This document shows, in pieces, positions 1 to 64,000 of a stretch of 64,000 nucleotides of DNA. The position numbers and the translations under genes were made by a program. The stretch lies in the NCBI RefSeq assembly GCF_003318235.1, contig NZ_QOCG01000011.1:186001-250000 (forward strand), written 5' to 3'. Each line of letters starts with the position of its first letter. The first letter of the stretch is position 1. Under the pieces are notes generated by a model. That model was not told where the DNA came from. It did not search any database and saw nothing but the letters and a program-made list of their open reading frames with translations. The DNA comes from Loktanella sp. D2R18 (GTDB lineage Bacteria > Pseudomonadota > Alphaproteobacteria > Rhodobacterales > Rhodobacteraceae).

Positions 1-1
1 G

Positions 2-637
2 GGCACCGATGCGGGCCAAACGGTCATCCGGGCGCAAAGTGCGAATTTGGACGGAACTGTTCTAACCGAAGTGAGCTTTTTTCGCTTTGGCCCTGACGGC
101 ACCCCAACCCAACGCGTCAACGCCAAAACCGCAGAGCTTGTGCCGGGCGCTTGGGCGCTGACAGACGCAAAACAATGGTTTTTTGACACTGGCGTCAATG
201 CAGAGGCGGCGGCGATGCTACATCCCAGCCTCAATGTCGTATCGACCCTGACCCCGGATCAAATTCGCGACAGTTTCGGCACGCCCGCGTCTATCCCGAT
301 ATGGGAATTGCCTGCGTTTATTGAACGGCTCCACGCCGCCGGGTTTTCGGCGCAGCGGCATCTGGTCTGGTTCCACACCGAATTGGCATTGCCTTTCTTT
401 TTGGTCGCCATGGTCATGATTGGCGCGGCGTTTACACTGCGCCACCAACGCGGCGGACGTACCGGGTTGATGGTGATGTTTGCGATTTTGCTGGCCTTCG
501 TGATCTATTTCATTCGCAATTTTGCGCAGGTCTTGGGCGAAAACGGCCAATTGCCAGCGGTGCTCGCAGCATGGGCGCCGCCATTCGCGGCGATTGGCAT
601 TGCTTTGGGTATTTTGCTCCACAATGAGGACGGCTAA
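2..637 (+). CDS. lptG: LPS export permease LptG, C-terminal part (5' end outside window)
   Basis: C-terminal 211 residues of an LptF/LptG-family permease. The reading frame is open from the first bases of the window, so the true start lies upstream. Visible are the end of the periplasmic beta-rich domain and three hydrophobic helices at the C-terminus (starting near LALPFFLVAMVMIG, then LMVMFAILLAFVIYFI and a last helix ending ILLHNEDG), as in the YjgP/YjgQ family. LptG works with LptF and the LptB ATPase in the inner membrane to extract LPS and push it along the LptC-LptA bridge. Its TAA stop overlaps the ATG of the next gene by one base, and that gene encodes LptD, the outer-membrane end of the same pathway, which supports the assignment. 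LptG rather than LptF is inferred from position next to lptD. Confidence 0.9.
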   Translation, partial: GTDAGQTVIRAQSANLDGTVLTEVSFFRFGPDGTPTQRVNAKTAELVPGAWALTDAKQWFFDTGVNAEAAAMLHPSLNVVSTLTPDQIRDSFGTPASIPIWELPAFIERLHAAGFSAQRHLVWFHTELALPFFLVAMVMIGAAFTLRHQRGGRTGLMVMFAILLAFVIYFIRNFAQVLGENGQLPAVLAAWAPPFAAIGIALGILLHNEDG

Positions 638-2736
638 TGCGCCTGATTACGTTCTTACTACTACTGCTTTTGCCGCAGACCAGCCTCGCGCAAGGGGCTG
701 CAACCTTGGTCGCCGACAGCGTGCGGGTCACCGATGATCAGCAGCTCATTGCCACAGGGAATATCGAGGTTCTATATGAAGGAACCCGGCTGACGGCGAC
801 CGAAATTACCTATGACCCGGCGGGTGACCGGCTAACGGTCACGGGGCCGATTGTCATTCAAACGTCCGATGGGACACTGCTGATGGCGCAAAGCGGCGCG
901 CTGGACCCAACGCTCGAAAACGGCATTCTTCAGGGGGCGCGCATTGTATTGGATCAACAGCTTCAACTGGTCGCGAATCAAATTGACCGCCACGACGGGC
1001 GCTATTGGCAGCTCTACAAAACTGTTGCGACATCGTGTCAGGTATGTGGGGACGCAGCGCCGCTTTGGTCAATCCGGGCCCAGCGTGTCGTACACGATAG
1101 CGTGGAACAGCAGCTCTATTTAGACAATGCCACACTTTTGATCCGCGACATACCCGTGTTCTGGCTGCCAACATTGCGCCTTCCCGATCCTAACCTTGAG
1201 CGCGCAACTGGGTTTTTGATCCCAGAACAGCGTAACAACACGCAGCTAGGCACAGGGATTAAGGTACCCTATTTCATCACTTTAGGCGATTCCCGTGATC
1301 TTACGGTGACCCCTTATGTTTCTGAGGAAACCCGCACCCTAGAACTGATCTACCGTCAAGCCTTTCGCAAAGGCTCCCTGCGCATCGAAGGTGCCGCCAG
1401 TGATGATACACTTGAAGATGAAGATCGGTCATATATTTTTGCATCTGGAAGTTTTGATTTATCCCGCGATTACAAACTCGACTTTGACGTCGAAGCGGTC
1501 AGTGACACAGCCTATCTGGAAGACTACAGCTATTCGAGTAAAGATCGGCTTGATAGTGAGGTTTCGGTGACCCGCGTGACCGATACGGCGCTCACGCAAG
1601 TTGCTTTAACATATTATCAAACGCTGCGTGATGACGAAACGAACTCCTCATTGCCACCTATTGTCGCAAATGCGCTGTACGAAGCGCGCGATACTGAACG
1701 TTGGGGCGGCACGCTGACCTATGGCGCCAGCATCGATAGCGCCTATCGCTATAACACAACTGATGGCGACGATGGGCGCGATGTGTCGCGTATAGGCGCC
1801 TATAGCACTTGGGACGACAGCTGGATTTTGGGCAGTGGCATTGTTTTGCGAGCAGAGACCGGGATCCGTGCAGATTATTACAACGTGCAAGACGACAGCA
1901 GTTATGACAGCGATATTTTTCGCGCGGTACCTTCCGCGCAGATCACGGTCCGTTGGCCATTGGCCGCTGACAACGACGGCGGGGCGGCGCATCTGATCAC
2001 GCCGGTGCTTAGCCTTGGCTGGGCCGAAAGCTATGGCGAGACACCCCCAAATGAGGACAGTACGCGCAGCGAATTGGACCAAGGAAACCTGTTAGACCTC
2101 TCACGCTTCACCGGCGAGGACGCCGTAGAAACCGGCGCACAGGTCGCACTAGGGGTAAGCTATACGCGCATAGGCACGGCCGGCCTGGACACATCGCTGG
2201 CATTTGGACGGGTCTTGCGAGAGACGGAAAACACCGCATTCACAAGTTCGTCGGGGCTGGATGGGCTGCAATCGGATTGGCTGGTCGCCGGACAAATCAG
2301 CAGTCCGGGTGGTTTCTTGTTTGATGCCCGTGCGCTGTTTGATGATAACACGGGCCTGACCGTGGCCGATGGGCGGATCGCGTGGAAAAATGATCGGGTG
2401 TCATTGGCCGCGAATTACATTTGGCAATCTGAGGATGCTGATGAAGATCTAACCGATACAGTATCCGCCTGGACGGTCGATGCGGGGGTCGTTTTATCGG
2501 ATGCTTGGCGCGTCGATTTGGATGGGCGCTATGACATCGCAGCTGATTCCCCTGTCAGCGCCGGGATTGAGCTGGGATGGCAGAACGAATGTGTGAACAT
2601 TAACGTTTCTGCCTCGCGTAGCTACACGTCTTCCAGTACAGTTGATCCAAGTACGACTTTTGGGCTAAGTGGCTCTTTGACAGGCTTTTCCGCTGGACGC
2701 TCCGCGGCAGGCACCGTCGCAAGTTGCCGAAACTGA
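637..2736 (+). CDS. lptD: LPS-assembly protein LptD
   Basis: 699 residues, outer-membrane beta-barrel that inserts LPS into the outer leaflet together with LptE. A signal peptide is seen (residues 1-19, cleavage after SLAQ). Next comes an LptA-like OstA domain (about 22-130, repeated short strands such as LIATGNIEVLYEGTRLTA), then a long barrel region rich in alternating aromatic and polar residues to the C-terminus. Cysteines sit as a CxxC pair near residues 134/137 and again near the C-terminus (WQNECVN and the last residues ASCRN), which fits the N-to-C disulfides known for LptD; the exact pairing here is inference. The start is fixed by TAATG overlap with lptG. It is shorter than E. coli LptD (784) but normal for alphaproteobacteria. 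Confidence 0.93.
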   Translation: MRLITFLLLLLLPQTSLAQGAATLVADSVRVTDDQQLIATGNIEVLYEGTRLTATEITYDPAGDRLTVTGPIVIQTSDGTLLMAQSGALDPTLENGILQGARIVLDQQLQLVANQIDRHDGRYWQLYKTVATSCQVCGDAAPLWSIRAQRVVHDSVEQQLYLDNATLLIRDIPVFWLPTLRLPDPNLERATGFLIPEQRNNTQLGTGIKVPYFITLGDSRDLTVTPYVSEETRTLELIYRQAFRKGSLRIEGAASDDTLEDEDRSYIFASGSFDLSRDYKLDFDVEAVSDTAYLEDYSYSSKDRLDSEVSVTRVTDTALTQVALTYYQTLRDDETNSSLPPIVANALYEARDTERWGGTLTYGASIDSAYRYNTTDGDDGRDVSRIGAYSTWDDSWILGSGIVLRAETGIRADYYNVQDDSSYDSDIFRAVPSAQITVRWPLAADNDGGAAHLITPVLSLGWAESYGETPPNEDSTRSELDQGNLLDLSRFTGEDAVETGAQVALGVSYTRIGTAGLDTSLAFGRVLRETENTAFTSSSGLDGLQSDWLVAGQISSPGGFLFDARALFDDNTGLTVADGRIAWKNDRVSLAANYIWQSEDADEDLTDTVSAWTVDAGVVLSDAWRVDLDGRYDIAADSPVSAGIELGWQNECVNINVSASRSYTSSSTVDPSTTFGLSGSLTGFSAGRSAAGTVASCRN

Positions 2737-2756
2737 TTGCAAGAACGAGGACACCG

Positions 2757-3974
2757 ATGCGCCTATTTACCTATTTCGCCGTTATTCTGGCTTGGGCACT
2801 GACAAGCAGCAGCGCAGCACTGGCACAGGGGCAATTGACCCCGGTAATCACCGTCAACGATAAAGTCGTGACCCGCTACGAGTTGAACCAACGGATGCGG
2901 CTTTTGGAACTGTTCCGCACGCCCGGCGATTTGAATGAGGTCGCCCGTGAAGGGCTGATCGAAGATCGGCTGAAGCAGCAAGAAATGGACCGCGTTGGGC
3001 TACAGCTGGACCCCGCGTCACTTGAAACCGCGCTGAATGATTTTGCCGCGCGCGCCAATATGACATTGCCGCAGTTCACAAATGTCTTGGCACAAAACAA
3101 TGTCGATGTCGAAACGCTTCGTGATTTTGTTGCGGTCGGCGTTGCTTGGCGCGACTATGTGCGCGCCCGCTATAGCCGCGAAGTCACAATCACAGATGCC
3201 GACATTGAACGCGCGTTGCAGGCCCAAGGCACCCAACCCACCCAGATTGAGGTCTTGCTTTCCGAAATTATCATCGCGCCACCGCCAGATCGGCAGGTCC
3301 AAGCCGCACAAGCCGCGCGCGAGATTTCGCAAATGCGCTCTTATGCCGAATTTGAAGCCGCCGCGCGCCAAGTCTCTGCGCTCCCGTCACGTGAAAACGG
3401 CGGGCGTCTGGGCTGGCTGCCGATTTCAAACTACCCGCCCCAGCTACAACAAATCTTGCTTGATCTTGCCCCCGGTGAAGTGACCGAGCCTATCGAAATC
3501 CCGAATGCGATTGCGCTGTTTCAAAAACGTGGCATGCGCGAAGCCCCGCGCGCCCTACAAGCCCCGGTTAGCATCGACTACGCCGCCTACTACATTCCCG
3601 GTGGCCAATCGGACGCAGCCCGGAACACGGCGGCCGATGTGAAAAATAGCGTCGACACCTGCGACGATCTTTATGGGATAGCGCGTAACCAGCCTGCCGA
3701 AGTGCTTGACCGCCTTGTCGTCGCCCCATCCGAGATTTCAAGTGATGTCGCGCTTGAGCTCGCCCGGCTTGATCCAGGTGAAGTGTCGTACAATCTGACC
3801 CGCGACAATGGCGAAACATTGGTATTCTTGATGATGTGTGCTCGCAATCAGGCTGGCAGCGACACCATCGATCCAGCCGCCGTGCGCAATCAACTGACAA
3901 GCCAAAGGCTCGCTGGATTGGCGGATGCATTGGTTGCGGATCTGCGGGCATCGGCAGTGATCACGTCACGATGA
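2757..3974 (+). CDS. surA: SurA-like periplasmic peptidyl-prolyl isomerase/chaperone
   Basis: 405 residues. Start chosen at ATG 2757 because a GAGG Shine-Dalgarno lies just before it and it gives a clean signal peptide (MRLFTYFAVILAW...ALAQ); an in-frame ATG at 2724 inside lptD is less likely. After the signal comes a SurA N-terminal chaperone region (about 30-170) beginning with the family pattern TPVITVNDKVVTRYELNQR, then one parvulin-type PPIase domain (about 175-275, containing ENGGRLGWLP). The second parvulin domain is not obvious, and the C-terminal 130 residues are divergent. It helps outer-membrane proteins, including LptD, reach the Bam machine. Gene order lptD-surA-pdxA-rsmA is the classical one. 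Confidence 0.88.
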   Translation: MRLFTYFAVILAWALTSSSAALAQGQLTPVITVNDKVVTRYELNQRMRLLELFRTPGDLNEVAREGLIEDRLKQQEMDRVGLQLDPASLETALNDFAARANMTLPQFTNVLAQNNVDVETLRDFVAVGVAWRDYVRARYSREVTITDADIERALQAQGTQPTQIEVLLSEIIIAPPPDRQVQAAQAAREISQMRSYAEFEAAARQVSALPSRENGGRLGWLPISNYPPQLQQILLDLAPGEVTEPIEIPNAIALFQKRGMREAPRALQAPVSIDYAAYYIPGGQSDAARNTAADVKNSVDTCDDLYGIARNQPAEVLDRLVVAPSEISSDVALELARLDPGEVSYNLTRDNGETLVFLMMCARNQAGSDTIDPAAVRNQLTSQRLAGLADALVADLRASAVITSR

Positions 3975-4942
3975 AACCGATCGCGATCAGCTGTGGCGAA
4001 CCGGCGGGCATCGGCCCCGAAATCGCGGCAGCTGCATGGGATCAGTTGCGAGACCAGATACCACTACTTTGGATCGGCGACCCGGCGCACCTGCCTGCAG
4101 GCACCCCTTACCAAACCGTCACAGACGCGGCTGAAGCCGCGTCACTTAGCCCAAATGCCCTACCCGTGCTTGCACAGGATTTTGGACCAATGGCCACCGC
4201 GGGCGTTGCCAACCCCGCCCATGCCCAAGGTGTGATTGACGCCATCGCAACAGGTGTGGCATTGACCCGTAGCGGTATGACACGCGCGCTTTGCACTGCG
4301 CCAATAAACAAAGCCGCGCTAATCAACGGGGCTGACTTTCCTTATCCCGGTCACACCGAATATTTGGCTGCGTTAGCGGACACCGATCAAGTTGTGATGA
4401 TGCTCGCCTGTGACGCGCTGCGCGTTGTGCCGACGACAATTCACATCCCTTTGAATGCTGTGGCCACGCAACTGACTGCAAGTTTGCTGACAGATACATT
4501 GCTGATCACCCATGCCGCACTGCGCCGTGATTTCGGGATCGCGGTGCCACGCATCGCTGTGGCTGGGCTGAACCCGCATGCAGGCGAAGATGGCAAAATG
4601 GGACAGGAAGAGATCGACATGATCGCGCCCGTGCTAACGGCATTGCGCGCGCAAGGTATGGATGTGACCGGCCCCCTTCCCGCTGATACGATGTTTCATG
4701 CGGGCGCACGCGCAAAATACGATGTCGCCGTTTGCATGTATCATGACCAAGCTCTGATCCCGATTAAAACGCTTGATTTTTCAGGTGGAGTGAATGTGAC
4801 GTTGGGGCTACCGTTTATTCGCACGTCTCCTGACCACGGCACCGCCTTTGACATCGCGGGGCAAGGCGTTGCAGATCCGACATCGATGATTGCAGCCATT
4901 AAAATGGCTGCAACGATGGCAGACAGCCGAGAACAAATTTAG
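3971..4942 (+). CDS. pdxA: 4-hydroxythreonine-4-phosphate dehydrogenase PdxA
   Basis: 323 residues. NAD-dependent oxidation of 4-phosphohydroxy-L-threonine in vitamin B6 (pyridoxal phosphate) synthesis, cytoplasmic, metal dependent. The start at ATG 3971 overlaps the surA stop as ATGA, and translation begins [17 protein letters not shown], the typical PdxA N-terminus. Other family marks are the [17 protein letters not shown] stretch, the metal-binding histidines in GHTEY and MYHDQALIP, and the C-terminal [14 protein letters not shown]. Full length for the family. Probably co-transcribed and translationally coupled with surA. Confidence 0.95.
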
Positions 4943-4944
4943 AC

Positions 4945-5793
4945 ATGAGCACCATCGACAATCTTCCACCGCTGCGCGACGTGATCGCCACCCATGAATT
5001 GGCCGCAAAGAAGTCTTTGGGGCAGAACTTTTTGCTCGACCTTAATCTCACCGCCAAAATCGCGCGGCTTGCGGGCGATGTTTCTGCGGCGGATGTGCTC
5101 GAAATCGGTCCCGGTCCGGGTGGTCTGACACGCGGCCTATTGGCCGAAGGGGCGCGCCGTGTTTTGGCGATAGAAAAAGACCCCCGCTGTATGCCTGCGC
5201 TGGCCGAGATTGAAGCTGCGTACCCCGGACAATTGCAGGTGATCAATGGGGATGCGCTTGATGTGAACCCGCTCGAACATCTGACCGCGCCAATCAAAAT
5301 CGCGGCAAACCTGCCTTATAATGTCGGGACTGAATTGCTTGTGCGCTGGCTGACGCCACCGGCTTGGCCCCCATTTTGGGAAAGCCTGACGTTGATGTTC
5401 CAGCGCGAAGTTGCCCAACGTATCGTCGCTCAGCCGGGTAACAAGGCTTACGGTCGCCTTGCCCTACTTGCGCAATGGCGTAGCGACCCGCGTATCGTGC
5501 TTGATCTCCCACCCGAGGCCTTTAGCCCGCCACCCAAAGTAAATTCCGCTGTCGTGCATCTGACTGCACTGCCTGCGCCACGCTATCCGGCTGATCCTGC
5601 CGTCCTGAACAAGGTCGTCGCAGCCGCGTTCAACCAGCGACGCAAGATGCTCCGCTCTGCGTTGAAATCCGTCAGCCCTGATATTGAAACGCATTTGGCC
5701 GCTGTCGGGATCAAGCCCACAGAACGCGGCGAACAGGTCGGACTTGAGGCGTTTTGTGCCCTTGCCCGACAGGTCGCGGACAATCCCACATAA
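4945..5793 (+). CDS. rsmA: 16S rRNA (adenine1518-N6/adenine1519-N6)-dimethyltransferase RsmA
   Basis: 282 residues. Dimethylates two adjacent adenines in the 3' hairpin of 16S rRNA (KsgA family). Seen: the N-terminal [11 protein letters not shown] motif, SAM-binding [16 protein letters not shown], the catalytic NLPYNV motif (residues about 119-124), and the C-terminal [12 protein letters not shown] helix. It starts two bases after the pdxA stop, so it is the last gene of the lptF/G-lptD-surA-pdxA-rsmA unit, and it is followed at once by a hairpin terminator. Confidence 0.96.
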
Positions 5794-5796
5794 AAG

Positions 5797-5817
5797 GCCC
5801 CCCGAAAATCGGAGGGC
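5797..5817. terminator. Hairpin between convergent rsmA and DUF4167 gene
   Basis: Inverted repeat GCCCCCCGA / TCGGAGGGC with a three-base loop and one mismatch, placed in the 31-base gap between the converging stops. On the minus strand it is followed by CCTTTTA, on the plus strand by GATTTGATT, so it probably ends transcription from both sides. Confidence 0.7.
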
Positions 5818-5824
5818 GATTTGA

Positions 5825-6367
5825 TTATTCTGCGGCCTCTGGCGCATTATCGTCGCTTGGGCGCGCCTCGGCCTTAGGCTTGCGCGGGGCGCGGGGTTTG
5901 CGGGCGCGCGGTTTTGGTTTTTCTTCGGGCGTTTCAACGAGCCCATGGTCCGGAGTATCGGCAGCTTCGATATCAGGCTGCTCTTCGAGCCCCGCTGCTG
6001 CAGGCTGTTCCGTACTTGCAGCTTCTTGTGCTTTGATCCGCTCTTGACGTTCGCGGTCGCGTTCGGCCTGGCGTTCGCGGTTTTGGGCTTCTTGCTCTTC
6101 GCGGCGTTGATCAACTTCGCGCTGCGCTTCGGCCAACATACGTGTGTAATGCTCTGCGTGTTGCGCAAAGTTTTCAGCGTTTACACGGTCGCCAGATAGC
6201 TGCGCGTCACGATGAAGCTGGTTATATTTTTCAATGATCTGTTGCGGCGTTCCGCGCACTTTTCCATCCGGACCAGAGCTATCAAACACGCGGTTGATAA
6301 TGTTGCCGCCAGACGGGCGGTTATTATTACGGTTTTTGTTCCGTGACCGGGACTTCGATGATCTCAT
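5825..6367 (-). CDS. DUF4167 domain protein, basic N-terminus and charged coiled-coil
   Basis: 180 residues. Start chosen at the ATG giving MRSSKSRSRNKNRNNN, since this very basic Asn/Arg-rich start followed by NIINRVFDSSGPDGKVRGT is the conserved DUF4167 core of alphaproteobacteria (about residues 15-85, including QHAEHYTRML). After it comes a Glu/Arg/Gln-rich helical stretch (about 85-120) and a low-complexity Pro/Lys/Arg/Ala tail. The function of the family is not established; the basic N-terminus suggests RNA or ribosome contact (inference). The 225-base stretch upstream, between this gene and the end of prmC, holds no gene that I can see and presumably carries the promoter. Confidence 0.85.
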   Translation of the reverse strand: MRSSKSRSRNKNRNNNRPSGGNIINRVFDSSGPDGKVRGTPQQIIEKYNQLHRDAQLSGDRVNAENFAQHAEHYTRMLAEAQREVDQRREEQEAQNRERQAERDRERQERIKAQEAASTEQPAAAGLEEQPDIEAADTPDHGLVETPEEKPKPRARKPRAPRKPKAEARPSDDNAPEAAE

Positions 6368-6592
6368 TGATTTGCTTTCAAGCCTTTGGCTGTCGTTGCG
6401 CTGGCCGCATCGCGCTGTCTTGCACGTCTTAAAAAAAATTGGCCTTGCGATGTATTGGCGACTTATCGGGGGGAGATCCAATTTGGCCCTCTTACCGTCC
6501 GATGTCTTTGAATAAACATGTGATGTGGTTCAAGACAAGTAAAATTTGTGCAAAGCTTACGTTTTTTACGCCAAAGCTGCGGATTTATGCGG

Positions 6593-7372
6593 CTAATTTG
6601 GCATTTGCGCTGCGACAACTCGGTCGCGCCCGTCAAAATCTTGATGCACCTGCACGTCGATCAACCCTGTATCAACAATCATTGCAGCGACAGCATTCGC
6701 TTGGGTCGGTCCGATTTCGACGATCAACCGCCCACCCGGCGCCAGATGCGCGGGTGCACCACCACATATGATGCGGTAGGCGCTCAGCCCATCAGCCTCA
6801 TCGGTGAGCGCCATACGCGGTTCATATAGCCGCACTTCGGGTTGGAGCCCCTCCATTTCGGACCGCGCGATATAGGGCGGATTGCTCACGATCAGATCGA
6901 ATGTCCCACTGATCTGTGCGAACCAATCTGACTGCATGAAATCCGCGCGCGCACCAATTTCTAGAGCGGCACAGTTTTGCTGCGCAACCTCTAAAGCAGC
7001 GTCTGAAAGATCGGCCCCCACCCCTTGCGCATCGACGCGCGCGGCCAGCAAAGACAAAAGAATACAGCCCGACCCGGTTCCCAGATCCAACACCCGAGTA
7101 AATGCAGTTTCGAGCGCGCAGGTAATCAGGGTTTCTGTGTCTGGCCGCGGGTCCAAAACGGCCTCTGTCACGATAAACCGATGCGCATAGAAATCGCGGT
7201 AGCCCAAAATCTGTGACATCGGAACACGTTGCGCGCGCCGCGCGACCATCGCAAGAAAATCACCGGTTTCGCCGCCGTTCCGCCACAGCAACCGTGCTTC
7301 GCGTTGCGGGTCAGAAATGCCCGCCTCCGCCAAAAGCGCGGCGCCACGTTGCAGCAAATCGTCTGAAATCAC
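6593..7372 (-). CDS. prmC: Peptide chain release factor N5-glutamine methyltransferase PrmC
   Basis: 259 residues. Methylates the glutamine of the GGQ motif in release factors, raising termination efficiency. Seen: N-terminal helical domain, SAM-binding [16 protein letters not shown] (about residues 90-105) and the catalytic NPPYIA motif for Gln/Asn N-methylation. Its ATG overlaps the stop of prfA as ATGA, so the methyltransferase is translationally coupled to its substrate RF1, a very common arrangement. Confidence 0.95.
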
Positions 7373-8424
7373 GCGCCCATTTCCGCAAGAAGCGTCGCTT
7401 GGGCATCGGCCTGAAGCGCCAGAATCGTTTCCTCAAGATCGCCTTGCATCACTTGGTTCAGCGAATAAAGCGTCAGGTTAATACGGTGATCGGTCATCCG
7501 CCCTTGCGGGAAATTATAGGTGCGTATCCGTTCCGAGCGATCGCCTGACCCCACCTGCGCTTTGCGGTCCGCAGAGCGTTCGCCATCCACGCGTTGGCGT
7601 TCTAGGTCAAACAATCGGGTCTTCAACACCTGCATCGCGATTTCGCGGTTCCGGTGTTGTGACTTTTCAGCGCTGACGACGATGATTCCTGTGGGGATGT
7701 GCAAAATACGGACAGCAGAATCGGTGGTGTTCACGTGCTGGCCGCCTGATCCAGACGCGCGCATCGTATCAATGCGTAGATCACCGGGGTTAATTTGCAC
7801 GTCGACATCTTCGGCCTCAGGCAACACCGCAACAGTCGCGGCAGATGTGTGAATCCGCCCGCCACTTTCGGTTTCGGGCACGCGCTGCACCCGATGTACG
7901 CCGCTTTCATATTTCAGCTTTGCAAAGACACCATCGCCCGCAACCCGCGCGACAACCTCTTTGATGCCACCAAGCTCTGTTTCCGACATTTCAAGAATTT
8001 CAAACTTCCAGCCCTGCCCTTCGGAATAGCGTTGGTACATACGCAGCAAATCAGCCGCGAAAAGCGATGCCTCATCACCACCGGTACCGGGACGAATTTC
8101 GACCAACGCGGGGCGTCCATCGGCGGCATCTTTTGGCAAAAGTGCAAGCTGCACACCGTGCTCAGAGGCTTCAAGCGCCGCTCTTAGGTCAGGCAATTCG
8201 GCCTCGGCCAGCTCCTTCATCTCGGGATCCGCCAGCATGGCTTCTGCATCTGCAATCTGCGCGACCAAGTCTTTATAGGCAGTCACGGTTTCGACTACGG
8301 GCCGCAGTTCCGCATATTCTCGGCCCAAGACCGCAATTTCATTCCCGGCAGAGCCATCGGCCATCTTGGCCTCTAGGAACTGAAAACGGTCGATGATTTG
8401 TTCAATTTTATCGGATGCTATCAT
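7369..8424 (-). CDS. prfA: Peptide chain release factor 1
   Basis: 351 residues. Recognises UAA/UAG stop codons and triggers peptidyl-tRNA hydrolysis. Seen: RF1 N-terminal helical region, the codon-recognition segment [19 protein letters not shown], and the catalytic GSGGQHVN loop near residue 230, followed by [12 protein letters not shown]. The RIHTS segment supports RF1 over RF2. Upstream partner of prmC in the same operon. No programmed frameshift, as expected for RF1. Confidence 0.96.
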
Positions 8425-8442
8425 GGCACCCGGATTGGCGGA

Positions 8443-8874
8443 TCAAAGCGGCTCGGTCAAGGGGGCAAGCGTGGTGATCCACCCCAAGATACGGGTTTTA
8501 TTTACACCCATGTCCGATCTACCGAACCGCAGATGCCCTGCTATAACCAACAAATCACCCTGCACCGACGCCGTCGTATAGTCTGGAAATCCCCAAAGCG
8601 CAGAGCGCGTCTCAAAGGTGATTGTCCCATCTTCGACGCTGCCCGCAATCACGCGGGTACGCAGCGTGGCAAGGGCGCGCTGTTCGACCGCCTGCAAGAC
8701 ATCGACAGTTGGCGCGATGATTTTGCGCGCCGCTTGAAACCCACCTGTGCTTTGCAGATCGCCGACTTCGGTCGGCACCGCAGCCTTGTGGCGCGCGTCC
8801 AGTCGGGTCGGCGCAAGCCGCACATACCCCATCAGACCGATGAGAATAACCAAAAATAATAAGACGATGCGCAT
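8443..8874 (-). CDS. DUF1499 family protein with N-terminal membrane anchor
   Basis: 143 residues. The start is placed at ATG 8874, preceded by GGAG at good spacing; a TTG six codons upstream is possible. A single hydrophobic segment (RIVLLFLVILIGLMGYVRL) may anchor or export it. The rest matches DUF1499, with the C-terminal FGRSDMGVNKTRI pattern and a preceding WGFPDY. The biochemical role of the family is not known to me. It lies 18 bases beyond the prfA start on the same strand, so it may be read upstream of prfA-prmC in one transcript. Confidence 0.8.
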   Translation of the reverse strand: MRIVLLFLVILIGLMGYVRLAPTRLDARHKAAVPTEVGDLQSTGGFQAARKIIAPTVDVLQAVEQRALATLRTRVIAGSVEDGTITFETRSALWGFPDYTTASVQGDLLVIAGHLRFGRSDMGVNKTRILGWITTLAPLTEPL

Positions 8875-8948
8875 CAGCGTGTTACTCCACAAACTTGAGA
8901 GGACGAATTTTGGTGGCTCGGTCGTGAAAAGCGCAAAACAGCTGTCCT

Positions 8949-10112
8949 CTACCCGCCCCCAAGCGGCAAAGCCCGCTCAATCAATCGCGCGAAATAAGAG
9001 GCCCCCACAGGCGCTGCATCATCATCAAAATCAAATTCTGGATGGTGCAATCCCGCCGTATCACCATTGCCGATAAACAAATATGCGCCGGGACGCTTTT
9101 CGAGCAAATAGGCGAAATCCTCTGCCGCCATTTCACGGCTGCCGTTATCGTCAACCTCGGCGGACACTTCGCGCGCCACCTCAGCAGCGAATGCCGTGCG
9201 TTCAGGATCATTAATTGTCGCAGGGTAGCCGACCTCATAGGTCAAATCTGCCTTCACACCAAAGGCGGCCGCCTGCCCCGCGACGATCTCTTTAAGCCGT
9301 TTCATCACCAGTGCCTGCACTTCGCGGTTGAACGTGCGCACGGTGCCGCTGATTTCGGCGGTTTCAGGGATAATATTATTCGCTGAACCCGAATGGAGTT
9401 GCGTAACAGAGACAACCAGATCGTCTTGCGTAAAATGATTGCGGCTCACGATAGTTTGCACCGCCCCGTAAATCGCCACGGCAGCCACCAGCGGATCATT
9501 GGTTTCATGCGGGGTTGCGGCGTGCCCGCCCGTACCCGTGATAACCACGCGGAATTCGTCGACAGCGGCCAGAACCGGCCCCGGCGTCGCCGAAAATGCC
9601 CCCACTGGCAACCCAGGCGTATTATGCAACGCATAGACCTGCGCGATGTCGAAGCGTTCAAGCATTCCTTCGCGCACCATCACATCGCCCCCGCCGCCGG
9701 CCTCTTCGGCGGGCTGAAAAATAAGCGCGACGCGGCCTGCAAAATTGCGCGTTTCCGCCAAATACTTTGCCGCACCCAGTAGCATGGTCGTGTGGCCATC
9801 GTGACCACAGGCGTGCATTTTCCCGGGCACTGTTGAAGCGTGTTCCAACCCGGTCAGCTCGTCCATTGGCAGGGCATCCATATCCGCGCGCAACCCAATC
9901 GTCGGCCCCGGTGCATTGCCTTCAATGATCGCGACCAACCCCGATGTTGCAATCCCTTCGTGAATGTCAGTCACGCCAAATTCGCGCAGGCGTTCGACAA
10001 CAAAACCGGCCGTTTCGTGGCAATCAAACTGCAATTCTGGATGCGCGTGCAAGTGACGACGCCATGTCTTCATGTCTTCGGCATAGTCAGCAATACGGTT
10101 AATAATGGGCAT
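8949..10112 (-). CDS. M20 family metallo-amidohydrolase (hippurate hydrolase-like)
   Basis: 387 residues. Zinc- or manganese-dependent hydrolase of N-acyl amino acids or related amides, family M20D. Metal and catalytic motifs: LHAHPEL near residue 20, GLRADMDALPM, HACGHDGHTTMLLGAA (metal ligands), and FQPAEEAGGGG (catalytic Glu pair). A dimerisation domain is inserted in the middle (about 185-300). The substrate cannot be read from sequence: hippurate, N-acetyl amino acids and indole-3-acetyl conjugates are all used by this family. Alone on the minus strand, divergent from mazG. Confidence 0.9.
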   Translation of the reverse strand: MPIINRIADYAEDMKTWRRHLHAHPELQFDCHETAGFVVERLREFGVTDIHEGIATSGLVAIIEGNAPGPTIGLRADMDALPMDELTGLEHASTVPGKMHACGHDGHTTMLLGAAKYLAETRNFAGRVALIFQPAEEAGGGGDVMVREGMLERFDIAQVYALHNTPGLPVGAFSATPGPVLAAVDEFRVVITGTGGHAATPHETNDPLVAAVAIYGAVQTIVSRNHFTQDDLVVSVTQLHSGSANNIIPETAEISGTVRTFNREVQALVMKRLKEIVAGQAAAFGVKADLTYEVGYPATINDPERTAFAAEVAREVSAEVDDNGSREMAAEDFAYLLEKRPGAYLFIGNGDTAGLHHPEFDFDDDAAPVGASYFARLIERALPLGGG

Positions 10113-10250
10113 CTAAGGTGGCTTTCTAAAATACAAATAATACTTCCGAAAAGCTGCCAATTCCGCGCAACTGTCAAGCCCCTGCAATGACGGTCTTGGC
10201 GCGGGGCGCGCTGTTGGCTAATCTTTGTGCAAACAACAAAGGCCACCCAA

Positions 10251-11072
10251 ATGTCCGACGACCTCCTCATCTATGATCCAAACGGCGGATTGCCGCGCCT
10301 ATTAGAAATCATGCGTCGCCTGCGTGACCCAAACACCGGATGCCCGTGGGATATTGAACAGGATTTTGACAGCATCGCCCCCTATACAATCGAAGAATCA
10401 TACGAGGTCGCTGATGCGATTGCCCGCAAGAATTGGCCCGACCTAGAAGGCGAATTGGGCGATCTTTTGTTGCAAACCGTTTACCACACGCAAATGGGCA
10501 GCGAGGCTGGGCTGTTTAATTTTGAAACGGTCGTAAAATCAGTTGCGGATAAAATGGTTGCCCGTCACCCGCATGTCTTTGGCGATGAATCGCGTGATAA
10601 ATCCGCAGACCAGCAAACTGCCGATTGGGAAAAGATTAAGGCCGCAGAGCGCGCGGGCAAAGCCCAGACCCGCACTTTGGACGGGGTGGCAACCGGGCTG
10701 CCCGCACTGACCCGCGCCGTAAAGCTGCAAAAACGCGCCGCGCGCGTGGGATTTGATTGGCCAGAAACGGCACAAGTGATCGACAAACTGCAAGAAGAAG
10801 CCGCCGAACTGGTCGAGGCCCGCGATGTTTTGACCCAAACTGAAGTTGAAGAAGAGTACGGTGATCTGATGTTCGTGATGGCGAACCTTGGGCGGCATTT
10901 GGGGGTGGACCCAGAAACTGCGCTGCGTAGCGCTAATGCCAAGTTTACAAGACGGTTCGAGGGGATCGAAGATGCGCTCAGCGCGATTGGCAAGACACCG
11001 CAGCAAAGCGACCTTGCTGAGATGGACGCGCTTTGGGATGCTGTCAAAACACGTGAGAAAACGCCGGAGTAA
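10251..11072 (+). CDS. mazG: Nucleoside triphosphate pyrophosphohydrolase MazG
   Basis: 273 residues. Hydrolyses (d)NTPs to NMP and pyrophosphate, a house-cleaning activity that can also affect ppGpp pools. Two tandem MazG folds: the first with CPWDIEQDFDSIAPYTIEES and EGELGDLLLQ (metal-binding ExxE...ExxD), the second with QEEAAELVEA and EEEYGDLMFV. The start is taken at ATG 10251, preceded by AAGG with an 8-base spacer; a GTG at 10227 is less likely. Full length for the family. Divergent from the amidohydrolase over 138 bases. Confidence 0.94.
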   Translation: MSDDLLIYDPNGGLPRLLEIMRRLRDPNTGCPWDIEQDFDSIAPYTIEESYEVADAIARKNWPDLEGELGDLLLQTVYHTQMGSEAGLFNFETVVKSVADKMVARHPHVFGDESRDKSADQQTADWEKIKAAERAGKAQTRTLDGVATGLPALTRAVKLQKRAARVGFDWPETAQVIDKLQEEAAELVEARDVLTQTEVEEEYGDLMFVMANLGRHLGVDPETALRSANAKFTRRFEGIEDALSAIGKTPQQSDLAEMDALWDAVKTREKTPE

Positions 11073-11141
11073 GGCGGTCATGACTTGACCTGAGTAAAAT
11101 AGTCAGATTAATGTGCGCCAATCATAAATGGAGCACCGAAT

Positions 11142-12146
11142 ATGACCCTACGCACCGCACTTTTGACAACAGCATGCGCCGCAATCGCGACCCCGGCCCT
11201 TGCAGACGTTAATATCTATACAACGCGCCAGCCCGAATTGATCCAACCCGTCATGGATGCGTTTACCGATGCCACAGGTATTCACGTGAACCTTGCCTAC
11301 GTCAGCGATGGTGTGGTTGAGCGGCTCAAGGCCGAAGGCGCCCGGTCGCCCGCCGATCTGGTGATGACTGTCGATATCGCCAACCTGATGCAAATCGTTG
11401 AGGCAGGCGTGATTCAGCCTGTCGAAAGCGACGTGTTGACCGCTGCTGTACCCGAAAGCCTGCGCAGCAGCGATAATCTTTGGTTCGGCCTGACAACACG
11501 TGCGCGTATCATCTATGCCTCACGTGATCGCGTCGCCAAAGATGAAGTGACCACTTACGAAGACCTGGCCTCTGATAACTGGGAAGGCCGTATTTGCACA
11601 CGCTCTGGCGTCCACAACTATAACCTCGCGCTGGTTTCTGCCGTCATCGCCCATCAGGGTGAAGACGGCGCGACAGAGTGGGCCGCTGGCGTGCATAATA
11701 ACCTTGCGCGCAAACCCGAAGGTAATGACCGCGCGCAGGTCAAGGCAATCTGGGCAGGCGAATGCGACATCAGCCTTGGCAACACCTATTACATGGGCCA
11801 AATGCTCGCCGACCCAGAGCAGACAGAATGGGCGAATTCTGTACGGATCGTGTTCCCAACCTTTGAAGACGGCGGCACGCATGTCAATATTTCGGGGATC
11901 GCGATGACCAAAGCCGCACCCAACCACGACGAAGCCTTACAGTTGATGGAATACCTTGTATCGCCCGAAGCACAGGCCATCTACGCCGAGCTGAACCATG
12001 AATACCCGGTGCTCGAAAGCGCCGCACTTTCCGATTTGGTCGCAAGCTGGGGCAGCTTTGAACCAGACGCTGTTGCTTTAGAAGAATTAGCCGCGCACCG
12101 CCCCGCAGCACTGCGGATCATGGAAGAAGTCAACTTCGACGGCTAA
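11142..12146 (+). CDS. Fe(3+) ABC transporter periplasmic-binding protein (FbpA/FutA type)
   Basis: 334 residues. Sec signal peptide (MTLRTALLTTACAAIATPALA). The mature protein starts DVNIYTTRQPELIQPV, the typical start of the ferric-ion-binding class, and has the tyrosine-rich GNTYYMGQM segment (about residues 215-223) that supplies iron ligands in FbpA. It should capture Fe3+ in the periplasm and deliver it to an FbpBC-type permease, which is not encoded next to it; a strong terminator follows directly, so the binding protein is transcribed alone or ends its operon. I see no clear Fur or Iron-Rhodo-box site, but did not score one. Confidence 0.9.
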   Translation: MTLRTALLTTACAAIATPALADVNIYTTRQPELIQPVMDAFTDATGIHVNLAYVSDGVVERLKAEGARSPADLVMTVDIANLMQIVEAGVIQPVESDVLTAAVPESLRSSDNLWFGLTTRARIIYASRDRVAKDEVTTYEDLASDNWEGRICTRSGVHNYNLALVSAVIAHQGEDGATEWAAGVHNNLARKPEGNDRAQVKAIWAGECDISLGNTYYMGQMLADPEQTEWANSVRIVFPTFEDGGTHVNISGIAMTKAAPNHDEALQLMEYLVSPEAQAIYAELNHEYPVLESAALSDLVASWGSFEPDAVALEELAAHRPAALRIMEEVNFDG

Positions 12147-12176
12147 GCGGATTATACACTTCCGTTGAAACGCAAT

Positions 12177-12205
12177 GCGCCCCGCCAATCTGGCGGGGCG
12201 CTTTT
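12177..12205 (+). terminator. Rho-independent terminator of the iron-binding protein gene
   Basis: Perfect 11-base-pair stem GCGCCCCGCCA / TGGCGGGGCGC with an ATC loop, followed by TTTT. It lies 30 bases after the stop codon. One of the clearest intrinsic terminators in the window. Confidence 0.9.
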
Positions 12206-12229
12206 GCTTTGGCCACAAAAAGCGGCGTT

Positions 12230-13117
12230 TTACGCCAGATGCGTTCTGAAATGCGCAATCGTGCGATCCCATGACAGGGTCGCCATTTCTTCGTCGTAGC
12301 GCGGCGTGCTGTCGTTGTGGAAACCGTGGTTCGCATTTTCATAGATGAATGCCTCATAGGCCTTATCATTCGCCTTCAACGCTTCCTCATACGCAGGCCA
12401 ACCTTCGTTCACACGCGCATCCAACCCACCGTAGTGCAACAGCAGTGGTGCTTGAATTTGCGGGACATCTTCGGCCGCAGGTTGACGGCCATAATAGGGC
12501 ACCGCCGCCTTCAGTTCTGGGTACGCAACTGCAGCCGCATTCGCGACACCGCCACCGTAACAGAACCCCGTGATCCCAACATTCCCAGTTGATCCCTCAT
12601 GGGCCATCATGAATTCGATTGCGGCAAAGAAATCATTCATCAGCTTTGTGCTGTCGACGGTTTGTTGCAGATCGCGCCCTTCGGCGTCATTGCCCGGATA
12701 GCCGCCAACCGACGACAAACCATCAGGCGCAATCGCCATGAAACCCGCCTTTGCCAAACGGCGTGCGACGTCTTCGATATATGGATTCAACCCGCGGTTT
12801 TCATGTACCACCACTACGGCTGGCAATTTGCCTTCAACGCCAGCGGGGCGCACCAAATAGCCCCGCACTTCGCCGTGGCCATTGGGCGATGGGTAGGTGA
12901 TGTATTCCGGTTCAATTTCAGGGTCATTGAATGACACTTGTTCAGCCAACGCATAATTTGGCGCCATCAGGCCCAGAATCGTCGTGGCGGTCATGCCCGC
13001 GACTGCAAACTTTGTCGCACCTTCTAAAAACTGGCGCTTTGTGATCATCCCATGCGCATAAAAATCATACAATTCCAGCAACTTAGGATCGAAGTCTTTT
13101 GCAGTTAAACGTGTCAT
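12230..13117 (-). CDS. Dienelactone hydrolase family protein with Tat-like leader (YghX type)
   Basis: 295 residues. Alpha/beta hydrolase of the dienelactone hydrolase family. The nucleophile is the Cys in GFCYGGG (near residue 175) and the catalytic His is in ENANHGF near the C-terminus; the Asp lies between them (probably GGLDARV). N-terminal region: about 25 residues, then TKRQFLEGATKFAVAGMTA, a hydrophobic stretch and APNYALA. This resembles a twin-arginine leader with KR in place of RR, preceded by an unusually long cytoplasmic part as in YghX relatives. Export is therefore possible but not certain. Substrate unknown; the family cleaves lactones and esters. Confidence 0.86.
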   Translation of the reverse strand: MTRLTAKDFDPKLLELYDFYAHGMITKRQFLEGATKFAVAGMTATTILGLMAPNYALAEQVSFNDPEIEPEYITYPSPNGHGEVRGYLVRPAGVEGKLPAVVVVHENRGLNPYIEDVARRLAKAGFMAIAPDGLSSVGGYPGNDAEGRDLQQTVDSTKLMNDFFAAIEFMMAHEGSTGNVGITGFCYGGGVANAAAVAYPELKAAVPYYGRQPAAEDVPQIQAPLLLHYGGLDARVNEGWPAYEEALKANDKAYEAFIYENANHGFHNDSTPRYDEEMATLSWDRTIAHFRTHLA

Positions 13118-13402
13118 GTCATTCCCTCGGTTTATAGATATGGCAAACCATAGTTGAAATGAGCGACAATATCATATGCCTTCATCCGAGATAAACGAAA
13201 CGTGATTAATATCTAGGGTTGCGAGCGTGACGGCGTTCGCAGCCACGGGAACTTATCCCCCGAAAACCCCAACTGATTTGTATGATGCAGACGCGGCCAA
13301 CGGCTGCTCTGAGCCCTCTTTACCGAATTTCTGTAGCGCAGCGAATGTCCGGTTCGAGAAAATCGGCAGATTGCGAACGCTATGCACGACCTATAAACGG
13401 TA
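13118..13402. other. 285-base divergent intergenic region
   Basis: Lies between the divergent dienelactone hydrolase and ankyrin genes. AT-richer than its surroundings. I see no coding region, RNA gene or strong inverted repeat; both promoters should be here, but I cannot pick convincing boxes. Confidence 0.5.
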
Positions 13403-13966
13403 TTGATCGTTGCCGATTTGTTAGGGACCATTTTGCTAGGAAGAGCTTTAGTATATATCGCGCGTAAAAAACGTGTCCTGCTTTTTCAAGAGGCTGTATT
13501 TGAGGGTCAAGTTGACCTTGTAAATGAGATGCTTGAAGTTGACCCAATACTGGCAGTGACCGGTCGCCGGGACGGAACCCAACCTATTCACCTCTTAAAT
13601 ACGTGCGAGGCGGATGATATGCTTGATATTCTTTTATCGCATGGTGCAGATGTTATGGCCCGCAATAACAGTGGTGTAACTCCATTACACTGTGTCATTG
13701 ATGAAGACGCTGGTCTGAAACTTATTGCAAATGGGGCGGATGTTAACGCTACAGATTCACGAGGGCTTACACCGCTTATGAGTATTGCCGAGCAACCTCA
13801 ACATTCTTTGCCGATTGCCGAAATATTAATTGAAGCAGGTGCAGAACTTGCAAATCGCGATCAAGCCGGTCGTACAGCACTCGATATTGCGCAGTCGAAT
13901 GGCGCACATGAGTTAACCGATCTGTTCATGAGGGCTGGCGCATCGCGAAGCGGACGTTCGATTTAA
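13403..13966 (+). CDS. Ankyrin-repeat protein with N-terminal hydrophobic segment
   Basis: About 187 residues. Four ankyrin repeats can be traced: DGTQPIHLLNTCE (near 60), NNSGVTPLHCVID (near 90), DSRGLTPLMSIAE (near 120) and DQAGRTALDIAQS (near 155), with inter-repeat GAD/GAE turns. The N-terminal 20 residues (LLGTILLGRALVYIA followed by RKKR) look like a membrane anchor. The frame opens just after a stop at 13394 and has no ATG before residue 43, so the start must be TTG (13403 or 13418) or the anchor is not translated; this is the weakest part of the call. Codon use is AT-richer than neighbours. Ankyrin repeats bind proteins; partner unknown. Confidence 0.72.
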   Translation: MIVADLLGTILLGRALVYIARKKRVLLFQEAVFEGQVDLVNEMLEVDPILAVTGRRDGTQPIHLLNTCEADDMLDILLSHGADVMARNNSGVTPLHCVIDEDAGLKLIANGADVNATDSRGLTPLMSIAEQPQHSLPIAEILIEAGAELANRDQAGRTALDIAQSNGAHELTDLFMRAGASRSGRSI

Positions 13967-14056
13967 CCTATCAAAGGGCAGCAAAGTCCGCATAGCAGAC
14001 TTTAGGCGCTAAGGTTCATGGATGACAGTTAACAGGACCAGCCTCTAAAAACGGGT

Positions 14057-15865
14057 TTACCCAGCTGCTTTTTCTTCCAGCATCAGCCATTCTTCTTCGG
14101 CGTCTGAGCGCGCGTTCTGACGCGCAATGAGCGCATCGGTTGCTTTTTGGAATTTGGCAGGAAATTTCGTGAAAAGCTCTGGATCGGCCAGCAATTCTTC
14201 TAGCTTTGTAATCTCAGCGCCCAGCTGGTCAATCACGCCCGGCAATTCTTCGAGCCGATGTTTTTCGGTAAACGATAGGCCAGATGCGGCCTTCTTTTCG
14301 GCTTGTTTTTGCTTTTTGGCGAGCGGCTTTGACGCCACCTTTGCCTCAACAAAATCGCCGCCACGTTGCGCGCGGTAGTCGGTCCAGCCGCCCGCATATA
14401 CGACAGCCTGCCCGTTGCCTTCCATCGCGATGGTCGTTGTCGCCACCCGGTCAAGAAAGTCGCGGTCATGGCTGACCAATAGCACGGTGCCGTCATAATC
14501 GCCCAAGATGTCCTGCAATAGATCAAGCGTTTCAATATCCAGATCATTCGTCGGCTCATCAAGAATCAACAGGTTGCTTTCGCGCGCCATGAGCCGCGCA
14601 AGCAGTAGTCGCGCCTTTTCGCCACCCGACAGCGACCGCACGGGCGCACGCGCTTGGGCCTCGTCGAATAGAAATTCTTTGAGATAACCAACCACATGTT
14701 TGGGATTGCCGCGCACCATGATCTGGTCCGACTTTCCGCTGACCCCAAGTTCAGGATCATTGGCAAGGTTTTCCCATAGCGTCATATCGGGGTTTAACGC
14801 GGCGCGGGTCTGATCAAAGATCGCGATATCAAGGTTTGTGCCAAGCTTCACCGACCCCTCATCCGGTTCAACTTGACCCAGTAACATCTTGATAAGGGTT
14901 GTTTTTCCGACACCATTAGGGCCAACAAACGCGATGCGATCACCGCGTTGCACGGTCAGGTCAAGCCCTTGCACGATCTGCTTATCACCAAAGGATTTAG
15001 TCAGGCCCAAGGCCTCGACCACCTTTTTGCCTGATGTGCTGCCGCCATCAAATGCCATCGCCGCGGTGCCTTGACGTTTGATCTGGCCAGCCTTTTCGGC
15101 ACGCAAATCCGCCAACGCGCGCACACGTCCTTGGTTGCGGGTCCGGCGGGCTGATATGCCCTCAACGGCCCAACGGGCCTCTTGTTTGATCTTGCGGTTC
15201 AGCTTGTGGCGCTGCTGGTCTTCTTCTTCCCAGATTTTGTCGCGCCAAGCCTCAAAATTCTCAAACCCTTCTTCGGCGCGGCGCACTGCACCGCGGTCGA
15301 TCCACAGGGTCGCGCGGGTCAGCGCACGCAAAAACGCCCTATCATGACTGATCAAAACAAATGCGGCCCGCGTAGTTTTTAATTCGTTCTCAAGCCACGC
15401 AATCGCTTCGATATCAAGATGGTTTGTCGGCTCGTCCAGCAGCATCAGTTCTGGTGCTTCAGCCATCAGTTTGGCCAATGCTGCACGGCGGCGTTCCCCG
15501 CCTGATGCCGTGGCCACTTTGCCGGCCGGGTCAAACTTCAACCCTTCGGCCACCATATCGACCTTATATGCCTCGTCTATGTCCAGCCCGCTGGAAGCAT
15601 ATTCGCCCAAGGTTTCGAACCCCTCCATGGTCGGGTCCTGTTCCATATAGCCAACCCGCACACCGGGCGATGCCACGCGCGTGCCGCTGTCGACCTCGAC
15701 CAATCCGGCCATGACTTTCATCAAGGTGGATTTGCCCGACCCGTTGCGCCCAACAAGCGCCACGCGGTCACCGGGTTGAACCACCAATGACAGGTCTTCG
15801 AATACAGGATCGCCACCGAATGTCAGCGCGATGTCGGAAATTTGGAGTAAAGGTGCTCTAGCCAT
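14057..15865 (-). CDS. ABC-F family ATPase (Uup-like)
   Basis: 602 residues, cytoplasmic, no membrane segments. Two ATP-binding cassettes: Walker A GRNGSGKST (near residue 40) with signature SGGERRRAAL and LLDEPTNHLD; second Walker A GPNGVGKTT (near 318) with SGGEKARLLL and LILDEPTNDLD. A charged linker lies between them and a C-terminal coiled-coil (about 520-600) is present, as in Uup. ABC-F proteins act on ribosomes or, for Uup, on DNA/replication-linked steps, rather than in transport. Uup is favoured by the C-terminal coil and the KKAASGLSFTEKHRLEELP linker. Confidence 0.9.
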   Translation of the reverse strand: MARAPLLQISDIALTFGGDPVFEDLSLVVQPGDRVALVGRNGSGKSTLMKVMAGLVEVDSGTRVASPGVRVGYMEQDPTMEGFETLGEYASSGLDIDEAYKVDMVAEGLKFDPAGKVATASGGERRRAALAKLMAEAPELMLLDEPTNHLDIEAIAWLENELKTTRAAFVLISHDRAFLRALTRATLWIDRGAVRRAEEGFENFEAWRDKIWEEEDQQRHKLNRKIKQEARWAVEGISARRTRNQGRVRALADLRAEKAGQIKRQGTAAMAFDGGSTSGKKVVEALGLTKSFGDKQIVQGLDLTVQRGDRIAFVGPNGVGKTTLIKMLLGQVEPDEGSVKLGTNLDIAIFDQTRAALNPDMTLWENLANDPELGVSGKSDQIMVRGNPKHVVGYLKEFLFDEAQARAPVRSLSGGEKARLLLARLMARESNLLILDEPTNDLDIETLDLLQDILGDYDGTVLLVSHDRDFLDRVATTTIAMEGNGQAVVYAGGWTDYRAQRGGDFVEAKVASKPLAKKQKQAEKKAASGLSFTEKHRLEELPGVIDQLGAEITKLEELLADPELFTKFPAKFQKATDALIARQNARSDAEEEWLMLEEKAAG

Positions 15866-15895
15866 AGCGTCTGCTACGGCGCGACGGCGCTTGCG

Positions 15896-16609
15896 TCAAC
15901 TGGCAACCGCACGCAATCGCGCCACACGGGCCACTGACATGGCGCTGACGGGCAGACAGGTGAACACATGCAGCGTATTCATCTCTGGATCAACGACCAC
16001 ATGATCGCCGACCCAGCCGCCCAAAGACAGGTAGGATTTGAGCAATGCCGGTACGGGCGCAATGCCACTTGGCGCGATATCCATCATCCGCACGGCCTGT
16101 GCCGTGGTGATGGATGGGATCAGATCGGGCGGCCCTTGGTGATTGCGCATAAGCCGTTGAAATGCGGCACCATATACCTGCGGATCTGTCCCGGCAAAGC
16201 TGGTGCAACCAAGTAACATTTGCGCCCCATGTTGGTCGACGATCCGGGTCAGCGCACCCCAAAGCATCCGCAGCAGATCCGCATCCATATTTCCCGGAGC
16301 CGTACAAAACCGCCCGATCTCAAGAAACGGGCCCGCCTGCCCTTGCCAACCCGACAAATCGTAATATTGCGCAACATAGCCTTGGGCCAGATCATCGGTT
16401 GTTGCGGTCAATCGAAACCGCAACGTGCCACAAAGCACACCGTCGCGGTCATGGATCATCAAATGTTGAAATTCGGGGTCCAGCGGGTCCGCGTCCACCC
16501 CCTGCGCCCCATGAAAACTAAGGTGGCGCAGCGCCTGACAGGCGCGCACATCTGCTGCACCCGCAGCAAGCCGCGCTGTCAGCTGACCTTTATAAAACGG
16601 AAATGTCAT
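15896..16609 (-). CDS. olsB: L-ornithine N(alpha)-acyltransferase OlsB
   Basis: 237 residues, GNAT-like acyltransferase. Transfers a 3-hydroxy fatty acid from acyl-ACP to ornithine, giving lyso-ornithine lipid. Family marks: the N-terminal CQALRHLSFHG, EIGRFCTAPG in the middle, LLGCTSFAGTD, and the C-terminal PALLKSYLSLGGWVGDHVVVD typical of OlsB/hemolysin-like acyltransferases. Ornithine lipids are common membrane lipids in Rhodobacteraceae. OlsA, which completes the lipid, is not in the window. Starts only about 70 bases from divergent msrB. Confidence 0.88.
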   Translation of the reverse strand: MTFPFYKGQLTARLAAGAADVRACQALRHLSFHGAQGVDADPLDPEFQHLMIHDRDGVLCGTLRFRLTATTDDLAQGYVAQYYDLSGWQGQAGPFLEIGRFCTAPGNMDADLLRMLWGALTRIVDQHGAQMLLGCTSFAGTDPQVYGAAFQRLMRNHQGPPDLIPSITTAQAVRMMDIAPSGIAPVPALLKSYLSLGGWVGDHVVVDPEMNTLHVFTCLPVSAMSVARVARLRAVAS

Positions 16610-16677
16610 TACGGCATCCCTTGGCGAACCTTTGGCAACAGCTTAGGTTAGATGTTAAGAATGCAAAAGGATTATGA

Positions 16678-17073
16678 ATGATGGACAAGATTGTAAAATC
16701 AGATGCCGAGTGGCGTGAACAACTGTCCGATGAGGCTTATCGCGTCGCCCGCAAACACGGGACCGAACGCGCGGGCACACATGACAATTTCCCCAAGGAC
16801 CCGGGCACATTTAGCTGCGTTTGTTGCGATGCGCCGCTGTTTGATCAAAACGCCAAGTTTGAAAGCGGCACGGGCTGGCCATCGTTCTTTCAACCCATCG
16901 CACCCGATGCCGTGGGCGAAAGCGTGGACCGCAAGTTTTTCATGAAACGCACCGAAATCCACTGCGCGCGCTGCGACGCCCACCTCGGCCACGTCTTCCC
17001 CGACGGCCCGCAGCCCACAGGGCTACGGTACTGTATGAACGGGGTGGCGATTGTGTTTGAGGAAGCGGCATAG
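16678..17073 (+). CDS. msrB: Peptide-methionine (R)-S-oxide reductase MsrB
   Basis: 131 residues. Repairs the R-epimer of methionine sulfoxide in proteins. Two CxxC zinc motifs (CVCCDAP, CARCDAH), the substrate-binding GTGWPSFF, and the catalytic Cys in RYCMNG near the C-terminus are all present. Two adjacent ATG codons; the first is 6 bases after AGGA and is used here. No signal peptide, so cytoplasmic. The resolving-cysteine position near residue 60 is not evident, so reduction may need thioredoxin directly. Confidence 0.95.
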
Positions 17074-17098
17074 ATCCCCTCACAAACTAAGCCTGTCG

Positions 17099-17938
17099 TT
17101 ACCGGCAGACCGCGGGATTAACACGCAAATACCTAACGTAACGCGGCTGCGGAATCGAACATATACCATCTGGGCACAATGTTTCCTCTTCGGAGGACAC
17201 AATAAATGTCATTCTTGCCCCCGCGTTTAAAGCAAGATCATCCAGAACGGCCCCTCTCAGAGGAATATCGCGCAAATCAAGGCGAAAGAACGCAGGGCTA
17301 TAGGGTTGGTCGTAATGTTCAAAAAGCTCGGTGCGCCCGAAATAATCAACGGGGTTTCCCCATGTTCCCGCTACGGCATATCGGATCGAAGCGCTCGTTT
17401 GTCGCGGCCCAGCTTTTTGCGGGCATGCAGCGTCACTATCCCAAGGCTGAAATACGCCTTCGTCGACTGTCGTTGTCATCCCGTTATTAGTTGTTGCCTG
17501 CCATGCCCCTTCCATCACCTGGTAGCTGGTTGGCGTCATACATGAAACAAGCGTTGCATGGACAGACAGCTGCATTTGTTCAAGTGATTGATCAATGCGA
17601 ATTTGCGAGAGCGATCCAGTAGAAACGCGCCAGTCCTCGCCACACGATACCTCTATCCGGATTCGGTCTGTGCCACGCATTTCTTGTCGGTAACACACTT
17701 CTTCCACGGGTGCTGATGCGGATGTACGAGTACGTTCAAGGGCATCAACGAACAACGCGACGTCGTCTGCAAACAAGTCTGTCTTGAAAGCGATTTGTCC
17801 AATGCCATCGCAGCCTGCGTAACCTTCAAGCACGATTTGTTGTGCGAAATACGTGTTCACGGCCCCTTCTGGGATCGTGTCAGCAATGCCTACCGCCGGG
17901 ATGCAAATTAGGCTTAACGCCAAAATTTCACTTCTCAT
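17099..17938 (-). CDS. Uncharacterised secreted protein, cysteine-containing
   Basis: 279 residues, not recognised. A short Sec signal peptide is likely (MRSEILALSLICIPAVGIAD). The mature protein has about ten cysteines spread along the chain (for example GYAGCDG, EEVCYRQ, EVSCGED, LVSCMTP, AACPQK, ETLCPDGIC, NPAVCR), which points to a disulfide-rich periplasmic or extracellular fold. No enzyme motif, lipobox or membrane helix seen. Composition is more AT-rich than neighbours. Converges on msrB with a 25-base gap and lies 55 bases downstream of the riboflavin transporter gene on the same strand, so a shared transcript is possible. Confidence 0.6.
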   Translation of the reverse strand: MRSEILALSLICIPAVGIADTIPEGAVNTYFAQQIVLEGYAGCDGIGQIAFKTDLFADDVALFVDALERTRTSASAPVEEVCYRQEMRGTDRIRIEVSCGEDWRVSTGSLSQIRIDQSLEQMQLSVHATLVSCMTPTSYQVMEGAWQATTNNGMTTTVDEGVFQPWDSDAACPQKAGPRQTSASIRYAVAGTWGNPVDYFGRTELFEHYDQPYSPAFFRLDLRDIPLRGAVLDDLALNAGARMTFIVSSEEETLCPDGICSIPQPRYVRYLRVNPAVCR

Positions 17939-17993
17939 AAATATCTCCTTCTAATAGGTGATATATAGGTAAGCATTGCTGACATTTCAAGAT

Positions 17994-18857
17994 TTAGCCC
18001 GCTTCATCCTTCATCACCCATGCGCTGGCACCGATGATTACGGCGGCACCGATCCACATCATACCGGGTGGTGCGAAGCCGAAGAAGATGATCCCGAGCC
18101 CAACGTTGAGCGGCAGTTTTAGGTGGTCAAACGGCTGCAGATACGCAGCATCGGCGACCATATAGGCCTTTGCGATCAGGTATTGTGCGGCGGCGATTAG
18201 TAGGCCTGAGAGCGCGACGAGCCAAAGCGCCTCGGGCGTGACGGCGAACCCGCTGCCGATAGCCGCCACCCCGTTGATCGGCACCAAAAGCACCAAGAGT
18301 GCCAGCGTCAGCGTGCCCGCGTTTTCTGTTTTCGTAAGGTCTTTGGTCACGACAGATGATGCCGCCCAGAACGCCGCAGCGCCAACAGGCAAAAGTGCGG
18401 CAACCTCAAACGCATCCGCCCAAGGGGCCAGAATAATCGCGCCACCAACGCCACCAACCAGCACGGCCAACACGCGTGGCGCGGTCATCCGTTCACCCAA
18501 GAACAACCATGCGCCCAAGGTCACAAACAAAGGTGAGGTCAGGATAAGGGCGACAGCCTGCCAAATTGGCACAACGGCTAGCCCGGCGACCCAGAACTGC
18601 ACACCAATCGCGGCGAAGCCAACGCGCAGCAGTTGCGCCAAAGGCCGATCACTGCGCCACGGCGCCCGCCAAACCATCGGAATCACGATCACGCAGGCCA
18701 GTGCGTATTGCCAAAATGCGATCGTCGCCGATGGCACGCCGAAGCCCATGCCAGCGCCTTGCACGGCGGTATTCGCCCCTGCAAACAGCGCACCGGCGGT
18801 CACAAAATAAAGTGGCCCCATGATGGCACCGCTGTTCATATTTTTCGTTTGGATCAT
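17994..18857 (-). CDS. ribN: DMT-family riboflavin transporter, RibN type (FMN-riboswitch controlled)
   Basis: 287 residues, ten hydrophobic helices in two EamA halves, inner membrane. The start ATG 18857 is chosen because GAAAGGAT stands 8 bases before it; further starts upstream would run into the leader. The family alone would say only drug/metabolite transporter. The assignment to riboflavin uptake rests on the complete FMN riboswitch in the 5' leader (18937-19071), 80 bases from the start. RibN proteins of rhizobia and relatives are DMT permeases with exactly this control. The helix content and Pro/Gly positions (FLGERMTAPRVLAVL, start of the second repeat AAFWAASSVVTKDL) fit the family. 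Substrate is inference from regulation. Confidence 0.82.
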   Translation of the reverse strand: MIQTKNMNSGAIMGPLYFVTAGALFAGANTAVQGAGMGFGVPSATIAFWQYALACVIVIPMVWRAPWRSDRPLAQLLRVGFAAIGVQFWVAGLAVVPIWQAVALILTSPLFVTLGAWLFLGERMTAPRVLAVLVGGVGGAIILAPWADAFEVAALLPVGAAAFWAASSVVTKDLTKTENAGTLTLALLVLLVPINGVAAIGSGFAVTPEALWLVALSGLLIAAAQYLIAKAYMVADAAYLQPFDHLKLPLNVGLGIIFFGFAPPGMMWIGAAVIIGASAWVMKDEAG

Positions 18858-18936
18858 TGCATCTATCCTTTCGTTTTGCGCATGACCCAAGGCAAAACAG
18901 GACAGACCCGGCGCAAAAATGCACCTGATTTGCTCT

Positions 18937-19071
18937 ATTCTCTTTCATCCGGACTATGACCGTCGGCTCAGGCATCGCACCTGATCTGCTGACCAAGGGG
19001 AACCCCTTGCGCTCGCGGGCTCGTCCCGAAAGACATACCGCCGGTGGGGAATTGCGCCCCGCCCTGAGAAT
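18937..19071 (-). ncRNA. FMN riboswitch (RFN element) in the leader of the transporter gene
   Basis: Read on the minus strand the element has the conserved blocks in order: TTCTCAGGGCGGGG, AATTCCCCACCGGCGGT, GAGCCCGCGAGCG, GGTCAGCAGATCAGGTG, GAGCCGACGGTCATAGTCCG and GATGAAAGAGAA closing P1. All six RFN helices can be drawn. It senses FMN and normally represses riboflavin synthesis or uptake genes. Between the element and the ATG a TTTTGCGC / GCGCAAAA helix with a 29-base loop can form just before the Shine-Dalgarno GAAAGGAT, so control may be at translation start; no U-tract terminator is seen there. Confidence 0.95.
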
Positions 19072-19080
19072 ATGCCGCCC

Positions 19081-19117
19081 AAAAACAAGCGGCCCTTGCT
19101 AGTTAGGCAAGGGACGC
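19081..19117 (-). terminator. Terminator of bamE, just ahead of the FMN riboswitch
   Basis: On the minus strand GCG-T-CCCTTGC, loop CTAACTA, GCAAGGG-C-CGC, followed by TTGTTTTT. It lies 27 bases after the bamE stop and ends only 10 bases before the riboswitch begins, so the promoter of the riboswitch transcript must overlap or sit within this hairpin. Confidence 0.75.
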
Positions 19118-19143
19118 GGAAAGATCAAGCGGTTGGCGTGGTG

Positions 19144-19617
19144 TTAGCTATCGCCCAAGAAAGTTCCGGCATCGATCTGCCCCAATGAGCCAAGCATCTG
19201 CCCGATAAAGGTAATATCTTGGATGCCATCATCCGTTACGCGGCGATCAAGCGAAACGACCTGCCCGTCTTGCAATGTATAGCGTGCCACGTCTTGGGTG
19301 ACGTTGTTTTCATCAAACCGAATGGCAACAACTTGGCGGTCCACCTCTTTGGGGGCAAAGGCCCCGTAATGCACAAATTGGCTAGACGCATAGTAGACCG
19401 CGTTATTGGCGATCACACCTTCGGACATGGGTGGCCCAAATCGCGCGATCACGTCAGCGCGTGTCGTCTGGCCCAGTGTCACCTCGGTCAGATCTTCGGG
19501 AGACGGCGCGTATCCGTGGAATTTGTCGATCTTGCTGCACGCCGATGTGGCCGCCAAAACCAATACAACCCCTGCAATCCGTGCAGCGATGTGGAATTTA
19601 CCTGATGTCTTGCTCAT
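19144..19617 (-). CDS. bamE: Outer-membrane assembly lipoprotein BamE (SmpA/OmlA)
   Basis: 157 residues. Start ATG 19617 has AGAGG six bases upstream. Lipoprotein signal with lipobox ATSAC near residue 28. The mature domain shows the OmlA/SmpA core: LTEVTLGQTTRADVIARFGPP and the hydrophobic VYYASSQFVHYG. It is a periplasm-facing accessory subunit of the BAM complex that folds beta-barrel proteins such as LptD. Transcribed away from yceD and rpmF, as in many alphaproteobacteria. Followed by a good terminator. Confidence 0.9.
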   Translation of the reverse strand: MSKTSGKFHIAARIAGVVLVLAATSACSKIDKFHGYAPSPEDLTEVTLGQTTRADVIARFGPPMSEGVIANNAVYYASSQFVHYGAFAPKEVDRQVVAIRFDENNVTQDVARYTLQDGQVVSLDRRVTDDGIQDITFIGQMLGSLGQIDAGTFLGDS

Positions 19618-19686
19618 GACTGGCCTCTTGCTTTGGCGTCTTATGCCTTTTATCCCCACTATATCACCACCCGCCCCTGATCAAGA

Positions 19687-20244
19687 ATGGAAGCACCTTT
19701 GGCCCAATTGCCGACATCACTGTTACGTATTGCTGATTTGCCAACTCGCAAACCCACGACATTCGATCTGACCCCAACCGCCGATGAGCGTAAAGCGATC
19801 GCGCAGATGTTAGATGTCATCGCCGTGAAAAAGCTGCGGTTCACGGGGGAATTGAGCCCACAAGGCCGGACCGACTGGGCATTAAACGCGAAACTTGGCG
19901 CGACAGTCGTGCAGGCTTGCGTTGTCTCGCTTGATCCGGTCACAGCACGCATCGATGAAGATATCGGCCGCCGTTACTTGGCCGAAGTGGCCGAGATTGA
20001 TGCCGCAGAGGTCGAAATGCCCGAAGATGACAGCATTGATTTGTTGCCCGACTCGCTTGATGTCGCGCAGGTGATGATTGAGGCCTTATCGCTAGCCCTG
20101 CCCGCCTATCCGCGTAGCGCGGATGCTGCTTTGACACAGGTGAACTTTAGTGAACCGGGCACCGCGGCCATGACCGACGAAGACGCAAAACCGTTTGCGG
20201 GTCTCAGTTCTTTAAAAGAAGCCCTTGAAAAAAGGGAAGAATAA
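19687..20244 (+). CDS. yceD: YceD family protein (DUF177)
   Basis: 185 residues. DUF177/YceD proteins are encoded next to rpmF in most bacteria and are linked to 23S rRNA or large-subunit biogenesis; the exact role is unsettled. Seen: central VVQACVVSLDPVTARIDE, acidic patch, and the C-terminal DAKPFAGLSSLKEALEKRE, which matches the family end (PFAxLxxL). Opposite in direction to bamE with a 69-base divergent gap. The 162 bases after it hold the likely rpmF promoter. Confidence 0.88.
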   Translation: MEAPLAQLPTSLLRIADLPTRKPTTFDLTPTADERKAIAQMLDVIAVKKLRFTGELSPQGRTDWALNAKLGATVVQACVVSLDPVTARIDEDIGRRYLAEVAEIDAAEVEMPEDDSIDLLPDSLDVAQVMIEALSLALPAYPRSADAALTQVNFSEPGTAAMTDEDAKPFAGLSSLKEALEKREE

Positions 20245-20272
20245 GCGTCTAAGCCGCACATCGGAAAAAAGG

Positions 20273-20300
20273 TTGCGTCATATTAATTTCACAGTATGTT
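20273..20300 (+). promoter_or_regulatory. Candidate sigma-70 promoter for rpmF-plsX-fabH
   Basis: TTGCGT and TATGTT separated by 16 bases in the gap between yceD and rpmF, about 107 bases before the rpmF start. No other clear promoter pair is in the gap. Read by eye only. Confidence 0.45.
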
Positions 20301-20406
20301 CGCGGCCTCTTTATATCTCTCTCGACAGGGCGGCCAGATTGGCGTAGGACCCCGCGAGAATGCACGAAATCAGGGCCGTCGGCCCTACTTATCATAGGGT
20401 TGAGAC

Positions 20407-20613
20407 ATGGCTGTCCAGCAGAATAAAGTATCCAAATCACGCCGCAACAACCGGCGCTCGCACGACTCACTTGTCGCGGCGAACCCCAACGAATGCGACA
20501 ACTGTGGTGAGCTGAAGCGCCCACACCACGTGTGCCCATCTTGCGGTCACTATGCGACACGCGAAGTGATTGCAGACACGACAGAAATCGATCTGGACGA
20601 AGACGCAGCGTAA
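20407..20613 (+). CDS. rpmF: 50S ribosomal protein L32
   Basis: 68 residues. Zinc-ribbon type L32: basic N-terminus [20 protein letters not shown], then [20 protein letters not shown] with four cysteines, and an acidic tail typical of alphaproteobacteria. First gene of rpmF-plsX-fabH, an order that ties ribosome production to fatty-acid and phospholipid synthesis. Confidence 0.97.
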
Positions 20614-20635
20614 GCTACGGCAAAGGTACAGTAGC

Positions 20636-21757
20636 ATGACGCAAAGCCAGACGGATACCGCTTCCACGACGGCAACTGACGCGTCACATGTACTTTCCGT
20701 CGATGCGATGGGCGGCGATAAAGGGCCTGCAACTGTTGTTGCGGGCCTTTCAAAGTTTCTACGCAAAAATCCAGATGCTCGTATCATCGCGCACGGACCA
20801 GAATCAGAGCTGACCCCCCTGCTTGCCAAGCATAACATCACAGACCGTGTGTCCATTCACCACGCGGCAGATGTCGTTATGATGACCGACAAGCCCAAGG
20901 TCGCGTTCCGCAAGGGCGACACCACATCAATGTGGTCCGCCATCGCAGCGGTGCGATCAGGTGAAGCATCCGTTTGCGTCAGCTGTGGCAACACTGGCGC
21001 GTTGATGTTGATGTCAACAATCAGATTACGCAAAACAGACGGGGTGAACCGCCCTGCCATCGCCTGCCTTTGGCCATCACGCAACCCGGCCGGGTTCAAC
21101 GTGATGTTGGATGCAGGCGCTGATATTAGCGCGGATCAGGATGATCTTTTGACCTACGCGCTGATGGGGGCGTCATATGCGCGCAATGGGCTTGATATTA
21201 TGCGCCCACGCGTTGGGTTGCTGAATGTCGGCACCGAAGACCACAAAGGTCGTGCTGAACTTAAGGTCGCCAATGAAATGATTGCCGCAGCCGCAGATTC
21301 GGGCGGGTTCGACTATGTTGGTTTTGTTGAAGGCGGCGATCTGCCAACCGACAAAGTTGATGTCGTTGTGACAGACGGGTTCACAGGCAATGTCGCGCTT
21401 AAAACCGGTGAAGGCACTGCGAACCTGATCGGGGATTTGCTGCGCGAAAGCCTGATGAAGACACCCTTGTCGATGCTAGGCGCGCTGTTAGCGCGTGGAT
21501 CGCTCAAACGGTTAACCAAGCGGATCGACCCGCGCCGCGTGAATGGCGGGGTCTTTTTGGGATTAAACCAGACCGTCATCAAGAGCCATGGATCCGCCGA
21601 TGCAACCGGAGTTGCAGCCGCGCTTCACCTTGCTTACCGCTTGGCACAAAACGGCTTTTCGGAAAAGCTGGCAGCACGGGTTGCATCTGTCGCGGCACTT
21701 GCCCAAGATGTCCCGCATGACACTGGCACCGAAAAACCAGGCACCAAAACAGGCTAA
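20636..21757 (+). CDS. plsX: Phosphate acyltransferase PlsX
   Basis: 373 residues. Converts acyl-ACP and phosphate to acyl-phosphate, the donor for PlsY in phospholipid synthesis. The start at ATG 20636 lies 22 bases after the rpmF stop and gives a short Ser/Thr-rich lead before VLSVDAMGGDKGP, the conserved PlsX start. Other marks are SCGNTGALM, RPAIACLWPS and VTDGFTGNVALKTGEG. A longer frame overlapping rpmF is open but not needed. Peripheral membrane enzyme, cytoplasmic side. Confidence 0.95.
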   Translation: MTQSQTDTASTTATDASHVLSVDAMGGDKGPATVVAGLSKFLRKNPDARIIAHGPESELTPLLAKHNITDRVSIHHAADVVMMTDKPKVAFRKGDTTSMWSAIAAVRSGEASVCVSCGNTGALMLMSTIRLRKTDGVNRPAIACLWPSRNPAGFNVMLDAGADISADQDDLLTYALMGASYARNGLDIMRPRVGLLNVGTEDHKGRAELKVANEMIAAAADSGGFDYVGFVEGGDLPTDKVDVVVTDGFTGNVALKTGEGTANLIGDLLRESLMKTPLSMLGALLARGSLKRLTKRIDPRRVNGGVFLGLNQTVIKSHGSADATGVAAALHLAYRLAQNGFSEKLAARVASVAALAQDVPHDTGTEKPGTKTG

Positions 21758-21762
21758 AACGC

Positions 21763-22734
21763 ATGACACGTCGCGCAGTTGTTAAGGGTATCGGGCATTA
21801 TCTGCCTGAACGCATTGTTCCAAACGCTGAATTTGAAAAGACCCTTGATACATCAAACGACTGGATCGTCTCGCGCTCTGGGATTGAGCGCCGCCATTTC
21901 GCAGCCGAAGGTGAAACAACATCACAACTAGCCACCCATGCGGCCAAAGCCGCCTTAGAAATGGCCGGAATGGATGCCAATGACATCGACGCGATCATTG
22001 TTGCCACATCGACCCCAGATAACACCTTCCCTTCCGCCGCAACCATGGTGCAATCCGCACTTGGCAACACCACAGGGTTTGCTTTTGACGTTCAGGCGGT
22101 ATGTGCCGGGTTCGTCTATGCCATGAGCAACGCAAATGCGATGATCCTTGCGGGGCAAGCGGACCGCGTGCTGGTGATCGGCGCAGAAACATTTAGCCGC
22201 ATCATGGATTGGACAGACAGGTCAACGTGCGTCCTATTTGGTGACGGCGCTGGCGCACTGATTCTCGCGGCCGAAACTGGCAATGGCACCAGTGATGACC
22301 GTGGAATTTTGGCGACCGATTTGAACTCTGATGGCCGCTATAAAGACCTGCTTTACGTCGACGGCGGGGTCGCGACACAAAACACGGGCGTCTTGCGTAT
22401 GGAAGGCAAAGAAGTCTTCCGTCACGCAGTCGAAAAATTGGCGCAAACCGCCGATGCCGCCTTGGAAAAAGTCGGGCTCAGCGCTGAGGACGTTGATTGG
22501 GTCGTGCCGCATCAGGCCAATATTCGGATCATCCAATCCACGGCGCGCAAGCTCGGCGTGGGTATGGACCGCGTTGTGGTCACGGTCCAAGACCACGGCA
22601 ACACCTCTGCCGCATCGATTCCCCTCGCGCTTTCGATTGGGGTGTCTGAAGGCAAAATTAAGCCCGGCGACCTTGTCGTGACCGAAGCAATCGGCGGCGG
22701 ATTGGCTTGGGGCGCAGTTGTATTGCGCTGGTAG
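21763..22734 (+). CDS. fabH: 3-oxoacyl-[acyl-carrier-protein] synthase III FabH
   Basis: 323 residues. Starts fatty-acid synthesis by condensing acetyl-CoA with malonyl-ACP. The catalytic triad is visible: Cys in VQAVCAGFVYAM (about residue 113), His in VPHQANIRI (about 250) and Asn in DHGNTSAASIP (about 280). Five bases after plsX, so co-transcribed. Full family length. Confidence 0.97.
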   Translation: MTRRAVVKGIGHYLPERIVPNAEFEKTLDTSNDWIVSRSGIERRHFAAEGETTSQLATHAAKAALEMAGMDANDIDAIIVATSTPDNTFPSAATMVQSALGNTTGFAFDVQAVCAGFVYAMSNANAMILAGQADRVLVIGAETFSRIMDWTDRSTCVLFGDGAGALILAAETGNGTSDDRGILATDLNSDGRYKDLLYVDGGVATQNTGVLRMEGKEVFRHAVEKLAQTADAALEKVGLSAEDVDWVVPHQANIRIIQSTARKLGVGMDRVVVTVQDHGNTSAASIPLALSIGVSEGKIKPGDLVVTEAIGGGLAWGAVVLRW

Positions 22735-22776
22735 CCTAGAAACACCGGGTTAACCCGACTTGCCAAGCCCTTGTTA

Positions 22777-22806
22777 TTGACTCTGAATTTACCTCGCGCC
22801 TATGCT
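22777..22806 (+). promoter_or_regulatory. Candidate sigma-70 promoter of ihfA
   Basis: TTGACT and TATGCT with an 18-base spacer, 26 bases before the ihfA start codon. Just upstream (22746-22757) is a perfect palindrome CGGGTTAACCCG, which could be an operator or the remains of a fabH terminator. IhfA often controls its own gene, but I cannot score an IHF site by eye. Confidence 0.6.
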
Positions 22807-22831
22807 AGTAAAAATTGGTAGGGGAAGAGTA

Positions 22832-23134
22832 ATGGTAGACAAAACACTAACACGCATGGATCTCGCGGATGCAGTCCACTCCGAAGTTGGATTGTCGCGC
22901 AACGATAGCGCCGATCTGGTCGAAAGCGTGCTGACCCATGTGTCCGATTCTTTGGTCGCTGGCGAATCTGTCAAAATTTCTTCTTTTGGAACATTTGCGG
23001 TGCGCGAAAAAGCTGCCCGTGTGGGTCGCAACCCAAAGACCGGCGAAGAAGTCCCTATTCACCCGCGCCGCGTCTTGACGTTCCGCCCTTCGCACCTGAT
23101 GAAGGATCGCGTAGCCGCAGGTAACAAGTCCTAA
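22832..23134 (+). CDS. ihfA: Integration host factor subunit alpha
   Basis: 100 residues. Start ATG 22832 is preceded by GGGGAAG; an in-frame ATG at 22802 lies within the promoter and is rejected. DNA-bending HU/IHF fold: N-terminal helices ([24 protein letters not shown]), then [31 protein letters not shown], with the beta-arm tip NPKTGE and the intercalating proline in the RVGRNP loop, and the final [11 protein letters not shown]. Pairs with IhfB to bend DNA in recombination and transcription. Followed after four bases by a MerR gene. Confidence 0.95.
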
Positions 23135-23138
23135 TACA

Positions 23139-23708
23139 ATGGCCAAAGCCAAAGACGCATTTCGAACGATCAGCGAAGTCGCTGAATGGCTTGACACGCC
23201 AACCCATGTGCTGCGTTTTTGGGAAAGCAAATTCACGCAGATCAAACCGGTCAAAGGTGCCGGCAGTCGCCGGTATTACCGTCCCGCAGATATGGAATTG
23301 CTGGGCGGCATCAAACAATTGCTGCACGAAGATGGGATGACGATCAAAGGCGCGCAGAAACTGCTGCGCGAACAAGGTGTCAAACATGTTGCGACACTGG
23401 GCAAAACCTTGGCCCCGGCCGCGGCCCCTGAACCCGTTGTCGCCGAAAAAGTTGCTCCTCAAGCGCCGGACGTCAGCACGGCTGCCCCGGCGACTGATCC
23501 AACGCCAAGGCAAAACAGCCTGCCGTTCGAAGAGACGCCTGTTTTTACAATCGACGTCGCTCCGCTACCTGATGCATTTCCAGACTTGCCCGGTCGTCTT
23601 GTCGGGACACGACTTGCGGATAAGGCGGAGATCAGCGGGCGGGCCGCCCAGATCGCGCCGCTGCTGGCGCGTCTTGAACACCTGCGTAACCAGATGCACA
23701 AACAGTAG
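23139..23708 (+). CDS. MerR-family transcriptional regulator linked to ihfA
   Basis: 189 residues. Winged helix-turn-helix of the MerR type at residues 8-78 ([22 protein letters not shown], then [13 protein letters not shown] and [13 protein letters not shown]). The rest is a Pro/Ala-rich linker with no metal-binding cysteines, and a short C-terminal helical part ([19 protein letters not shown]). This ihfA-merR pair is seen across alphaproteobacteria; the target genes are unknown to me. It starts four bases after ihfA and is therefore co-transcribed. Confidence 0.9.
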
Positions 23709-23767
23709 CCATGGCGATGCGTTTCGGGCTTGCTCCCACATCCATTTCGGGTATGAAAGCGCCTAGT

Positions 23768-23844
23768 CGGGCTATAGCGCAGCCTGGTAGCGCGTCCGTC
23801 TGGGGGACGGAAGGTCGCAGGTTCGAGTCCTGCTAGCCCGACCA
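23768..23844 (+). tRNA. tRNA-Pro (anticodon GGG), CCA encoded
   Basis: 77 bases folding into a full cloverleaf: acceptor CGGGCTA / TAGCCCG, D-arm GCGC...GCGC with AGCCTGGTA loop, anticodon stem TCCGT / ACGGA with loop CTGGGGG (anticodon GGG), T-arm GCAGG TTCGAGT CCTGC, then ACCA, so the CCA end is encoded. The anticodon decodes CCC/CCU. A terminator hairpin follows. Confidence 0.97.
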
Positions 23845-23852
23845 ATCATAAC

Positions 23853-23885
23853 CGCCCGCTTGCGTCACAACGCAGCGGGCGTTTT
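23853..23885 (+). terminator. Terminator of the tRNA-Pro gene
   Basis: CGCCCGC-T-TGCGT, loop CACA, ACGCA-GCGGGCG, then TTTT. Eight bases after the tRNA 3' end. One bulged T in an otherwise complete 12-base-pair stem. Confidence 0.88.
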
Positions 23886-23906
23886 GCGATCCAAATGGGG
23901 GCTTTG

Positions 23907-24992
23907 ATGCAAACACCCGGCGTTCTTGCTGATCACCAAATCCGCGCGTTGATTGCGGCTGAACACATCAGTGCCACAGCCCCAATCACCGATGCGCAAA
24001 TCCAGCCTGCCTCGCTTGATCTGCGGCTCGGATCGACCGCTTACCGGGTCCGCGCGTCGTTCTTGGCGGGGAGCAATCGCCGCGTCCAAGATCGTTTAAC
24101 CGATTTTCAAATGCACGCGATTGATCTGGACGGCGGTGCCGTTTTGGAAAAGGGCTGCGTTTATGTGGTCCCATTGATGGAAAGCCTGTCGCTGCCCCAA
24201 GGGATGACCGCCGCTGCGAGCGCGAAATCATCCATCGGGCGGCTTGATTTGCTGACCCGCATTATTACAGACCAAGGTGTTGAATTTGACCGTGTACCTG
24301 CCGGGTACACCGGCCCGCTTTATGTTGAAATCTGCCCGCGCTCGTTTTCGGTGGTGGCGCAGCCCGGACAAATGCTGAACCAAATCATTTTTAGGCAAGG
24401 CAAGACCATCATGTCCGACGATGATCTGCGTCGCCTGCATGCGCAGACACCGATTGTTTCCGGCGATCCAGTGATTTCAGATGGGTTGGGGTTTTCTGTT
24501 GATTTACGCCCCGCCAGCGGAAATTTGGTCGGCTACCGCGCCAAACCACATACGGGTGTCGTTGATCTGTCCAAGCTGGACCACTATGCCCCCGATGAAT
24601 TTTGGGAACCGGTGCATACGAATGACGGCTGGATCATCCTTGATCCGGGTGCTTTCTATATTTTGGTGAGCCGCGAATCGATCATCATTCCACCGCTACA
24701 AGCCGCCGAAATGGCCCCCTATCTGGCAATGGTCGGCGAATTTCGGGTCCATTACGCAGGGTTTTTTGACCCCGGTTTTGGTTATGCAGATGCGGGCGGA
24801 TCTGGGTCGCGCGGTGTGCTTGAAGTCCGCTGTCACGAGGCCCCGTTTGTGCTTGAGCATGGGCAGGTCGTGGGGCGACTGGTCTATGAACATATGGCGG
24901 CGATGCCTGACGCCCTTTATGGGCGCGAGATTAAATCAAACTACCAAGGCCAAGGGCTTAAGCTGTCTAAGCATTTCAAATCTAACGCATAA
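23907..24992 (+). CDS. dcd: 2'-deoxycytidine 5'-triphosphate deaminase, two-domain type
   Basis: 361 residues, nearly twice the length of E. coli Dcd (193). Makes dUTP from dCTP for thymidylate synthesis. Two tandem dUTPase-like halves: the first (about 10-170) has QPASLDLRLG, KSSIGRLDLLTRI and GPLYVEI with the likely catalytic Glu; the second (about 185-350) has SVDLRP and a parallel GVLEVRC. This duplicated form is usual in alphaproteobacteria. Start chosen at ATG 23907 with GGGGG five bases upstream; ATG 23895 is in frame and possible. The last 11 bases overlap the converging small gene. Confidence 0.88.
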   Translation: MQTPGVLADHQIRALIAAEHISATAPITDAQIQPASLDLRLGSTAYRVRASFLAGSNRRVQDRLTDFQMHAIDLDGGAVLEKGCVYVVPLMESLSLPQGMTAAASAKSSIGRLDLLTRIITDQGVEFDRVPAGYTGPLYVEICPRSFSVVAQPGQMLNQIIFRQGKTIMSDDDLRRLHAQTPIVSGDPVISDGLGFSVDLRPASGNLVGYRAKPHTGVVDLSKLDHYAPDEFWEPVHTNDGWIILDPGAFYILVSRESIIIPPLQAAEMAPYLAMVGEFRVHYAGFFDPGFGYADAGGSGSRGVLEVRCHEAPFVLEHGQVVGRLVYEHMAAMPDALYGREIKSNYQGQGLKLSKHFKSNA

Positions 24993-25170
24993 ACCGGCGC
25001 ATAATCCGCATTCCCTTGCGGGCCCTTTGCAAGTTTTGTTGTGCAGATTGGGCTGATTGGCGCTCTTGCGGCGTCATATCTTCGGTGTTTTTACCACGGT
25101 TAGATGCCATTTTGATGCCGCCATTCATCAGCATCCGCATCCCCATGTTGATCAAACGGTTCATATTCAT
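24982..25170 (-). CDS. Small basic Met/Arg-rich protein downstream of scpB
   Basis: 62 residues, not assigned to a named family. Start ATG 25170 (or 25164) follows AGGA by 8 bases. The sequence begins MNMNRLINMGMRMLMNGG and ends RKGMRIMRRFMR, with a polar QERQSAQSAQQN middle; strongly basic, with amphipathic ends. It lies 43 bases after scpB on the same strand, where many relatives carry tatABC instead. Its 3' end overlaps the dcd stop by 11 bases. A membrane-surface or nucleic-acid-binding role is only a guess. Confidence 0.65.
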   Translation of the reverse strand: MNMNRLINMGMRMLMNGGIKMASNRGKNTEDMTPQERQSAQSAQQNLQRARKGMRIMRRFMR

Positions 25171-25213
25171 TGGCGCAGTCCTAATTGTTCCTGCCAACAT
25201 TACCAGAGAATGA

Positions 25214-25858
25214 TCATTCCTCAAACAGCTCTGTCTGATCATCGTTACCGTCCGCATTGTCTTCTTCATCAGGCACATCAACCACGCCCGGCGGCGGACG
25301 GTTTTCCAATAGACCTGCGGCGCGCAGGTCTTTGAGCCCCGGTAGATCGCGTGCGCTTTCCAAGCCAAAGTGATCAAGGAAGGTTGCGGTCACCACAAAT
25401 GTCACAGGACGGCCCGGGGTCATCCGGCGGCGTCCAAACCGTATCCATTCAAGCTCGATCAACTGATCCAAAGTCCCCCGGCTGACGCTGACCCCGCGAA
25501 TTTCTTCGATATCTGCGCGTGTTACCGGTTGATGATAGGCGATAATGGCCAAGGTTTCGATCGCCGCACGCGATAGCTTGCGGGTCTCAACCGATTCTTT
25601 TTGCATCAAAAAACCGAGATCAGGTGCCGTGCGGATCGCCCATGCATTGTCGATCTTCACAAGGTTCACGCCCCGTCCCTCGTAGCGTTTACGCAAATAG
25701 GCGATAGCCTCGGCCGGATCGCAACCATGTGGCATCCGCCCGATCAAATCCTGCACGCTGACCGGATCCGCAGAGGCAAAAAGAATCGCTTCGACCATGC
25801 GTTCTTGTTCGCCAATGGGCGGTGCTTCGAAAAGGCTGTCATTTTCTGGTTTAGACAT
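25214..25858 (-). CDS. scpB: SMC-Scp complex subunit ScpB
   Basis: 214 residues. Chromosome condensation and segregation, bound to kleisin ScpA and SMC. Two winged-helix domains: EQERMVEAILFASADPVSV at the start, then RKLSRAAIETLAIIAYHQPVTRADIEEIRGVS and GRPVTFVVTATFLDHFGL. An acidic tail (DVPDEEDNADGNDDQ) follows. The start ATG 25858 overlaps the scpA end by 8 bases, so translation is coupled. A longer frame upstream within scpA is rejected. Confidence 0.94.
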   Translation of the reverse strand: MSKPENDSLFEAPPIGEQERMVEAILFASADPVSVQDLIGRMPHGCDPAEAIAYLRKRYEGRGVNLVKIDNAWAIRTAPDLGFLMQKESVETRKLSRAAIETLAIIAYHQPVTRADIEEIRGVSVSRGTLDQLIELEWIRFGRRRMTPGRPVTFVVTATFLDHFGLESARDLPGLKDLRAAGLLENRPPPGVVDVPDEEDNADGNDDQTELFEE

Positions 25859-26648
25859 CGCGCGGGGCCCTTTTTCGAATTTCAATCGGCGCAAAGCTTT
25901 CGCCTTGGCGCAATTCAATTTTACCTTCTTTTGCCAGCTCAAGACTGGCCGCAAAGGTAGCAGCCGTGGTCGACCGCCGCCGCTGCGGGTCGGCATCCCA
26001 GCCTTCGGGCAGATAGCTGGAAATATCGGTCCAATCGCCGGCAAAACCAATCAGATGACGCATTCTTTCAAGGGCTTGCTCCATCGTCATCACGTGCTGA
26101 CGATCCATCACGAAGGGCCGGAAATCATCGCGGGTGCGGATACGCGCATAGCCCTGCATCAGGTCCAACAATGTCGCGGTATATGTCACGCGGCGCACAC
26201 GCTGCACGTCTTCGGTGATACCACGCGCGAAAAAATCGCGCCCCAATTGATCGCGCGCCATAAGTTTGGCAGCGGCATTTCGCATCCCCTGCAAACGTTC
26301 AAGCTGAAACGCCAAATGCGCGGCAAGCTCTTCGCCGGATGGGCCTTCTTCCTTGGGATCGGGCGGCAAAAGCAGCCGCGATTTTAGAAACGCGAGCCAT
26401 GCCGCCATCACCAAATAATCTGCCGCCAATTCAAGACGCAGTTGTTTAGCCTTTTCGACAAAGGCCAAATATTGTCGCGCAAGCGCCAGAATAGAGATTT
26501 GGCGCAGATCCACCTTTTGCGTACGTGACAGCGTTAACAAAAGATCAAGCGGGCCTTCAAACGCGCCCACATCAACGATCAGCGCCTCGGCAGCAACCCG
26601 GTCGCTAACGCTGATTTTATCGTCGGAAAGGTCGAAATTTTCTTGCAT
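25851..26648 (-). CDS. scpA: SMC-Scp complex kleisin ScpA
   Basis: 265 residues. Kleisin that bridges the SMC heads. Family marks: FEGPLDLLLTLSRTQKVDLRQISI near residue 30 and ADYLVMAAWLAFLKSRLLLPP near 80, with a C-terminal winged helix. ATG 26648 is preceded by GAGAAG; a GTG one codon earlier is possible. Six bases beyond nagZ in the run argS-SPOR-nagZ-scpA-scpB. Confidence 0.95.
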   Translation of the reverse strand: MQENFDLSDDKISVSDRVAAEALIVDVGAFEGPLDLLLTLSRTQKVDLRQISILALARQYLAFVEKAKQLRLELAADYLVMAAWLAFLKSRLLLPPDPKEEGPSGEELAAHLAFQLERLQGMRNAAAKLMARDQLGRDFFARGITEDVQRVRRVTYTATLLDLMQGYARIRTRDDFRPFVMDRQHVMTMEQALERMRHLIGFAGDWTDISSYLPEGWDADPQRRRSTTAATFAASLELAKEGKIELRQGESFAPIEIRKRAPRDV

Positions 26649-26654
26649 CACTTC

Positions 26655-27644
26655 TCACGCTAATAGCGTTTCAAGTTCGGCCTCCAATGCCGCGATGTCA
26701 ACAATTTCGGCGGATTTGCGTTGCAAAAGCGCATTTTGGCCGCGTTTCTGCGCTGCATCGGTCATCATCCCAGAGGTTTCGGCGACCATTTGCATCTCGT
26801 CCTTATCGCCGTTGCAGTGCAAAACAAGATCGCACCCCGCCGTAATTGCGGCTTGCGCCCTGTCAGCGACAGTACCAGACAGTGCCTCCATTGAAATATC
26901 ATCCGTCATCAATAGCCCATCAAAACCAATCTCAGTGCGGATCACATCGATCATCGCGGGAGAGGTTGTCGCGGGCCCATCGGGGTCAATCGCAGTAAAG
27001 ACGATATGTGCGCTCATCCCCATCGGTAGGTCAGCAAGCGCTTTGAAAGGGGCAAAATCTTTGGCGTGTAGATCCGCAAGATCGGCGGTTACGGTAGGCA
27101 ATTTCAAATGGCTATCAACCGCCGCGCGCCCGTGGCCGGGAATATGTTTCAACACGGGCAGCACGCCACCCGCCAAATGCGCATCAGCGCAGGCCCGCGC
27201 CGCCGCGACGACAGTGTCCACATCACGCCCATAAAGACGGTTTTGCAAAAAAGGATGCGTCGCGTCTTCGGCAATATCCGCCAAGGGGGCGCAGTTCACG
27301 TCAATCCCAACGCTGCGCAGATCATCGGCAATCAGGTGATTCCTGATCCAATGCGCACGCAGCGGGTCGCGCGCACGATCCATTTGATCAAGCGCCGGCA
27401 AAAATTCGCGCCAATGCGGGCTGCGCATTCGCTGCACCCGCCCGCCCTCTTGGTCGATCAAAATCGGGGCATCACGCCCCACGGCATCACGTAGATCAGC
27501 GGTCAGGCGACGCAATTGGGTCGGGTTATCGATATTCCGTGCAAATACGATGAACCCAAAAGGCTGCACATCACGAAAAAAATCGCGTTCCCAAGCAGTG
27601 ATTTCCAAACCCTCAGGTCCAAAAATCGTCGCGTTCATCTGCAT
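26655..27644 (-). CDS. nagZ: Beta-N-acetylhexosaminidase NagZ
   Basis: 329 residues, glycoside hydrolase family 3, cytoplasmic (no signal). Removes N-acetylglucosamine from anhydro-muropeptides in cell-wall recycling. Marks: ILIDQEGGRVQRM, VLKHIPGHGRAAVDSHLKLP with the His of the catalytic dyad on the flexible loop, and the nucleophile Asp in LLMTDDISMEAL. The start ATG 27644 directly abuts the stop of the SPOR gene (TAAATG), so coupling is likely. Confidence 0.95.
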   Translation of the reverse strand: MQMNATIFGPEGLEITAWERDFFRDVQPFGFIVFARNIDNPTQLRRLTADLRDAVGRDAPILIDQEGGRVQRMRSPHWREFLPALDQMDRARDPLRAHWIRNHLIADDLRSVGIDVNCAPLADIAEDATHPFLQNRLYGRDVDTVVAAARACADAHLAGGVLPVLKHIPGHGRAAVDSHLKLPTVTADLADLHAKDFAPFKALADLPMGMSAHIVFTAIDPDGPATTSPAMIDVIRTEIGFDGLLMTDDISMEALSGTVADRAQAAITAGCDLVLHCNGDKDEMQMVAETSGMMTDAAQKRGQNALLQRKSAEIVDIAALEAELETLLA

Positions 27645-28496
27645 TTAGTTAACCACTACCGCGATACAATCCGCGCCTTCGGCTTCGAGTGCCGCGCAGA
27701 AACGGCGGGCTTCGGCACGGTCTTCGAACCCACTGGCGCGCAAGCGATACCATGTCCCGCTGGATTGATCAGACACTTGAATGACGCGTTCTTTCCCAGC
27801 CAGTAGCGTGTCAAAACGCCCTTCGATCAGCGCCCATTGGGTTGCCGCCAATTCAGGCGAAGGAAACGCGCCAAGCTGCACAAGGTTTGTACCAACCGCA
27901 AAACTGGCTGAGTTCACCGCGATTTCGTTATTTGTTGCAGCGACAGGCGCTGCCCGCAGGCTCGCGGGGCGAATGACGGGTCGTAATGAGCGAGCAACGC
28001 CCGGCACATCGGCGGCAATCGTGACGATTTGCGCGACTTCGGGATTTGCGTCTTCGGCGGTTTGGCTGGCGATTGCTAGGATTTCGCCGACAACCGCATC
28101 CGCTTCGGCCTGTGTCAAATCCGTCGTCATCGCAAATGCGTCGACTTCAGCAACAGGCTGCGCGTCCAAATCTTCTTGTGCCAGACCCGCCGTCGTTGGT
28201 GCGAGCACGAGACGATCCTCTGGGCCACCTGCCTCGCCGATGGCGGCAACTTCATTCACAGAAAGCCCCGTATGCGTCGCGACAGCCCCACCAGGATTAT
28301 CGGGCAAGACACGCATTTCGCCTTCCATTGCGCGCACAACAGGAATGCCGGTGACGTCGCGCATGATCAGCTTATAACCCCAAAAGCTGACCCCAAGGAT
28401 CAGCGCAAGAGACAGGCCAGCGCCTGCGAAATTCATGATGGTATTGGTGCGCGATGCGTCACCCGATGGGGCGAACCCTTCGTTGTAAACTGCCAT
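27645..28496 (-). CDS. SPOR-domain inner-membrane protein
   Basis: 283 residues. Single-pass membrane protein: short cytoplasmic N-terminus, one helix (TIMNFAGAGLSLALILGVSF), a long Ala/Glu-rich periplasmic linker and a C-terminal SPOR domain (about 205-283, VQLGAFPSPELAATQWALI ... YRLRASGFEDRAEARRFC). SPOR domains bind glycan strands stripped of stem peptides at division sites. Its place between argS and nagZ is conserved in Rhodobacteraceae. Two Cys in the SPOR domain (RFC and ADC) could pair. Confidence 0.9.
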   Translation of the reverse strand: MAVYNEGFAPSGDASRTNTIMNFAGAGLSLALILGVSFWGYKLIMRDVTGIPVVRAMEGEMRVLPDNPGGAVATHTGLSVNEVAAIGEAGGPEDRLVLAPTTAGLAQEDLDAQPVAEVDAFAMTTDLTQAEADAVVGEILAIASQTAEDANPEVAQIVTIAADVPGVARSLRPVIRPASLRAAPVAATNNEIAVNSASFAVGTNLVQLGAFPSPELAATQWALIEGRFDTLLAGKERVIQVSDQSSGTWYRLRASGFEDRAEARRFCAALEAEGADCIAVVVN

Positions 28497-28568
28497 TTCT
28501 GCCTCACTGCCCGCGCCTTTTTGGCTTATGGGTCCGTTATTACTCAGCTCGATCCAGCAGTGTGTGCG

Positions 28569-30308
28569 TCAACGCATCTCTTCTGCCGGAGTGACACCAA
28601 GAATACCCAATCCGTGCGAAATAACAATCGCTACGGCGCGGATCAGGGCGATTTTCGCCTGTGTGGCATCTGAATCACTCTCTTGGACAAACCGCAGGGC
28701 AGTTTCATCGTTACCGCGGTTATAAAGCGCATGGAAATCCGACGCCAAATCATAGAGATAAAACGCGATCCGGTGCGGTTCGTGGCCTTTTGCGGCGATC
28801 TCAACAAGGCGGGGCCATTCGGCAATTTTCTTGATCACACCCAGTTCAGCGTCATGTGACAGACCTGACAGGTCGATCCCGGCAAGCGTGGCATCATCCA
28901 CAGCCGTAAACGCACCCGCCTTTTTCACCGCAGAGTTCACGCGCGCATAAGCGTAGTTCACGTAGAACACCGGGTTGTCTTTGGATTGCTCCAGCACCTT
29001 GTCGAAGTCAAAATCAAGCGGCGCGTCATTTTTGCGCGTCAGCATGTGGAACCGCGTCACATCGGGGCCAACTTGTTTCACGACATCGGCAAGCGTGACA
29101 AAGGTCCCTGCCCGTTTGGACATTTTGAACGGCGCGCCGTTTTTATACAGCTTCACCAATTGTGTTAGCTTCACATCTAGCGGCACTTTGCCATCAGACA
29201 ACGCAGAAACAGCCGCCTTCATCCGTTTGACATAACCGCCGTGATCGGCACCGAACACGTCGATCAGCTGATCAAATCCGCGCTGTACCTTATCATAGTG
29301 GTACGCGATATCAGGCGCGAAATAGGTCCAAGCCCCGTCAGATTTCTGTACAGGCCGGTCCACATCATCACCGTGTTCTGTTGACTTAAACAACGTCTGT
29401 TCGCGCGGTTCCCAATCTTCGGGCATTTTGCCTTTTGGCGGTTCAAGCACACCACGATAGATCAGGCCTTTTTCATCCAACTCAGCAATCGCTTTTTCAA
29501 TCAATCCTGTGCCATACAGCGATTTTTCAGAAAAGAAATTGTCCATGACAACGCCAAGCGAGGCCAGATCAACGCGGATCAGGTCCATCATCGTGTCCGT
29601 TGCGAATTCCCGAATTTCAAGCAACCAGACGTCTTCGCCCTTGTCCACAAACGCATCGCCAACTTTGGCTTTCAAAGCTTCCCCCACCGGGATCAGATAA
29701 TCACCAGGATAGGTGCCGTCAGGAAACGCAACCTCTTGGCCGTGCGCTTCAAGGTAGCGCAAATAGACAGAGCGTGCGAGCACATCGACCTGCGCCCCGC
29801 CATCGTTGACATAGTATTCTTTGGTCACATCATAGCCAGCATAATCCAGCAGGCGCGCCAGCGCATCGCCGAATACGGCCCCGCGTGTGTGCCCCACATG
29901 CAGCGGCCCGGTTGGGTTCGCAGACACATATTCAACCAGCATTTTGGCGTTTTGGCCCAATATGGATTGCCCGAATTTGGGATCCGTCAACGCAGTCTTG
30001 ACAACGCCCTGCCAAACACCCGCATCGAGCCGCATGTTCAAGAACCCCGGTCCGGCGACCTCGGCCACTGTGATCATCGGATCATTCAGCAGTTTGGCGG
30101 CCAATGCATCTGCAATCGCGCGCGGGTTCATTTTAGCAGGTTTCGCCAAAACCATCGCCGCGTTGGTCGCCATATCCCCATGGGCTGCGTCGCGTGGCGG
30201 CTCAACGGACACGGCCGCCGTAGACAGGCCTTCGGGCAGTGTTCCTTCGGCCACCATCTGATCAAGGCAAGCAATTACACGGGTACGGATATCGGCAAAC
30301 AGGTTCAT
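28569..30308 (-). CDS. argS: Arginyl-tRNA synthetase
   Basis: 579 residues, class I aminoacyl-tRNA synthetase. HIGH-type motif in [15 protein letters not shown] (near residue 133), KMSK in [12 protein letters not shown]-terminal additional domain and C-terminal DALR anticodon-binding domain ending TPAEEMR. Shine-Dalgarno AAAGGATT before ATG. Upstream, at 30322-30333, a perfect palindrome CCCCAATTGGGG lies in the short leader; its meaning is unclear. First gene of argS-SPOR-nagZ-scpA-scpB. Confidence 0.97.
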
Positions 30309-30402
30309 AGCAATCCTTTAGCCCCAATTGGGGATCATCTTATTTGGCCCGGGTTTACCACCCTATCCGCGCAGGTCAATGCGGCCTGCACGGGCCGTTG
30401 TG

Positions 30403-32238
30403 CTAGCTATCCGCGGGCGGCTGTTCACCGTCTTCGTCGCCAGGAGGACGCATCGCGATGATCCGCACGTCCGGCGCGGGTTTAACCTCTTCATCTTTAC
30501 GGATCAATTTAATCGCGCCAGCGGTGTCAATCCGGGCGAAAAGATGCGCCTCTGGGCGGTTTTGCCGCCAATGTTGCAGCGTGTATTCTTCGGTCAACCG
30601 CGTCACACGGAAGGTCCAGCCTTGCGCGATCAATGCCTCTAACCCGTGATGGGTTTCTTCGGGACCAAACTTGCGCCCGCCGAGTGTACGCGGCAATTGG
30701 TGGCGCGCGCTGTCGTTCTTGGCGCGCATCACTTGAAACACGGAATCGCGGCCAAATTCGGGGGCCAAATCCGTCGCGACAAGCGTGTTGTAGGCGTCAT
30801 TGTCAGTGGCTGCGACCAAGGTCGCATAGCTGATCAGTTCAAGCCGCTGTTCTGCGGCCTCGGACAGAATGTCGCCGGAAAACGTCGGAATTCCAGCCGC
30901 ACGCGCACTGCGTAGATTGCCAAAGTTAGGGTCAGTCATCAGCACGGGCACATCCGCCTTTTTCAACGCCGCAGCAAAGGCCGTTGTCCACTTTGACCCG
31001 CCGATCACCACGACCCCCGGCACATCCGCACCCGTCAGCCCCAGCCAGCGCGCAAAAGGTGCCAACGTAAACCCGTGCAATACCACCGTGAATGCCACAA
31101 GAACAAACGCCAGCGGCGCAATCAGTGGCGCATCTTCAAAGCCAAGCCCGATCAGCCGATCCCCAAACAAGCCTGCAACAGCGACCAACACCACCCCCCG
31201 CGGGCCGGTGAAGGCCACAAGGATTTGTTCTTTGTACGGCACGCCGGAACCTAAAAGAGCGACGAACACTGTCAACGGGCGCGCGACCAAAACAACCAAT
31301 GCGACAAAGGCAAACGCGCGGAAATCAAGCTGCCGTAACGCAGAAAAATCAAGGCTCGCTGCGAGCAGAATAAACACGCCTGACACCAGCAAAACGGTGG
31401 CGTGTTCCTTAAAGCGGCGCAGCTCTTCGTAGCTGGGCAGGTTCGCATTCGCGATCACGATCCCCATGATCGTCACCGCCAATAGCCCGCTTTCGTGCAA
31501 AACATGATCCGAGAGACCAAAGATGCCCAAAAGCAGCGCAAACAGCACAGGCACTTTCATGTATTCTGGCACAAGACCGCGTTTGAATGCCCGTGCGAGA
31601 CCATAGCCTGCCACCACACCAAGCAGGGTCGCAAAGCCAATCCCGATCACCAAATCCATGATCGCCGCGTTCACGGTGGTGGCCGTGTTCATCACCAGCA
31701 CAACTTCAAACGCCAGTACCGCCGCCAAGGCCCCAATAGGATCATTCACGATGGCTTCCCACTGCAACAGGGCCGCCGGGCGTTTTGACAGGCGGGCTGT
31801 GCGCAGCAAAGGCGCAATCACGGTGGGTCCTGTCACAATCATGATACCGCCAAAGACCGCCGCGCTTTCCCACGAAAGCCCCGCCCCATAGCGCAATGCA
31901 AGCGCCGATGTCAGCCAGCCAAGCGGCGCACCGATAAACACAAGTCGTCGTACGCCTTTGGCCGCATCAGACAATGAATGAAAGTTGAGCGTAAGCCCCC
32001 CCTCGAACAAGATAATCGCAACCGCAATCGAAATCATCGGCGCCATCAACGGCCCAATATCGCGCGCGGGGTCAAAAACACCTGCCACTGGGCCGATCAA
32101 AACCCCAGCAACCAACATCAAAACAATCGCGGGCATGCGAAGACGCCACGCCACCCATTGCGACCCAACGCCAAGCGCGCCAACAAGCGCAAACGCCATC
32201 ACAGGAGCCATCGCTCCTACTTCTGATTCAACTGCCAT
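30403..32238 (-). CDS. CPA1-type cation:proton antiporter with TrkA-like C-terminal domain
   Basis: 611 residues. About twelve membrane helices (residues 1-400) of the Na+/H+ exchanger fold, with the ion-site region HESGLLAVTIMGIVIANAN and AFTGPRGVVLVAVAGL. Then a cytoplasmic Rossmann-type RCK/TrkA_N part (VVVIGGSKWTTAFAAALKKADVPVLMTDPN) and a C-terminal tail, as in CPA1/KefB-like regulated exchangers. Start ATG 32238 with CAGGAG six bases upstream. Overlaps the dgt end by 11 bases. It splits the usual dgt-argS neighbour pair. Whether Na+ or K+ is exchanged cannot be read from sequence. Confidence 0.9.
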   Translation of the reverse strand: MAVESEVGAMAPVMAFALVGALGVGSQWVAWRLRMPAIVLMLVAGVLIGPVAGVFDPARDIGPLMAPMISIAVAIILFEGGLTLNFHSLSDAAKGVRRLVFIGAPLGWLTSALALRYGAGLSWESAAVFGGIMIVTGPTVIAPLLRTARLSKRPAALLQWEAIVNDPIGALAAVLAFEVVLVMNTATTVNAAIMDLVIGIGFATLLGVVAGYGLARAFKRGLVPEYMKVPVLFALLLGIFGLSDHVLHESGLLAVTIMGIVIANANLPSYEELRRFKEHATVLLVSGVFILLAASLDFSALRQLDFRAFAFVALVVLVARPLTVFVALLGSGVPYKEQILVAFTGPRGVVLVAVAGLFGDRLIGLGFEDAPLIAPLAFVLVAFTVVLHGFTLAPFARWLGLTGADVPGVVVIGGSKWTTAFAAALKKADVPVLMTDPNFGNLRSARAAGIPTFSGDILSEAAEQRLELISYATLVAATDNDAYNTLVATDLAPEFGRDSVFQVMRAKNDSARHQLPRTLGGRKFGPEETHHGLEALIAQGWTFRVTRLTEEYTLQHWRQNRPEAHLFARIDTAGAIKLIRKDEEVKPAPDVRIIAMRPPGDEDGEQPPADS

Positions 32239-33400
32239 CGATAACTCCTGCTGGAATTTCTTCACCGCCGATCAGGCGGGTATGTTCTTGGATCGCGAAC
32301 CGGTCCGTCATTCCCGCGATATAATCCGCAACAATCCGAGCAAGCGCGGTTCTATTCGGCGCATCCGCCACGTCCTTGCGCCATTGTTTTGGCAACTCGT
32401 CAGCATTTTCCATGAAAAACGGGAAAAGGTCATCAACCATCTTGGTAACCACCACACGCATATCAACAACGGCGGGCGCGCGGTACATACGGGTGAATAA
32501 GAACTTGCGAATAACCTTAAGGTCTGTCCAAAGTTCGGGTGAAAATTGCACCATCATGCGGCCCGCATGGCGAATGTCGTGCACACTAGCCGGATGTAGT
32601 TCGGTTAGGTTGCGCTGGCTGACCTTGATGACATCTTCGACCAAGACACCAAAGAAACGGCGCAGGGCTTCGTGGCGGCGGCGGTAATAGTTCAGACCGG
32701 AGTATTTGGCATCCACACGGGCAAAGCAGTCACGCAGGATTGGCAGTTCCGCCAGATCATCTGTGCTGAAAAGCTCCGCACGAAGTCCGTCATGTAAGTC
32801 ATGGTTATTATAAGCAATATCATCCGCAAGCGCGGCAACTTGCGCTTCGGCACTCGCATGTGTGTGCAGTTCAAGATCGTGACGATCATTGTACGCCGCC
32901 AATGCGTAAGGAATATCCCCCGTCACAGGCCCATTGTGCTTGGCGATCCCTTCCAGGGTCTCCCACGTCAGGTTCAGCCCATCCCATTCGGCATAGTGCC
33001 GTTCCAGATCGGTGACGATCCGCAGGGCCTGTGCGTTGTGGTCAAACCCGCCGTAGGGCTGCATCAGCGCATCAAGCGCCTCTTCTCCGGTGTGGCCAAA
33101 CGGTGTGTGCCCAAGATCATGGGCAAGCGCGATGGCTTCGGTCAGCTCAACATTTAGTCCCAATGTGCCCGCAATCGTCCGGGCCACTTGGGCGACCTCA
33201 ATTGAATGGGTCAGACGTGTGCGAAAATAATCGCCTTCATGTTCGATAAACACTTGGGTCTTATGCTTGAGCCTGCGAAACGCCGACGCATGGATAATTC
33301 GATCGCGATCGCGTTGAAAAGGTGAGCGAAAATAACTTTCCTCTTCGGTATAAAGCCGCCCGCGCGGGTTTTGCGGGTCGGTTGCATAAGGGGCTGCCAT
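32228..33400 (-). CDS. dgt: Deoxyguanosinetriphosphate triphosphohydrolase-like protein (HD domain)
   Basis: 390 residues with the chosen start MAAPYATDPQNPRGRLY (33400); an ATG at 33433 is also in frame. HD-domain dNTP triphosphohydrolase: RDRDRIIHASAFRRLKHKTQVF, RLTHSIEVAQVAR, the metal-binding LAHDLGHTPFGHTGE, and ALADDIAYNNHDLHDGLRAE. It is the short bacterial type-2 form found in alphaproteobacteria, thought to trim dNTP pools. Divergent from the erpA-like gene over 72 bases, a conserved neighbour. Confidence 0.93.
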   Translation of the reverse strand: MAAPYATDPQNPRGRLYTEEESYFRSPFQRDRDRIIHASAFRRLKHKTQVFIEHEGDYFRTRLTHSIEVAQVARTIAGTLGLNVELTEAIALAHDLGHTPFGHTGEEALDALMQPYGGFDHNAQALRIVTDLERHYAEWDGLNLTWETLEGIAKHNGPVTGDIPYALAAYNDRHDLELHTHASAEAQVAALADDIAYNNHDLHDGLRAELFSTDDLAELPILRDCFARVDAKYSGLNYYRRRHEALRRFFGVLVEDVIKVSQRNLTELHPASVHDIRHAGRMMVQFSPELWTDLKVIRKFLFTRMYRAPAVVDMRVVVTKMVDDLFPFFMENADELPKQWRKDVADAPNRTALARIVADYIAGMTDRFAIQEHTRLIGGEEIPAGVIDGS

Positions 33401-33472
33401 TGATTTGCCTGTCTTGTCCGTCTTGCCTGACATCCCTATATTGCAATTGAACACAAACGCATAGGTCGCAAA

Positions 33473-33799
33473 ATGCTGACAATTCCCCCTAAAGTAACGC
33501 CGCGCGCGTTTGAACGGCTTGCCGAGATCGGTGCCGCAGCCCAAGGCAAGGCCCTGCGCATCGCGGTCGAAGGCGGCGGATGTTCCGGGTTTCAGTATGA
33601 AATCGACCTCGATGACGTCAAGGACGATGATCTGGCGTTGTCAGATCAAGGCGAAACCGTCGTGATCGACGCGGTGTCCCTGCCGTTTTTGGCCGATGCC
33701 ACAATTGATTTTTCCGAAGAATTAATCGGCGCGCGGTTCGTGATCAACAATCCAAACGCGGCATCATCATGCGGTTGCGGCACATCGTTTTCGATGTAA
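33473..33799 (+). CDS. erpA: Iron-sulfur cluster insertion protein, ErpA/IscA (HesB) family
   Basis: 108 residues, A-type Fe-S carrier. The three cluster cysteines are present: one in GGGCSGFQYEI and two in SSCGCGTSFSM at the C-terminus. It passes [2Fe-2S] or [4Fe-4S] clusters to target enzymes. The ErpA versus IscA label is based on position next to dgt in Rhodobacteraceae. Divergent from dgt. Confidence 0.92.
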   Translation: MLTIPPKVTPRAFERLAEIGAAAQGKALRIAVEGGGCSGFQYEIDLDDVKDDDLALSDQGETVVIDAVSLPFLADATIDFSEELIGARFVINNPNAASSCGCGTSFSM

Positions 33800-33857
33800 C
33801 CTACCCTTGTGCATCTTTGACCCGTCCGTCAAAACTTACCCAAACGAGGGATTGGCC

Positions 33858-34658
33858 ATGAAAATCGCGACATTCAATATTAATGGCATCAAGGCACGGA
33901 TGAATGCGCTGTCTGACTGGCTTGATGATGCCAATCCAGACGTCGCGATTTTGCAAGAAATCAAATCCCAAGACGAAGGGTTTCCGCGCGAAGCCCTTGA
34001 AGAAAAAGGGTATAATGTCGAAACCCACGGGCAAAAGGGGTTTAACGGCGTTGCGATCCTGTCCAAGCTGCCGCTTGAGGATGTGACCCGCGGCTTGCCC
34101 GGTGCAGCGGGTGCCGGGCGCGAAGGCATTGACGACGAAGAGGCGCGCTATATCGAAGCAACTGTCGTAGGCGATGTCGCGATCCGCATTTGCGGTCTGT
34201 ACCTGCCCAATGGCAACCCAGCCCCCGGCCCCAAATATGATTACAAACTACGTTGGATGGATCGCCTGCATGCGCGTGCGCAAGAATTGCTCGCGGATGA
34301 ACTGCCCGCGCTGATGGCCGGTGACTACAACATCATCCCACAACCCGAGGATGCAGCGCGCCCCGAACTTTGGACAGACGACGCGCTGTTTCGCGCCGAA
34401 AGCCGGGCCGCATTTCGTAAGATCGTGAATCTTGGATTTACCGAAGCCTTTCGGTCGGTTGAAACGGGCGACGGCCACTATTCATTCTGGGATTATCAGG
34501 CAGGCGCGTGGGAAAAAAACAACGGAATCCGGATTGATCACTTCCTTTTGACCCCACAATGCGCGGATTTGTTGAATAATTGTTGGATCGAATCTGCTGT
34601 ACGTGGCCGCGAACGCCCATCGGATCACGTGCCAGTTTGGGTTGACCTCGCGGCTTAA
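33858..34658 (+). CDS. xthA: Exodeoxyribonuclease III
   Basis: 266 residues. AP endonuclease and 3'-5' exonuclease of base excision repair. Start ATG 33858 is preceded by GAGGG; a longer frame from 33807 is rejected. Family motifs: MKIATFNINGIKAR, ILQEIKSQDEGFP (metal Glu), GDYN (Asp/Asn), the region WDYQAG, and the C-terminal catalytic SDHVPV. Reads away from erpA by 58 bases. Confidence 0.95.
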   Translation: MKIATFNINGIKARMNALSDWLDDANPDVAILQEIKSQDEGFPREALEEKGYNVETHGQKGFNGVAILSKLPLEDVTRGLPGAAGAGREGIDDEEARYIEATVVGDVAIRICGLYLPNGNPAPGPKYDYKLRWMDRLHARAQELLADELPALMAGDYNIIPQPEDAARPELWTDDALFRAESRAAFRKIVNLGFTEAFRSVETGDGHYSFWDYQAGAWEKNNGIRIDHFLLTPQCADLLNNCWIESAVRGRERPSDHVPVWVDLAA

Positions 34659-34707
34659 GGTCATAGATACGTATAGTACGTATTTATTTTGTAAGGAGCA
34701 TCCTAAA

Positions 34708-35037
34708 ATGCTCAATAAAACCACATTGATGGTCACATTTTTGACCGCGCTAAGCCCTTCGGTCGCGGCCGCGCAATGCGCGATGGCGTCAACTGGGGCC
34801 GGCTGCGTTTCAGTGCCACAATCCGCCGCCGCCCCGCGCCCCAGCCCAGTTGAAATTGGCAGCTATCTCACGCGTGGCGAACATTCGATCATGATGAATG
34901 CCGGGTACTACGGGTTTCCCCCGGTGCGCGATGGCTGGGTGTATATCCGCATCGAAGATGACGTCTACCGCGTTGATTTTAGTAGCTTTGAAGTACTTGA
35001 GCAGGTCACCTATCAGGCGAATTACTATTTCCGCTAG
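34708..35037 (+). CDS. Small secreted protein of unknown function
   Basis: 109 residues. A strong AAGGAG precedes ATG 34708, so it is a real start. Sec signal peptide MLNKTTLMVTFLTALSPSVAAA. The mature part has two cysteines close together (AQCAMASTGAGC), a Pro/Ala stretch, and a C-terminal beta-rich segment ending GWVYIRIEDDVYRVDFSSFEVLEQV, reminiscent of small RcnB-like periplasmic domains, though I cannot confirm that family. The stop codon overlaps the stop of the converging monooxygenase gene by four bases. Confidence 0.7.
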   Translation: MLNKTTLMVTFLTALSPSVAAAQCAMASTGAGCVSVPQSAAAPRPSPVEIGSYLTRGEHSIMMNAGYYGFPPVRDGWVYIRIEDDVYRVDFSSFEVLEQVTYQANYYFR

Positions 35038-36182
35038 GCGCTGACATCAAAATCATAAAGCCATGACAAGCGGTTAAGAAACGCCTTGGGTGCCACGGCC
35101 CCCATTGTACGCAATCCGCCATGTGCAATCCGTCGCTTCACCCCCGAGAAATGGTAGTTGCGCGCATTGCTGTTGGCGACCTTGATCGCACGGATCACGC
35201 GGTCACGCCGTGCTTGCTGGTAAAGGCGCAGACCCGTCGACAAGCTGTCATGCGCTTCACAAGACTGCGCCAAAACATACGCATCTTCGATCGCAAGATT
35301 CGCACCCTGCGCCAAAAACGGCAGCGTCGGATGCGCGGCATCGCCCAAAATCGCCAGCGTCCCCATTTGCCACCGCTGCGCCACCGGGTGCCGGAATAGG
35401 CCCCAAAGGTTGACCTTTTCAACATCGGCAAGAATAGATTTCAGGCTCCAATGGCAATCCGCAAAGACGTGCCGCAGATTGCCGGGATCATCAGGATGGT
35501 TCCAGCCTTCATCCGCCCATTGGCTGCGCTGTTGTACGGCGACGATATTCAACCGCCCGCCCGACAGCGGGTAGGTCACAACATGGCGACCCGGTGCCAT
35601 CCAAATACGGGCGACCGGATCGGCATCCGTCGTTTTTACCAATGCTCGCCAAGCGACTTGGCCCGTGAAAAACGGCGTTGTGGGTTTATTGATCACGCTG
35701 CGGACTGTCGAATGCAGCCCATCGGCACCGATGGTCAGATCAGGGCGCACCTGTGCGCCGCCCGCCAGAAACGACCCATCAACCTGCACATCTGCGATCT
35801 TGGCGTTGAGTTGCACGGTCACGCCCGCAGCCGCACAGGCACGCGCAAGCAGGTCGATCAAAGCTGCGCGATGAAAGAAGCGGTAAGCTGGCGATTGGGA
35901 TGAGAGGTCAAACCTGGTGATCTCATTCCCGGTCAGTGCATCCACCGGAACGACGGCTTCGGCCCGCACCCCTGTCACGCTTAGCGCCTTTTCAAGACCA
36001 AGCGCATAAAGCGCGCGCATACCGTTTGGGGTAATCTGCAGCCCTGCGCCGACCTCGGTCAAGGCAGGGGCTTGCTCATAGACGGTGACAGCAGCACCTT
36101 TCTGTGCGAACGCAAGGGCTGCGGTCAGCCCCCCGATCCCGCCGCCAATAATGGCGACGTTGCGATTTGCGTTGCTCTGCAT
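35034..36182 (-). CDS. FAD-dependent monooxygenase (salicylate/3-hydroxybenzoate hydroxylase type)
   Basis: 382 residues, class A flavoprotein aromatic hydroxylase fold. FAD motifs: VAIIGGGIGGLTAALAFAQKG (GxGxxG) at the N-terminus, LTIGADGLHSTVR (DG motif, about 155-167) and LAILGDAAHPTLPFLAQGA (GD motif, about 275-290). The TLPFLAQGANLAIEDA stretch is typical of the salicylate 1-monooxygenase and 3-hydroxybenzoate 6-hydroxylase group. Substrate not determinable. The start ATG lies one base after the dksA stop, so it is probably co-transcribed with dksA. Confidence 0.86.
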   Translation of the reverse strand: MQSNANRNVAIIGGGIGGLTAALAFAQKGAAVTVYEQAPALTEVGAGLQITPNGMRALYALGLEKALSVTGVRAEAVVPVDALTGNEITRFDLSSQSPAYRFFHRAALIDLLARACAAAGVTVQLNAKIADVQVDGSFLAGGAQVRPDLTIGADGLHSTVRSVINKPTTPFFTGQVAWRALVKTTDADPVARIWMAPGRHVVTYPLSGGRLNIVAVQQRSQWADEGWNHPDDPGNLRHVFADCHWSLKSILADVEKVNLWGLFRHPVAQRWQMGTLAILGDAAHPTLPFLAQGANLAIEDAYVLAQSCEAHDSLSTGLRLYQQARRDRVIRAIKVANSNARNYHFSGVKRRIAHGGLRTMGAVAPKAFLNRLSWLYDFDVSA

Positions 36183-36183
36183 C

Positions 36184-36606
36184 TTAGTCGTCGCGGTGCA
36201 CCTTTTCGCGGCGCTCGTGGCGCTCTTGTGCCTCAAGGCTCATGGTGGCGATAGGGCGTGCGTCAAGCCGTTTGAGAGAGATCGCCTCTCCGGTCATTTC
36301 GCAATAGCCATATTCACCTTCGTCGATGCGGCGCAGGGCTGCGTCGATCTTGGTCACAAGCTTGCGCTGACGGTCGCGTGTGCGCAGTTCAAGTGAACGA
36401 TCTGTTTCCTCGGACGCGCGATCAGCGACATCGGGAATATTGCGGGTTTGGTCTTTCATACCGGCCACTGTATCGCGGGTATCTTCGACAAGTTCAGCCT
36501 TCCAGTTCAAAAGCTTGCGGCGGAAGTATTCCGTCTGGCGTTCGTTCATGAACGGCTCATTATCGGCGGGGGTATAGTCTTCTGGCAGAAACGTTTCGGC
36601 TTTCAT
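36184..36606 (-). CDS. dksA: RNA polymerase-binding transcription factor DksA
   Basis: 140 residues. Start at ATG 36606 with AAGG upstream (ATG 36612 possible). Binds in the secondary channel of RNA polymerase and with ppGpp adjusts promoters in the stringent response. A long coiled coil is visible (about 20-95, with the acidic tip NIPDVADRASEET). The zinc-finger region reads GYCEMTGEAISLKRLDARPIATMSLEAQ, so only the first of the four usual cysteines remains. This loss is typical of the main alphaproteobacterial DksA, so the protein should still be active. Confidence 0.92.
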   Translation of the reverse strand: MKAETFLPEDYTPADNEPFMNERQTEYFRRKLLNWKAELVEDTRDTVAGMKDQTRNIPDVADRASEETDRSLELRTRDRQRKLVTKIDAALRRIDEGEYGYCEMTGEAISLKRLDARPIATMSLEAQERHERREKVHRDD

Positions 36607-36793
36607 CGTCATACCTTATTAATTCTCCGGCGCGGCCTTTGGGCAGTGCAAATGCAGCAAGTCCATGACCTTAATTACGCCGGGGTTTACCCCTTCAACT
36701 GGCAACTGTCACCCCCTGATTTTAACGTTTATGTGTTGTTGATGATCGCGACCGACCTGTTAGATTGCCGGCACAATAATTGGATTTACCGAG

Positions 36794-37633
36794 ATGAAGT
36801 TTACAGGCACCGACACTTACGTCGCGACAACCGACCTGCGGGTCGCAGTGAACGCGGCGATGACATTGCAGCGCCCTTTGCTCGTTAAAGGCGAACCAGG
36901 CACGGGCAAAACAGAACTGGCGCGCCAGGTTAGCACAGCCCTCAATATGCCTATGATCGAGTGGAACATAAAATCCACAACCAAAGCGCAGCAAGGTCTG
37001 TATGAATATGATGCCGTAAGCCGGTTGCGTGACAGCCAATTGGGCGATGCCAAAGTGAATGATGTCGGCAATTACATCAAAAAGGGGAAGCTCTGGCAGG
37101 CGTTTGCCGCCCCCGCTCAATCCGTGCTGCTCATCGACGAAATCGACAAGGCCGATATCGAATTCCCCAATGATCTTTTGCAGGAATTGGACCGGATGGA
37201 GTTCCACGTCTATGAGACAGGCGAAACGATACGCGCCAACCACCGCCCCCTGATCATCATCACGTCAAATAACGAAAAAGAATTGCCCGACGCGTTTTTG
37301 CGCCGGTGTTTTTTCCACTACATCCAATTTCCCGACATCGACACATTACGTAAAATCGTTGCAGTGCATTTCCCCGATATCAAAGACGCGCTACTAAGCA
37401 CCGCGCTTACGCAGTTTTACGAAATCCGCGATACGGCCGGGTTAAAGAAGAAACCATCAACCTCCGAGGTTTTGGATTGGCTCAAACTGCTGCTGGCCGA
37501 AGACCTAACCCCCGAAGATTTGAAACGCGATGGGGCGAATGCATTACCAAAACTGCACGGTGCGCTGCTGAAAAATGAACAAGACGTCCATCTGTTTGAA
37601 CGGCTTGCGTTCATGGCGCGGTCAGGCCGCTAA
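36794..37633 (+). CDS. MoxR-family AAA+ ATPase
   Basis: 279 residues. AAA+ core with Walker A GEPGTGKTELA (near residue 33), Walker B VLLIDEIDKAD (near 112), sensor 1 ITSNNEKELPD and arginine finger region FLRRCFF, then a C-terminal lid. MoxR ATPases act as chaperone-like remodelers with a von Willebrand factor A partner; such a partner is encoded 2 kb downstream at 39683. The partner gene and same orientation support a functional unit. Substrate unknown. A 187-base divergent gap to dksA holds the promoter. Confidence 0.9.
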   Translation: MKFTGTDTYVATTDLRVAVNAAMTLQRPLLVKGEPGTGKTELARQVSTALNMPMIEWNIKSTTKAQQGLYEYDAVSRLRDSQLGDAKVNDVGNYIKKGKLWQAFAAPAQSVLLIDEIDKADIEFPNDLLQELDRMEFHVYETGETIRANHRPLIIITSNNEKELPDAFLRRCFFHYIQFPDIDTLRKIVAVHFPDIKDALLSTALTQFYEIRDTAGLKKKPSTSEVLDWLKLLLAEDLTPEDLKRDGANALPKLHGALLKNEQDVHLFERLAFMARSGR

Positions 37634-37694
37634 CAGCAATTTGACTGGAACCCACGCGAAACCCGTTTATTGTGGTCACAAAGAAGGTTTAAAA

Positions 37695-38144
37695 ATGACG
37701 CAGACGATAATTCGCCCCCTACAAGAAGCGGATAAATCCGCTTGGGCCGCGCTTTGGTCAGACTACCTAACTTTCTACAAAACATCATTACCTTCAGAAG
37801 TTTACGATGTGACCTTCGCGCGATTGATTGACAATGATCCGCAGGATTTCACCGGGTTGTTGGCTGTGCAAGATGGCACGCCCGTTGGGCTTGTCCATTT
37901 TCTATTTCATCGCCATTGCTGGCGCATCGAAAACACCTGCTATCTTCAGGATCTCTTCGCTGCACCCGCCGTGCGCGGCACTGGTGTGGGCCGCCAGTTG
38001 ATCGAAGCCGTCTATGCCGCCGCCGATGCGCAGGGCGCGCCAAACGTTTATTGGCTGACGCAAGAAGACAACCACACGGGTCGCCAGCTTTATGATCGCG
38101 TGGGGACGTTAACTAATTTCATCAAATATCAGCGGCCCACATGA
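37695..38144 (+). CDS. GNAT-family N-acetyltransferase
   Basis: 149 residues. Acetyl-CoA-binding motif A near LQDLFAAPAVRGTGVGRQLIEAVYAAA (RGTGVG), then QEDNHTGRQLYDRVG, a common GNAT end. The start ATG 37695 gives MTQTIIRPLQEADKSAWAAL. The acceptor is unknown. It follows the MoxR gene and its stop overlaps the start of the DUF2927 gene as ATGA. Confidence 0.9.
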   Translation: MTQTIIRPLQEADKSAWAALWSDYLTFYKTSLPSEVYDVTFARLIDNDPQDFTGLLAVQDGTPVGLVHFLFHRHCWRIENTCYLQDLFAAPAVRGTGVGRQLIEAVYAAADAQGAPNVYWLTQEDNHTGRQLYDRVGTLTNFIKYQRPT

Positions 38145-39493
38145 AACGGTTCGCGGCCATTGCCTTTGCTTGTTTAACGGCCTGCGCCCCCGCGCCCGAC
38201 GCCACGCAAGCCCCCCAACCAACACTGTTGGTGTTTCCGCAGATGCGCAGCTTTGGCACGACGACACCGACAGCGCCGCAACGCCCCAATTCCGAAATCG
38301 CGGGGGATTTTCTTGACCTCGCGTTTCAAATGGAAACCGGGCAAGCACTCCCCGTATTAACCCGTTTTGAAGAACCTATCACCGTAGGCACGGCCGGCAA
38401 TTTCCCGAGCTACATGGACCGCGATCTTGATGCGCTATTGGCGCGCCTTCGCAATGAAGCACGGATCGACATCTCGCGCAGCAATGCGGCAAATGCGAGC
38501 ATTGTGATCGAAATCATCTCTCCTGCGCAGATGCGGCGTGCGGCGCCAAACGCGGCGTGTTTTGTGGTGCCCCGCGTGCAAAGCTGGGCTGAATTGCAAC
38601 GCTCGCGGCGCAACGGCGCGCTGGATTGGACGACGCTGACACAGCGTGAACACGCCGCGATTTTCATCCCCGCAGGCATCCCTCCACAAGAAGCCCGCGA
38701 CTGTATGCACGAAGAATTGGCCCAAGCGCTTGGGCCGCTCAACGATCTCTACCGTCTGCCCGATTCCGTTTATAATGATGACAATATCCATGCCGTTCTA
38801 ACAGGTTTCGACATGCTGATCTTGCGCGCGTTTTACGATGATCAGTTGCAAAACGGCATGACCCGTGCGCAGGCGGCTAGCCGTATCCCCGGCATTTTGG
38901 CACGGATCAATCCCGCCGGGCAACGCGGCGGCGGATCCGTTGAACCGACCACGCCGCGGTCTTGGAAATCGGCGATGGAAACCGCGCTTGGCGGGCAAGG
39001 CAGTTTGTCGGCGCGACGCGCTGCGGCCGCACGCGCCATCGATATTGGCGGACAGGTAGGTTGGTCTGGGGCGCGCGAAGGCTTTGCGTATTACGCCTAT
39101 GGGCGCCTGCAAATCAGCAATGACGCGTCCCAAGCGCTTTATGCGTTTAACGCGGCGAACCGGGCCTATTCGCAAAACCGCATCATGGATATCCATGCAG
39201 CCCACGTCGCTGTGCAGCTTGCCGCGGCAACGCTGATTGCGCGTGACCCACAAACGACAATCCGGATTGCTGATCAGGCTATCCCCGCTGCTCAGCGGCA
39301 CGAAAACGCGGCACTTTTGGCCCAGCTCATGATGTTCAAAGCAGAGGCGCTTGATCTGCAAGGCAACACTGAGGCCGGCGCCGCGCTACGGCTGGACAGT
39401 CTGGCATGGGGGCGTTACGGGTTTGGCAGTCGCGATGAGGTCATCGACCGGCTCAATGAAATCGCGTCGCTTGCGCGTGACAATCCAAGCTAA
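38141..39493 (+). CDS. DUF2927 lipoprotein
   Basis: 450 residues. Lipoprotein signal with lipobox LTACAP at residues 12-17. The DUF2927 part (about 55-260) contains the family block HEELAQALGPLNDLYRLPDSVYNDD, whose HExxA pattern resembles the start of a zinc-metalloprotease helix, although the full HExxH is absent. The C-terminal half (260-450) is rich in Ala-helical repeats (AARAIDIGG, ALYAFNAANRAYSQ, AQRHENAALLAQLMMFKAEALD) that look like TPR or similar. Family function unknown. Translationally coupled to the GNAT gene in the MoxR-VWA cluster. Confidence 0.82.
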   Translation: MKRFAAIAFACLTACAPAPDATQAPQPTLLVFPQMRSFGTTTPTAPQRPNSEIAGDFLDLAFQMETGQALPVLTRFEEPITVGTAGNFPSYMDRDLDALLARLRNEARIDISRSNAANASIVIEIISPAQMRRAAPNAACFVVPRVQSWAELQRSRRNGALDWTTLTQREHAAIFIPAGIPPQEARDCMHEELAQALGPLNDLYRLPDSVYNDDNIHAVLTGFDMLILRAFYDDQLQNGMTRAQAASRIPGILARINPAGQRGGGSVEPTTPRSWKSAMETALGGQGSLSARRAAAARAIDIGGQVGWSGAREGFAYYAYGRLQISNDASQALYAFNAANRAYSQNRIMDIHAAHVAVQLAAATLIARDPQTTIRIADQAIPAAQRHENAALLAQLMMFKAEALDLQGNTEAGAALRLDSLAWGRYGFGSRDEVIDRLNEIASLARDNPS

Positions 39494-39508
39494 CAAAGGG
39501 TTAGAGGC

Positions 39509-39679
39509 ATGATTTTTCCGCTTTTTGGGCTATTGTTTGGGGCCATTGTGGGGGGCGTACGCGCAAAATTGCGCGGCGGGTCCGGCAAGGATATTGCGCA
39601 ATGGGCCATCGCATTTGCGATCATCTTTGGGCTGATCGGCCTGTTCACCCTCATTTTCATTGAACGTAGCCTGACCTAA
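39509..39679 (+). CDS. Small two-helix membrane protein between DUF2927 and VWA genes
   Basis: 56 residues, too small for usual cut-offs. ATG at 39509 with AGAGG just upstream, TAA at 39677, and the next gene starts three bases later. Two hydrophobic segments (FPLFGLLFGAIVGG and WAIAFAIIFGLIGLFTLIFI) flank a basic loop RAKLRGGSGKD. Its tight fit between co-directional genes and regular codon use make it convincing. Function unknown; perhaps a membrane component of the MoxR-VWA unit. Confidence 0.72.
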   Translation: MIFPLFGLLFGAIVGGVRAKLRGGSGKDIAQWAIAFAIIFGLIGLFTLIFIERSLT

Positions 39680-39682
39680 CCC

Positions 39683-40870
39683 ATGTTCCTGCCCTTCTTT
39701 GACAATTTGCGCAAACACGCGGTCCCGGTATCGCTGCGCGAATTCTTGGCCTTTCTCGAAGGGATGGAAGCGGGTCTGGCGACCTATGACATCGATGCGT
39801 TTTACTATCTTGCGCGCACGATCATGGTCAAAGATGAACGCAATCTTGATAAATTTGACCGCGCCTTTGCCGCGACGTTTCAAGGGCTTGACGCGATCCC
39901 GCCAGAGGCGGTGATGAAGGCCGTCGATATTCCCGCTGATTGGCTTGAAAAGCTGGCAGAAAAGCACCTAAGCGCCGCAGAAAAAGCCGAAATCGACGCG
40001 TTGGGTGGCTTTGAAAAGCTGATGGAGACGCTCAAAAAACGGCTCGAAGAACAAAAGGGCCGACATCAGGGCGGCAATAAATGGGTGGGCACTGCGGGGA
40101 CTTCGCCCTTTGGCGCTTATGGTTACAACCCCGAAGGCGTGCGCATCGGCCAATCTGAAAGCCGCCACCAACGCGCCACCAAAGTCTGGGATAAGCGCGA
40201 ATTTCGTAACCTTGATGACAGCGTCGAACTGGGCACGCGCAATATCAAAGTTGCGCTCAAGCGGTTACGCCGCTGGGCCCGCGATGGTGCACATGACGAA
40301 TTGGACCTGTCCGGGACCATCCGCGCCACCGCTGAAAACGGCTATCTTGATGTGCAAACGCGGCCAGAGCGGCGCAACGCGGTGAAGGTTCTCCTTTTCC
40401 TAGATATCGGCGGATCGATGGACCCGCATATCAAGCTCGTCGAGGAACTGTTCAGCGCGGCAAAATCCGAATTCAAGCATTTTGAACACTTCTATTTCCA
40501 CAATTGCCTGTACGAAGGCGTCTGGCGTGACAATGCGCGCCGTTGGGATGCACAAACGCCGACTTGGGATGTGCTACGCACCTATGGGTCTGACTACAAA
40601 TGCATTTTTGTGGGTGACGCCAGTATGTCCCCCTATGAAATCGCCTATAGGGGCGGCGCAAATGAACATTGGAACCCCGAAAGCGGAGAAACGTGGCTGA
40701 CGCGCGCGCGCGAACAATGGCCGCAACATCTGTGGATCAATCCTACGGATGAACGCTATTGGGGTTACACGCAATCCATCCAGATGGTCCAAGATATCTT
40801 TAGCGCGGACCGTATGGTGCCAATGACCTTGGCCGGGATCGAAACCGGTATGAAATCACTGGGCCGCTGA
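39683..40870 (+). CDS. VWA-domain protein, CoxE-like partner of the MoxR ATPase
   Basis: 395 residues, soluble. N-terminal helical CoxE-like domain (about 1-190), then a von Willebrand factor A domain (about 225-395). The metal-ion site begins LLFLDIGGSMDPH, a variant of the DxSxS MIDAS motif where the middle Ser is Gly, followed by GDASMSPYE with the second Asp. VWA proteins of this type work with MoxR ATPases as chaperone or cofactor-insertion systems. Starts three bases after the small membrane gene; the MOSC gene follows without a gap. Confidence 0.88.
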   Translation: MFLPFFDNLRKHAVPVSLREFLAFLEGMEAGLATYDIDAFYYLARTIMVKDERNLDKFDRAFAATFQGLDAIPPEAVMKAVDIPADWLEKLAEKHLSAAEKAEIDALGGFEKLMETLKKRLEEQKGRHQGGNKWVGTAGTSPFGAYGYNPEGVRIGQSESRHQRATKVWDKREFRNLDDSVELGTRNIKVALKRLRRWARDGAHDELDLSGTIRATAENGYLDVQTRPERRNAVKVLLFLDIGGSMDPHIKLVEELFSAAKSEFKHFEHFYFHNCLYEGVWRDNARRWDAQTPTWDVLRTYGSDYKCIFVGDASMSPYEIAYRGGANEHWNPESGETWLTRAREQWPQHLWINPTDERYWGYTQSIQMVQDIFSADRMVPMTLAGIETGMKSLGR

Positions 40871-41494
40871 ATGGAATTACTAAGCATCCAGATTGGCAAA
40901 GCCGAACCAACGCCCGCGAAATCGGGCCTAACAGGGCATTTCAAAAAACCTGTGCCACAGGCGGCGGTCAGTGATCTGGGTCTTGCCGGTGATGTGATCT
41001 GTGACACCAAACATCACGGTGGCGTAGATCAAGCCGTCTACATTTTTGGCGAAGAAGACAGGCTTTGGTGGGAGATCAAATTGGGTCGCCCCACCCCGCC
41101 CGGATTCTTTGGTGAAAACCTTTTGATATCTGACCTTTGTAGCGCTGAATTAGTGATCGGTGACATCTTTGCAATCGGCGATGTGCTGCTGCAAATCACA
41201 TCGCCGCGTATCCCCTGTGCTACCTATGCCGCCCATATCGGCAGCGGCAAAGCAATAAAAGATTTCTACGCCGCAGAGCGCCCCGGCGCCTATGCGCGGG
41301 TTTTGCGTGGCGGAACTGTAAAAGCAGGCATGCAGGTGCTCCACCAGCCGTTTGACGGCCCGAAAATCACGATCATCGACAATATGCGCGCCTATGTTGC
41401 CGGGTTCTCTGACGATTTTCTGCGCAAGGCGCTTCAGGTCCCGGCGCATTACAAATTGCACGATGAGGCCAAACAGCGGCTCAACCTCGCATGA
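40871..41494 (+). CDS. MOSC-domain protein (YiiM-like)
   Basis: 207 residues. MOSC domains bind molybdenum cofactor sulfur chemistry; YiiM-type proteins reduce N-hydroxylated compounds. The conserved Cys lies in SPRIPCATYAAHIG (near residue 115) and typical blocks are DTKHHGGVDQAVYIF and FGENLLI. The start abuts the VWA stop (TGAATG), so it belongs to the same operon. Role in this cluster unknown. Confidence 0.88.
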   Translation: MELLSIQIGKAEPTPAKSGLTGHFKKPVPQAAVSDLGLAGDVICDTKHHGGVDQAVYIFGEEDRLWWEIKLGRPTPPGFFGENLLISDLCSAELVIGDIFAIGDVLLQITSPRIPCATYAAHIGSGKAIKDFYAAERPGAYARVLRGGTVKAGMQVLHQPFDGPKITIIDNMRAYVAGFSDDFLRKALQVPAHYKLHDEAKQRLNLA

Positions 41495-41533
41495 TCACCT
41501 TGCGCTGCGGGATTTCAGAACCATATTAACCCT

Positions 41534-42214
41534 ATGATCAAACTCGCTCCCATTCTTATGGCCGTACTTTATGGCCTGGCGATGTACCGGTTTTCAGTCT
41601 GGCGGACCGCGCGTGAATTGGACGCGAAATCAACCGAATTGGTTGATCCAAACCTCAACCAAATGATGAACCGCATGGCCAAGGCGTTGGATATCGACCG
41701 CATTCGCGTGCATATCTATGAAATCGCGCCTGTGAACGGTCTTGCCGTAGCCGACGGGCGCATTTTCATCACACGTGGATTTTATGAGAAATACCTTGAA
41801 GGCAAGGTCAGCGCTGATGAGATGGCATCAGTGATCGCACATGAATTGGGGCATGTTGCCTTGGGTCACGCGAAACGCAGGATGATCGATTTCTCGGGTC
41901 AAAACGCGATGCGCACGGCGCTTGCCATGGTGCTAAACCGGTTTATCCCTGTGGTCGGCCCTTGGCTTGCAGGGATGGCGATGCGCCTCGTGGCCGCAGG
42001 AATATCGCGCAAGGATGAGTTTGAAGCGGACGCCTATGCATCGGCCCTCTTAACCAAGGCCAGAATCGGCACCGCACCGCAAAAGGCACTGTTCAAAAAG
42101 CTTGAAACGCTTACGGGCGCGCGCGGCGCGAGCTCCCCTGCTTGGTTGCTTAGCCACCCTAAAACGGCGCAACGTATTGCCGCGATTGAGGCCAATGAAG
42201 CCAAATGGCGCTAG
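41534..42214 (+). CDS. M48-family zinc metallopeptidase, membrane-anchored
   Basis: 226 residues. N-terminal membrane anchor (LAPILMAVLYGLAMYRF), then the zinc motif IAHELGHVALGHAKRR (HExxH, near residue 105) and the third ligand in DEFEADAYAS, as in HtpX/Oma1-type proteases. A short hydrophobic stretch near residue 145 (PVVGPWLAGMAMRLV) may be a second membrane contact. Probably involved in membrane-protein quality control. Its last four bases overlap the stop of the converging PIN gene. Confidence 0.9.
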   Translation: MIKLAPILMAVLYGLAMYRFSVWRTARELDAKSTELVDPNLNQMMNRMAKALDIDRIRVHIYEIAPVNGLAVADGRIFITRGFYEKYLEGKVSADEMASVIAHELGHVALGHAKRRMIDFSGQNAMRTALAMVLNRFIPVVGPWLAGMAMRLVAAGISRKDEFEADAYASALLTKARIGTAPQKALFKKLETLTGARGASSPAWLLSHPKTAQRIAAIEANEAKWR

Positions 42215-42753
42215 GCGATCAGCGCTTTACCGAACCTTGGCAGGCGTGCTTTTTTCATCAGCGCGCGCATGTCCCACGGGCGGTCCGACAGGCGGTTCGC
42301 CTCGGCCAATACCCGGTCGGCAACCGGGCGCACGGCATCTGGGGATTGTGCAAAAAATTGGCACAAGAACCCGTCTGGATCACGACGCATCAGCCCCTCT
42401 TCGCCCAAGATATTGCCAGGGAAGTCTTTGGCGTTCATGGTCAGGATAGCGTCACATGACCCGATCACGGCTGCGGTCAGCACATGGATATCGCCCGGAT
42501 CAGGCAGCCAGAATTGCGCTTCGCGGGCTGGATCATAATTCACACAAGCCTTGGGGAATTGCGCGCCAAGTGCGGCGATTTCGCCGCGCGCAAAAACTTC
42601 GGCCTCTGGTCCCAGTTTACGTGTCGCGCGCGCCCATTCTTCTAAGATGCGCGGGCTCCAGCGGGGTTCAAACAATCCCGCCTGCGCACAGCCAAGCACA
42701 ACTTCACGCATGACTGTTGGGTAAAGCACGCAGGCGTCGATCATCACCCTCAT
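42211..42753 (-). CDS. PIN-domain protein paired with an rRNA methyltransferase
   Basis: 180 residues. PIN nuclease fold: first acidic residue in MRVMIDACVLYP (DACV), then Glu in ILEEWARA and Asp pair in LPDPGDIHVLTAA and CDAILTMNAKDF. The C-terminal extension (about 125-180) is longer than in VapC toxins, and no antitoxin gene is adjacent. The start overlaps the methyltransferase stop as ATGA. As I recall, NCBI names this the RSP_2648 family after Rhodobacter sphaeroides. A chromosomal RNA-processing role is more likely than a toxin (inference). Confidence 0.85.
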   Translation of the reverse strand: MRVMIDACVLYPTVMREVVLGCAQAGLFEPRWSPRILEEWARATRKLGPEAEVFARGEIAALGAQFPKACVNYDPAREAQFWLPDPGDIHVLTAAVIGSCDAILTMNAKDFPGNILGEEGLMRRDPDGFLCQFFAQSPDAVRPVADRVLAEANRLSDRPWDMRALMKKARLPRFGKALIA

Positions 42754-43961
42754 AGGCGGAAAACGATGACCTTGAGATATCCGCTTTCGGCCAAATGCGG
42801 CATTTGCGGATGATCTGGCCCGGCAAAGCCTGTGTAGATGATCTGCCCACGCCGTCCTGCCCGGCCAATGCCCCGCGCAGATGCGTTACGGAATTTGGTG
42901 ATATCTGCGGCGTGCGAACATGAACATAGCACAAGATACCCGCCTTCGGTCACCAAAGGTGCCGCCAAACGCGCAACACGCTCATAGGCGCGCAAGCCCG
43001 CTTCGGCTGCGTTACGTGTGGGTGCGAAGGCGGGCGGATCACAGACGACGACGTCAAAACGCGCGTCTTCCTCGGCCAAGGTGGCCAACACATCGAATGC
43101 ATCGCCTTTGCGGGTTTCAAACCGATCCGTGGCCCCCATCGCCGCTGCCCCTTGGGCCGCCAATTCGAGCGCTGGCGCAGAGCCATCAACTGCAAGCGCG
43201 GAATGCGCGCCCCCTGCCAATGCCGCCAAACCAAAGCCGCCAACATGCGAAAACACGTCTAGAACACGGGCATCTTTGGCCAAGCCTGCGGCGAACGCGT
43301 GGTTGGGACGCTGGTCAAAGAACAGGCCTGTTTTCTGCCCCCCCATGACATCCGCCATATAGGTCGCGCCATTCATGGGTACAGGGATCGGCCCGGTTGG
43401 CGCCGCGCCCACGATGACTTCGGTCTTTTCTTCTAGCCCTTCAAGCGTGCGCGCCCGTCCTGTCCCGTTCATAATAACGGTGGTAACGCCCGTGACCTCT
43501 TGCAATGCGGCAACCAGCGGGGTGATCAACGCATCGGCCCAAGCCGCGTTTGGCTGCACTACGGCCGTGTCACCAAATCGGTCAATCACAACGCCGGGAA
43601 GCCCATCAGCCTCTGCATGGACAAGACGGTAGAATGGCGCGTCGTAAAGACGTTCGCGGTGCGTAAGTGCACGGGCCAAACGGGCTTTGAACCACGCCTG
43701 ATCAATCACCGCGTCCGGGTCTTGATCCAGCATCCGGCAGATGATCTTAGACGCAGGCGTCACTGCAACCACCCCCATCGGGGTGCGGTTTGCATCTTCA
43801 AGCCGGGCAATTGTACCGGGCGTTAGATTGCGGGTGCGTCGGTCGGTCACCAATTCATTGGCATAGACCCAAGGGTAGCCGTGGCGAATTGCGCGGGCTT
43901 CGGCCTTTGGGATCAGGCGGACAACAGGCATAGTGGCGGGGGCGGTATCAGATGTATTCAT
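42750..43961 (-). CDS. Class I SAM-dependent rRNA methyltransferase (RlmI-like)
   Basis: 403 residues. Start ATG 43961 has AGGAGG upstream. Architecture: N-terminal PUA domain (about 8-85, RAIRHGYPWVYANEL), RlmI-type middle domain (FYRLVHAEADGLPGVVIDRFGD), then a Rossmann methyltransferase with VLDVFSHVGGFGLAALAGG and the catalytic-loop VVCDPPAFAPT, plus a Cys-containing VLCSCSHA. It should make m5C in 23S rRNA (RlmI type) or a related RNA base. Translationally coupled to the PIN protein. Known to me as the RSP_2647 family. Confidence 0.9.
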   Translation of the reverse strand: MNTSDTAPATMPVVRLIPKAEARAIRHGYPWVYANELVTDRRTRNLTPGTIARLEDANRTPMGVVAVTPASKIICRMLDQDPDAVIDQAWFKARLARALTHRERLYDAPFYRLVHAEADGLPGVVIDRFGDTAVVQPNAAWADALITPLVAALQEVTGVTTVIMNGTGRARTLEGLEEKTEVIVGAAPTGPIPVPMNGATYMADVMGGQKTGLFFDQRPNHAFAAGLAKDARVLDVFSHVGGFGLAALAGGAHSALAVDGSAPALELAAQGAAAMGATDRFETRKGDAFDVLATLAEEDARFDVVVCDPPAFAPTRNAAEAGLRAYERVARLAAPLVTEGGYLVLCSCSHAADITKFRNASARGIGRAGRRGQIIYTGFAGPDHPQMPHLAESGYLKVIVFRL

Positions 43962-44010
43962 ATCTGACCTCCTACCCCTATTCACCACCCTTTGGAAAGG
44001 TGCCGCGTTT

Positions 44011-44553
44011 TTAGATCAGTTCATTCCGCAGTGTAGCGGTCAAGAAATCCACCACCTCAACCTTTTCAGTGCGGCCCGCCCGTTCAAGCGCTTGTGCTTG
44101 GCCGCCACCGGGGGCTTTCAGGTTTGCCTCAATCCGGCGCGCGGGTTCAATTACGGCACCCGTGCGGGCGTCGCGCACTGTCATCATAAAGATGATGTTG
44201 TAGACACCACCGACAGAGCCGCGGGTTTTTTCGGTCACGCCATGAAAGCGGATCAACTGAATATCCAAGGTGACAGGTACGTCGCCACGGATCACCGACG
44301 CATTACGCGCAACAGCCGTTTCGAACATCGCGCCGATCTGCGCGACACGTGGGCCGGGCCGATCACCGCGCCAGACGATATCCGCTTGCGGATAATACCC
44401 GTTGTCTTCAGACACCACGAGCCCCGGCGTCGCGACAAAATTTAACGATTGCAGCGTATAGGACCGATCCATCACAGGGCGTGGGTCCGAACCCGGTCCC
44501 GCACAGGCGGCCATCACCGCAATCAGCATCATCATTGCCAGTAACCGTTTCAT
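44011..44553 (-). CDS. Lipoprotein, DUF6778-like
   Basis: 180 residues. Start ATG 44553 gives a lipoprotein leader MKRLLAMMMLIAVMAACAG with lipobox VMAAC; ATG 44562 is also possible. The mature part is a single domain (SLNFVATPGLVVSED ... DIQLIRFHGVTEKTRG ... VYNIIFMMTVRDARTG ... VEVVDFLTATLRNE), which I match from memory to DUF6778 of Rhodobacterales; the number is less sure than the fold class. No known role. Divergent from edd. Confidence 0.7.
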   Translation of the reverse strand: MKRLLAMMMLIAVMAACAGPGSDPRPVMDRSYTLQSLNFVATPGLVVSEDNGYYPQADIVWRGDRPGPRVAQIGAMFETAVARNASVIRGDVPVTLDIQLIRFHGVTEKTRGSVGGVYNIIFMMTVRDARTGAVIEPARRIEANLKAPGGGQAQALERAGRTEKVEVVDFLTATLRNELI

Positions 44554-44683
44554 CACGATCATATCTCTAACCCGTTTGTTCTGTTTAGAATTCTTGTCGC
44601 GCCATAGCATAGGCACCGTGCTGTGATAAGCGATTACGCGAGACAGGCTAACAATAAGACAACTAAATCCGCAGCGACTCACT

Positions 44684-44697
44684 TGTTAGCGCTAACA
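44684..44697. promoter_or_regulatory. LacI-type palindromic operator upstream of edd
   Basis: Perfect 14-base palindrome TGTTAGCGCTAACA, the common form of LacI-family operators with a central CG. It ends three bases before TATGAT (44701-44706), a good -10 box 34 bases before the edd start, so it would cover the -35 region and repress edd-eda. A lone half-site GCTAACA lies near 44647. The regulator gene is not in the window. Confidence 0.75.
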
Positions 44698-44740
44698 CTT
44701 TATGATAGATTACGCGCAAATACATCCCATGAGGAAGCCA

Positions 44741-46546
44741 ATGCCACTTCATCCCACCATTCTTGCCGTGACGGACCGGATTCGCGCACGTTCCGAAGAG
44801 ACGCGTCAAACCTATCTTGAAAATATGGCCAATGCCGCATCCGAGGGACCCCGCCGCGCACATATGGCCTGCGGCAACCTAGCGCATGCCTATGCCGCGA
44901 TGGGCGAAGACAAGGATACTCTGGCCGCCGGGCGCGCGCCGAATATTGGCATCATTTCCGCCTATAACGATATGCTTTCCGCGCATCAGCCATTTGAACA
45001 ATACCCCAACCTGATCCGCGCCGCCGCGCGGGCGGCTGGTGGGACTGCACAAGTTGCAGGCGGTGTGCCAGCCATGTGTGACGGCGTCACCCAAGGGCAA
45101 ACGGGGATGGAGCTATCGCTGTTTTCACGTGATGTCATCGCCCTGGCCGCGGGCGTTGGCCTGTCGCATAACGTCTTTGACGCGGCGATTTATCTGGGCG
45201 TTTGTGACAAAATCATTCCCGGCCTTGTCATGGCCGCAGCGACATTTGGCTATATCCCCAGCGTGTTTTTGCCTGCCGGACCGATGACGTCGGGCCTGCC
45301 CAACGATGAAAAAGCCAAAGTGCGTCAGCAATTTGCGCTTGGTGAAATTGGCCGCGATGAGTTGATGAAATCAGAAATGGCATCCTATCACGGGCCGGGC
45401 ACATGCACCTTCTACGGCACGGCCAACACCAACCAAATGTTGATGGAATTCATGGGGCTACACCTGCCCGGCGCGTCATTCGTCAACCCCAACACCCCGA
45501 TGCGCGATGCGCTGACAGTGGCTGGCACCGAACGTGCGCTTGAGATTACAGCGCTTGGCAATCAGTTCACCCCAACCTGCGACGTGCTGGATGAAAAGGC
45601 ATTCGTAAACGGGCTTGTTGGGCTGATGGCCACGGGCGGATCAACCAACCTTGTGCTGCACCTGCCTGCAATGGCACGGGCCGCAGGGATTATTCTTGAT
45701 CTACAAGACTTTAGCGATCTGTCGGACGTGACCCCGCTGATGGCGAAAGTCTATCCAAACGGGCTGGCCGATGTGAACCACTTCCACGCGGCTGGTGGTC
45801 TTGGGTTCATGATCGGCGAACTGCTGAACGCGGGGCTTTTGCATGATGACGTGAAAACCGTCGCAGGCGACGGGCTGCATCTTTATACGCAAGAACCCAA
45901 ACTGACGGACGGGCGGATCTGCTATGTTCCGGGCGCGGGAAAATCGCAAAACGAAAAAATCTTGCGCCCAGCAAACGATCCATTCCAGCCCGAGGGAGGG
46001 CTTAAACAGCTTCAAGGCAACCTTGGGCGCGGCGTGATCAAAGCCTCTGCCGTCGCCAAAGAACGCCACATTGTCGAAGCCCCTGCGCGTATTTTTCACA
46101 CCCAAGACGCGGTCAAAGACGCGTTCAAAGCAGGCGAGCTGACAAGCGACACGATTATTGTGGTACGTTTTCAAGGGCCTAAATCCAACGGTATGCCAGA
46201 ATTGCACGGACTAACCCCGACGCTGGCGATCTTACAAGACCGCGGGCTTAAGGTGGCGCTGGTCACAGATGGGCGCATGTCTGGCGCCTCAGGCAAAGTG
46301 CCATCAGCGATCCACCTGTCACCCGAGGCGGCGGATAATGGGCCGATCAGCCTGATCCAAGATGGCGATATTGTGCGCCTGGACGCGACCAAAGGCACAA
46401 TTGATGTCCTCAACGTTGATCTGAGCACCCGCACGCCAGCTGCTGCGGACCTGACGGGCAACGGCAACGGCGTCGGCCGCGAATTGTTCGAGGTTTTCCG
46501 CCGCAATGTTGGCCTGTCGTCTGATGGCGCGGCGGTGGTTGTCTAA
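44741..46546 (+). CDS. edd: Phosphogluconate dehydratase
   Basis: 601 residues, IlvD/EDD family with a [4Fe-4S] cluster. Converts 6-phosphogluconate to 2-keto-3-deoxy-6-phosphogluconate in the Entner-Doudoroff pathway. Cluster and active-site cysteines lie in [22 protein letters not shown] and [13 protein letters not shown]. Start ATG 44741 follows GAGG by six bases; earlier in-frame ATGs overlap that site. Full family length. Operon with eda. Confidence 0.96.
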
Positions 46547-46624
46547 CCGTTACAGTTTCCGATAAGTATACTAGTATGGTGCGCCCGCGCGCCATGCCAC
46601 AAACCAAAGATGAAAGCCTAGATC

Positions 46625-47269
46625 ATGACCCCACAAGAAGCCTCTGCCGCCGCCACCAAAGTTTGCCAATTGGCGCCTGTGGTCCCTGTTTTGGTTGTCG
46701 ATGATGCCAGCAAAGCCGCTGACCTTGCCCGCGCATTGATCGCAGGCGGGCTGCCCGCGCTTGAAGTCACCTTGCGCACCCCTGCAGCGCTTGACGTGAT
46801 CCGCGAAATGGCCAGCGTCGCAGGCGGCGTTGTCGGCGCGGGCACTTTGCTAACTTCGCAAGACGTCGAAGCCGCCAAGAAAGCAGGCGCGACATTTGGC
46901 GTGGCACCCGGTGCAACGGACCGCCTGTTGGACGCTTGCGAAGCCAACGATATGCCTTTACTGCCCGGCATTGCCACTGCGTCCGAAGCCATGCGCCTAC
47001 TTGAGCGCGGCTATACCGTACAAAAATTCTTTCCAGCCGAGGCCAACGGCGGCGCACCCGCGTTGAAGGCAATTGGCGCCCCGATCCCGCAGGTCAAATT
47101 CTGTCCGACAGGTGGTGTCAGCCTGAAAAATGCCAATGATTACCTAAGTCTAAGTAACACGTTATGTGTTGGCGGCTCTTGGGTTGCTCCCAAAGATTTA
47201 GTCGCTGCTGGTGATTGGGCTGGCATCGAAGCGCTTGCGCGCGAAGCGTCACAACTTCAGGTCAGTTAA
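46625..47269 (+). CDS. eda: KDPG/KHG aldolase
   Basis: 214 residues. Splits 2-keto-3-deoxy-6-phosphogluconate into pyruvate and glyceraldehyde 3-phosphate. Schiff-base lysine in VQKFFPAEAN (near residue 133), catalytic Glu in LEVTLRTPAAL (near 45), and CPTGGVSLKNANDYL. 78 bases after edd; that gap contains the palindrome ATACTAGTAT, of unclear meaning. Ends one base before the stop of the converging small gene. Confidence 0.96.
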   Translation: MTPQEASAAATKVCQLAPVVPVLVVDDASKAADLARALIAGGLPALEVTLRTPAALDVIREMASVAGGVVGAGTLLTSQDVEAAKKAGATFGVAPGATDRLLDACEANDMPLLPGIATASEAMRLLERGYTVQKFFPAEANGGAPALKAIGAPIPQVKFCPTGGVSLKNANDYLSLSNTLCVGGSWVAPKDLVAAGDWAGIEALAREASQLQVS

Positions 47270-47539
47270 TTATTCAGGCACCCGCGCCCGTCTGCCGCCC
47301 CTGCGTTTGGGCGGGCGCAAATCACCCAAGGCCGACAATAACGTCACGATCATCGGATGATCAGGATGCGTCGGCTGATGGCGCCCCAGATGGATTTTCA
47401 CAGCCGCTTGCGTATCCACATCCGCGCCTATGCCCATCGCCCATTCAAAAAAAATCGTCCGGCATTCGCTCGGGGTAATACCTTCGATTAAGAACGATTC
47501 CGCGATCAGCCCGGTGGGATCAATCGGATCACGCGTCAC
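47270..47539 (-). CDS. Conserved small protein overlapping glnE
   Basis: 89 residues, not named. Starts MTRDPIDPTGLIAESFLIEGITPSECRTIFFEW and ends in a basic RPPKRRGGRRARVPE tail. Its start lies inside the last codons of glnE (11-base overlap), so translation is coupled, and its stop abuts the eda stop. The acidic-aromatic first half suggests a compact folded domain. Possibly linked to nitrogen control, purely from neighbourhood. Confidence 0.7.
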   Translation of the reverse strand: MTRDPIDPTGLIAESFLIEGITPSECRTIFFEWAMGIGADVDTQAAVKIHLGRHQPTHPDHPMIVTLLSALGDLRPPKRRGGRRARVPE

Positions 47540-50297
47540 TGGGCAGCCCCAACATCCGGCAAATAATCACGTCTGCCAACGCCGATTGCGCGCGCAATTG
47601 ATCTGAAAGCGCGTCTAACTCTTGGCAATCTGTTTCGCGCAAAATCAATCGCTTTGCCCCTTCACCAATTTCATCTGGGCGCAGCGGCCCTCCGGTCAAC
47701 AATCGTGCAACCGCCTGCAAGCGCCACATAAGCACCGCCGCATCGCACAGCGCCTGTGCGTCAGCGGCATTCAACCAGCCATCCACGACACCCGCTCGCA
47801 ATTGCCCTGATAAATCGCGCGCGGCAGCGCCCGCACGCAAACAGGCCGTCTGCGCAAATAGTTCAATATCTTGCAGACGCCCGGGGCCGATTTTGGGGTC
47901 CCATGCGCCCTGCGGCGGTTTCGTCTCTGATATGCGCCGTCGCATATCCGCAACATCAGACAGCACGGTCGCACCCTGCCCCTTTGTCGCCAAAACCTCT
48001 TGGCGAAATTCTTCGATCTGCACAGTCAACTCGCCATTACCGGCGATCGCGCGTGCGCGCGTCAAGGCCAGATGTTCCCATGTCCAGGCTTCATTTGTCT
48101 GATAGTTTTTGAACGCGTCAAAAGAAGTCGCAACAGGCCCGGCCCGGCCCGACGGACGCAAGCGCATATCGACCTCATACAGTCGCCCTTCGGACATCTG
48201 CGCCGACAACGCGGTGACAAGCGCCTGTGTCAGACGCGCAAAATAGGCGCGCGTGGCCAAAGGTCGCCGCCCGTCGGACATATCGACGCCCTGCGCATCA
48301 TAAATTATGATCAGATCAAGATCGGATTCTGCATTCAAACGACCTGCGCCCAGTGAACCCATACCCAGCACAACACCGCCCCGCCCCGGCATCGGCCCGT
48401 GTTTTGTCTCGAATTCCGCAACAATTACCGGCCATAACCCGGCAACCGCGGCACCAGCCAAATCGGCATACTGATGGCCTGCGACCTCTGCGCTGATCAG
48501 CCCGCGCAGCAAATGCACACCAATCCGAAAATGCCATTCCTTTGCCCATCGACGTGCAGCAATCAACTGCGTTTCGTAATCTTCGAACGGCGCTAGGGCC
48601 TCTGTAAGGGCTGTTTCCAGTGCGGCTTGCCCCGGCCAAGGATCGAAAAACGCGCCACCGATGACCGCATCAAAGACGCCCGCATTGCGCGACAAATATT
48701 GCGCCAATGCTGGCGCAGTTGCGGCGATATCGACGATCAATTGGGTCAATTGCGGATTGGCCTCAAACAGCGAAAATAGCTGCACACCTGCGGGAAGCCC
48801 CGCAAGGAACCCATCGAATTGTAACAAGGCTTCATCTGGTTTTGAAGCTTCTTGCAATTTTGCGAGGATTTCCGGTTTCAACCGTTCAAATATCTCAACG
48901 GCGCGCGGCGACCGGAGCGCCGGATAATTGTGCCACCGCGCGACAACATCGCCCCCCCAATCGTCAACGACGACGGGGGCCGCATCAGGCGCAAAGAACC
49001 CTTCGGTCAGCGCATGTACCTCTGCGCTGCGCTGCGTGATCTCTTGCCGCAGTGTCGCAACTTCGGTGCCCATAAAGGCTGCCAGCCGTTCGAACCCGTC
49101 GGTATCGGTCGGCAAGTGATGGGTTTGCTGGTCGTTGACCATCTGCAAACGGTGCTCAACTTCTCGATGATATTTATAATGATTATAAAGCGTTACAGCG
49201 TCACTTTCAGACAACCAATTGGCGGCAGCCAAAGCATTCAACCCTTCGCGCGTACCACGCACCCGCAATGATGCATCGCGCCCACCCGCGATCAATTGTC
49301 GGGTTTGTGTAAAGAATTCGATCTCGCGGATACCGCCGCGCCCCAGCTTAATGTTGTGGCCCTCAAGCGCCAATTCCCCGTGCAGCCCCTTGTGGTCACG
49401 AATTTTGAGCCGCATATCGTGCGCATCTTGGATCGCCGCAAAGTCGAGATGCTTGCGCCACACAAACGGGTGCAACGCCTTTAAGAATCGCGCGCCCGCC
49501 CCATTGTCGCCAGCACAAGACCGCGCCTTAATGTAGGCGGCGCGCTCCCACGTGCGGCCCAGACTTTCATAGTAGCGTTCGGCAGTTTCCGCCGACAGGC
49601 ACACGGGCGTCGAAGACGCATCGGGACGCAAACGCAGGTCCGTGCGAAACACATAGCCACCCTCGCGGACATCAGACAACATCGCGGCCATTTTGCGCGT
49701 GACGCGGATAAAACTTGCGCGCACCGCGTGATAATCATCGGGGTCAAACCGCGTTTCATCAAACAGGCAAATCAGGTCGATATCAGAGGAATAATTCAAT
49801 TCCCCCGCACCCATTTTGCCCATCGCCAATGCAAACATTCCGCCCGCCAATGCCGGATCATCCCCGCCCGGCAGCTTGCCACGCGCGACCTCTGCCGCGA
49901 CCAGTTGCACCAATGCCGCTTGAACAGATGCATCAGCAAAATCGGTTAAGACTTGCGTCACTGTTTCCAATGGCCAAACACCGCCCAAATCAGCGAGCGC
50001 TGTGATCAGCGCAATCCGGCGTTTGCATTGGCGTAAATGCACCGTCAGATCTTGCAACGTGACCAGCGAAATTTTAACCAAAATTTCGCGCATCGCCGCC
50101 TCGGGGTCGTCCAGTGCGGGCACAATCCAGTCGGCCTCTTTTTCCAACAGGCCTGCAAGATAGGGGCTACACCCCGCCGTCCCCACAATCAGTGGGGCCA
50201 GTGCGGCAGGCAAATCAGGCAAATGTGTGAGCGCATCCGCCCCCCGATCAGGATCAAAGGGGCGCGGGCAAAGGGTCAGGCGATCAATAAAGGACAT
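47529..50297 (-). CDS. glnE: Bifunctional glutamine-synthetase adenylyltransferase/deadenylase
   Basis: 922 residues, full length. Adds or removes AMP on glutamine synthetase according to PII and glutamine. Two nucleotidyltransferase halves: the N-terminal deadenylase has GKMGAGELNYSSDIDLICLF and the C-terminal adenylylase has GSLGAGRLNAESDLDLIIIY, each with the GxGxxxxxSDxDxxxxY/F pattern. Regulatory helical bundles lie between and after them. Start 77 bases from divergent ybaK-like gene. Confidence 0.96.
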   Translation of the reverse strand: MSFIDRLTLCPRPFDPDRGADALTHLPDLPAALAPLIVGTAGCSPYLAGLLEKEADWIVPALDDPEAAMREILVKISLVTLQDLTVHLRQCKRRIALITALADLGGVWPLETVTQVLTDFADASVQAALVQLVAAEVARGKLPGGDDPALAGGMFALAMGKMGAGELNYSSDIDLICLFDETRFDPDDYHAVRASFIRVTRKMAAMLSDVREGGYVFRTDLRLRPDASSTPVCLSAETAERYYESLGRTWERAAYIKARSCAGDNGAGARFLKALHPFVWRKHLDFAAIQDAHDMRLKIRDHKGLHGELALEGHNIKLGRGGIREIEFFTQTRQLIAGGRDASLRVRGTREGLNALAAANWLSESDAVTLYNHYKYHREVEHRLQMVNDQQTHHLPTDTDGFERLAAFMGTEVATLRQEITQRSAEVHALTEGFFAPDAAPVVVDDWGGDVVARWHNYPALRSPRAVEIFERLKPEILAKLQEASKPDEALLQFDGFLAGLPAGVQLFSLFEANPQLTQLIVDIAATAPALAQYLSRNAGVFDAVIGGAFFDPWPGQAALETALTEALAPFEDYETQLIAARRWAKEWHFRIGVHLLRGLISAEVAGHQYADLAGAAVAGLWPVIVAEFETKHGPMPGRGGVVLGMGSLGAGRLNAESDLDLIIIYDAQGVDMSDGRRPLATRAYFARLTQALVTALSAQMSEGRLYEVDMRLRPSGRAGPVATSFDAFKNYQTNEAWTWEHLALTRARAIAGNGELTVQIEEFRQEVLATKGQGATVLSDVADMRRRISETKPPQGAWDPKIGPGRLQDIELFAQTACLRAGAAARDLSGQLRAGVVDGWLNAADAQALCDAAVLMWRLQAVARLLTGGPLRPDEIGEGAKRLILRETDCQELDALSDQLRAQSALADVIICRMLGLPSDA

Positions 50298-50374
50298 AGG
50301 ACACAGTTACCCTGTGCATTAATTTGGTCAATCGCTAGGTTGCACTAGAAACCCTCATTAAGGACAACATCATC

Positions 50375-50845
50375 ATGAGCAAAAGCCTCAAACGGGTCAT
50401 TCTTGCGCTTAGCGACGCAGGTATCACCGCCGCCCCACTTGAAATGCAATCTGAAACGCATACCGCACAACAGGCCGCCGATGCTGCCGGGTGTCATGTC
50501 GATCAAATCGCGAAATCTATCATCTTTGCGGGGCGCGATTCTGGTCAGGCTGTTTTGTTCATCACGGCAGGTGGCAATCAAGTTGATATCGCCAAAGCAA
50601 GCCAAGCTGCTGGCGAAGCTTTGGGTAAAGCGGATGCCGCCTTTATTCGCGCGCAAACAGGTTTCGCAATTGGCGGCGTATCACCGATTGGGCATCGGAA
50701 CCCGATCCGGGCATTTATTGACCCTAGGCTAGACGCATTTGGCCAAATTTGGGCCGCTGCGGGCACCCCACGCCATATATTTCCGATTTCCCCGACAGAT
50801 TTAATCGCATTATCAAACGCGCAACACTTTGAATTTACACAATAA
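50375..50845 (+). CDS. YbaK/ProX-type aminoacyl-tRNA deacylase
   Basis: 156 residues. Editing domain of the YbaK/INS family, which clears mischarged tRNAs such as Cys-tRNA-Pro. Marks: IAKSIIFAGRD with the conserved Lys, VLFITAGGNQVDIAK, and FAIGGVSPIGH (GGxxPxG). Near C-terminus IFPISPTDLIAL. Exact tRNA substrate cannot be told from sequence. Divergent from glnE. Confidence 0.9.
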   Translation: MSKSLKRVILALSDAGITAAPLEMQSETHTAQQAADAAGCHVDQIAKSIIFAGRDSGQAVLFITAGGNQVDIAKASQAAGEALGKADAAFIRAQTGFAIGGVSPIGHRNPIRAFIDPRLDAFGQIWAAAGTPRHIFPISPTDLIALSNAQHFEFTQ

Positions 50846-50913
50846 ATAAAGTAAATGTAAAAAACATTCACATCTACCCTTGAAGATCGCGGGCGTTATG
50901 CTGATATCTGTTC

Positions 50914-50932
50914 ATGTGAAAGCCTTTCACAT
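50914..50932. promoter_or_regulatory. Perfect inverted repeat upstream of the DUF2852 gene
   Basis: ATGTGAAAGCCTTTCACAT: two 9-base arms around a single C, 27 bases before the DUF2852 start and 68 bases after the ybaK stop. No T-tract, so an operator is more likely than a terminator. Size and symmetry fit a dimeric repressor such as a GntR or MarR protein, but I cannot name it. Confidence 0.55.
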
Positions 50933-50959
50933 AACACTGAAGTCACAAAGGAGCCTACC

Positions 50960-51391
50960 ATGAACACCGCAACACCCCAGACTTCGATGGGACACAGCAG
51001 CCCCATAGGGTTTTTCGCCCGCGCCGAGGCCTGGCTTGACGAGCGTGGCAAAGGCGCCTGGATCGCGGCCATGGTTCTGGGCTTCATCTTTGTCTGGCCA
51101 ATCGGTCTCGCCCTTCTTGCCTATATGATCTGGAGCAAACGCATGTTTAACAAATTTTGCAGTCACAAATCCCACCGCACACACCGTCGCCATATGCGCC
51201 ATACCAGCGGAAACACCGCCTTTGACGCCTATAAGCAGGAAACACTGCGCCGCCTTGAAGACGAGCAGGACAATTTCGAAGCTTTCTTGAAACGCCTGCG
51301 CGACTCAAAGGACAAAGCGGAATTTGACCAGTTCATGAATGAACGTGCCAACGCAGTCGAAGACGACGCCTTGCCTGAACCAAGCCACTAA
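50960..51391 (+). CDS. DUF2852 membrane protein
   Basis: 143 residues. One clear hydrophobic region (GAWIAAMVLGFIFVWPIGLALLAYMIW, about 33-59) followed by a basic His/Arg segment (CSHKSHRTHRRHMRHT) and a charged helical part (about 90-135, EDEQDNFEAFLKRLRDSKDKAEFDQF). This is the DUF2852 pattern of alphaproteobacteria; role unknown. A good AAAGGAG stands before the ATG. An RDD protein gene follows by 59 bases. Confidence 0.85.
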   Translation: MNTATPQTSMGHSSPIGFFARAEAWLDERGKGAWIAAMVLGFIFVWPIGLALLAYMIWSKRMFNKFCSHKSHRTHRRHMRHTSGNTAFDAYKQETLRRLEDEQDNFEAFLKRLRDSKDKAEFDQFMNERANAVEDDALPEPSH

Positions 51392-51450
51392 CGGCGATCG
51401 GGTGATCCAGATGTCTGGGTCACCCCCACCTATTTGACACGAGAAATTTC

Positions 51451-51876
51451 ATGACAACATATTCCTATGACCCAACCGCAGCATATTCCGGTGTCGCCGT
51501 GAAACGCGGAATTGCTTGGGTTTTTGACATGATCGCCATCGGGATTATATGCACGCTGGCGCTGCCGTTTACTGCCTTTACGGGCGTTTTCTTCTTTCCT
51601 TTTTTGATGCTGGTGATCGGATTCTTTTACCGTTGGTTTACAATCGCTAACGGGTCGGCCACCTGGGGCATGCGCATGATGGGGATTACACTGCGCGACG
51701 TTTACGACCGCCCACTCTCCTCGCAAACTGCCTTCTTTCATACGCTCGGCTATTCAGTCAGCGTCTGCGTTGCGCCATTGCAATTGGTGTCCGCGATCTT
51801 AATGCTTGTCAGCCCACAAGCCAAAGGCCTCACGGATTACCTGCTTGGGACATATGCGGTGAACCATTTTACATAA
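51451..51876 (+). CDS. RDD-family membrane protein
   Basis: 141 residues. RDD fold: VAVKRGIAWVFDMIAIGIIC (R and D of the signature), two to three helices (PFLMLVIGFFYRWF, then VSVCVAPLQLVSAILMLVSP), and a final GLTDYLLGTY. RDD proteins are often transporters or membrane accessories, without a fixed role. The preceding 59-base gap has a hairpin (51400-51425) without T-run. Likely operon with DUF2852. Confidence 0.85.
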   Translation: MTTYSYDPTAAYSGVAVKRGIAWVFDMIAIGIICTLALPFTAFTGVFFFPFLMLVIGFFYRWFTIANGSATWGMRMMGITLRDVYDRPLSSQTAFFHTLGYSVSVCVAPLQLVSAILMLVSPQAKGLTDYLLGTYAVNHFT

Positions 51877-51994
51877 GCGCATTAACCGCAGATTTGCCAC
51901 ATGTCCAAACGCGGTGATCCCCTATTCCAATCTGGGGCTTGGCCTATCGAAAACGGGTTGCTAAGCTTTTGGGTGCAACAATCTGGATACCTTC

Positions 51995-52801
51995 ATGCGC
52001 CACACGCTCCCTATTGCACCGCAGTTCTATGTCACTGCACCGCAACCCTGCCCCTACCTGGAAGGCAGGATGGAGCGAAAACTATTCACCGCTTTGCAAG
52101 GCGATAGCGCGACAAAGCTGAACGATTCCCTTTCAAAGCAAGGATTTCGTAGGTCGCAGAACGTGCTTTACCGCCCATCCTGCGCCGAATGCTCGGCTTG
52201 CATGTCGGCGCGGATTGATATTTCCAAATTCAGCCCCTCGCGCAGCCAGCGCCGCGTTGCAAAACGCGCATCTTATCTTGCGCGCCGCGCGACATCGCCG
52301 TGGGCGACAGAAGAGCAATACGATTTGTTTCGCGACTATCTTGATGGCCGCCATGCCACTGGCGGTATGGCTGATATGGATATGTTCGAATTCGCGGCTA
52401 TGGTCGAAGAAACGCCGATCCGGTCACGGCTGATCGAATATACCGACGCGCGCACGCTTCAAGCTGTGTGTCTGACCGATATTCTCGATGATGGGCTATC
52501 GATGGTCTATTCGTTTTTTGACCCTGCGCTCGAAAAGCTGTCGCTTGGGACCTATATTATTCTGGATCACATCGCGATCGCGCACGAACTTGGCCTTCCC
52601 TATATCTATCTTGGGTATTGGGTCCCTGGCAGCCGCAAGATGGATTATAAAGCCAAATTCGCGGGGCTTGAGATTTACAAAGGCGGTCAGTGGACACCTT
52701 TGGGCGATCCTGCTGACCACACTTCTGACGTACACCCGCTGTCCAACGATCCGATTGCCGAACAGGTCGCGCAAATCCAGCTGCCTGACGGCCGCATTTA
52801 G
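51995..52801 (+). CDS. bpt: Aspartate/glutamate leucyltransferase (Bpt, ATE family)
   Basis: 268 residues. Transfers leucine from Leu-tRNA to proteins that begin with Asp or Glu, marking them for ClpAP (N-degron pathway). ATE-family marks: [13 protein letters not shown] near residue 20, [17 protein letters not shown] (cysteine cluster, near 60), and the C-terminal [27 protein letters not shown] region. Arginyl-transfer is possible, but bacterial homologues of this length are Bpt. Followed by a strong terminator. Confidence 0.9.
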
Positions 52802-52813
52802 CCCCATCCAAAC

Positions 52814-52851
52814 GAAAAAGGCGCCCGCAGTTTTCTGCGTGCGCCTTTTTT
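52814..52851. terminator. Bidirectional terminator between bpt and dctM
   Basis: AAAAAGGCGC-C-CGCAG, loop TTTT, CTGCG-T-GCGCCTTTTTT, a long stem with one C-T mismatch and A/T runs on both sides, centred between the two converging stop codons. Confidence 0.92.
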
Positions 52852-52865
52852 GATGTCCGCGTCCC

Positions 52866-55220
52866 CTATTTCAGCAGGTTCGGAATGATTGTCACGACGC
52901 TTGGCACCAACGCCAGTAGCAACAATGCACCAACTTGAATGGCGATGAACGGCATCACCCCGCGATAGATTTGCCCTGTTGTAATCGACTTGGGCGCAAC
53001 GCCCCGAAGATAGAACAGTGCAAAGCCAAAGGGCGGAGTCAGGAACGATGTTTGCAAGTTCACAGCGATCATGATGGTCACCCATTTGGGATCAAACGTG
53101 CCGCCATAGATGACGGGCCCCACGATGGGGATCACGATGTAGATGATTTCCAAGAAATCCAACACAAAGCCCAAGATGAACAGCACGAACATCACCAGAA
53201 GGAACACCGTCCATTCATTATCGAACGACCGTAGGAACTGCTGGATATAGTGTTCGCCGCCAAATGAGATCAGCACGAGGTTCAACAATTGCGACCCGAT
53301 CAGGATGGTGAATACCATCGATGTGACCTTGGCGGTTTCGCGCACAACAGGTGACAAAACCCCACCCGACAGAAGCACCCAGCATGACCAGCCCAAACCA
53401 AACATAGCATATAGGAAGCTGACGAAAGCCACGAGGTAAGCAATTTTGTTTTCCAACAAGACAACCTCTTGGCCGATGCGCATATCAAAGTTCACGCCGA
53501 CCAGCAGCATCAACCCGATGGCGCCAGTGGTGTAGAGCACGATGTTGCCTGACAGCCCTTGATCCTGACGTTTGCGGTAGGCCGCCAGCAATAGCGCGCC
53601 GCCTGCCCCCAACGCCGCAGCCGGGGTTGGGTTCGTGATCCCGCCAAGGATCGAACCAAGCACCGCAATGATCAAGACAAGCGGCGGGAAAACCACGCGC
53701 AGAATCTCATTGCCCGCCAAATAGCCAAACGCAGGACGAAGCCCCAGATAGGTCACGTAAAGCGGGATCGCGATATAGAGCGTGGTCCAACCCGGTGATG
53801 TCAACGGCGTGATCATCACAAGGTCAACCAGCAGCAACAGCGCGATACCTGCAACACCGATCAGCAGCGGACGCGGGTCCTTGCTTGGGGCGACACCGCG
53901 TGCCACGGCAAAGATCAGCGCAAGGAACATGGCAGTGATGCCAATCCCTTTGCCAATGGGTGCAGCTGCTTCGACTTTTGCGGCCATGATTGTCGCGCGT
54001 TCTTCATCAGACAGTGCACGCGCTTCAACGACGCCGCCTGCTGCTTCGATCGCGGCCTGCTCAGACAAGGCCGTTTCCCAAGCTTCGGTACCATGCAAGT
54101 CTTGCATCGCAACGGCACAGTCGTCGCCGACATTGGTACGCAGTGACGCCGTTTGCCCAGCATCGGTAAAGCTATCCACGATGATCGTCTGTGATCCAAG
54201 CAGACCTGTTTGCCCAAGCCCAATGGTCAACCCGATAATCGCAACAGGTGCCGCAAGGAACCAAGTGAATGCCTCGTTACGGGTGACGTGTTCGCCTGAC
54301 CCTGTGCTTTCAAACTGCACAGGTGGGGCTTTGGATGGGTTGATCAGCGCAAAGACAAAGGCGTAGCCAGCATAAAGTACGGCCAGCATAATTCCCGGCA
54401 ACATCGCCGCTTGGAACAATGTTCCCACCGATACAACAGCCGGTTCACCCAGATATGTCAGCGCGTCAGAACAGCCAACAAGCTGCGCACGTTCTTCTTG
54501 CGCTGCGGAGTAAAGATCACCTGCCAGCGTGCCCAAAAGCACGATCACGATGGACGGAGGAATGATCTGGCCCAATGTGCCAGAGGCCGCAATCACACCT
54601 GTCGAGAGTTCAGGTGAATAGCCGTTCTTCAACATTGTCGGCAGCGCCAAAAGCCCCATTGTCACAACCGTCGCACCAACGATCCCGGTAGAGGCCGCCA
54701 AGAACGCACCTACGATTACGATAGAAACGGCCAAACCGCCGGGCAACGGGCCAAAGACTTTGGCCATGGTTGTCAGCAATTCATCGGCAATGCGCGAACG
54801 CTCCAACACGATACCCATCATGACGAACATCACAACGGCAAGCAGTGTTTCGATAGACTGCCCCGCCAGAACCCGTTCGTTCATCCGGTTCACAAGAAAG
54901 CCGATATTCCGATCAAGCGCTTGTTCCCAGCCATTGGGGAACAACACATGTTCATAACGTGGCAAATCAGGGTATCGGAACACCGAAATCGCATCGGTGC
55001 GCACACCTTCGGCAATCAGCCCTGCATATTCAGCGGAATTTGTATCAATCGCCGCGTGGATCAATAGACCCGAACTATCGAGTGCCGCGATCACACCAAA
55101 CGAAATGACGGCAGAACCTGAAATCGCAAAAGCGACAGGGAAGCCCGACAAAATACCAGCAAACAACGTCAAAAAGACGATCATAATGCCGATTTCAACG
55201 CCATCTAAACCTAAAAGCAT
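52866..55220 (-). CDS. dctM: TRAP transporter large permease DctM, extended form
   Basis: 784 residues against about 430 for usual DctM. Core blocks are present: GVEIGIMIVFLTLFAGILSGFPVAFA at the N-terminus, SIETLLAVVMFVMMGIVLERS, GGLAVSIVIVGAFLAASTGIVGA, KNGYSPELSTGVIAASGTLGQIIPPS, and near the C-terminus LDFLEIIYIVIPIVGP with FLTPPFGFALFYLRG. Extra parts are a roughly 50-residue loop near residues 48-100 (EYAGLIAEGVRTDA) and a large insertion between about 330 and 600. That insertion holds a soluble stretch (SFTDAGQTASLRTNVGDDC ... LSDEERATIMAAKVEA) and several extra helices. Imports the solute bound by DctP using a Na+ gradient. Confidence 0.9.
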   Translation of the reverse strand: MLLGLDGVEIGIMIVFLTLFAGILSGFPVAFAISGSAVISFGVIAALDSSGLLIHAAIDTNSAEYAGLIAEGVRTDAISVFRYPDLPRYEHVLFPNGWEQALDRNIGFLVNRMNERVLAGQSIETLLAVVMFVMMGIVLERSRIADELLTTMAKVFGPLPGGLAVSIVIVGAFLAASTGIVGATVVTMGLLALPTMLKNGYSPELSTGVIAASGTLGQIIPPSIVIVLLGTLAGDLYSAAQEERAQLVGCSDALTYLGEPAVVSVGTLFQAAMLPGIMLAVLYAGYAFVFALINPSKAPPVQFESTGSGEHVTRNEAFTWFLAAPVAIIGLTIGLGQTGLLGSQTIIVDSFTDAGQTASLRTNVGDDCAVAMQDLHGTEAWETALSEQAAIEAAGGVVEARALSDEERATIMAAKVEAAAPIGKGIGITAMFLALIFAVARGVAPSKDPRPLLIGVAGIALLLLVDLVMITPLTSPGWTTLYIAIPLYVTYLGLRPAFGYLAGNEILRVVFPPLVLIIAVLGSILGGITNPTPAAALGAGGALLLAAYRKRQDQGLSGNIVLYTTGAIGLMLLVGVNFDMRIGQEVVLLENKIAYLVAFVSFLYAMFGLGWSCWVLLSGGVLSPVVRETAKVTSMVFTILIGSQLLNLVLISFGGEHYIQQFLRSFDNEWTVFLLVMFVLFILGFVLDFLEIIYIVIPIVGPVIYGGTFDPKWVTIMIAVNLQTSFLTPPFGFALFYLRGVAPKSITTGQIYRGVMPFIAIQVGALLLLALVPSVVTIIPNLLK

Positions 55221-55235
55221 ATCTTCGGTCCTACC

Positions 55236-56183
55236 CTAGTGAATTTCTGCGACAAGTTCGGCGGTTTCATCGCCAATGACATCGCGGTCAAGATATTTAC
55301 CTTCGCTTTGCGGGCCTTCCTTCAGCTCTAGGTAAGAGCGATAGAAGAACGCAACAGCCTGCAACATCACCATGAATGTGAAGGTGACCAGCAGGATTTT
55401 GAACAGAAAGTAGGCGTTAAACCCGTTTGGCGAAAAGCCAATTGTTTCGACGTTCCAACGCAATGCACGGGCCTTATTCACCAAACGATCAAGGCTGTCT
55501 GATGCCGAGGGGTTTGGCACCACAAGGTTGCGCCACAAGAAGAACCAGCCGTAAAGCCATGTCAGGATGGCCGCTGGGATCATGAATAGCAGCGAACCAA
55601 CCATGTCGATGATCCGCTTGGTGCGAAAACTGACGGCGGAATAGACCAGATCAACGCGGACATGGCCGCCTTGGACGAATGTGTAGCTCGCGCACATGCA
55701 AACGATCATTGCGTTAAACAGCTTGAGCTCTTCTGACCACCAACTGACGTCTTTGGCAAAGTTCACGCCAAACCCAACGCCGATTTCAGAAACCGCAAAG
55801 ACCCGTTGCATAAAGATAATGACGATCTGTTGCAGCACCATCAAAAGCCCGGCCCATGCGAAAAAGCGACCTACCTTGTTGGCGAACCCTTCAAGGACCT
55901 GCACACAGCCCCACATAAAGCGGTTGTTTACAAATCCAACGATGCTGACGATCAGGAAGATCACGAAGACGACAAAGAACAATTCGACCGAGGCGCCGTA
56001 GTAAATAAAGCGCATCAGCGCTTCTTTGACCTCTAGGTCGGCCATTGCCGCATTTGTAAAGGGGACCCATGACAACCATTGGCCCGGATGCGTGACCGCA
56101 TAACCAAAGTTATAAAATGCTTCGATGAGGTTCGCAAAGAACCACCCAACGGGGTTCCCCCCCCAAGCTTCGACCAGGCCCAT
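55236..56183 (-). CDS. dctQ: TRAP transporter small permease DctQ, extended form
   Basis: 315 residues, also longer than typical DctQ (about 170-200). About five hydrophobic helices, including ELFFVVFVIFLIVSIVGF, FAWAGLLMVLQQIVIIFM and FLFKILLVTFTFMVMLQAVAFFYRS; the DctQ mark GHVRVDLVYSAVS is clear near residue 180. The N-terminus (GNPVGWFFANLIEAFYNF) is an extra segment. A 15-base gap separates it from dctM; a strong hairpin precedes it. Confidence 0.88.
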   Translation of the reverse strand: MGLVEAWGGNPVGWFFANLIEAFYNFGYAVTHPGQWLSWVPFTNAAMADLEVKEALMRFIYYGASVELFFVVFVIFLIVSIVGFVNNRFMWGCVQVLEGFANKVGRFFAWAGLLMVLQQIVIIFMQRVFAVSEIGVGFGVNFAKDVSWWSEELKLFNAMIVCMCASYTFVQGGHVRVDLVYSAVSFRTKRIIDMVGSLLFMIPAAILTWLYGWFFLWRNLVVPNPSASDSLDRLVNKARALRWNVETIGFSPNGFNAYFLFKILLVTFTFMVMLQAVAFFYRSYLELKEGPQSEGKYLDRDVIGDETAELVAEIH

Positions 56184-56233
56184 GTCCTACCCCTTTTAGA
56201 AATTTATTTCGGCACTTATGCGGGTGCCTGACG

Positions 56234-56270
56234 CATGAGGGCCCCTATGCGTTTGCATTGGGCCCTCATG
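56234..56270 (-). promoter_or_regulatory. Strong hairpin between dctP and dctQ
   Basis: CATGAGGGCCC and GGGCCCTCATG, a perfect 11-base-pair stem, with an inner ATGC/GCAT stem and GTTT loop. It sits in the 115-base gap after the dctP stop. No U-run follows on the minus strand (AGGCACCC), so I read it as an mRNA 3'-end stabiliser or partial terminator that keeps dctP message more abundant than the permease message, as is common for binding-protein genes. Confidence 0.65.
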
Positions 56271-56298
56271 TCTATTCACTCACTTCACGTGATTGGGC

Positions 56299-57381
56299 TT
56301 AGCCCATTACGCGGTCACGCTGTGTGCGGTAAGCACCTTCGGATTTTTGGATCCAAGAAGAAGACGCAGCCATTGATTCATTGTAGCTTGCACGCAGACG
56401 ATCATAGATGTCATCGCCAGCATATTGATCAAGCGTTTCTTTCGCAGCAACACCCATCGCATCCCAAACTGTGTCAGGGAATTCCAGAACCTTAACACCA
56501 CCGGCTTGCAAACGCTGAAGCGCTGCACCGTTGTTGTTCATGAACTGTGCAAGGTTCCACTGGTGGGCTTCGCCAGATGCGATTTCGATGATTTTCTGGT
56601 GCTCTGGGCTCAGGCTTTCGAACACGTCAAGGTTTGTTGCCAAAGACAGGGCTGCGCCCGGCTCGTGCATACCCGCGGTATAGTAGAACTTCGTGATTTC
56701 TTGGAAGCCCGCTTTTTCATCAGCCCATGGGCCGATCCACTCTGTACCGTCGATCGCGCCAGATGCCAGCGCTTGGTACACTTCAGCACCTGGAAGGTTC
56801 TGAATAGATGCGCCCATTTTACCAAGTGCTTGACCACCAAGGCCAGGCATACGGAATTTCAGGCCTTGGAAATCTTCTGGGCCAGTGATCTCTTTTGAGA
56901 ACCAACCGCCAGCCTGTGGGCCAGTGTTACCTGCGAGGAACGATTTCAGACCAAAGATTTGGCCCAGCTCGTCGTGGAAACCCTGTCCTTCGCCTTGGTA
57001 GTACCAGTTGCAAATTTCTTGCGCGGTCATACCGAATGGCACAGCTGTGAAATACGCGTAGCCAGGGTGCTGGTTTACAAAATAGTAATCAGCACCGTGG
57101 TACATGTCAGCCTGACCAGACGTTACAGCGTCAAACACTTCGAACGCCCCAACCAATTCGCCAGCCGCTTTCAGGTCGACAGTCAAAGACCCACCTGACA
57201 TGGCTGTGATTGTGTCAGCTGCGCGCTGTGCAGCGTCATGTACACCGGCAAGGCCACGGCCCCATGTGGTGACAAGCGTCAGCGTGCGGTTACCTTGTGC
57301 ATACGCAGGTGCAGCAAGCGCTGTTGCGGCTGCGGCGGTCCCGCCAAGTGCAGAATTCTTTAGAAATGAACGGCGATCCAT
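56299..57381 (-). CDS. dctP: TRAP transporter solute-binding protein DctP (TakP-like)
   Basis: 360 residues. Tat signal MDRRSFLKNSALGG...APAYAQ (RRSFLK). The mature part resembles TakP of Rhodobacter sphaeroides, which binds 2-oxoacids such as pyruvate with a sodium ion. The key stretches line up: NTGPQAGGWFSKEI, the binding Arg in GLKFRMPGLGG, and DGTEWIGPWADEK containing the Glu-Trp of the cation site. Other carboxylates are possible. First gene of dctP-dctQ-dctM, divergent from the kinase gene over 243 bases. Confidence 0.9.
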   Translation of the reverse strand: MDRRSFLKNSALGGTAAAATALAAPAYAQGNRTLTLVTTWGRGLAGVHDAAQRAADTITAMSGGSLTVDLKAAGELVGAFEVFDAVTSGQADMYHGADYYFVNQHPGYAYFTAVPFGMTAQEICNWYYQGEGQGFHDELGQIFGLKSFLAGNTGPQAGGWFSKEITGPEDFQGLKFRMPGLGGQALGKMGASIQNLPGAEVYQALASGAIDGTEWIGPWADEKAGFQEITKFYYTAGMHEPGAALSLATNLDVFESLSPEHQKIIEIASGEAHQWNLAQFMNNNGAALQRLQAGGVKVLEFPDTVWDAMGVAAKETLDQYAGDDIYDRLRASYNESMAASSSWIQKSEGAYRTQRDRVMG

Positions 57382-57469
57382 GAAATTTCCTCCCAGATAT
57401 TATTTCTTTGGCCATAACACGGCCAAGACGCGATCGATTTTCGTCCGGCGACACTAACGATAGTTTCCT

Positions 57470-57518
57470 AAACGTAAAATACGTAGTTCTACGTAGATTG
57501 GATATTTTTGGTACGTTT
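57470..57518. promoter_or_regulatory. Nested inverted repeats in the dctP/kinase divergent promoter region
   Basis: Core at 57480-57495 is TACGTAGTTCTACGTA, two 7-base arms separated by TT, the 7-2-7 layout of NarL/FixJ-type sites (TAC...GTA outer bases). Outer half-sites AAACGTA (57470-57476) and TACGTTT (57512-57518) form a second inverted pair. The region lies about 100 bases before dctP and 130 before the kinase gene. The NarL-type regulator at 59040 is the obvious candidate ligand; no binding data. Confidence 0.65.
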
Positions 57519-57624
57519 TTTGCACCATTTTGCATTATTATTAGGCGATCACGGAAGATCGAGCACACCGAAGGCGGCAGTCAAGGGTTTGATTCGCGGC
57601 TGATTCCCCGCTAACGGTCAGCCT

Positions 57625-59043
57625 ATGACACAACTGTATACGCGCCTGCGCGACATGTTTTCGATTGGTTACGGGCAAAAGATCTTTCTTTTGGCCACTG
57701 TCCCGCTTGTCATCGCGGTTTTTCTGATCTCGATTGTGGTTGCCACCCAATCGACGCAATTGGCCGAGCGCGAAATTCAGGCGCTTGAAACGCAGCTGAT
57801 CGCGACGAAACGTGCAGAGCTTAAAAACTATCTGTCAATTGCGCGCACGGCCGTTGTGAATACCTATGGCCGCGCTGCGCCTGACGATGAAGTCGCCAAA
57901 TTGGCGGTCACCCAACAACTCTCGTCAATGCTTTACGGCCAGGACGGGTATTTCTTTGTGTTTGATTACGACGGCAACAATCTTGTCGCACCGCGCCAAA
58001 CCGATTTGATTGGGCGCAACTGGCTGGGGCTGGCGGACGCGAATGGCACGGCAATCACCGATGATCTGATCCGAATCGCGCGCACGGGCGGCGGCTATCA
58101 CAGCTTTGTCTGGACCAAACCATCAACGGGTGAACAGGCCAGCATGATCGCCTATGTCAATGGGTTTCAGGATTGGCGTTGGGTCATCGGGACCGGAATT
58201 TTTATTGACGATGTACTTGAAAATGTTGCCGTTTCTCGCGCCGAAGTACGGGCCCGGATCACCCGAACATCCTACTATATCGTCGCGATCGCGATCGTAG
58301 CGCTTATGGGGGTGTTTCTGACCGGGATGGTCCTGAACATCCGCGAGCGGCGGCTGGCGGACGTCAAGCTTAAGGAGCTGACACAGCGTATTATTGATAC
58401 CCAAGAAGAAGAACGCGGCCGTGTGGCGCGCGAACTCCATGACGGCATTAGCCAAATGCTTGTTGGGGTGCGTTATGCACTGGAGTTGACCCGCCGAAAA
58501 TCAGTGGCAGATGATCATACCAGCCTTGACCGGGGGATCGATGGGCTCAGCCAAACGATCCAAGAAGTGCGTCGCATCAGCCGCGACCTGCGACCGGGCG
58601 TCTTGGATGATCTTGGGCTTGGCCCTGCCCTGCAGGCCCTGACGGATGACTTTCGTAGCCGCACAGGCATTGCAACCGCATTTGAAACCGTAGTTTTTCG
58701 CAATCGACTTGATCAAGATGCCCGGATCGCGCTGTACCGCATCGCGCAAGAAGCCCTGACGAATATTGAACGCCATGCGCAAGCGACCGAAGTCCATATG
58801 TCCCTCAAGGGGCATCGCAGCGGCGCAATGCTTCGGATCGCGGACAATGGGGTTGGCATGACCTGGCCACCATCGAACCGTGGACCGACGCATGGTCTTG
58901 GGTTGCGAAACATGCAAGAACGCATTGAACAGCTCGGGGGTAACTTACGTGTCACAACATCACGCAGCGCCCCAACAGGCACCACCATCGAAGCACATGT
59001 TCCGCTAACCCACCTGCTGAACCCGCAAAAGGACACGGCATGA
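57625..59043 (+). CDS. Cache-domain sensor histidine kinase (NarX/DegS type)
   Basis: 472 residues. Helix 1 (IFLLATVPLVIAVFLISIVV, about 20-40), a periplasmic single-Cache domain (about 45-205, GQDGYFFVFDYDGNNLVAPRQ, and DWRWVIGTGIFIDDV), helix 2 (YYIVAIAIVALMGVFLTGMVL, about 217-237), then HisKA_3 with the phospho-His at residue 272 in RVARELHDGISQ and an HATPase end (RIADNGVGM ... HGLGLRNMQERIEQLGG). Such Cache domains bind small organic acids, so it may sense the substrate of the divergent TRAP transporter. Its stop overlaps the regulator start as ATGA. Confidence 0.92.
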   Translation: MTQLYTRLRDMFSIGYGQKIFLLATVPLVIAVFLISIVVATQSTQLAEREIQALETQLIATKRAELKNYLSIARTAVVNTYGRAAPDDEVAKLAVTQQLSSMLYGQDGYFFVFDYDGNNLVAPRQTDLIGRNWLGLADANGTAITDDLIRIARTGGGYHSFVWTKPSTGEQASMIAYVNGFQDWRWVIGTGIFIDDVLENVAVSRAEVRARITRTSYYIVAIAIVALMGVFLTGMVLNIRERRLADVKLKELTQRIIDTQEEERGRVARELHDGISQMLVGVRYALELTRRKSVADDHTSLDRGIDGLSQTIQEVRRISRDLRPGVLDDLGLGPALQALTDDFRSRTGIATAFETVVFRNRLDQDARIALYRIAQEALTNIERHAQATEVHMSLKGHRSGAMLRIADNGVGMTWPPSNRGPTHGLGLRNMQERIEQLGGNLRVTTSRSAPTGTTIEAHVPLTHLLNPQKDTA

Positions 59044-59675
59044 CGATCCGCATTTTGATTGTTGACGACCACCCAATGGTCACCGAAGGCATTCAGGCAA
59101 TCCTTGAAAGCTATGATGATATTGATGTGGTTGGCGCGCTCAACAACGGCCAAGATGCGGTGGATCAGGTCGAGACACTGGCGCCTGATGTAATCTTGCT
59201 TGATTTGAACATGCCAGGTCTCTCAGGGTTGGCGGCGACTGAAATGATCCTTGAAAAGCGCCCCGAGACGTTGATCGTGATCCTATCGATGCATGACAGC
59301 CCGGAATACATTTCGACCGCGTTAAGTCACGGTGCGAGCGGATATATTCTTAAGGATGTGCCAACAGATTCAATCCGCCAAGCGATTGATGCGGTACTTG
59401 CGGGCGAGCAATATCTTTGCACCGGCGCCAAAGGGTCGCTGCGCCCAAAAATTAGCGGTGGGCGCGAGGCGCTCACCAGCCGGGAACAAACGATCCTGCT
59501 CGAATTGGCCCAAGGCAAATCCAACAAGGAAGTCGCGCGGATTTTGAATATATCCGTGCGCACCGTGGAAACCCACCGCAATAATATCAAAAGCAAACTT
59601 GGGATCAGTTCGACCGCAGGGTTAACACGCTACGCGATGGAACATGGGGTGCTGCAAGGCACTGGAATCCAATAG
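59040..59675 (+). CDS. NarL/FixJ-family response regulator
   Basis: 211 residues. Receiver domain with acidic pocket DD (9-10), phospho-Asp 55 in ILLDLNMPG and Lys in YILKDVP; then a LuxR-type HTH at about 145-205 (LTSREQTILLELAQGKSNKEVARILNISVRTVETHRNNIKSKL). Coupled by ATGA to the kinase, so they form one two-component pair. Probable target is the 7-2-7 repeat upstream of dctP and of the kinase gene itself (inference). Confidence 0.94.
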   Translation: MTIRILIVDDHPMVTEGIQAILESYDDIDVVGALNNGQDAVDQVETLAPDVILLDLNMPGLSGLAATEMILEKRPETLIVILSMHDSPEYISTALSHGASGYILKDVPTDSIRQAIDAVLAGEQYLCTGAKGSLRPKISGGREALTSREQTILLELAQGKSNKEVARILNISVRTVETHRNNIKSKLGISSTAGLTRYAMEHGVLQGTGIQ

Positions 59676-59678
59676 GTC

Positions 59679-59703
59679 TTGCGCCCGCCCAAGACGGGCG
59701 CAA
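59679..59703. terminator. Hairpin between converging regulator and LysM genes
   Basis: TTGCGCCCG, loop CCCAAGA, CGGGCGCAA: perfect 9-base-pair stem, four bases after the regulator stop and seven before the stop of the LysM gene. T-runs are weak on both sides, so efficiency is uncertain. Confidence 0.75.
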
Positions 59704-59709
59704 CAGTGT

Positions 59710-60813
59710 TTAGTTTTCAACCGTGGTTTTGATGCCTTCGCGCACAATTTCAAACCACTCGCCGGACAGGCGCAGGTCTTCGAGCCCCGCATTGATGATA
59801 TCCATATAGGCATCACCATTGGGGTTGGTCTTGGACACGAACACGTGCAGGGTCTGCTGCGATGTCAGCTCAGGCAAATCAACGACAACATCCGTCATGC
59901 CTGCGTTATCCGCGTCTTCCTCTGCGGGCAGCGCGTCATATGTCACAACATCAACCGCGCCATCGCGCAAAAGATCCCAGCAGGCTGCCTGTGTCTCGGC
60001 TTGGATCAGCTCAATATTTGGCGCGACCAATGCTTCGGCCTCAAGGTCAAACGTAAACCAGACCTCCGGGCGACAAAGCCGCGCGCCATATAGGTCCTCA
60101 TAGGTGTCCGCGTTCTCATAGGCGCTGCCAGTCAACGTGTAATACCCAACAAGCGCGTCGTAAAACGGTTCGGAATGGTTGAAATCCGTACAACGCACCG
60201 CGTTCGGCGCAGAAAGGTTTTCAAGCTTGCTGCAATCGGGCCTGTACCACGGGAATGCCATATCGATCGCTCCTGACGGCAAAAGCACCTCAAGGTGCGA
60301 GCCCCAGTCATTCACGAACATGATGTCGAATTCCTGCTCTTCGTTACCCAATTCGAGCGAACGGCGCACCATTTGGGTAAACAGGCCGCCGCCGGGCAGG
60401 CTTTCGTCTGTGAAAGGCGCATAGCCACTTGAGGTCACAAGCCGCAGTGGGCGATCAAGGCTATCAGGCTGCAAGGTCGGCGCGGCGGGTGCAGCAACAC
60501 TGAGGGTCAGTGGCAAGGATCCGTCCGCGCATGGGATTTTAAGCACCTGCCCAACCTCTAGCAAATTCGGGCTTGGCAAAACATCCGTGTTCGCGTTGTA
60601 CAGCGCTTGGTAGCCGCCCGGCACATCGGCGCGACGCGCGATGCTGCTCAGGACGTCGCCGCGTACGATCGTATAGGTCGTACATTGTTCTTGCGCGTGC
60701 ACTTGGGTGGTGGAAGCGGCAACAAGGCCAAGACTTGTGGCGCACCCTGTTGATGATAAAAATGCTACTCGTTTGAAGGTTGACCAGATAGTTTGGGGTT
60801 GGTTTTTCGACAT
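59710..60813 (-). CDS. LysM domain fused to a family-3 type solute-binding domain
   Basis: 367 residues. Start ATG 60813 with AAAGGGA upstream. Signal region (TFKRVAFLSSTGCATSLGLVAASTTQVHAQ), then a LysM repeat (about 43-93: TYTIVRGDVLSSIARRADVPGGYQALYNANTDV ... GQVLKIPC) flanked by two cysteines, then a periplasmic binding-protein-like domain (about 115-365: RPLRLVTSSGYAPFTDESLPGGG ... IDMAFPWYRPD ... LRDGAVDVVTYDALP). No transporter gene is adjacent. The LysM part should hold it to peptidoglycan, so it may be a sensor, scaffold or enzyme-like protein rather than an uptake subunit. Confidence 0.85.
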   Translation of the reverse strand: MSKNQPQTIWSTFKRVAFLSSTGCATSLGLVAASTTQVHAQEQCTTYTIVRGDVLSSIARRADVPGGYQALYNANTDVLPSPNLLEVGQVLKIPCADGSLPLTLSVAAPAAPTLQPDSLDRPLRLVTSSGYAPFTDESLPGGGLFTQMVRRSLELGNEEQEFDIMFVNDWGSHLEVLLPSGAIDMAFPWYRPDCSKLENLSAPNAVRCTDFNHSEPFYDALVGYYTLTGSAYENADTYEDLYGARLCRPEVWFTFDLEAEALVAPNIELIQAETQAACWDLLRDGAVDVVTYDALPAEEDADNAGMTDVVVDLPELTSQQTLHVFVSKTNPNGDAYMDIINAGLEDLRLSGEWFEIVREGIKTTVEN

Positions 60814-61037
60814 TCGCCGTCCCTTTCTTGAATCATTTCTTCGTGATCGCACTATTCCACAGAAAATTCAGATGTCTTGCGAAAGTTGATCGAAAGCCAC
60901 AAACCGTTGCTTTCACGTCGACATTTCGACGCAACCGCGCCAATGCCGAGGTTCAAATTTATAAAAATGCCTTGCACTTAGGCGGTTTGCTGGCTCAATT
61001 TGCACATGAACAATCAATGACCATATCGGAGCAAAAA

Positions 61038-61907
61038 ATGACTGGCAGCAATACATATGTCCCGCCAAAGGTTTGGAAATGGGATGCAAAAAATGGCGGT
61101 GAGTTTGCCAGCATTAACCGTCCCATCGCGGGGCCCACCCATGATAAGGCCCTGCCCGTCGGCAAACATCCCTTGCAGCTGTACTCGCTCGCGACACCCA
61201 ATGGCGTGAAAGTCACGGTGATGCTCGAAGAATTGCTCGCAGCCGGGCATGACGCAGAATATGACGCGTGGCTGATCCGTATCGGGGATGGCGATCAATT
61301 TGGCAGCGGGTTTGTCGATGTGAATCCAAATTCAAAGATCCCCGCGCTCATGGATCATGGGACTGGTAGCCGGGTTTTTGAAAGTGGCGCCATCCTTTTG
61401 TATTTGGCGGAAAAATTTGGGGCCTTTTTGCCCAAAGATCCCGCAGCACGTGTCGAAGCGATGAACTGGCTGTTTTGGCTGCAAGGATCTGCGCCTTATA
61501 TGGGGGGTGGCTTTGGCCATTTTTACGCCTATGCCCCTGAAAAATTCGAATACCCGATTAATCGTTTTGCAATGGAGGCCAAACGCCAGCTTGATGTGCT
61601 CGACCGCCGCTTAGGCGAGGCGCAGTTCCTATCGGGCGTTGACTATACAATCGCCGATATTGCCACCGCACCATGGTATGGGCGCATGGTACAAGGTGGG
61701 GCCTATGATGCGGGTGAATTCCTTGACGTTGGGATTTACAAAAATGTGATCCGCTGGGCGGATGAGGTCATGTCGCGCCCTGCATATCAACGCGGCGCGA
61801 TGGTCAACCGCACATTTGGCCCACCCGAGGGTCAGCTGCACGAACGCCACGACGCGGCTGACTTTGACACTCAAACACAAGATAAAATAGGCACGGACGC
61901 TTCATAG
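61038..61907 (+). CDS. yghU: Glutathione S-transferase-like disulfide-bond reductase YghU
   Basis: 289 residues, same length as E. coli YghU (288). Start ATG 61038 has CGGAG upstream and gives the family start TYVPPKVWKWD; ATG 61017 is also in frame. Thioredoxin-like N-terminal half with LPVGKHPLQLYSLATPNGVKVTVMLEEL and VNPNSKIPALMDH, glutathione-contact FESGAILLYLAEKFG, then the helical half ending LHERHDAADFDTQTQDK. Two glutathione molecules are bound in this Nu class and disulfides reduced. Divergent from the LysM gene over 224 bases in which I see no distinct signals. Confidence 0.93.
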   Translation: MTGSNTYVPPKVWKWDAKNGGEFASINRPIAGPTHDKALPVGKHPLQLYSLATPNGVKVTVMLEELLAAGHDAEYDAWLIRIGDGDQFGSGFVDVNPNSKIPALMDHGTGSRVFESGAILLYLAEKFGAFLPKDPAARVEAMNWLFWLQGSAPYMGGGFGHFYAYAPEKFEYPINRFAMEAKRQLDVLDRRLGEAQFLSGVDYTIADIATAPWYGRMVQGGAYDAGEFLDVGIYKNVIRWADEVMSRPAYQRGAMVNRTFGPPEGQLHERHDAADFDTQTQDKIGTDAS

Positions 61908-61921
61908 ACCCTGGTGCACAC

Positions 61922-62671
61922 TTACGCTGATACTTGCGGCGGCAACCACAGTTCTACTGAGGAATCGTCGCCGCCCCAAACCGCGCGTGCCCGACCGCTT
62001 GCTTTGGCGACGTAAAGCGCCTTGTCAGCTTCACTCAACATGCGTTTGGTATCCAACCCGCCGTTGGCCTGTAGCAACCCGACCGACGATGTGACATTGA
62101 TAGCAGTGCCTGAATACGCCTCTTCGTGGCGTACCCCTTCACTTAGTCGCGCGCCAAGTTGTTCGGCACTGTCAGTGTCAATGTCTGCCACAAATATTGC
62201 GAATTCTTCCCCCCCTAAACGTCCAACAATGTCAGTTGCGCGCACCAGGTGACGCATCCTGTCAGCCATTCCACGCAAGACTTCGTCGCCTACAGGATGG
62301 CCAAAGCCGTCATTCACGTCCTTAAAGTGATCAAGGTCGAGCATAAACAGAACGCCGTTCGTCTGTTTTTCGAGGCGTGCCATAAACGCCCCGCGATTTA
62401 GCAGACCTGTTAAAGAATCTGTCCGTGCCAAACGCATCGCGTCACGACGCAATCTTTCGCCACGCGCAATCAAAACAAGAGCAATCGTAACCAGCGGTGT
62501 AGAGGTTGTCATAGAAATCCAAAAATGCTCTGTGAATTTATTCGATCCGCCCCCCAAAATTAGAAATTCTATTGCGATGACGACAAGGGAATCGATCACG
62601 CTCCATAAGATCACCGAAATAGGCCAATGCCACCAGGCGCGTGGCATAAGTTTTGTGAGTATTTGGTCCAT
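61922..62671 (-). CDS. Membrane-bound diguanylate cyclase (GGDEF)
   Basis: 249 residues. Two membrane helices (WPISVILWSVIDSLVVIAIEFLI and SMTTSTPLVTIALVLIA), then a GGDEF domain (about 90-245) with the active-site motif GGEEF in IVGRLGGEEFAIF. The RxxD inhibitory site (RATD) stands five residues before it, so product inhibition by c-di-GMP is likely. No sensor domain besides the helices. Start is uncertain among 62671, 62689 and 62695. Converges on yghU with a 14-base gap. Confidence 0.9.
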   Translation of the reverse strand: MDQILTKLMPRAWWHWPISVILWSVIDSLVVIAIEFLILGGGSNKFTEHFWISMTTSTPLVTIALVLIARGERLRRDAMRLARTDSLTGLLNRGAFMARLEKQTNGVLFMLDLDHFKDVNDGFGHPVGDEVLRGMADRMRHLVRATDIVGRLGGEEFAIFVADIDTDSAEQLGARLSEGVRHEEAYSGTAINVTSSVGLLQANGGLDTKRMLSEADKALYVAKASGRARAVWGGDDSSVELWLPPQVSA

Positions 62672-62695
62672 ACTTTTTCCAGTTTCCATGGGCAC

Positions 62696-62859
62696 AACGA
62701 ACTTCTACCTTCATTTCCCTAAGACCTACTTAAGTCGGGCTGCTGCACGTTCCAGAAATAAAGTTCCAAAATCACCCCCTAAAACGACATTTTCTCCATT
62801 GAGCTATTGACCCCCTGTTTTGCGACCCTTATTGTCTGATAACACGCAAAGGAAACCTA
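62696..62859. other. Upstream part of the ilvB leader region
   Basis: 164 bases between the diguanylate cyclase start and the leader peptide. AT-rich, without a gene I can support. Both the cyclase promoter and the ilvB promoter should lie here; I could not choose boxes with confidence. Confidence 0.5.
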
Positions 62860-62907
62860 ATGACCAAGGTCGTACTCATTCTAAGATACATGCGCATGGG
62901 CCGGTAA
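62860..62907 (+). CDS. Leader peptide for ilvB attenuation
   Basis: 15 codons, MTKVVLILRYMRMGR, then TAA. A good AAAGGA lies six bases before the ATG. Five consecutive codons are for Val, Val, Leu, Ile, Leu, the amino acids made by the downstream enzyme. This is the classical design of a ribosome-mediated attenuator for branched-chain amino acids. It stands 91 bases before the ilvB start. Confidence 0.85.
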   Translation: MTKVVLILRYMRMGR

Positions 62908-62959
62908 CGGTAAGACCATAACGATCCCATGCGCCTCCGACACTCTCGGGGGTTTTTTT
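62892..62959 (+). terminator. Attenuator: anti-terminator hairpin candidate and intrinsic terminator before ilvB
   Basis: Terminator at 62934-62959: CCTCCGA, loop CACTC, TCGGGGG, then seven T. Just upstream GCGCATGGG (62892-62900, inside the leader codons) can pair perfectly with CCCATGCGC (62926-62934), which touches the terminator's left arm by one or two bases. A ribosome ending the leader would block the first arm and leave the terminator free; one stalled at the Val/Leu/Ile codons would allow the upstream hairpin. How strongly the two exclude each other is uncertain because the overlap is so short. Confidence 0.8.
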
Positions 62960-62998
62960 GTGACTAATGATAACATCAGCGGATAGGACGCGAGAACA

Positions 62999-64000
62999 AT
63001 GACAAAAGCCATGACGGGCGCAAAAATGGTAGTACAGGCCTTGATCGATCAGGGTGTGGAAGTCGTCTTTGGATACCCTGGCGGTGCCGTCCTACCAATC
63101 TATGACGAGATTTTTCAGCAAAACAGCATCACCCATGTTTTGGTGCGCCACGAACAAGGGGCCGTTCATGCCGCCGAAGGGTATGCGCGTTCAACCGGCA
63201 AACCCGGCGTCGCATTGGTGACATCTGGCCCCGGCGCGACAAACGCTGTGACCGGTCTGACAGATGCGTTGCTGGACAGCATTCCCCTGATCGTTTTGAC
63301 CGGCCAAGTGCCAACATTCATGATTGGGTCAGATGCGTTCCAAGAGGCCGACACCGTCGGCATTACCCGCCCCTGCACCAAGCATAACTGGCTGATCAAA
63401 GAGACAGACAAGCTGGCCGCGACCCTGCACGAGGCATTCCATGTCGCAACATCAGGCCGCCCCGGCCCCGTGCTGATCGACATCCCCAAGGATGTTCAAT
63501 TTGCGACCGGCACCTATACCGAGGCCAAACAGGTCGAAACCCACTACAACCCGCAGGTCAAAGGCGACATCGACGCAATCACCGAATTGGTGAAAGCAAT
63601 GGAAACTGCCAAGCGCCCCGTGTTCTATACAGGCGGCGGCGTGATCAATTCCGGCCCGCAAGCCTCGCAATTACTGCGCGAATTGGTTGCAGCAACCAAC
63701 TTCCCGATCACCTCAACCTTAATGGGTTTGGGCTGCTACCCGGCGTCCGGTGATAATTGGTTGGGCATGCTGGGTATGCACGGGCTGTACGAAGCCAATA
63801 TGGCGATGCATGATTGCGACCTGATGATCAACATCGGCGCGCGATTTGACGATCGGATCACAGGCCGTCTGGATGCGTTCAGCCCCGGATCTAAAAAGGC
63901 GCATATTGATATTGATGCGTCATCAATCAACAAGGTGATCCATGTCGATATTCCGATCTTAGGCGATGTTGCGCATGTGCTTGAGGATTTGCTGAACGTG
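62999..64000 (+). CDS. ilvB: Acetolactate synthase large subunit, N-terminal part (runs off the window)
   Basis: 334 codons visible, open to the last base. ThDP-dependent enzyme making 2-acetolactate and 2-aceto-2-hydroxybutyrate, the first step of Val/Leu/Ile synthesis. Seen: MTGAKMVVQALIDQGVEVVFGYPGG, the catalytic Glu in RHEQGAVHAAEGYAR that activates the cofactor, GVALVTSGPGATNAVTG, and the start of the central FAD-binding domain (PVFYTGGGVIN ... MLGMHGLYEANMAMHDCDL). The ATG at 62999 is used. The small subunit ilvN is expected beyond the window. Controlled by the attenuator directly upstream. Confidence 0.96.
   Translation, partial: MTKAMTGAKMVVQALIDQGVEVVFGYPGGAVLPIYDEIFQQNSITHVLVRHEQGAVHAAEGYARSTGKPGVALVTSGPGATNAVTGLTDALLDSIPLIVLTGQVPTFMIGSDAFQEADTVGITRPCTKHNWLIKETDKLAATLHEAFHVATSGRPGPVLIDIPKDVQFATGTYTEAKQVETHYNPQVKGDIDAITELVKAMETAKRPVFYTGGGVINSGPQASQLLRELVAATNFPITSTLMGLGCYPASGDNWLGMLGMHGLYEANMAMHDCDLMINIGARFDDRITGRLDAFSPGSKKAHIDIDASSINKVIHVDIPILGDVAHVLEDLLNV

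Follow-up and report, generated by a model that had tools for sequence, protein, structure and literature searches.

The DNA analysed here, a stretch of 64,000 nucleotides (the window), carries on its minus strand a unit that is very probably a ribN gene controlled by an FMN riboswitch of its own, which would act as a translational off-switch on riboflavin import. The aptamer, the gene, its orthology and two mutually exclusive complementary stretches in the leader were observed in this analysis. The unit is an ordinary riboswitch-controlled RibN of a known family in a new host, a marine Yoonia; what is mildly unusual is that the single FMN riboswitch detected in the genome sits on the import gene rather than on a gene of riboflavin synthesis. 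A generically named EamA permease thereby becomes a confidently predicted riboflavin importer across many Rhodobacterales and Rhizobiales, and this assignment sharpens predictions of vitamin exchange for marine bacteria. The unit and its surroundings comprise the following features.

18933 to 19075, minus strand: aptamer of an FMN riboswitch (RFN element, RF00050), aligned over model positions 1-138 of 138 at 111 bits (E 5.4e-25)
18858 to 18932, minus strand: putative expression platform, in which a UCUGUCCU segment has two possible pairing partners, the Shine-Dalgarno segment AGGAUAGA and, in its place, the 3' strand of the aptamer closing helix; from folding and 16 Yoonia leaders
17994 to 18857, minus strand: RibN-type DMT/EamA permease of 287 aa, predicted riboflavin importer; PF00892 E 2.7e-15, structure model, orthology
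19093 to 19113, minus strand: terminator-like hairpin, 7-pair stem (5 G-C) with a T-rich tail; consensus match only

An FMN riboswitch directly upstream of a DMT permease gene

An earlier note, made from the letters of the sequence, had placed a full RFN element directly upstream of the permease on the same strand and had asked for a covariance search. That search was passed easily: with the Rfam model RF00050 the element reached 111 bits against a gathering cut-off of 66.2 (E computed for both strands of the window), every model position was aligned, and the permease follows immediately downstream. A chance match is ruled out by this score. The coordinates proposed in the note were otherwise right, except that their right end, 19071, lies four bases short of the 5' end of the aptamer at 19075. 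Compared with the RF00050 family the aptamer is complete and shows no difference of note, and its platform looks translational; from what is established for FMN riboswitches, it would be expected to bind FMN. The covariance search of the host assembly (G000; 33 contigs, 100% complete) found this riboswitch as a single copy. A consensus scan placed the terminator-like hairpin (19113-19093, minus strand) between a gene with a BamE domain, identified by Pfam, and the riboswitch unit, and a scan of the same kind found no sigma-70-like promoter for the riboswitch-permease unit.

The permease gene is the next gene downstream on the same strand and starts 75 nt past the aptamer. The ATG at window position 18857 was taken as the start because each of the nine Yoonia orthologues examined has it, 72-75 nt past the aptamer; a TTG at 18890 would give a longer frame but recurs at a similar spacing in only four of the eight other orthologues (five of nine in all), and it was rejected as the start. 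By itself the protein looks generic, just as the note had it: the Pfam scan, run on the sequence without the first Met, returned EamA only, NCBIfam gave only a sub-threshold match, and the search for PDB chains matching by sequence gave 0 matches. A structure model built from 43 sequences reached a mean pLDDT of 91.7, and among solved structures it matched the choline importer LicB best (TM 0.77), with other DMT-fold carriers next. By Pfam PF00892 and by its predicted fold, the permease is a DMT (EamA) membrane carrier.

A protein of 279 aa without a Pfam match is encoded further downstream (window 17099-17938, minus strand); its gene begins 55 nt past the permease, and the two may share a transcript. 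Among the loci compared, close copies of this gene are limited to two near relatives, with weak matches of 20-31% in three further genomes, and we rejected it as part of a conserved operon.

Leader pairing and control of translation

Two pairings are available to the UCUGUCCU segment of the leader. The segment can cover the Shine-Dalgarno site; alternatively, part of the segment and the UUUU just after it are complementary to the 3' strand of the aptamer closing helix, and the second pairing is exclusive of the first. Taken from just past the aptamer, the leader of the window forms the sequestor in a fold of -30.8 kcal/mol (z -2.75). Among 16 Yoonia leaders, standard pairs occupy 96.9% of the cells of the sequestor helix, against 39-50% with the partner slid, and 92.5% of those of the competing helix, against 40-60% with the partner slid; this slid control favours both helices, whose structures were derived from these same sequences. 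Covariation in either helix was nil: the 16 leaders contain no two-sided pair changes and the shuffle control was not exceeded, so the leader pairing is conserved complementarity and not covariation. When the closing strand was included, 15 of the 16 leaders folded to the competing helix, as judged by eye. In most of the minimum-free-energy folds a further helix covers the start codon in what should be the ON state, which complicates the simple picture of that state. Of 78 leaders of alphaproteobacterial homologues (from the best 80 of at least 407), 66 allowed a Shine-Dalgarno site and a start to be assigned; in 21 of these 66, many of the 21 being Yoonia, an anti-Shine-Dalgarno helix was better than expected by chance (at most 5 of 100 shuffles).

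Because the leader can pair either over the Shine-Dalgarno site or with the closing strand, it suggests translational repression, and off-switching at the level of translation would agree with established knowledge of FMN riboswitches. At low cytoplasmic FMN, the aptamer closing helix would open and its 3' strand would pair with the CCUGUUUU stretch; the Shine-Dalgarno site would then be free, the DMT permease would be translated, and riboflavin, perhaps also FMN, would be brought across the inner membrane. Plentiful FMN would stabilise the aptamer and release UCUGUCCU, which could then hide the Shine-Dalgarno site by pairing with its AGGA(C/U)AGA, and less permease would be translated.

Since the leader helices do not covary, this translational model is not proven, and the same null result speaks for an alternative in which the permease is likewise a riboflavin importer and FMN acts through transcription termination or Rho. 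We consider this alternative unlikely, although not negligible, because the consensus scan of the minus strand from the aptamer to the start codon found no terminator-like hairpin, and the complement of the Shine-Dalgarno sequence is conserved in Yoonia. Expression of ribN in R. leguminosarum and V. cholerae is reported not to respond to riboflavin (PMC10012899), which in Rhizobium fits translational control and equally fits no control.

Orthologues retain the riboswitch

Homologues of the permease were collected by a scan of named genomes, and the best 80 of at least 407 relatives were used, at 48-94% identity. Of these 80, 79 have RF00050 upstream in the same orientation; in the one exception (L320), only 105 bases lie between the contig start and the match. 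In a locus from the Parvularculaceae (L310, 1105-2600) the FMN riboswitch is followed first by ribD and then by the permease; the stop of ribD overlaps a start codon of the permease, and the ribD call reaches 338.8 bits against a cut-off of 156.35.

The linkage was also followed within two genera, in genome sets that overlap with the 80 homologues and are not independent of them. A permease match at E <= 1e-60 is present in 16 of 56 Yoonia genomes, with the riboswitch adjacent in all 16. In a Rhizobium-like genus, so labelled because the permease of one of its genomes (G391) pairs with that of Rhizobium sp. S152 in the tree described below (94/54), 24 of 40 genomes have a permease at E <= 1e-40, and each of the 24 has the riboswitch 112-226 nt upstream. 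In three of the 24, G684, G692 and G695, the permease match is partial (two genomes) or holds an internal stop codon (one genome), each time behind a riboswitch above the cut-off; the defective matches are possibly decaying genes or assembly errors.

Placement in the RibN family

A tree of 71 rows was built from 21 riboswitch-linked permeases, a further 25 taken from the 80 homologues of named genomes, three Vibrio/Aeromonas proteins and 22 other EamA proteins. For the last group, 21 genomes in which a close homologue is lacking each contributed their best match, at 28-35% identity, and the host's own genome contributed one paralogue. The riboswitch permeases and the Vibrio/Aeromonas homologues were united on a branch with values of 100/99, apart from the 22 other EamA proteins, which are a selection from a much longer list of EamA matches. 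The riboswitch-permease group alone had values of 96/94, and several paralogue branches were very long. That the permease is a random EamA paralogue was rejected, the paralogue of its own genome being 29% identical and outside the clade.

In a plasmid collection searched at E <= 1e-20, homologues came from Vibrio and Aeromonas only (6 records, 41-45% identity over 96-99%). The V. campbellii homologue, 41.8% identical to the permease over nearly the whole length, is flanked by a porin gene and a glutaredoxin-domain gene, and the same neighbourhood is described for V. cholerae ribN (PMC5312566). The homologue of Vibrio sp. THAF191d has a glutaredoxin gene beside it and, in front, another EamA gene rather than a porin, and the three flanking frames scanned at the Aeromonas homologue had no Pfam match. 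No FMN riboswitch was found at these three loci, and gamma-proteobacterial RibN are described as having none (PMC4418817). From context and similarity, the three genes are probably RibN, and the 100/99 branch joins the permease by common descent to these riboswitch-free gamma-proteobacterial homologues.

With the RibN family (R. leguminosarum, O. anthropi, V. cholerae, A. salmonicida) the permease shares the DMT/EamA fold, the clade with the Vibrio/Aeromonas relatives and coexistence with riboflavin synthesis genes. It also shares the upstream FMN riboswitch, a described feature of the alpha-proteobacterial members, through which R. leguminosarum ribN was discovered (PMC4418817). This predicted importer differs in sequence, being about 51% identical to Rhizobium and 41-45% identical to Vibrio/Aeromonas homologues. 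RibN orthology has been set at more than 38% identity to the R. leguminosarum prototype over at least 80% (PMC4418817); our value of about 51% refers, rather than to the prototype, to the riboswitch-linked Rhizobium homologues L334 and L344. RfnT/CalT are likewise proposed alpha-proteobacterial riboflavin transporters, but belong to the MFS superfamily with MxxxM and HxxxM motifs, whereas the permease is EamA/DMT by Pfam and fold. Activity has been reported for O. anthropi RfnT (PMC4418817), and copper uptake, with riboflavin uptake not efficient, for RfnT/CalT (PMC6362234).

The proposal of the earlier note that the permease is a RibN-type riboflavin importer is supported by this orthology, and we hold to it because of the riboswitch linkage (79 of the best 80 of at least 407 homologues, Rhizobium included), the gene order with ribD at L310, the clade with Vibrio/Aeromonas in the tree and the neighbourhood of the V. 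campbellii gene. Riboflavin would be the substrate, given what is established for RibN. Many DMT proteins are exporters, and the fold search also matched DMT proteins other than vitamin importers, for example nucleotide-sugar transporters. Export of flavins, tuned by the riboswitch, is nevertheless very improbable, as FMN should turn an exporter on, yet the leader suggests an off-switch, and tested RibN-family members import riboflavin (PMC4418817, PMC10012899, PMC6362234). Slightly less probable still is that the permease carries some other substrate and acquired its riboswitch through a neighbouring rib gene: EamA proteins are diverse, PMC4418817 names two genes or operons that are linked to an FMN riboswitch yet have no evident role with flavins, and at L310 the riboswitch precedes ribD with the permease second, but at 78 of the 80 loci (best 80 of at least 407) fewer than 190 nt or so separate the aptamer from the start of the permease match, in Rhodobacterales and Rhizobiales alike, and the gamma-proteobacterial family members include tested riboflavin importers (PMC10012899).

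Genes downstream of the FMN riboswitch in Yoonia and its relatives

The usual single target of the FMN riboswitch in Proteobacteria is ribB or ribH2 (PMC3766115). Downstream genes were typed by tblastn against three references, of which the lumazine synthase clears an NCBIfam cut-off, and the labels given here are similarity classes. In the host's own family, 108 loci were sampled (109 places, two sub-threshold neighbours sharing one locus); the downstream gene was a RibH2-type lumazine synthase in 94, a permease in 12, the host's included, and other or unread in 2. The class sample, with 78 loci read of 82 places found, gave 42 RibH2-type, 22 RibB-type, 3 permease and 11 other genes; genomes G000, G044, G157, G306 and G368 are counted in both sets. 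At two class loci, L197 and L218, no rib gene or RibN was recognised past the riboswitch; by eye, one frame resembles a TonB-type receptor and one a membrane protein.

The 56 Yoonia genomes contain 44 FMN riboswitches, 28 before ribH2, a second lumazine synthase (L010, for example), and 16 before the permease (L001, for example). Both kinds of site occur together in two genomes, and 14 genomes have neither (Fisher p 0.0008, uncorrected for phylogeny). The ribH2 arrangement is thus the commonest in the Yoonia and family samples. The riboswitch-ribH2 units of alpha-proteobacteria (PMC3766115) have the same riboswitch and a single controlled gene; in the window, by contrast, the switch sits on the importer, and the search for lumazine synthases in the host detected a single one. 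In titles and abstract openings of the literature on ribH2 riboswitches or Yoonia riboflavin, we found no description of a split between importer and ribH2.

We tentatively suggest, at somewhat less than an even chance, that the FMN regulon of Yoonia has swapped partners between synthesis and salvage, with the switch on the importer or on ribH2 and seldom on both. Importer lineages, the host among them, would then have FMN-controlled import and a synthesis cluster without a detectable FMN riboswitch, and control at translation would explain why measurements of R. leguminosarum ribN expression showed no response to riboflavin. This genus-level pattern is of modest interest as a natural comparison, inside a single genus, of FMN feedback placed on import with feedback placed on a spare enzyme of synthesis.

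Riboflavin synthesis in the host genome

The earlier note had also suggested that import can supplement the organism's own synthesis, which fits the ribD, ribE, ribBA, ribH and ribA genes found elsewhere in the genome. On a contig other than that of the permease, nrdR, ribD, ribE, ribBA, ribH and nusB lie within 9 kb. The covariance search of the assembly found no FMN riboswitch near this cluster. The host is probably a riboflavin prototroph in which the permease is the sole gene with an FMN riboswitch. With TIGR00505 the cyclohydrolase half of its ribBA (L346, 6274-7482) scores weakly (47.6 bits, cut-off 205.85), but this half clears the Pfam cut-off (115.2 against 23.3 bits), and a second, stronger GTP cyclohydrolase II, a separate ribA of 198.6 bits, is encoded on contig C32. 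A weak ribBA accompanied by a separate strong copy resembles the case of Aeromonas salmonicida, for which a ribBA without RibA function is described (PMC10012899).
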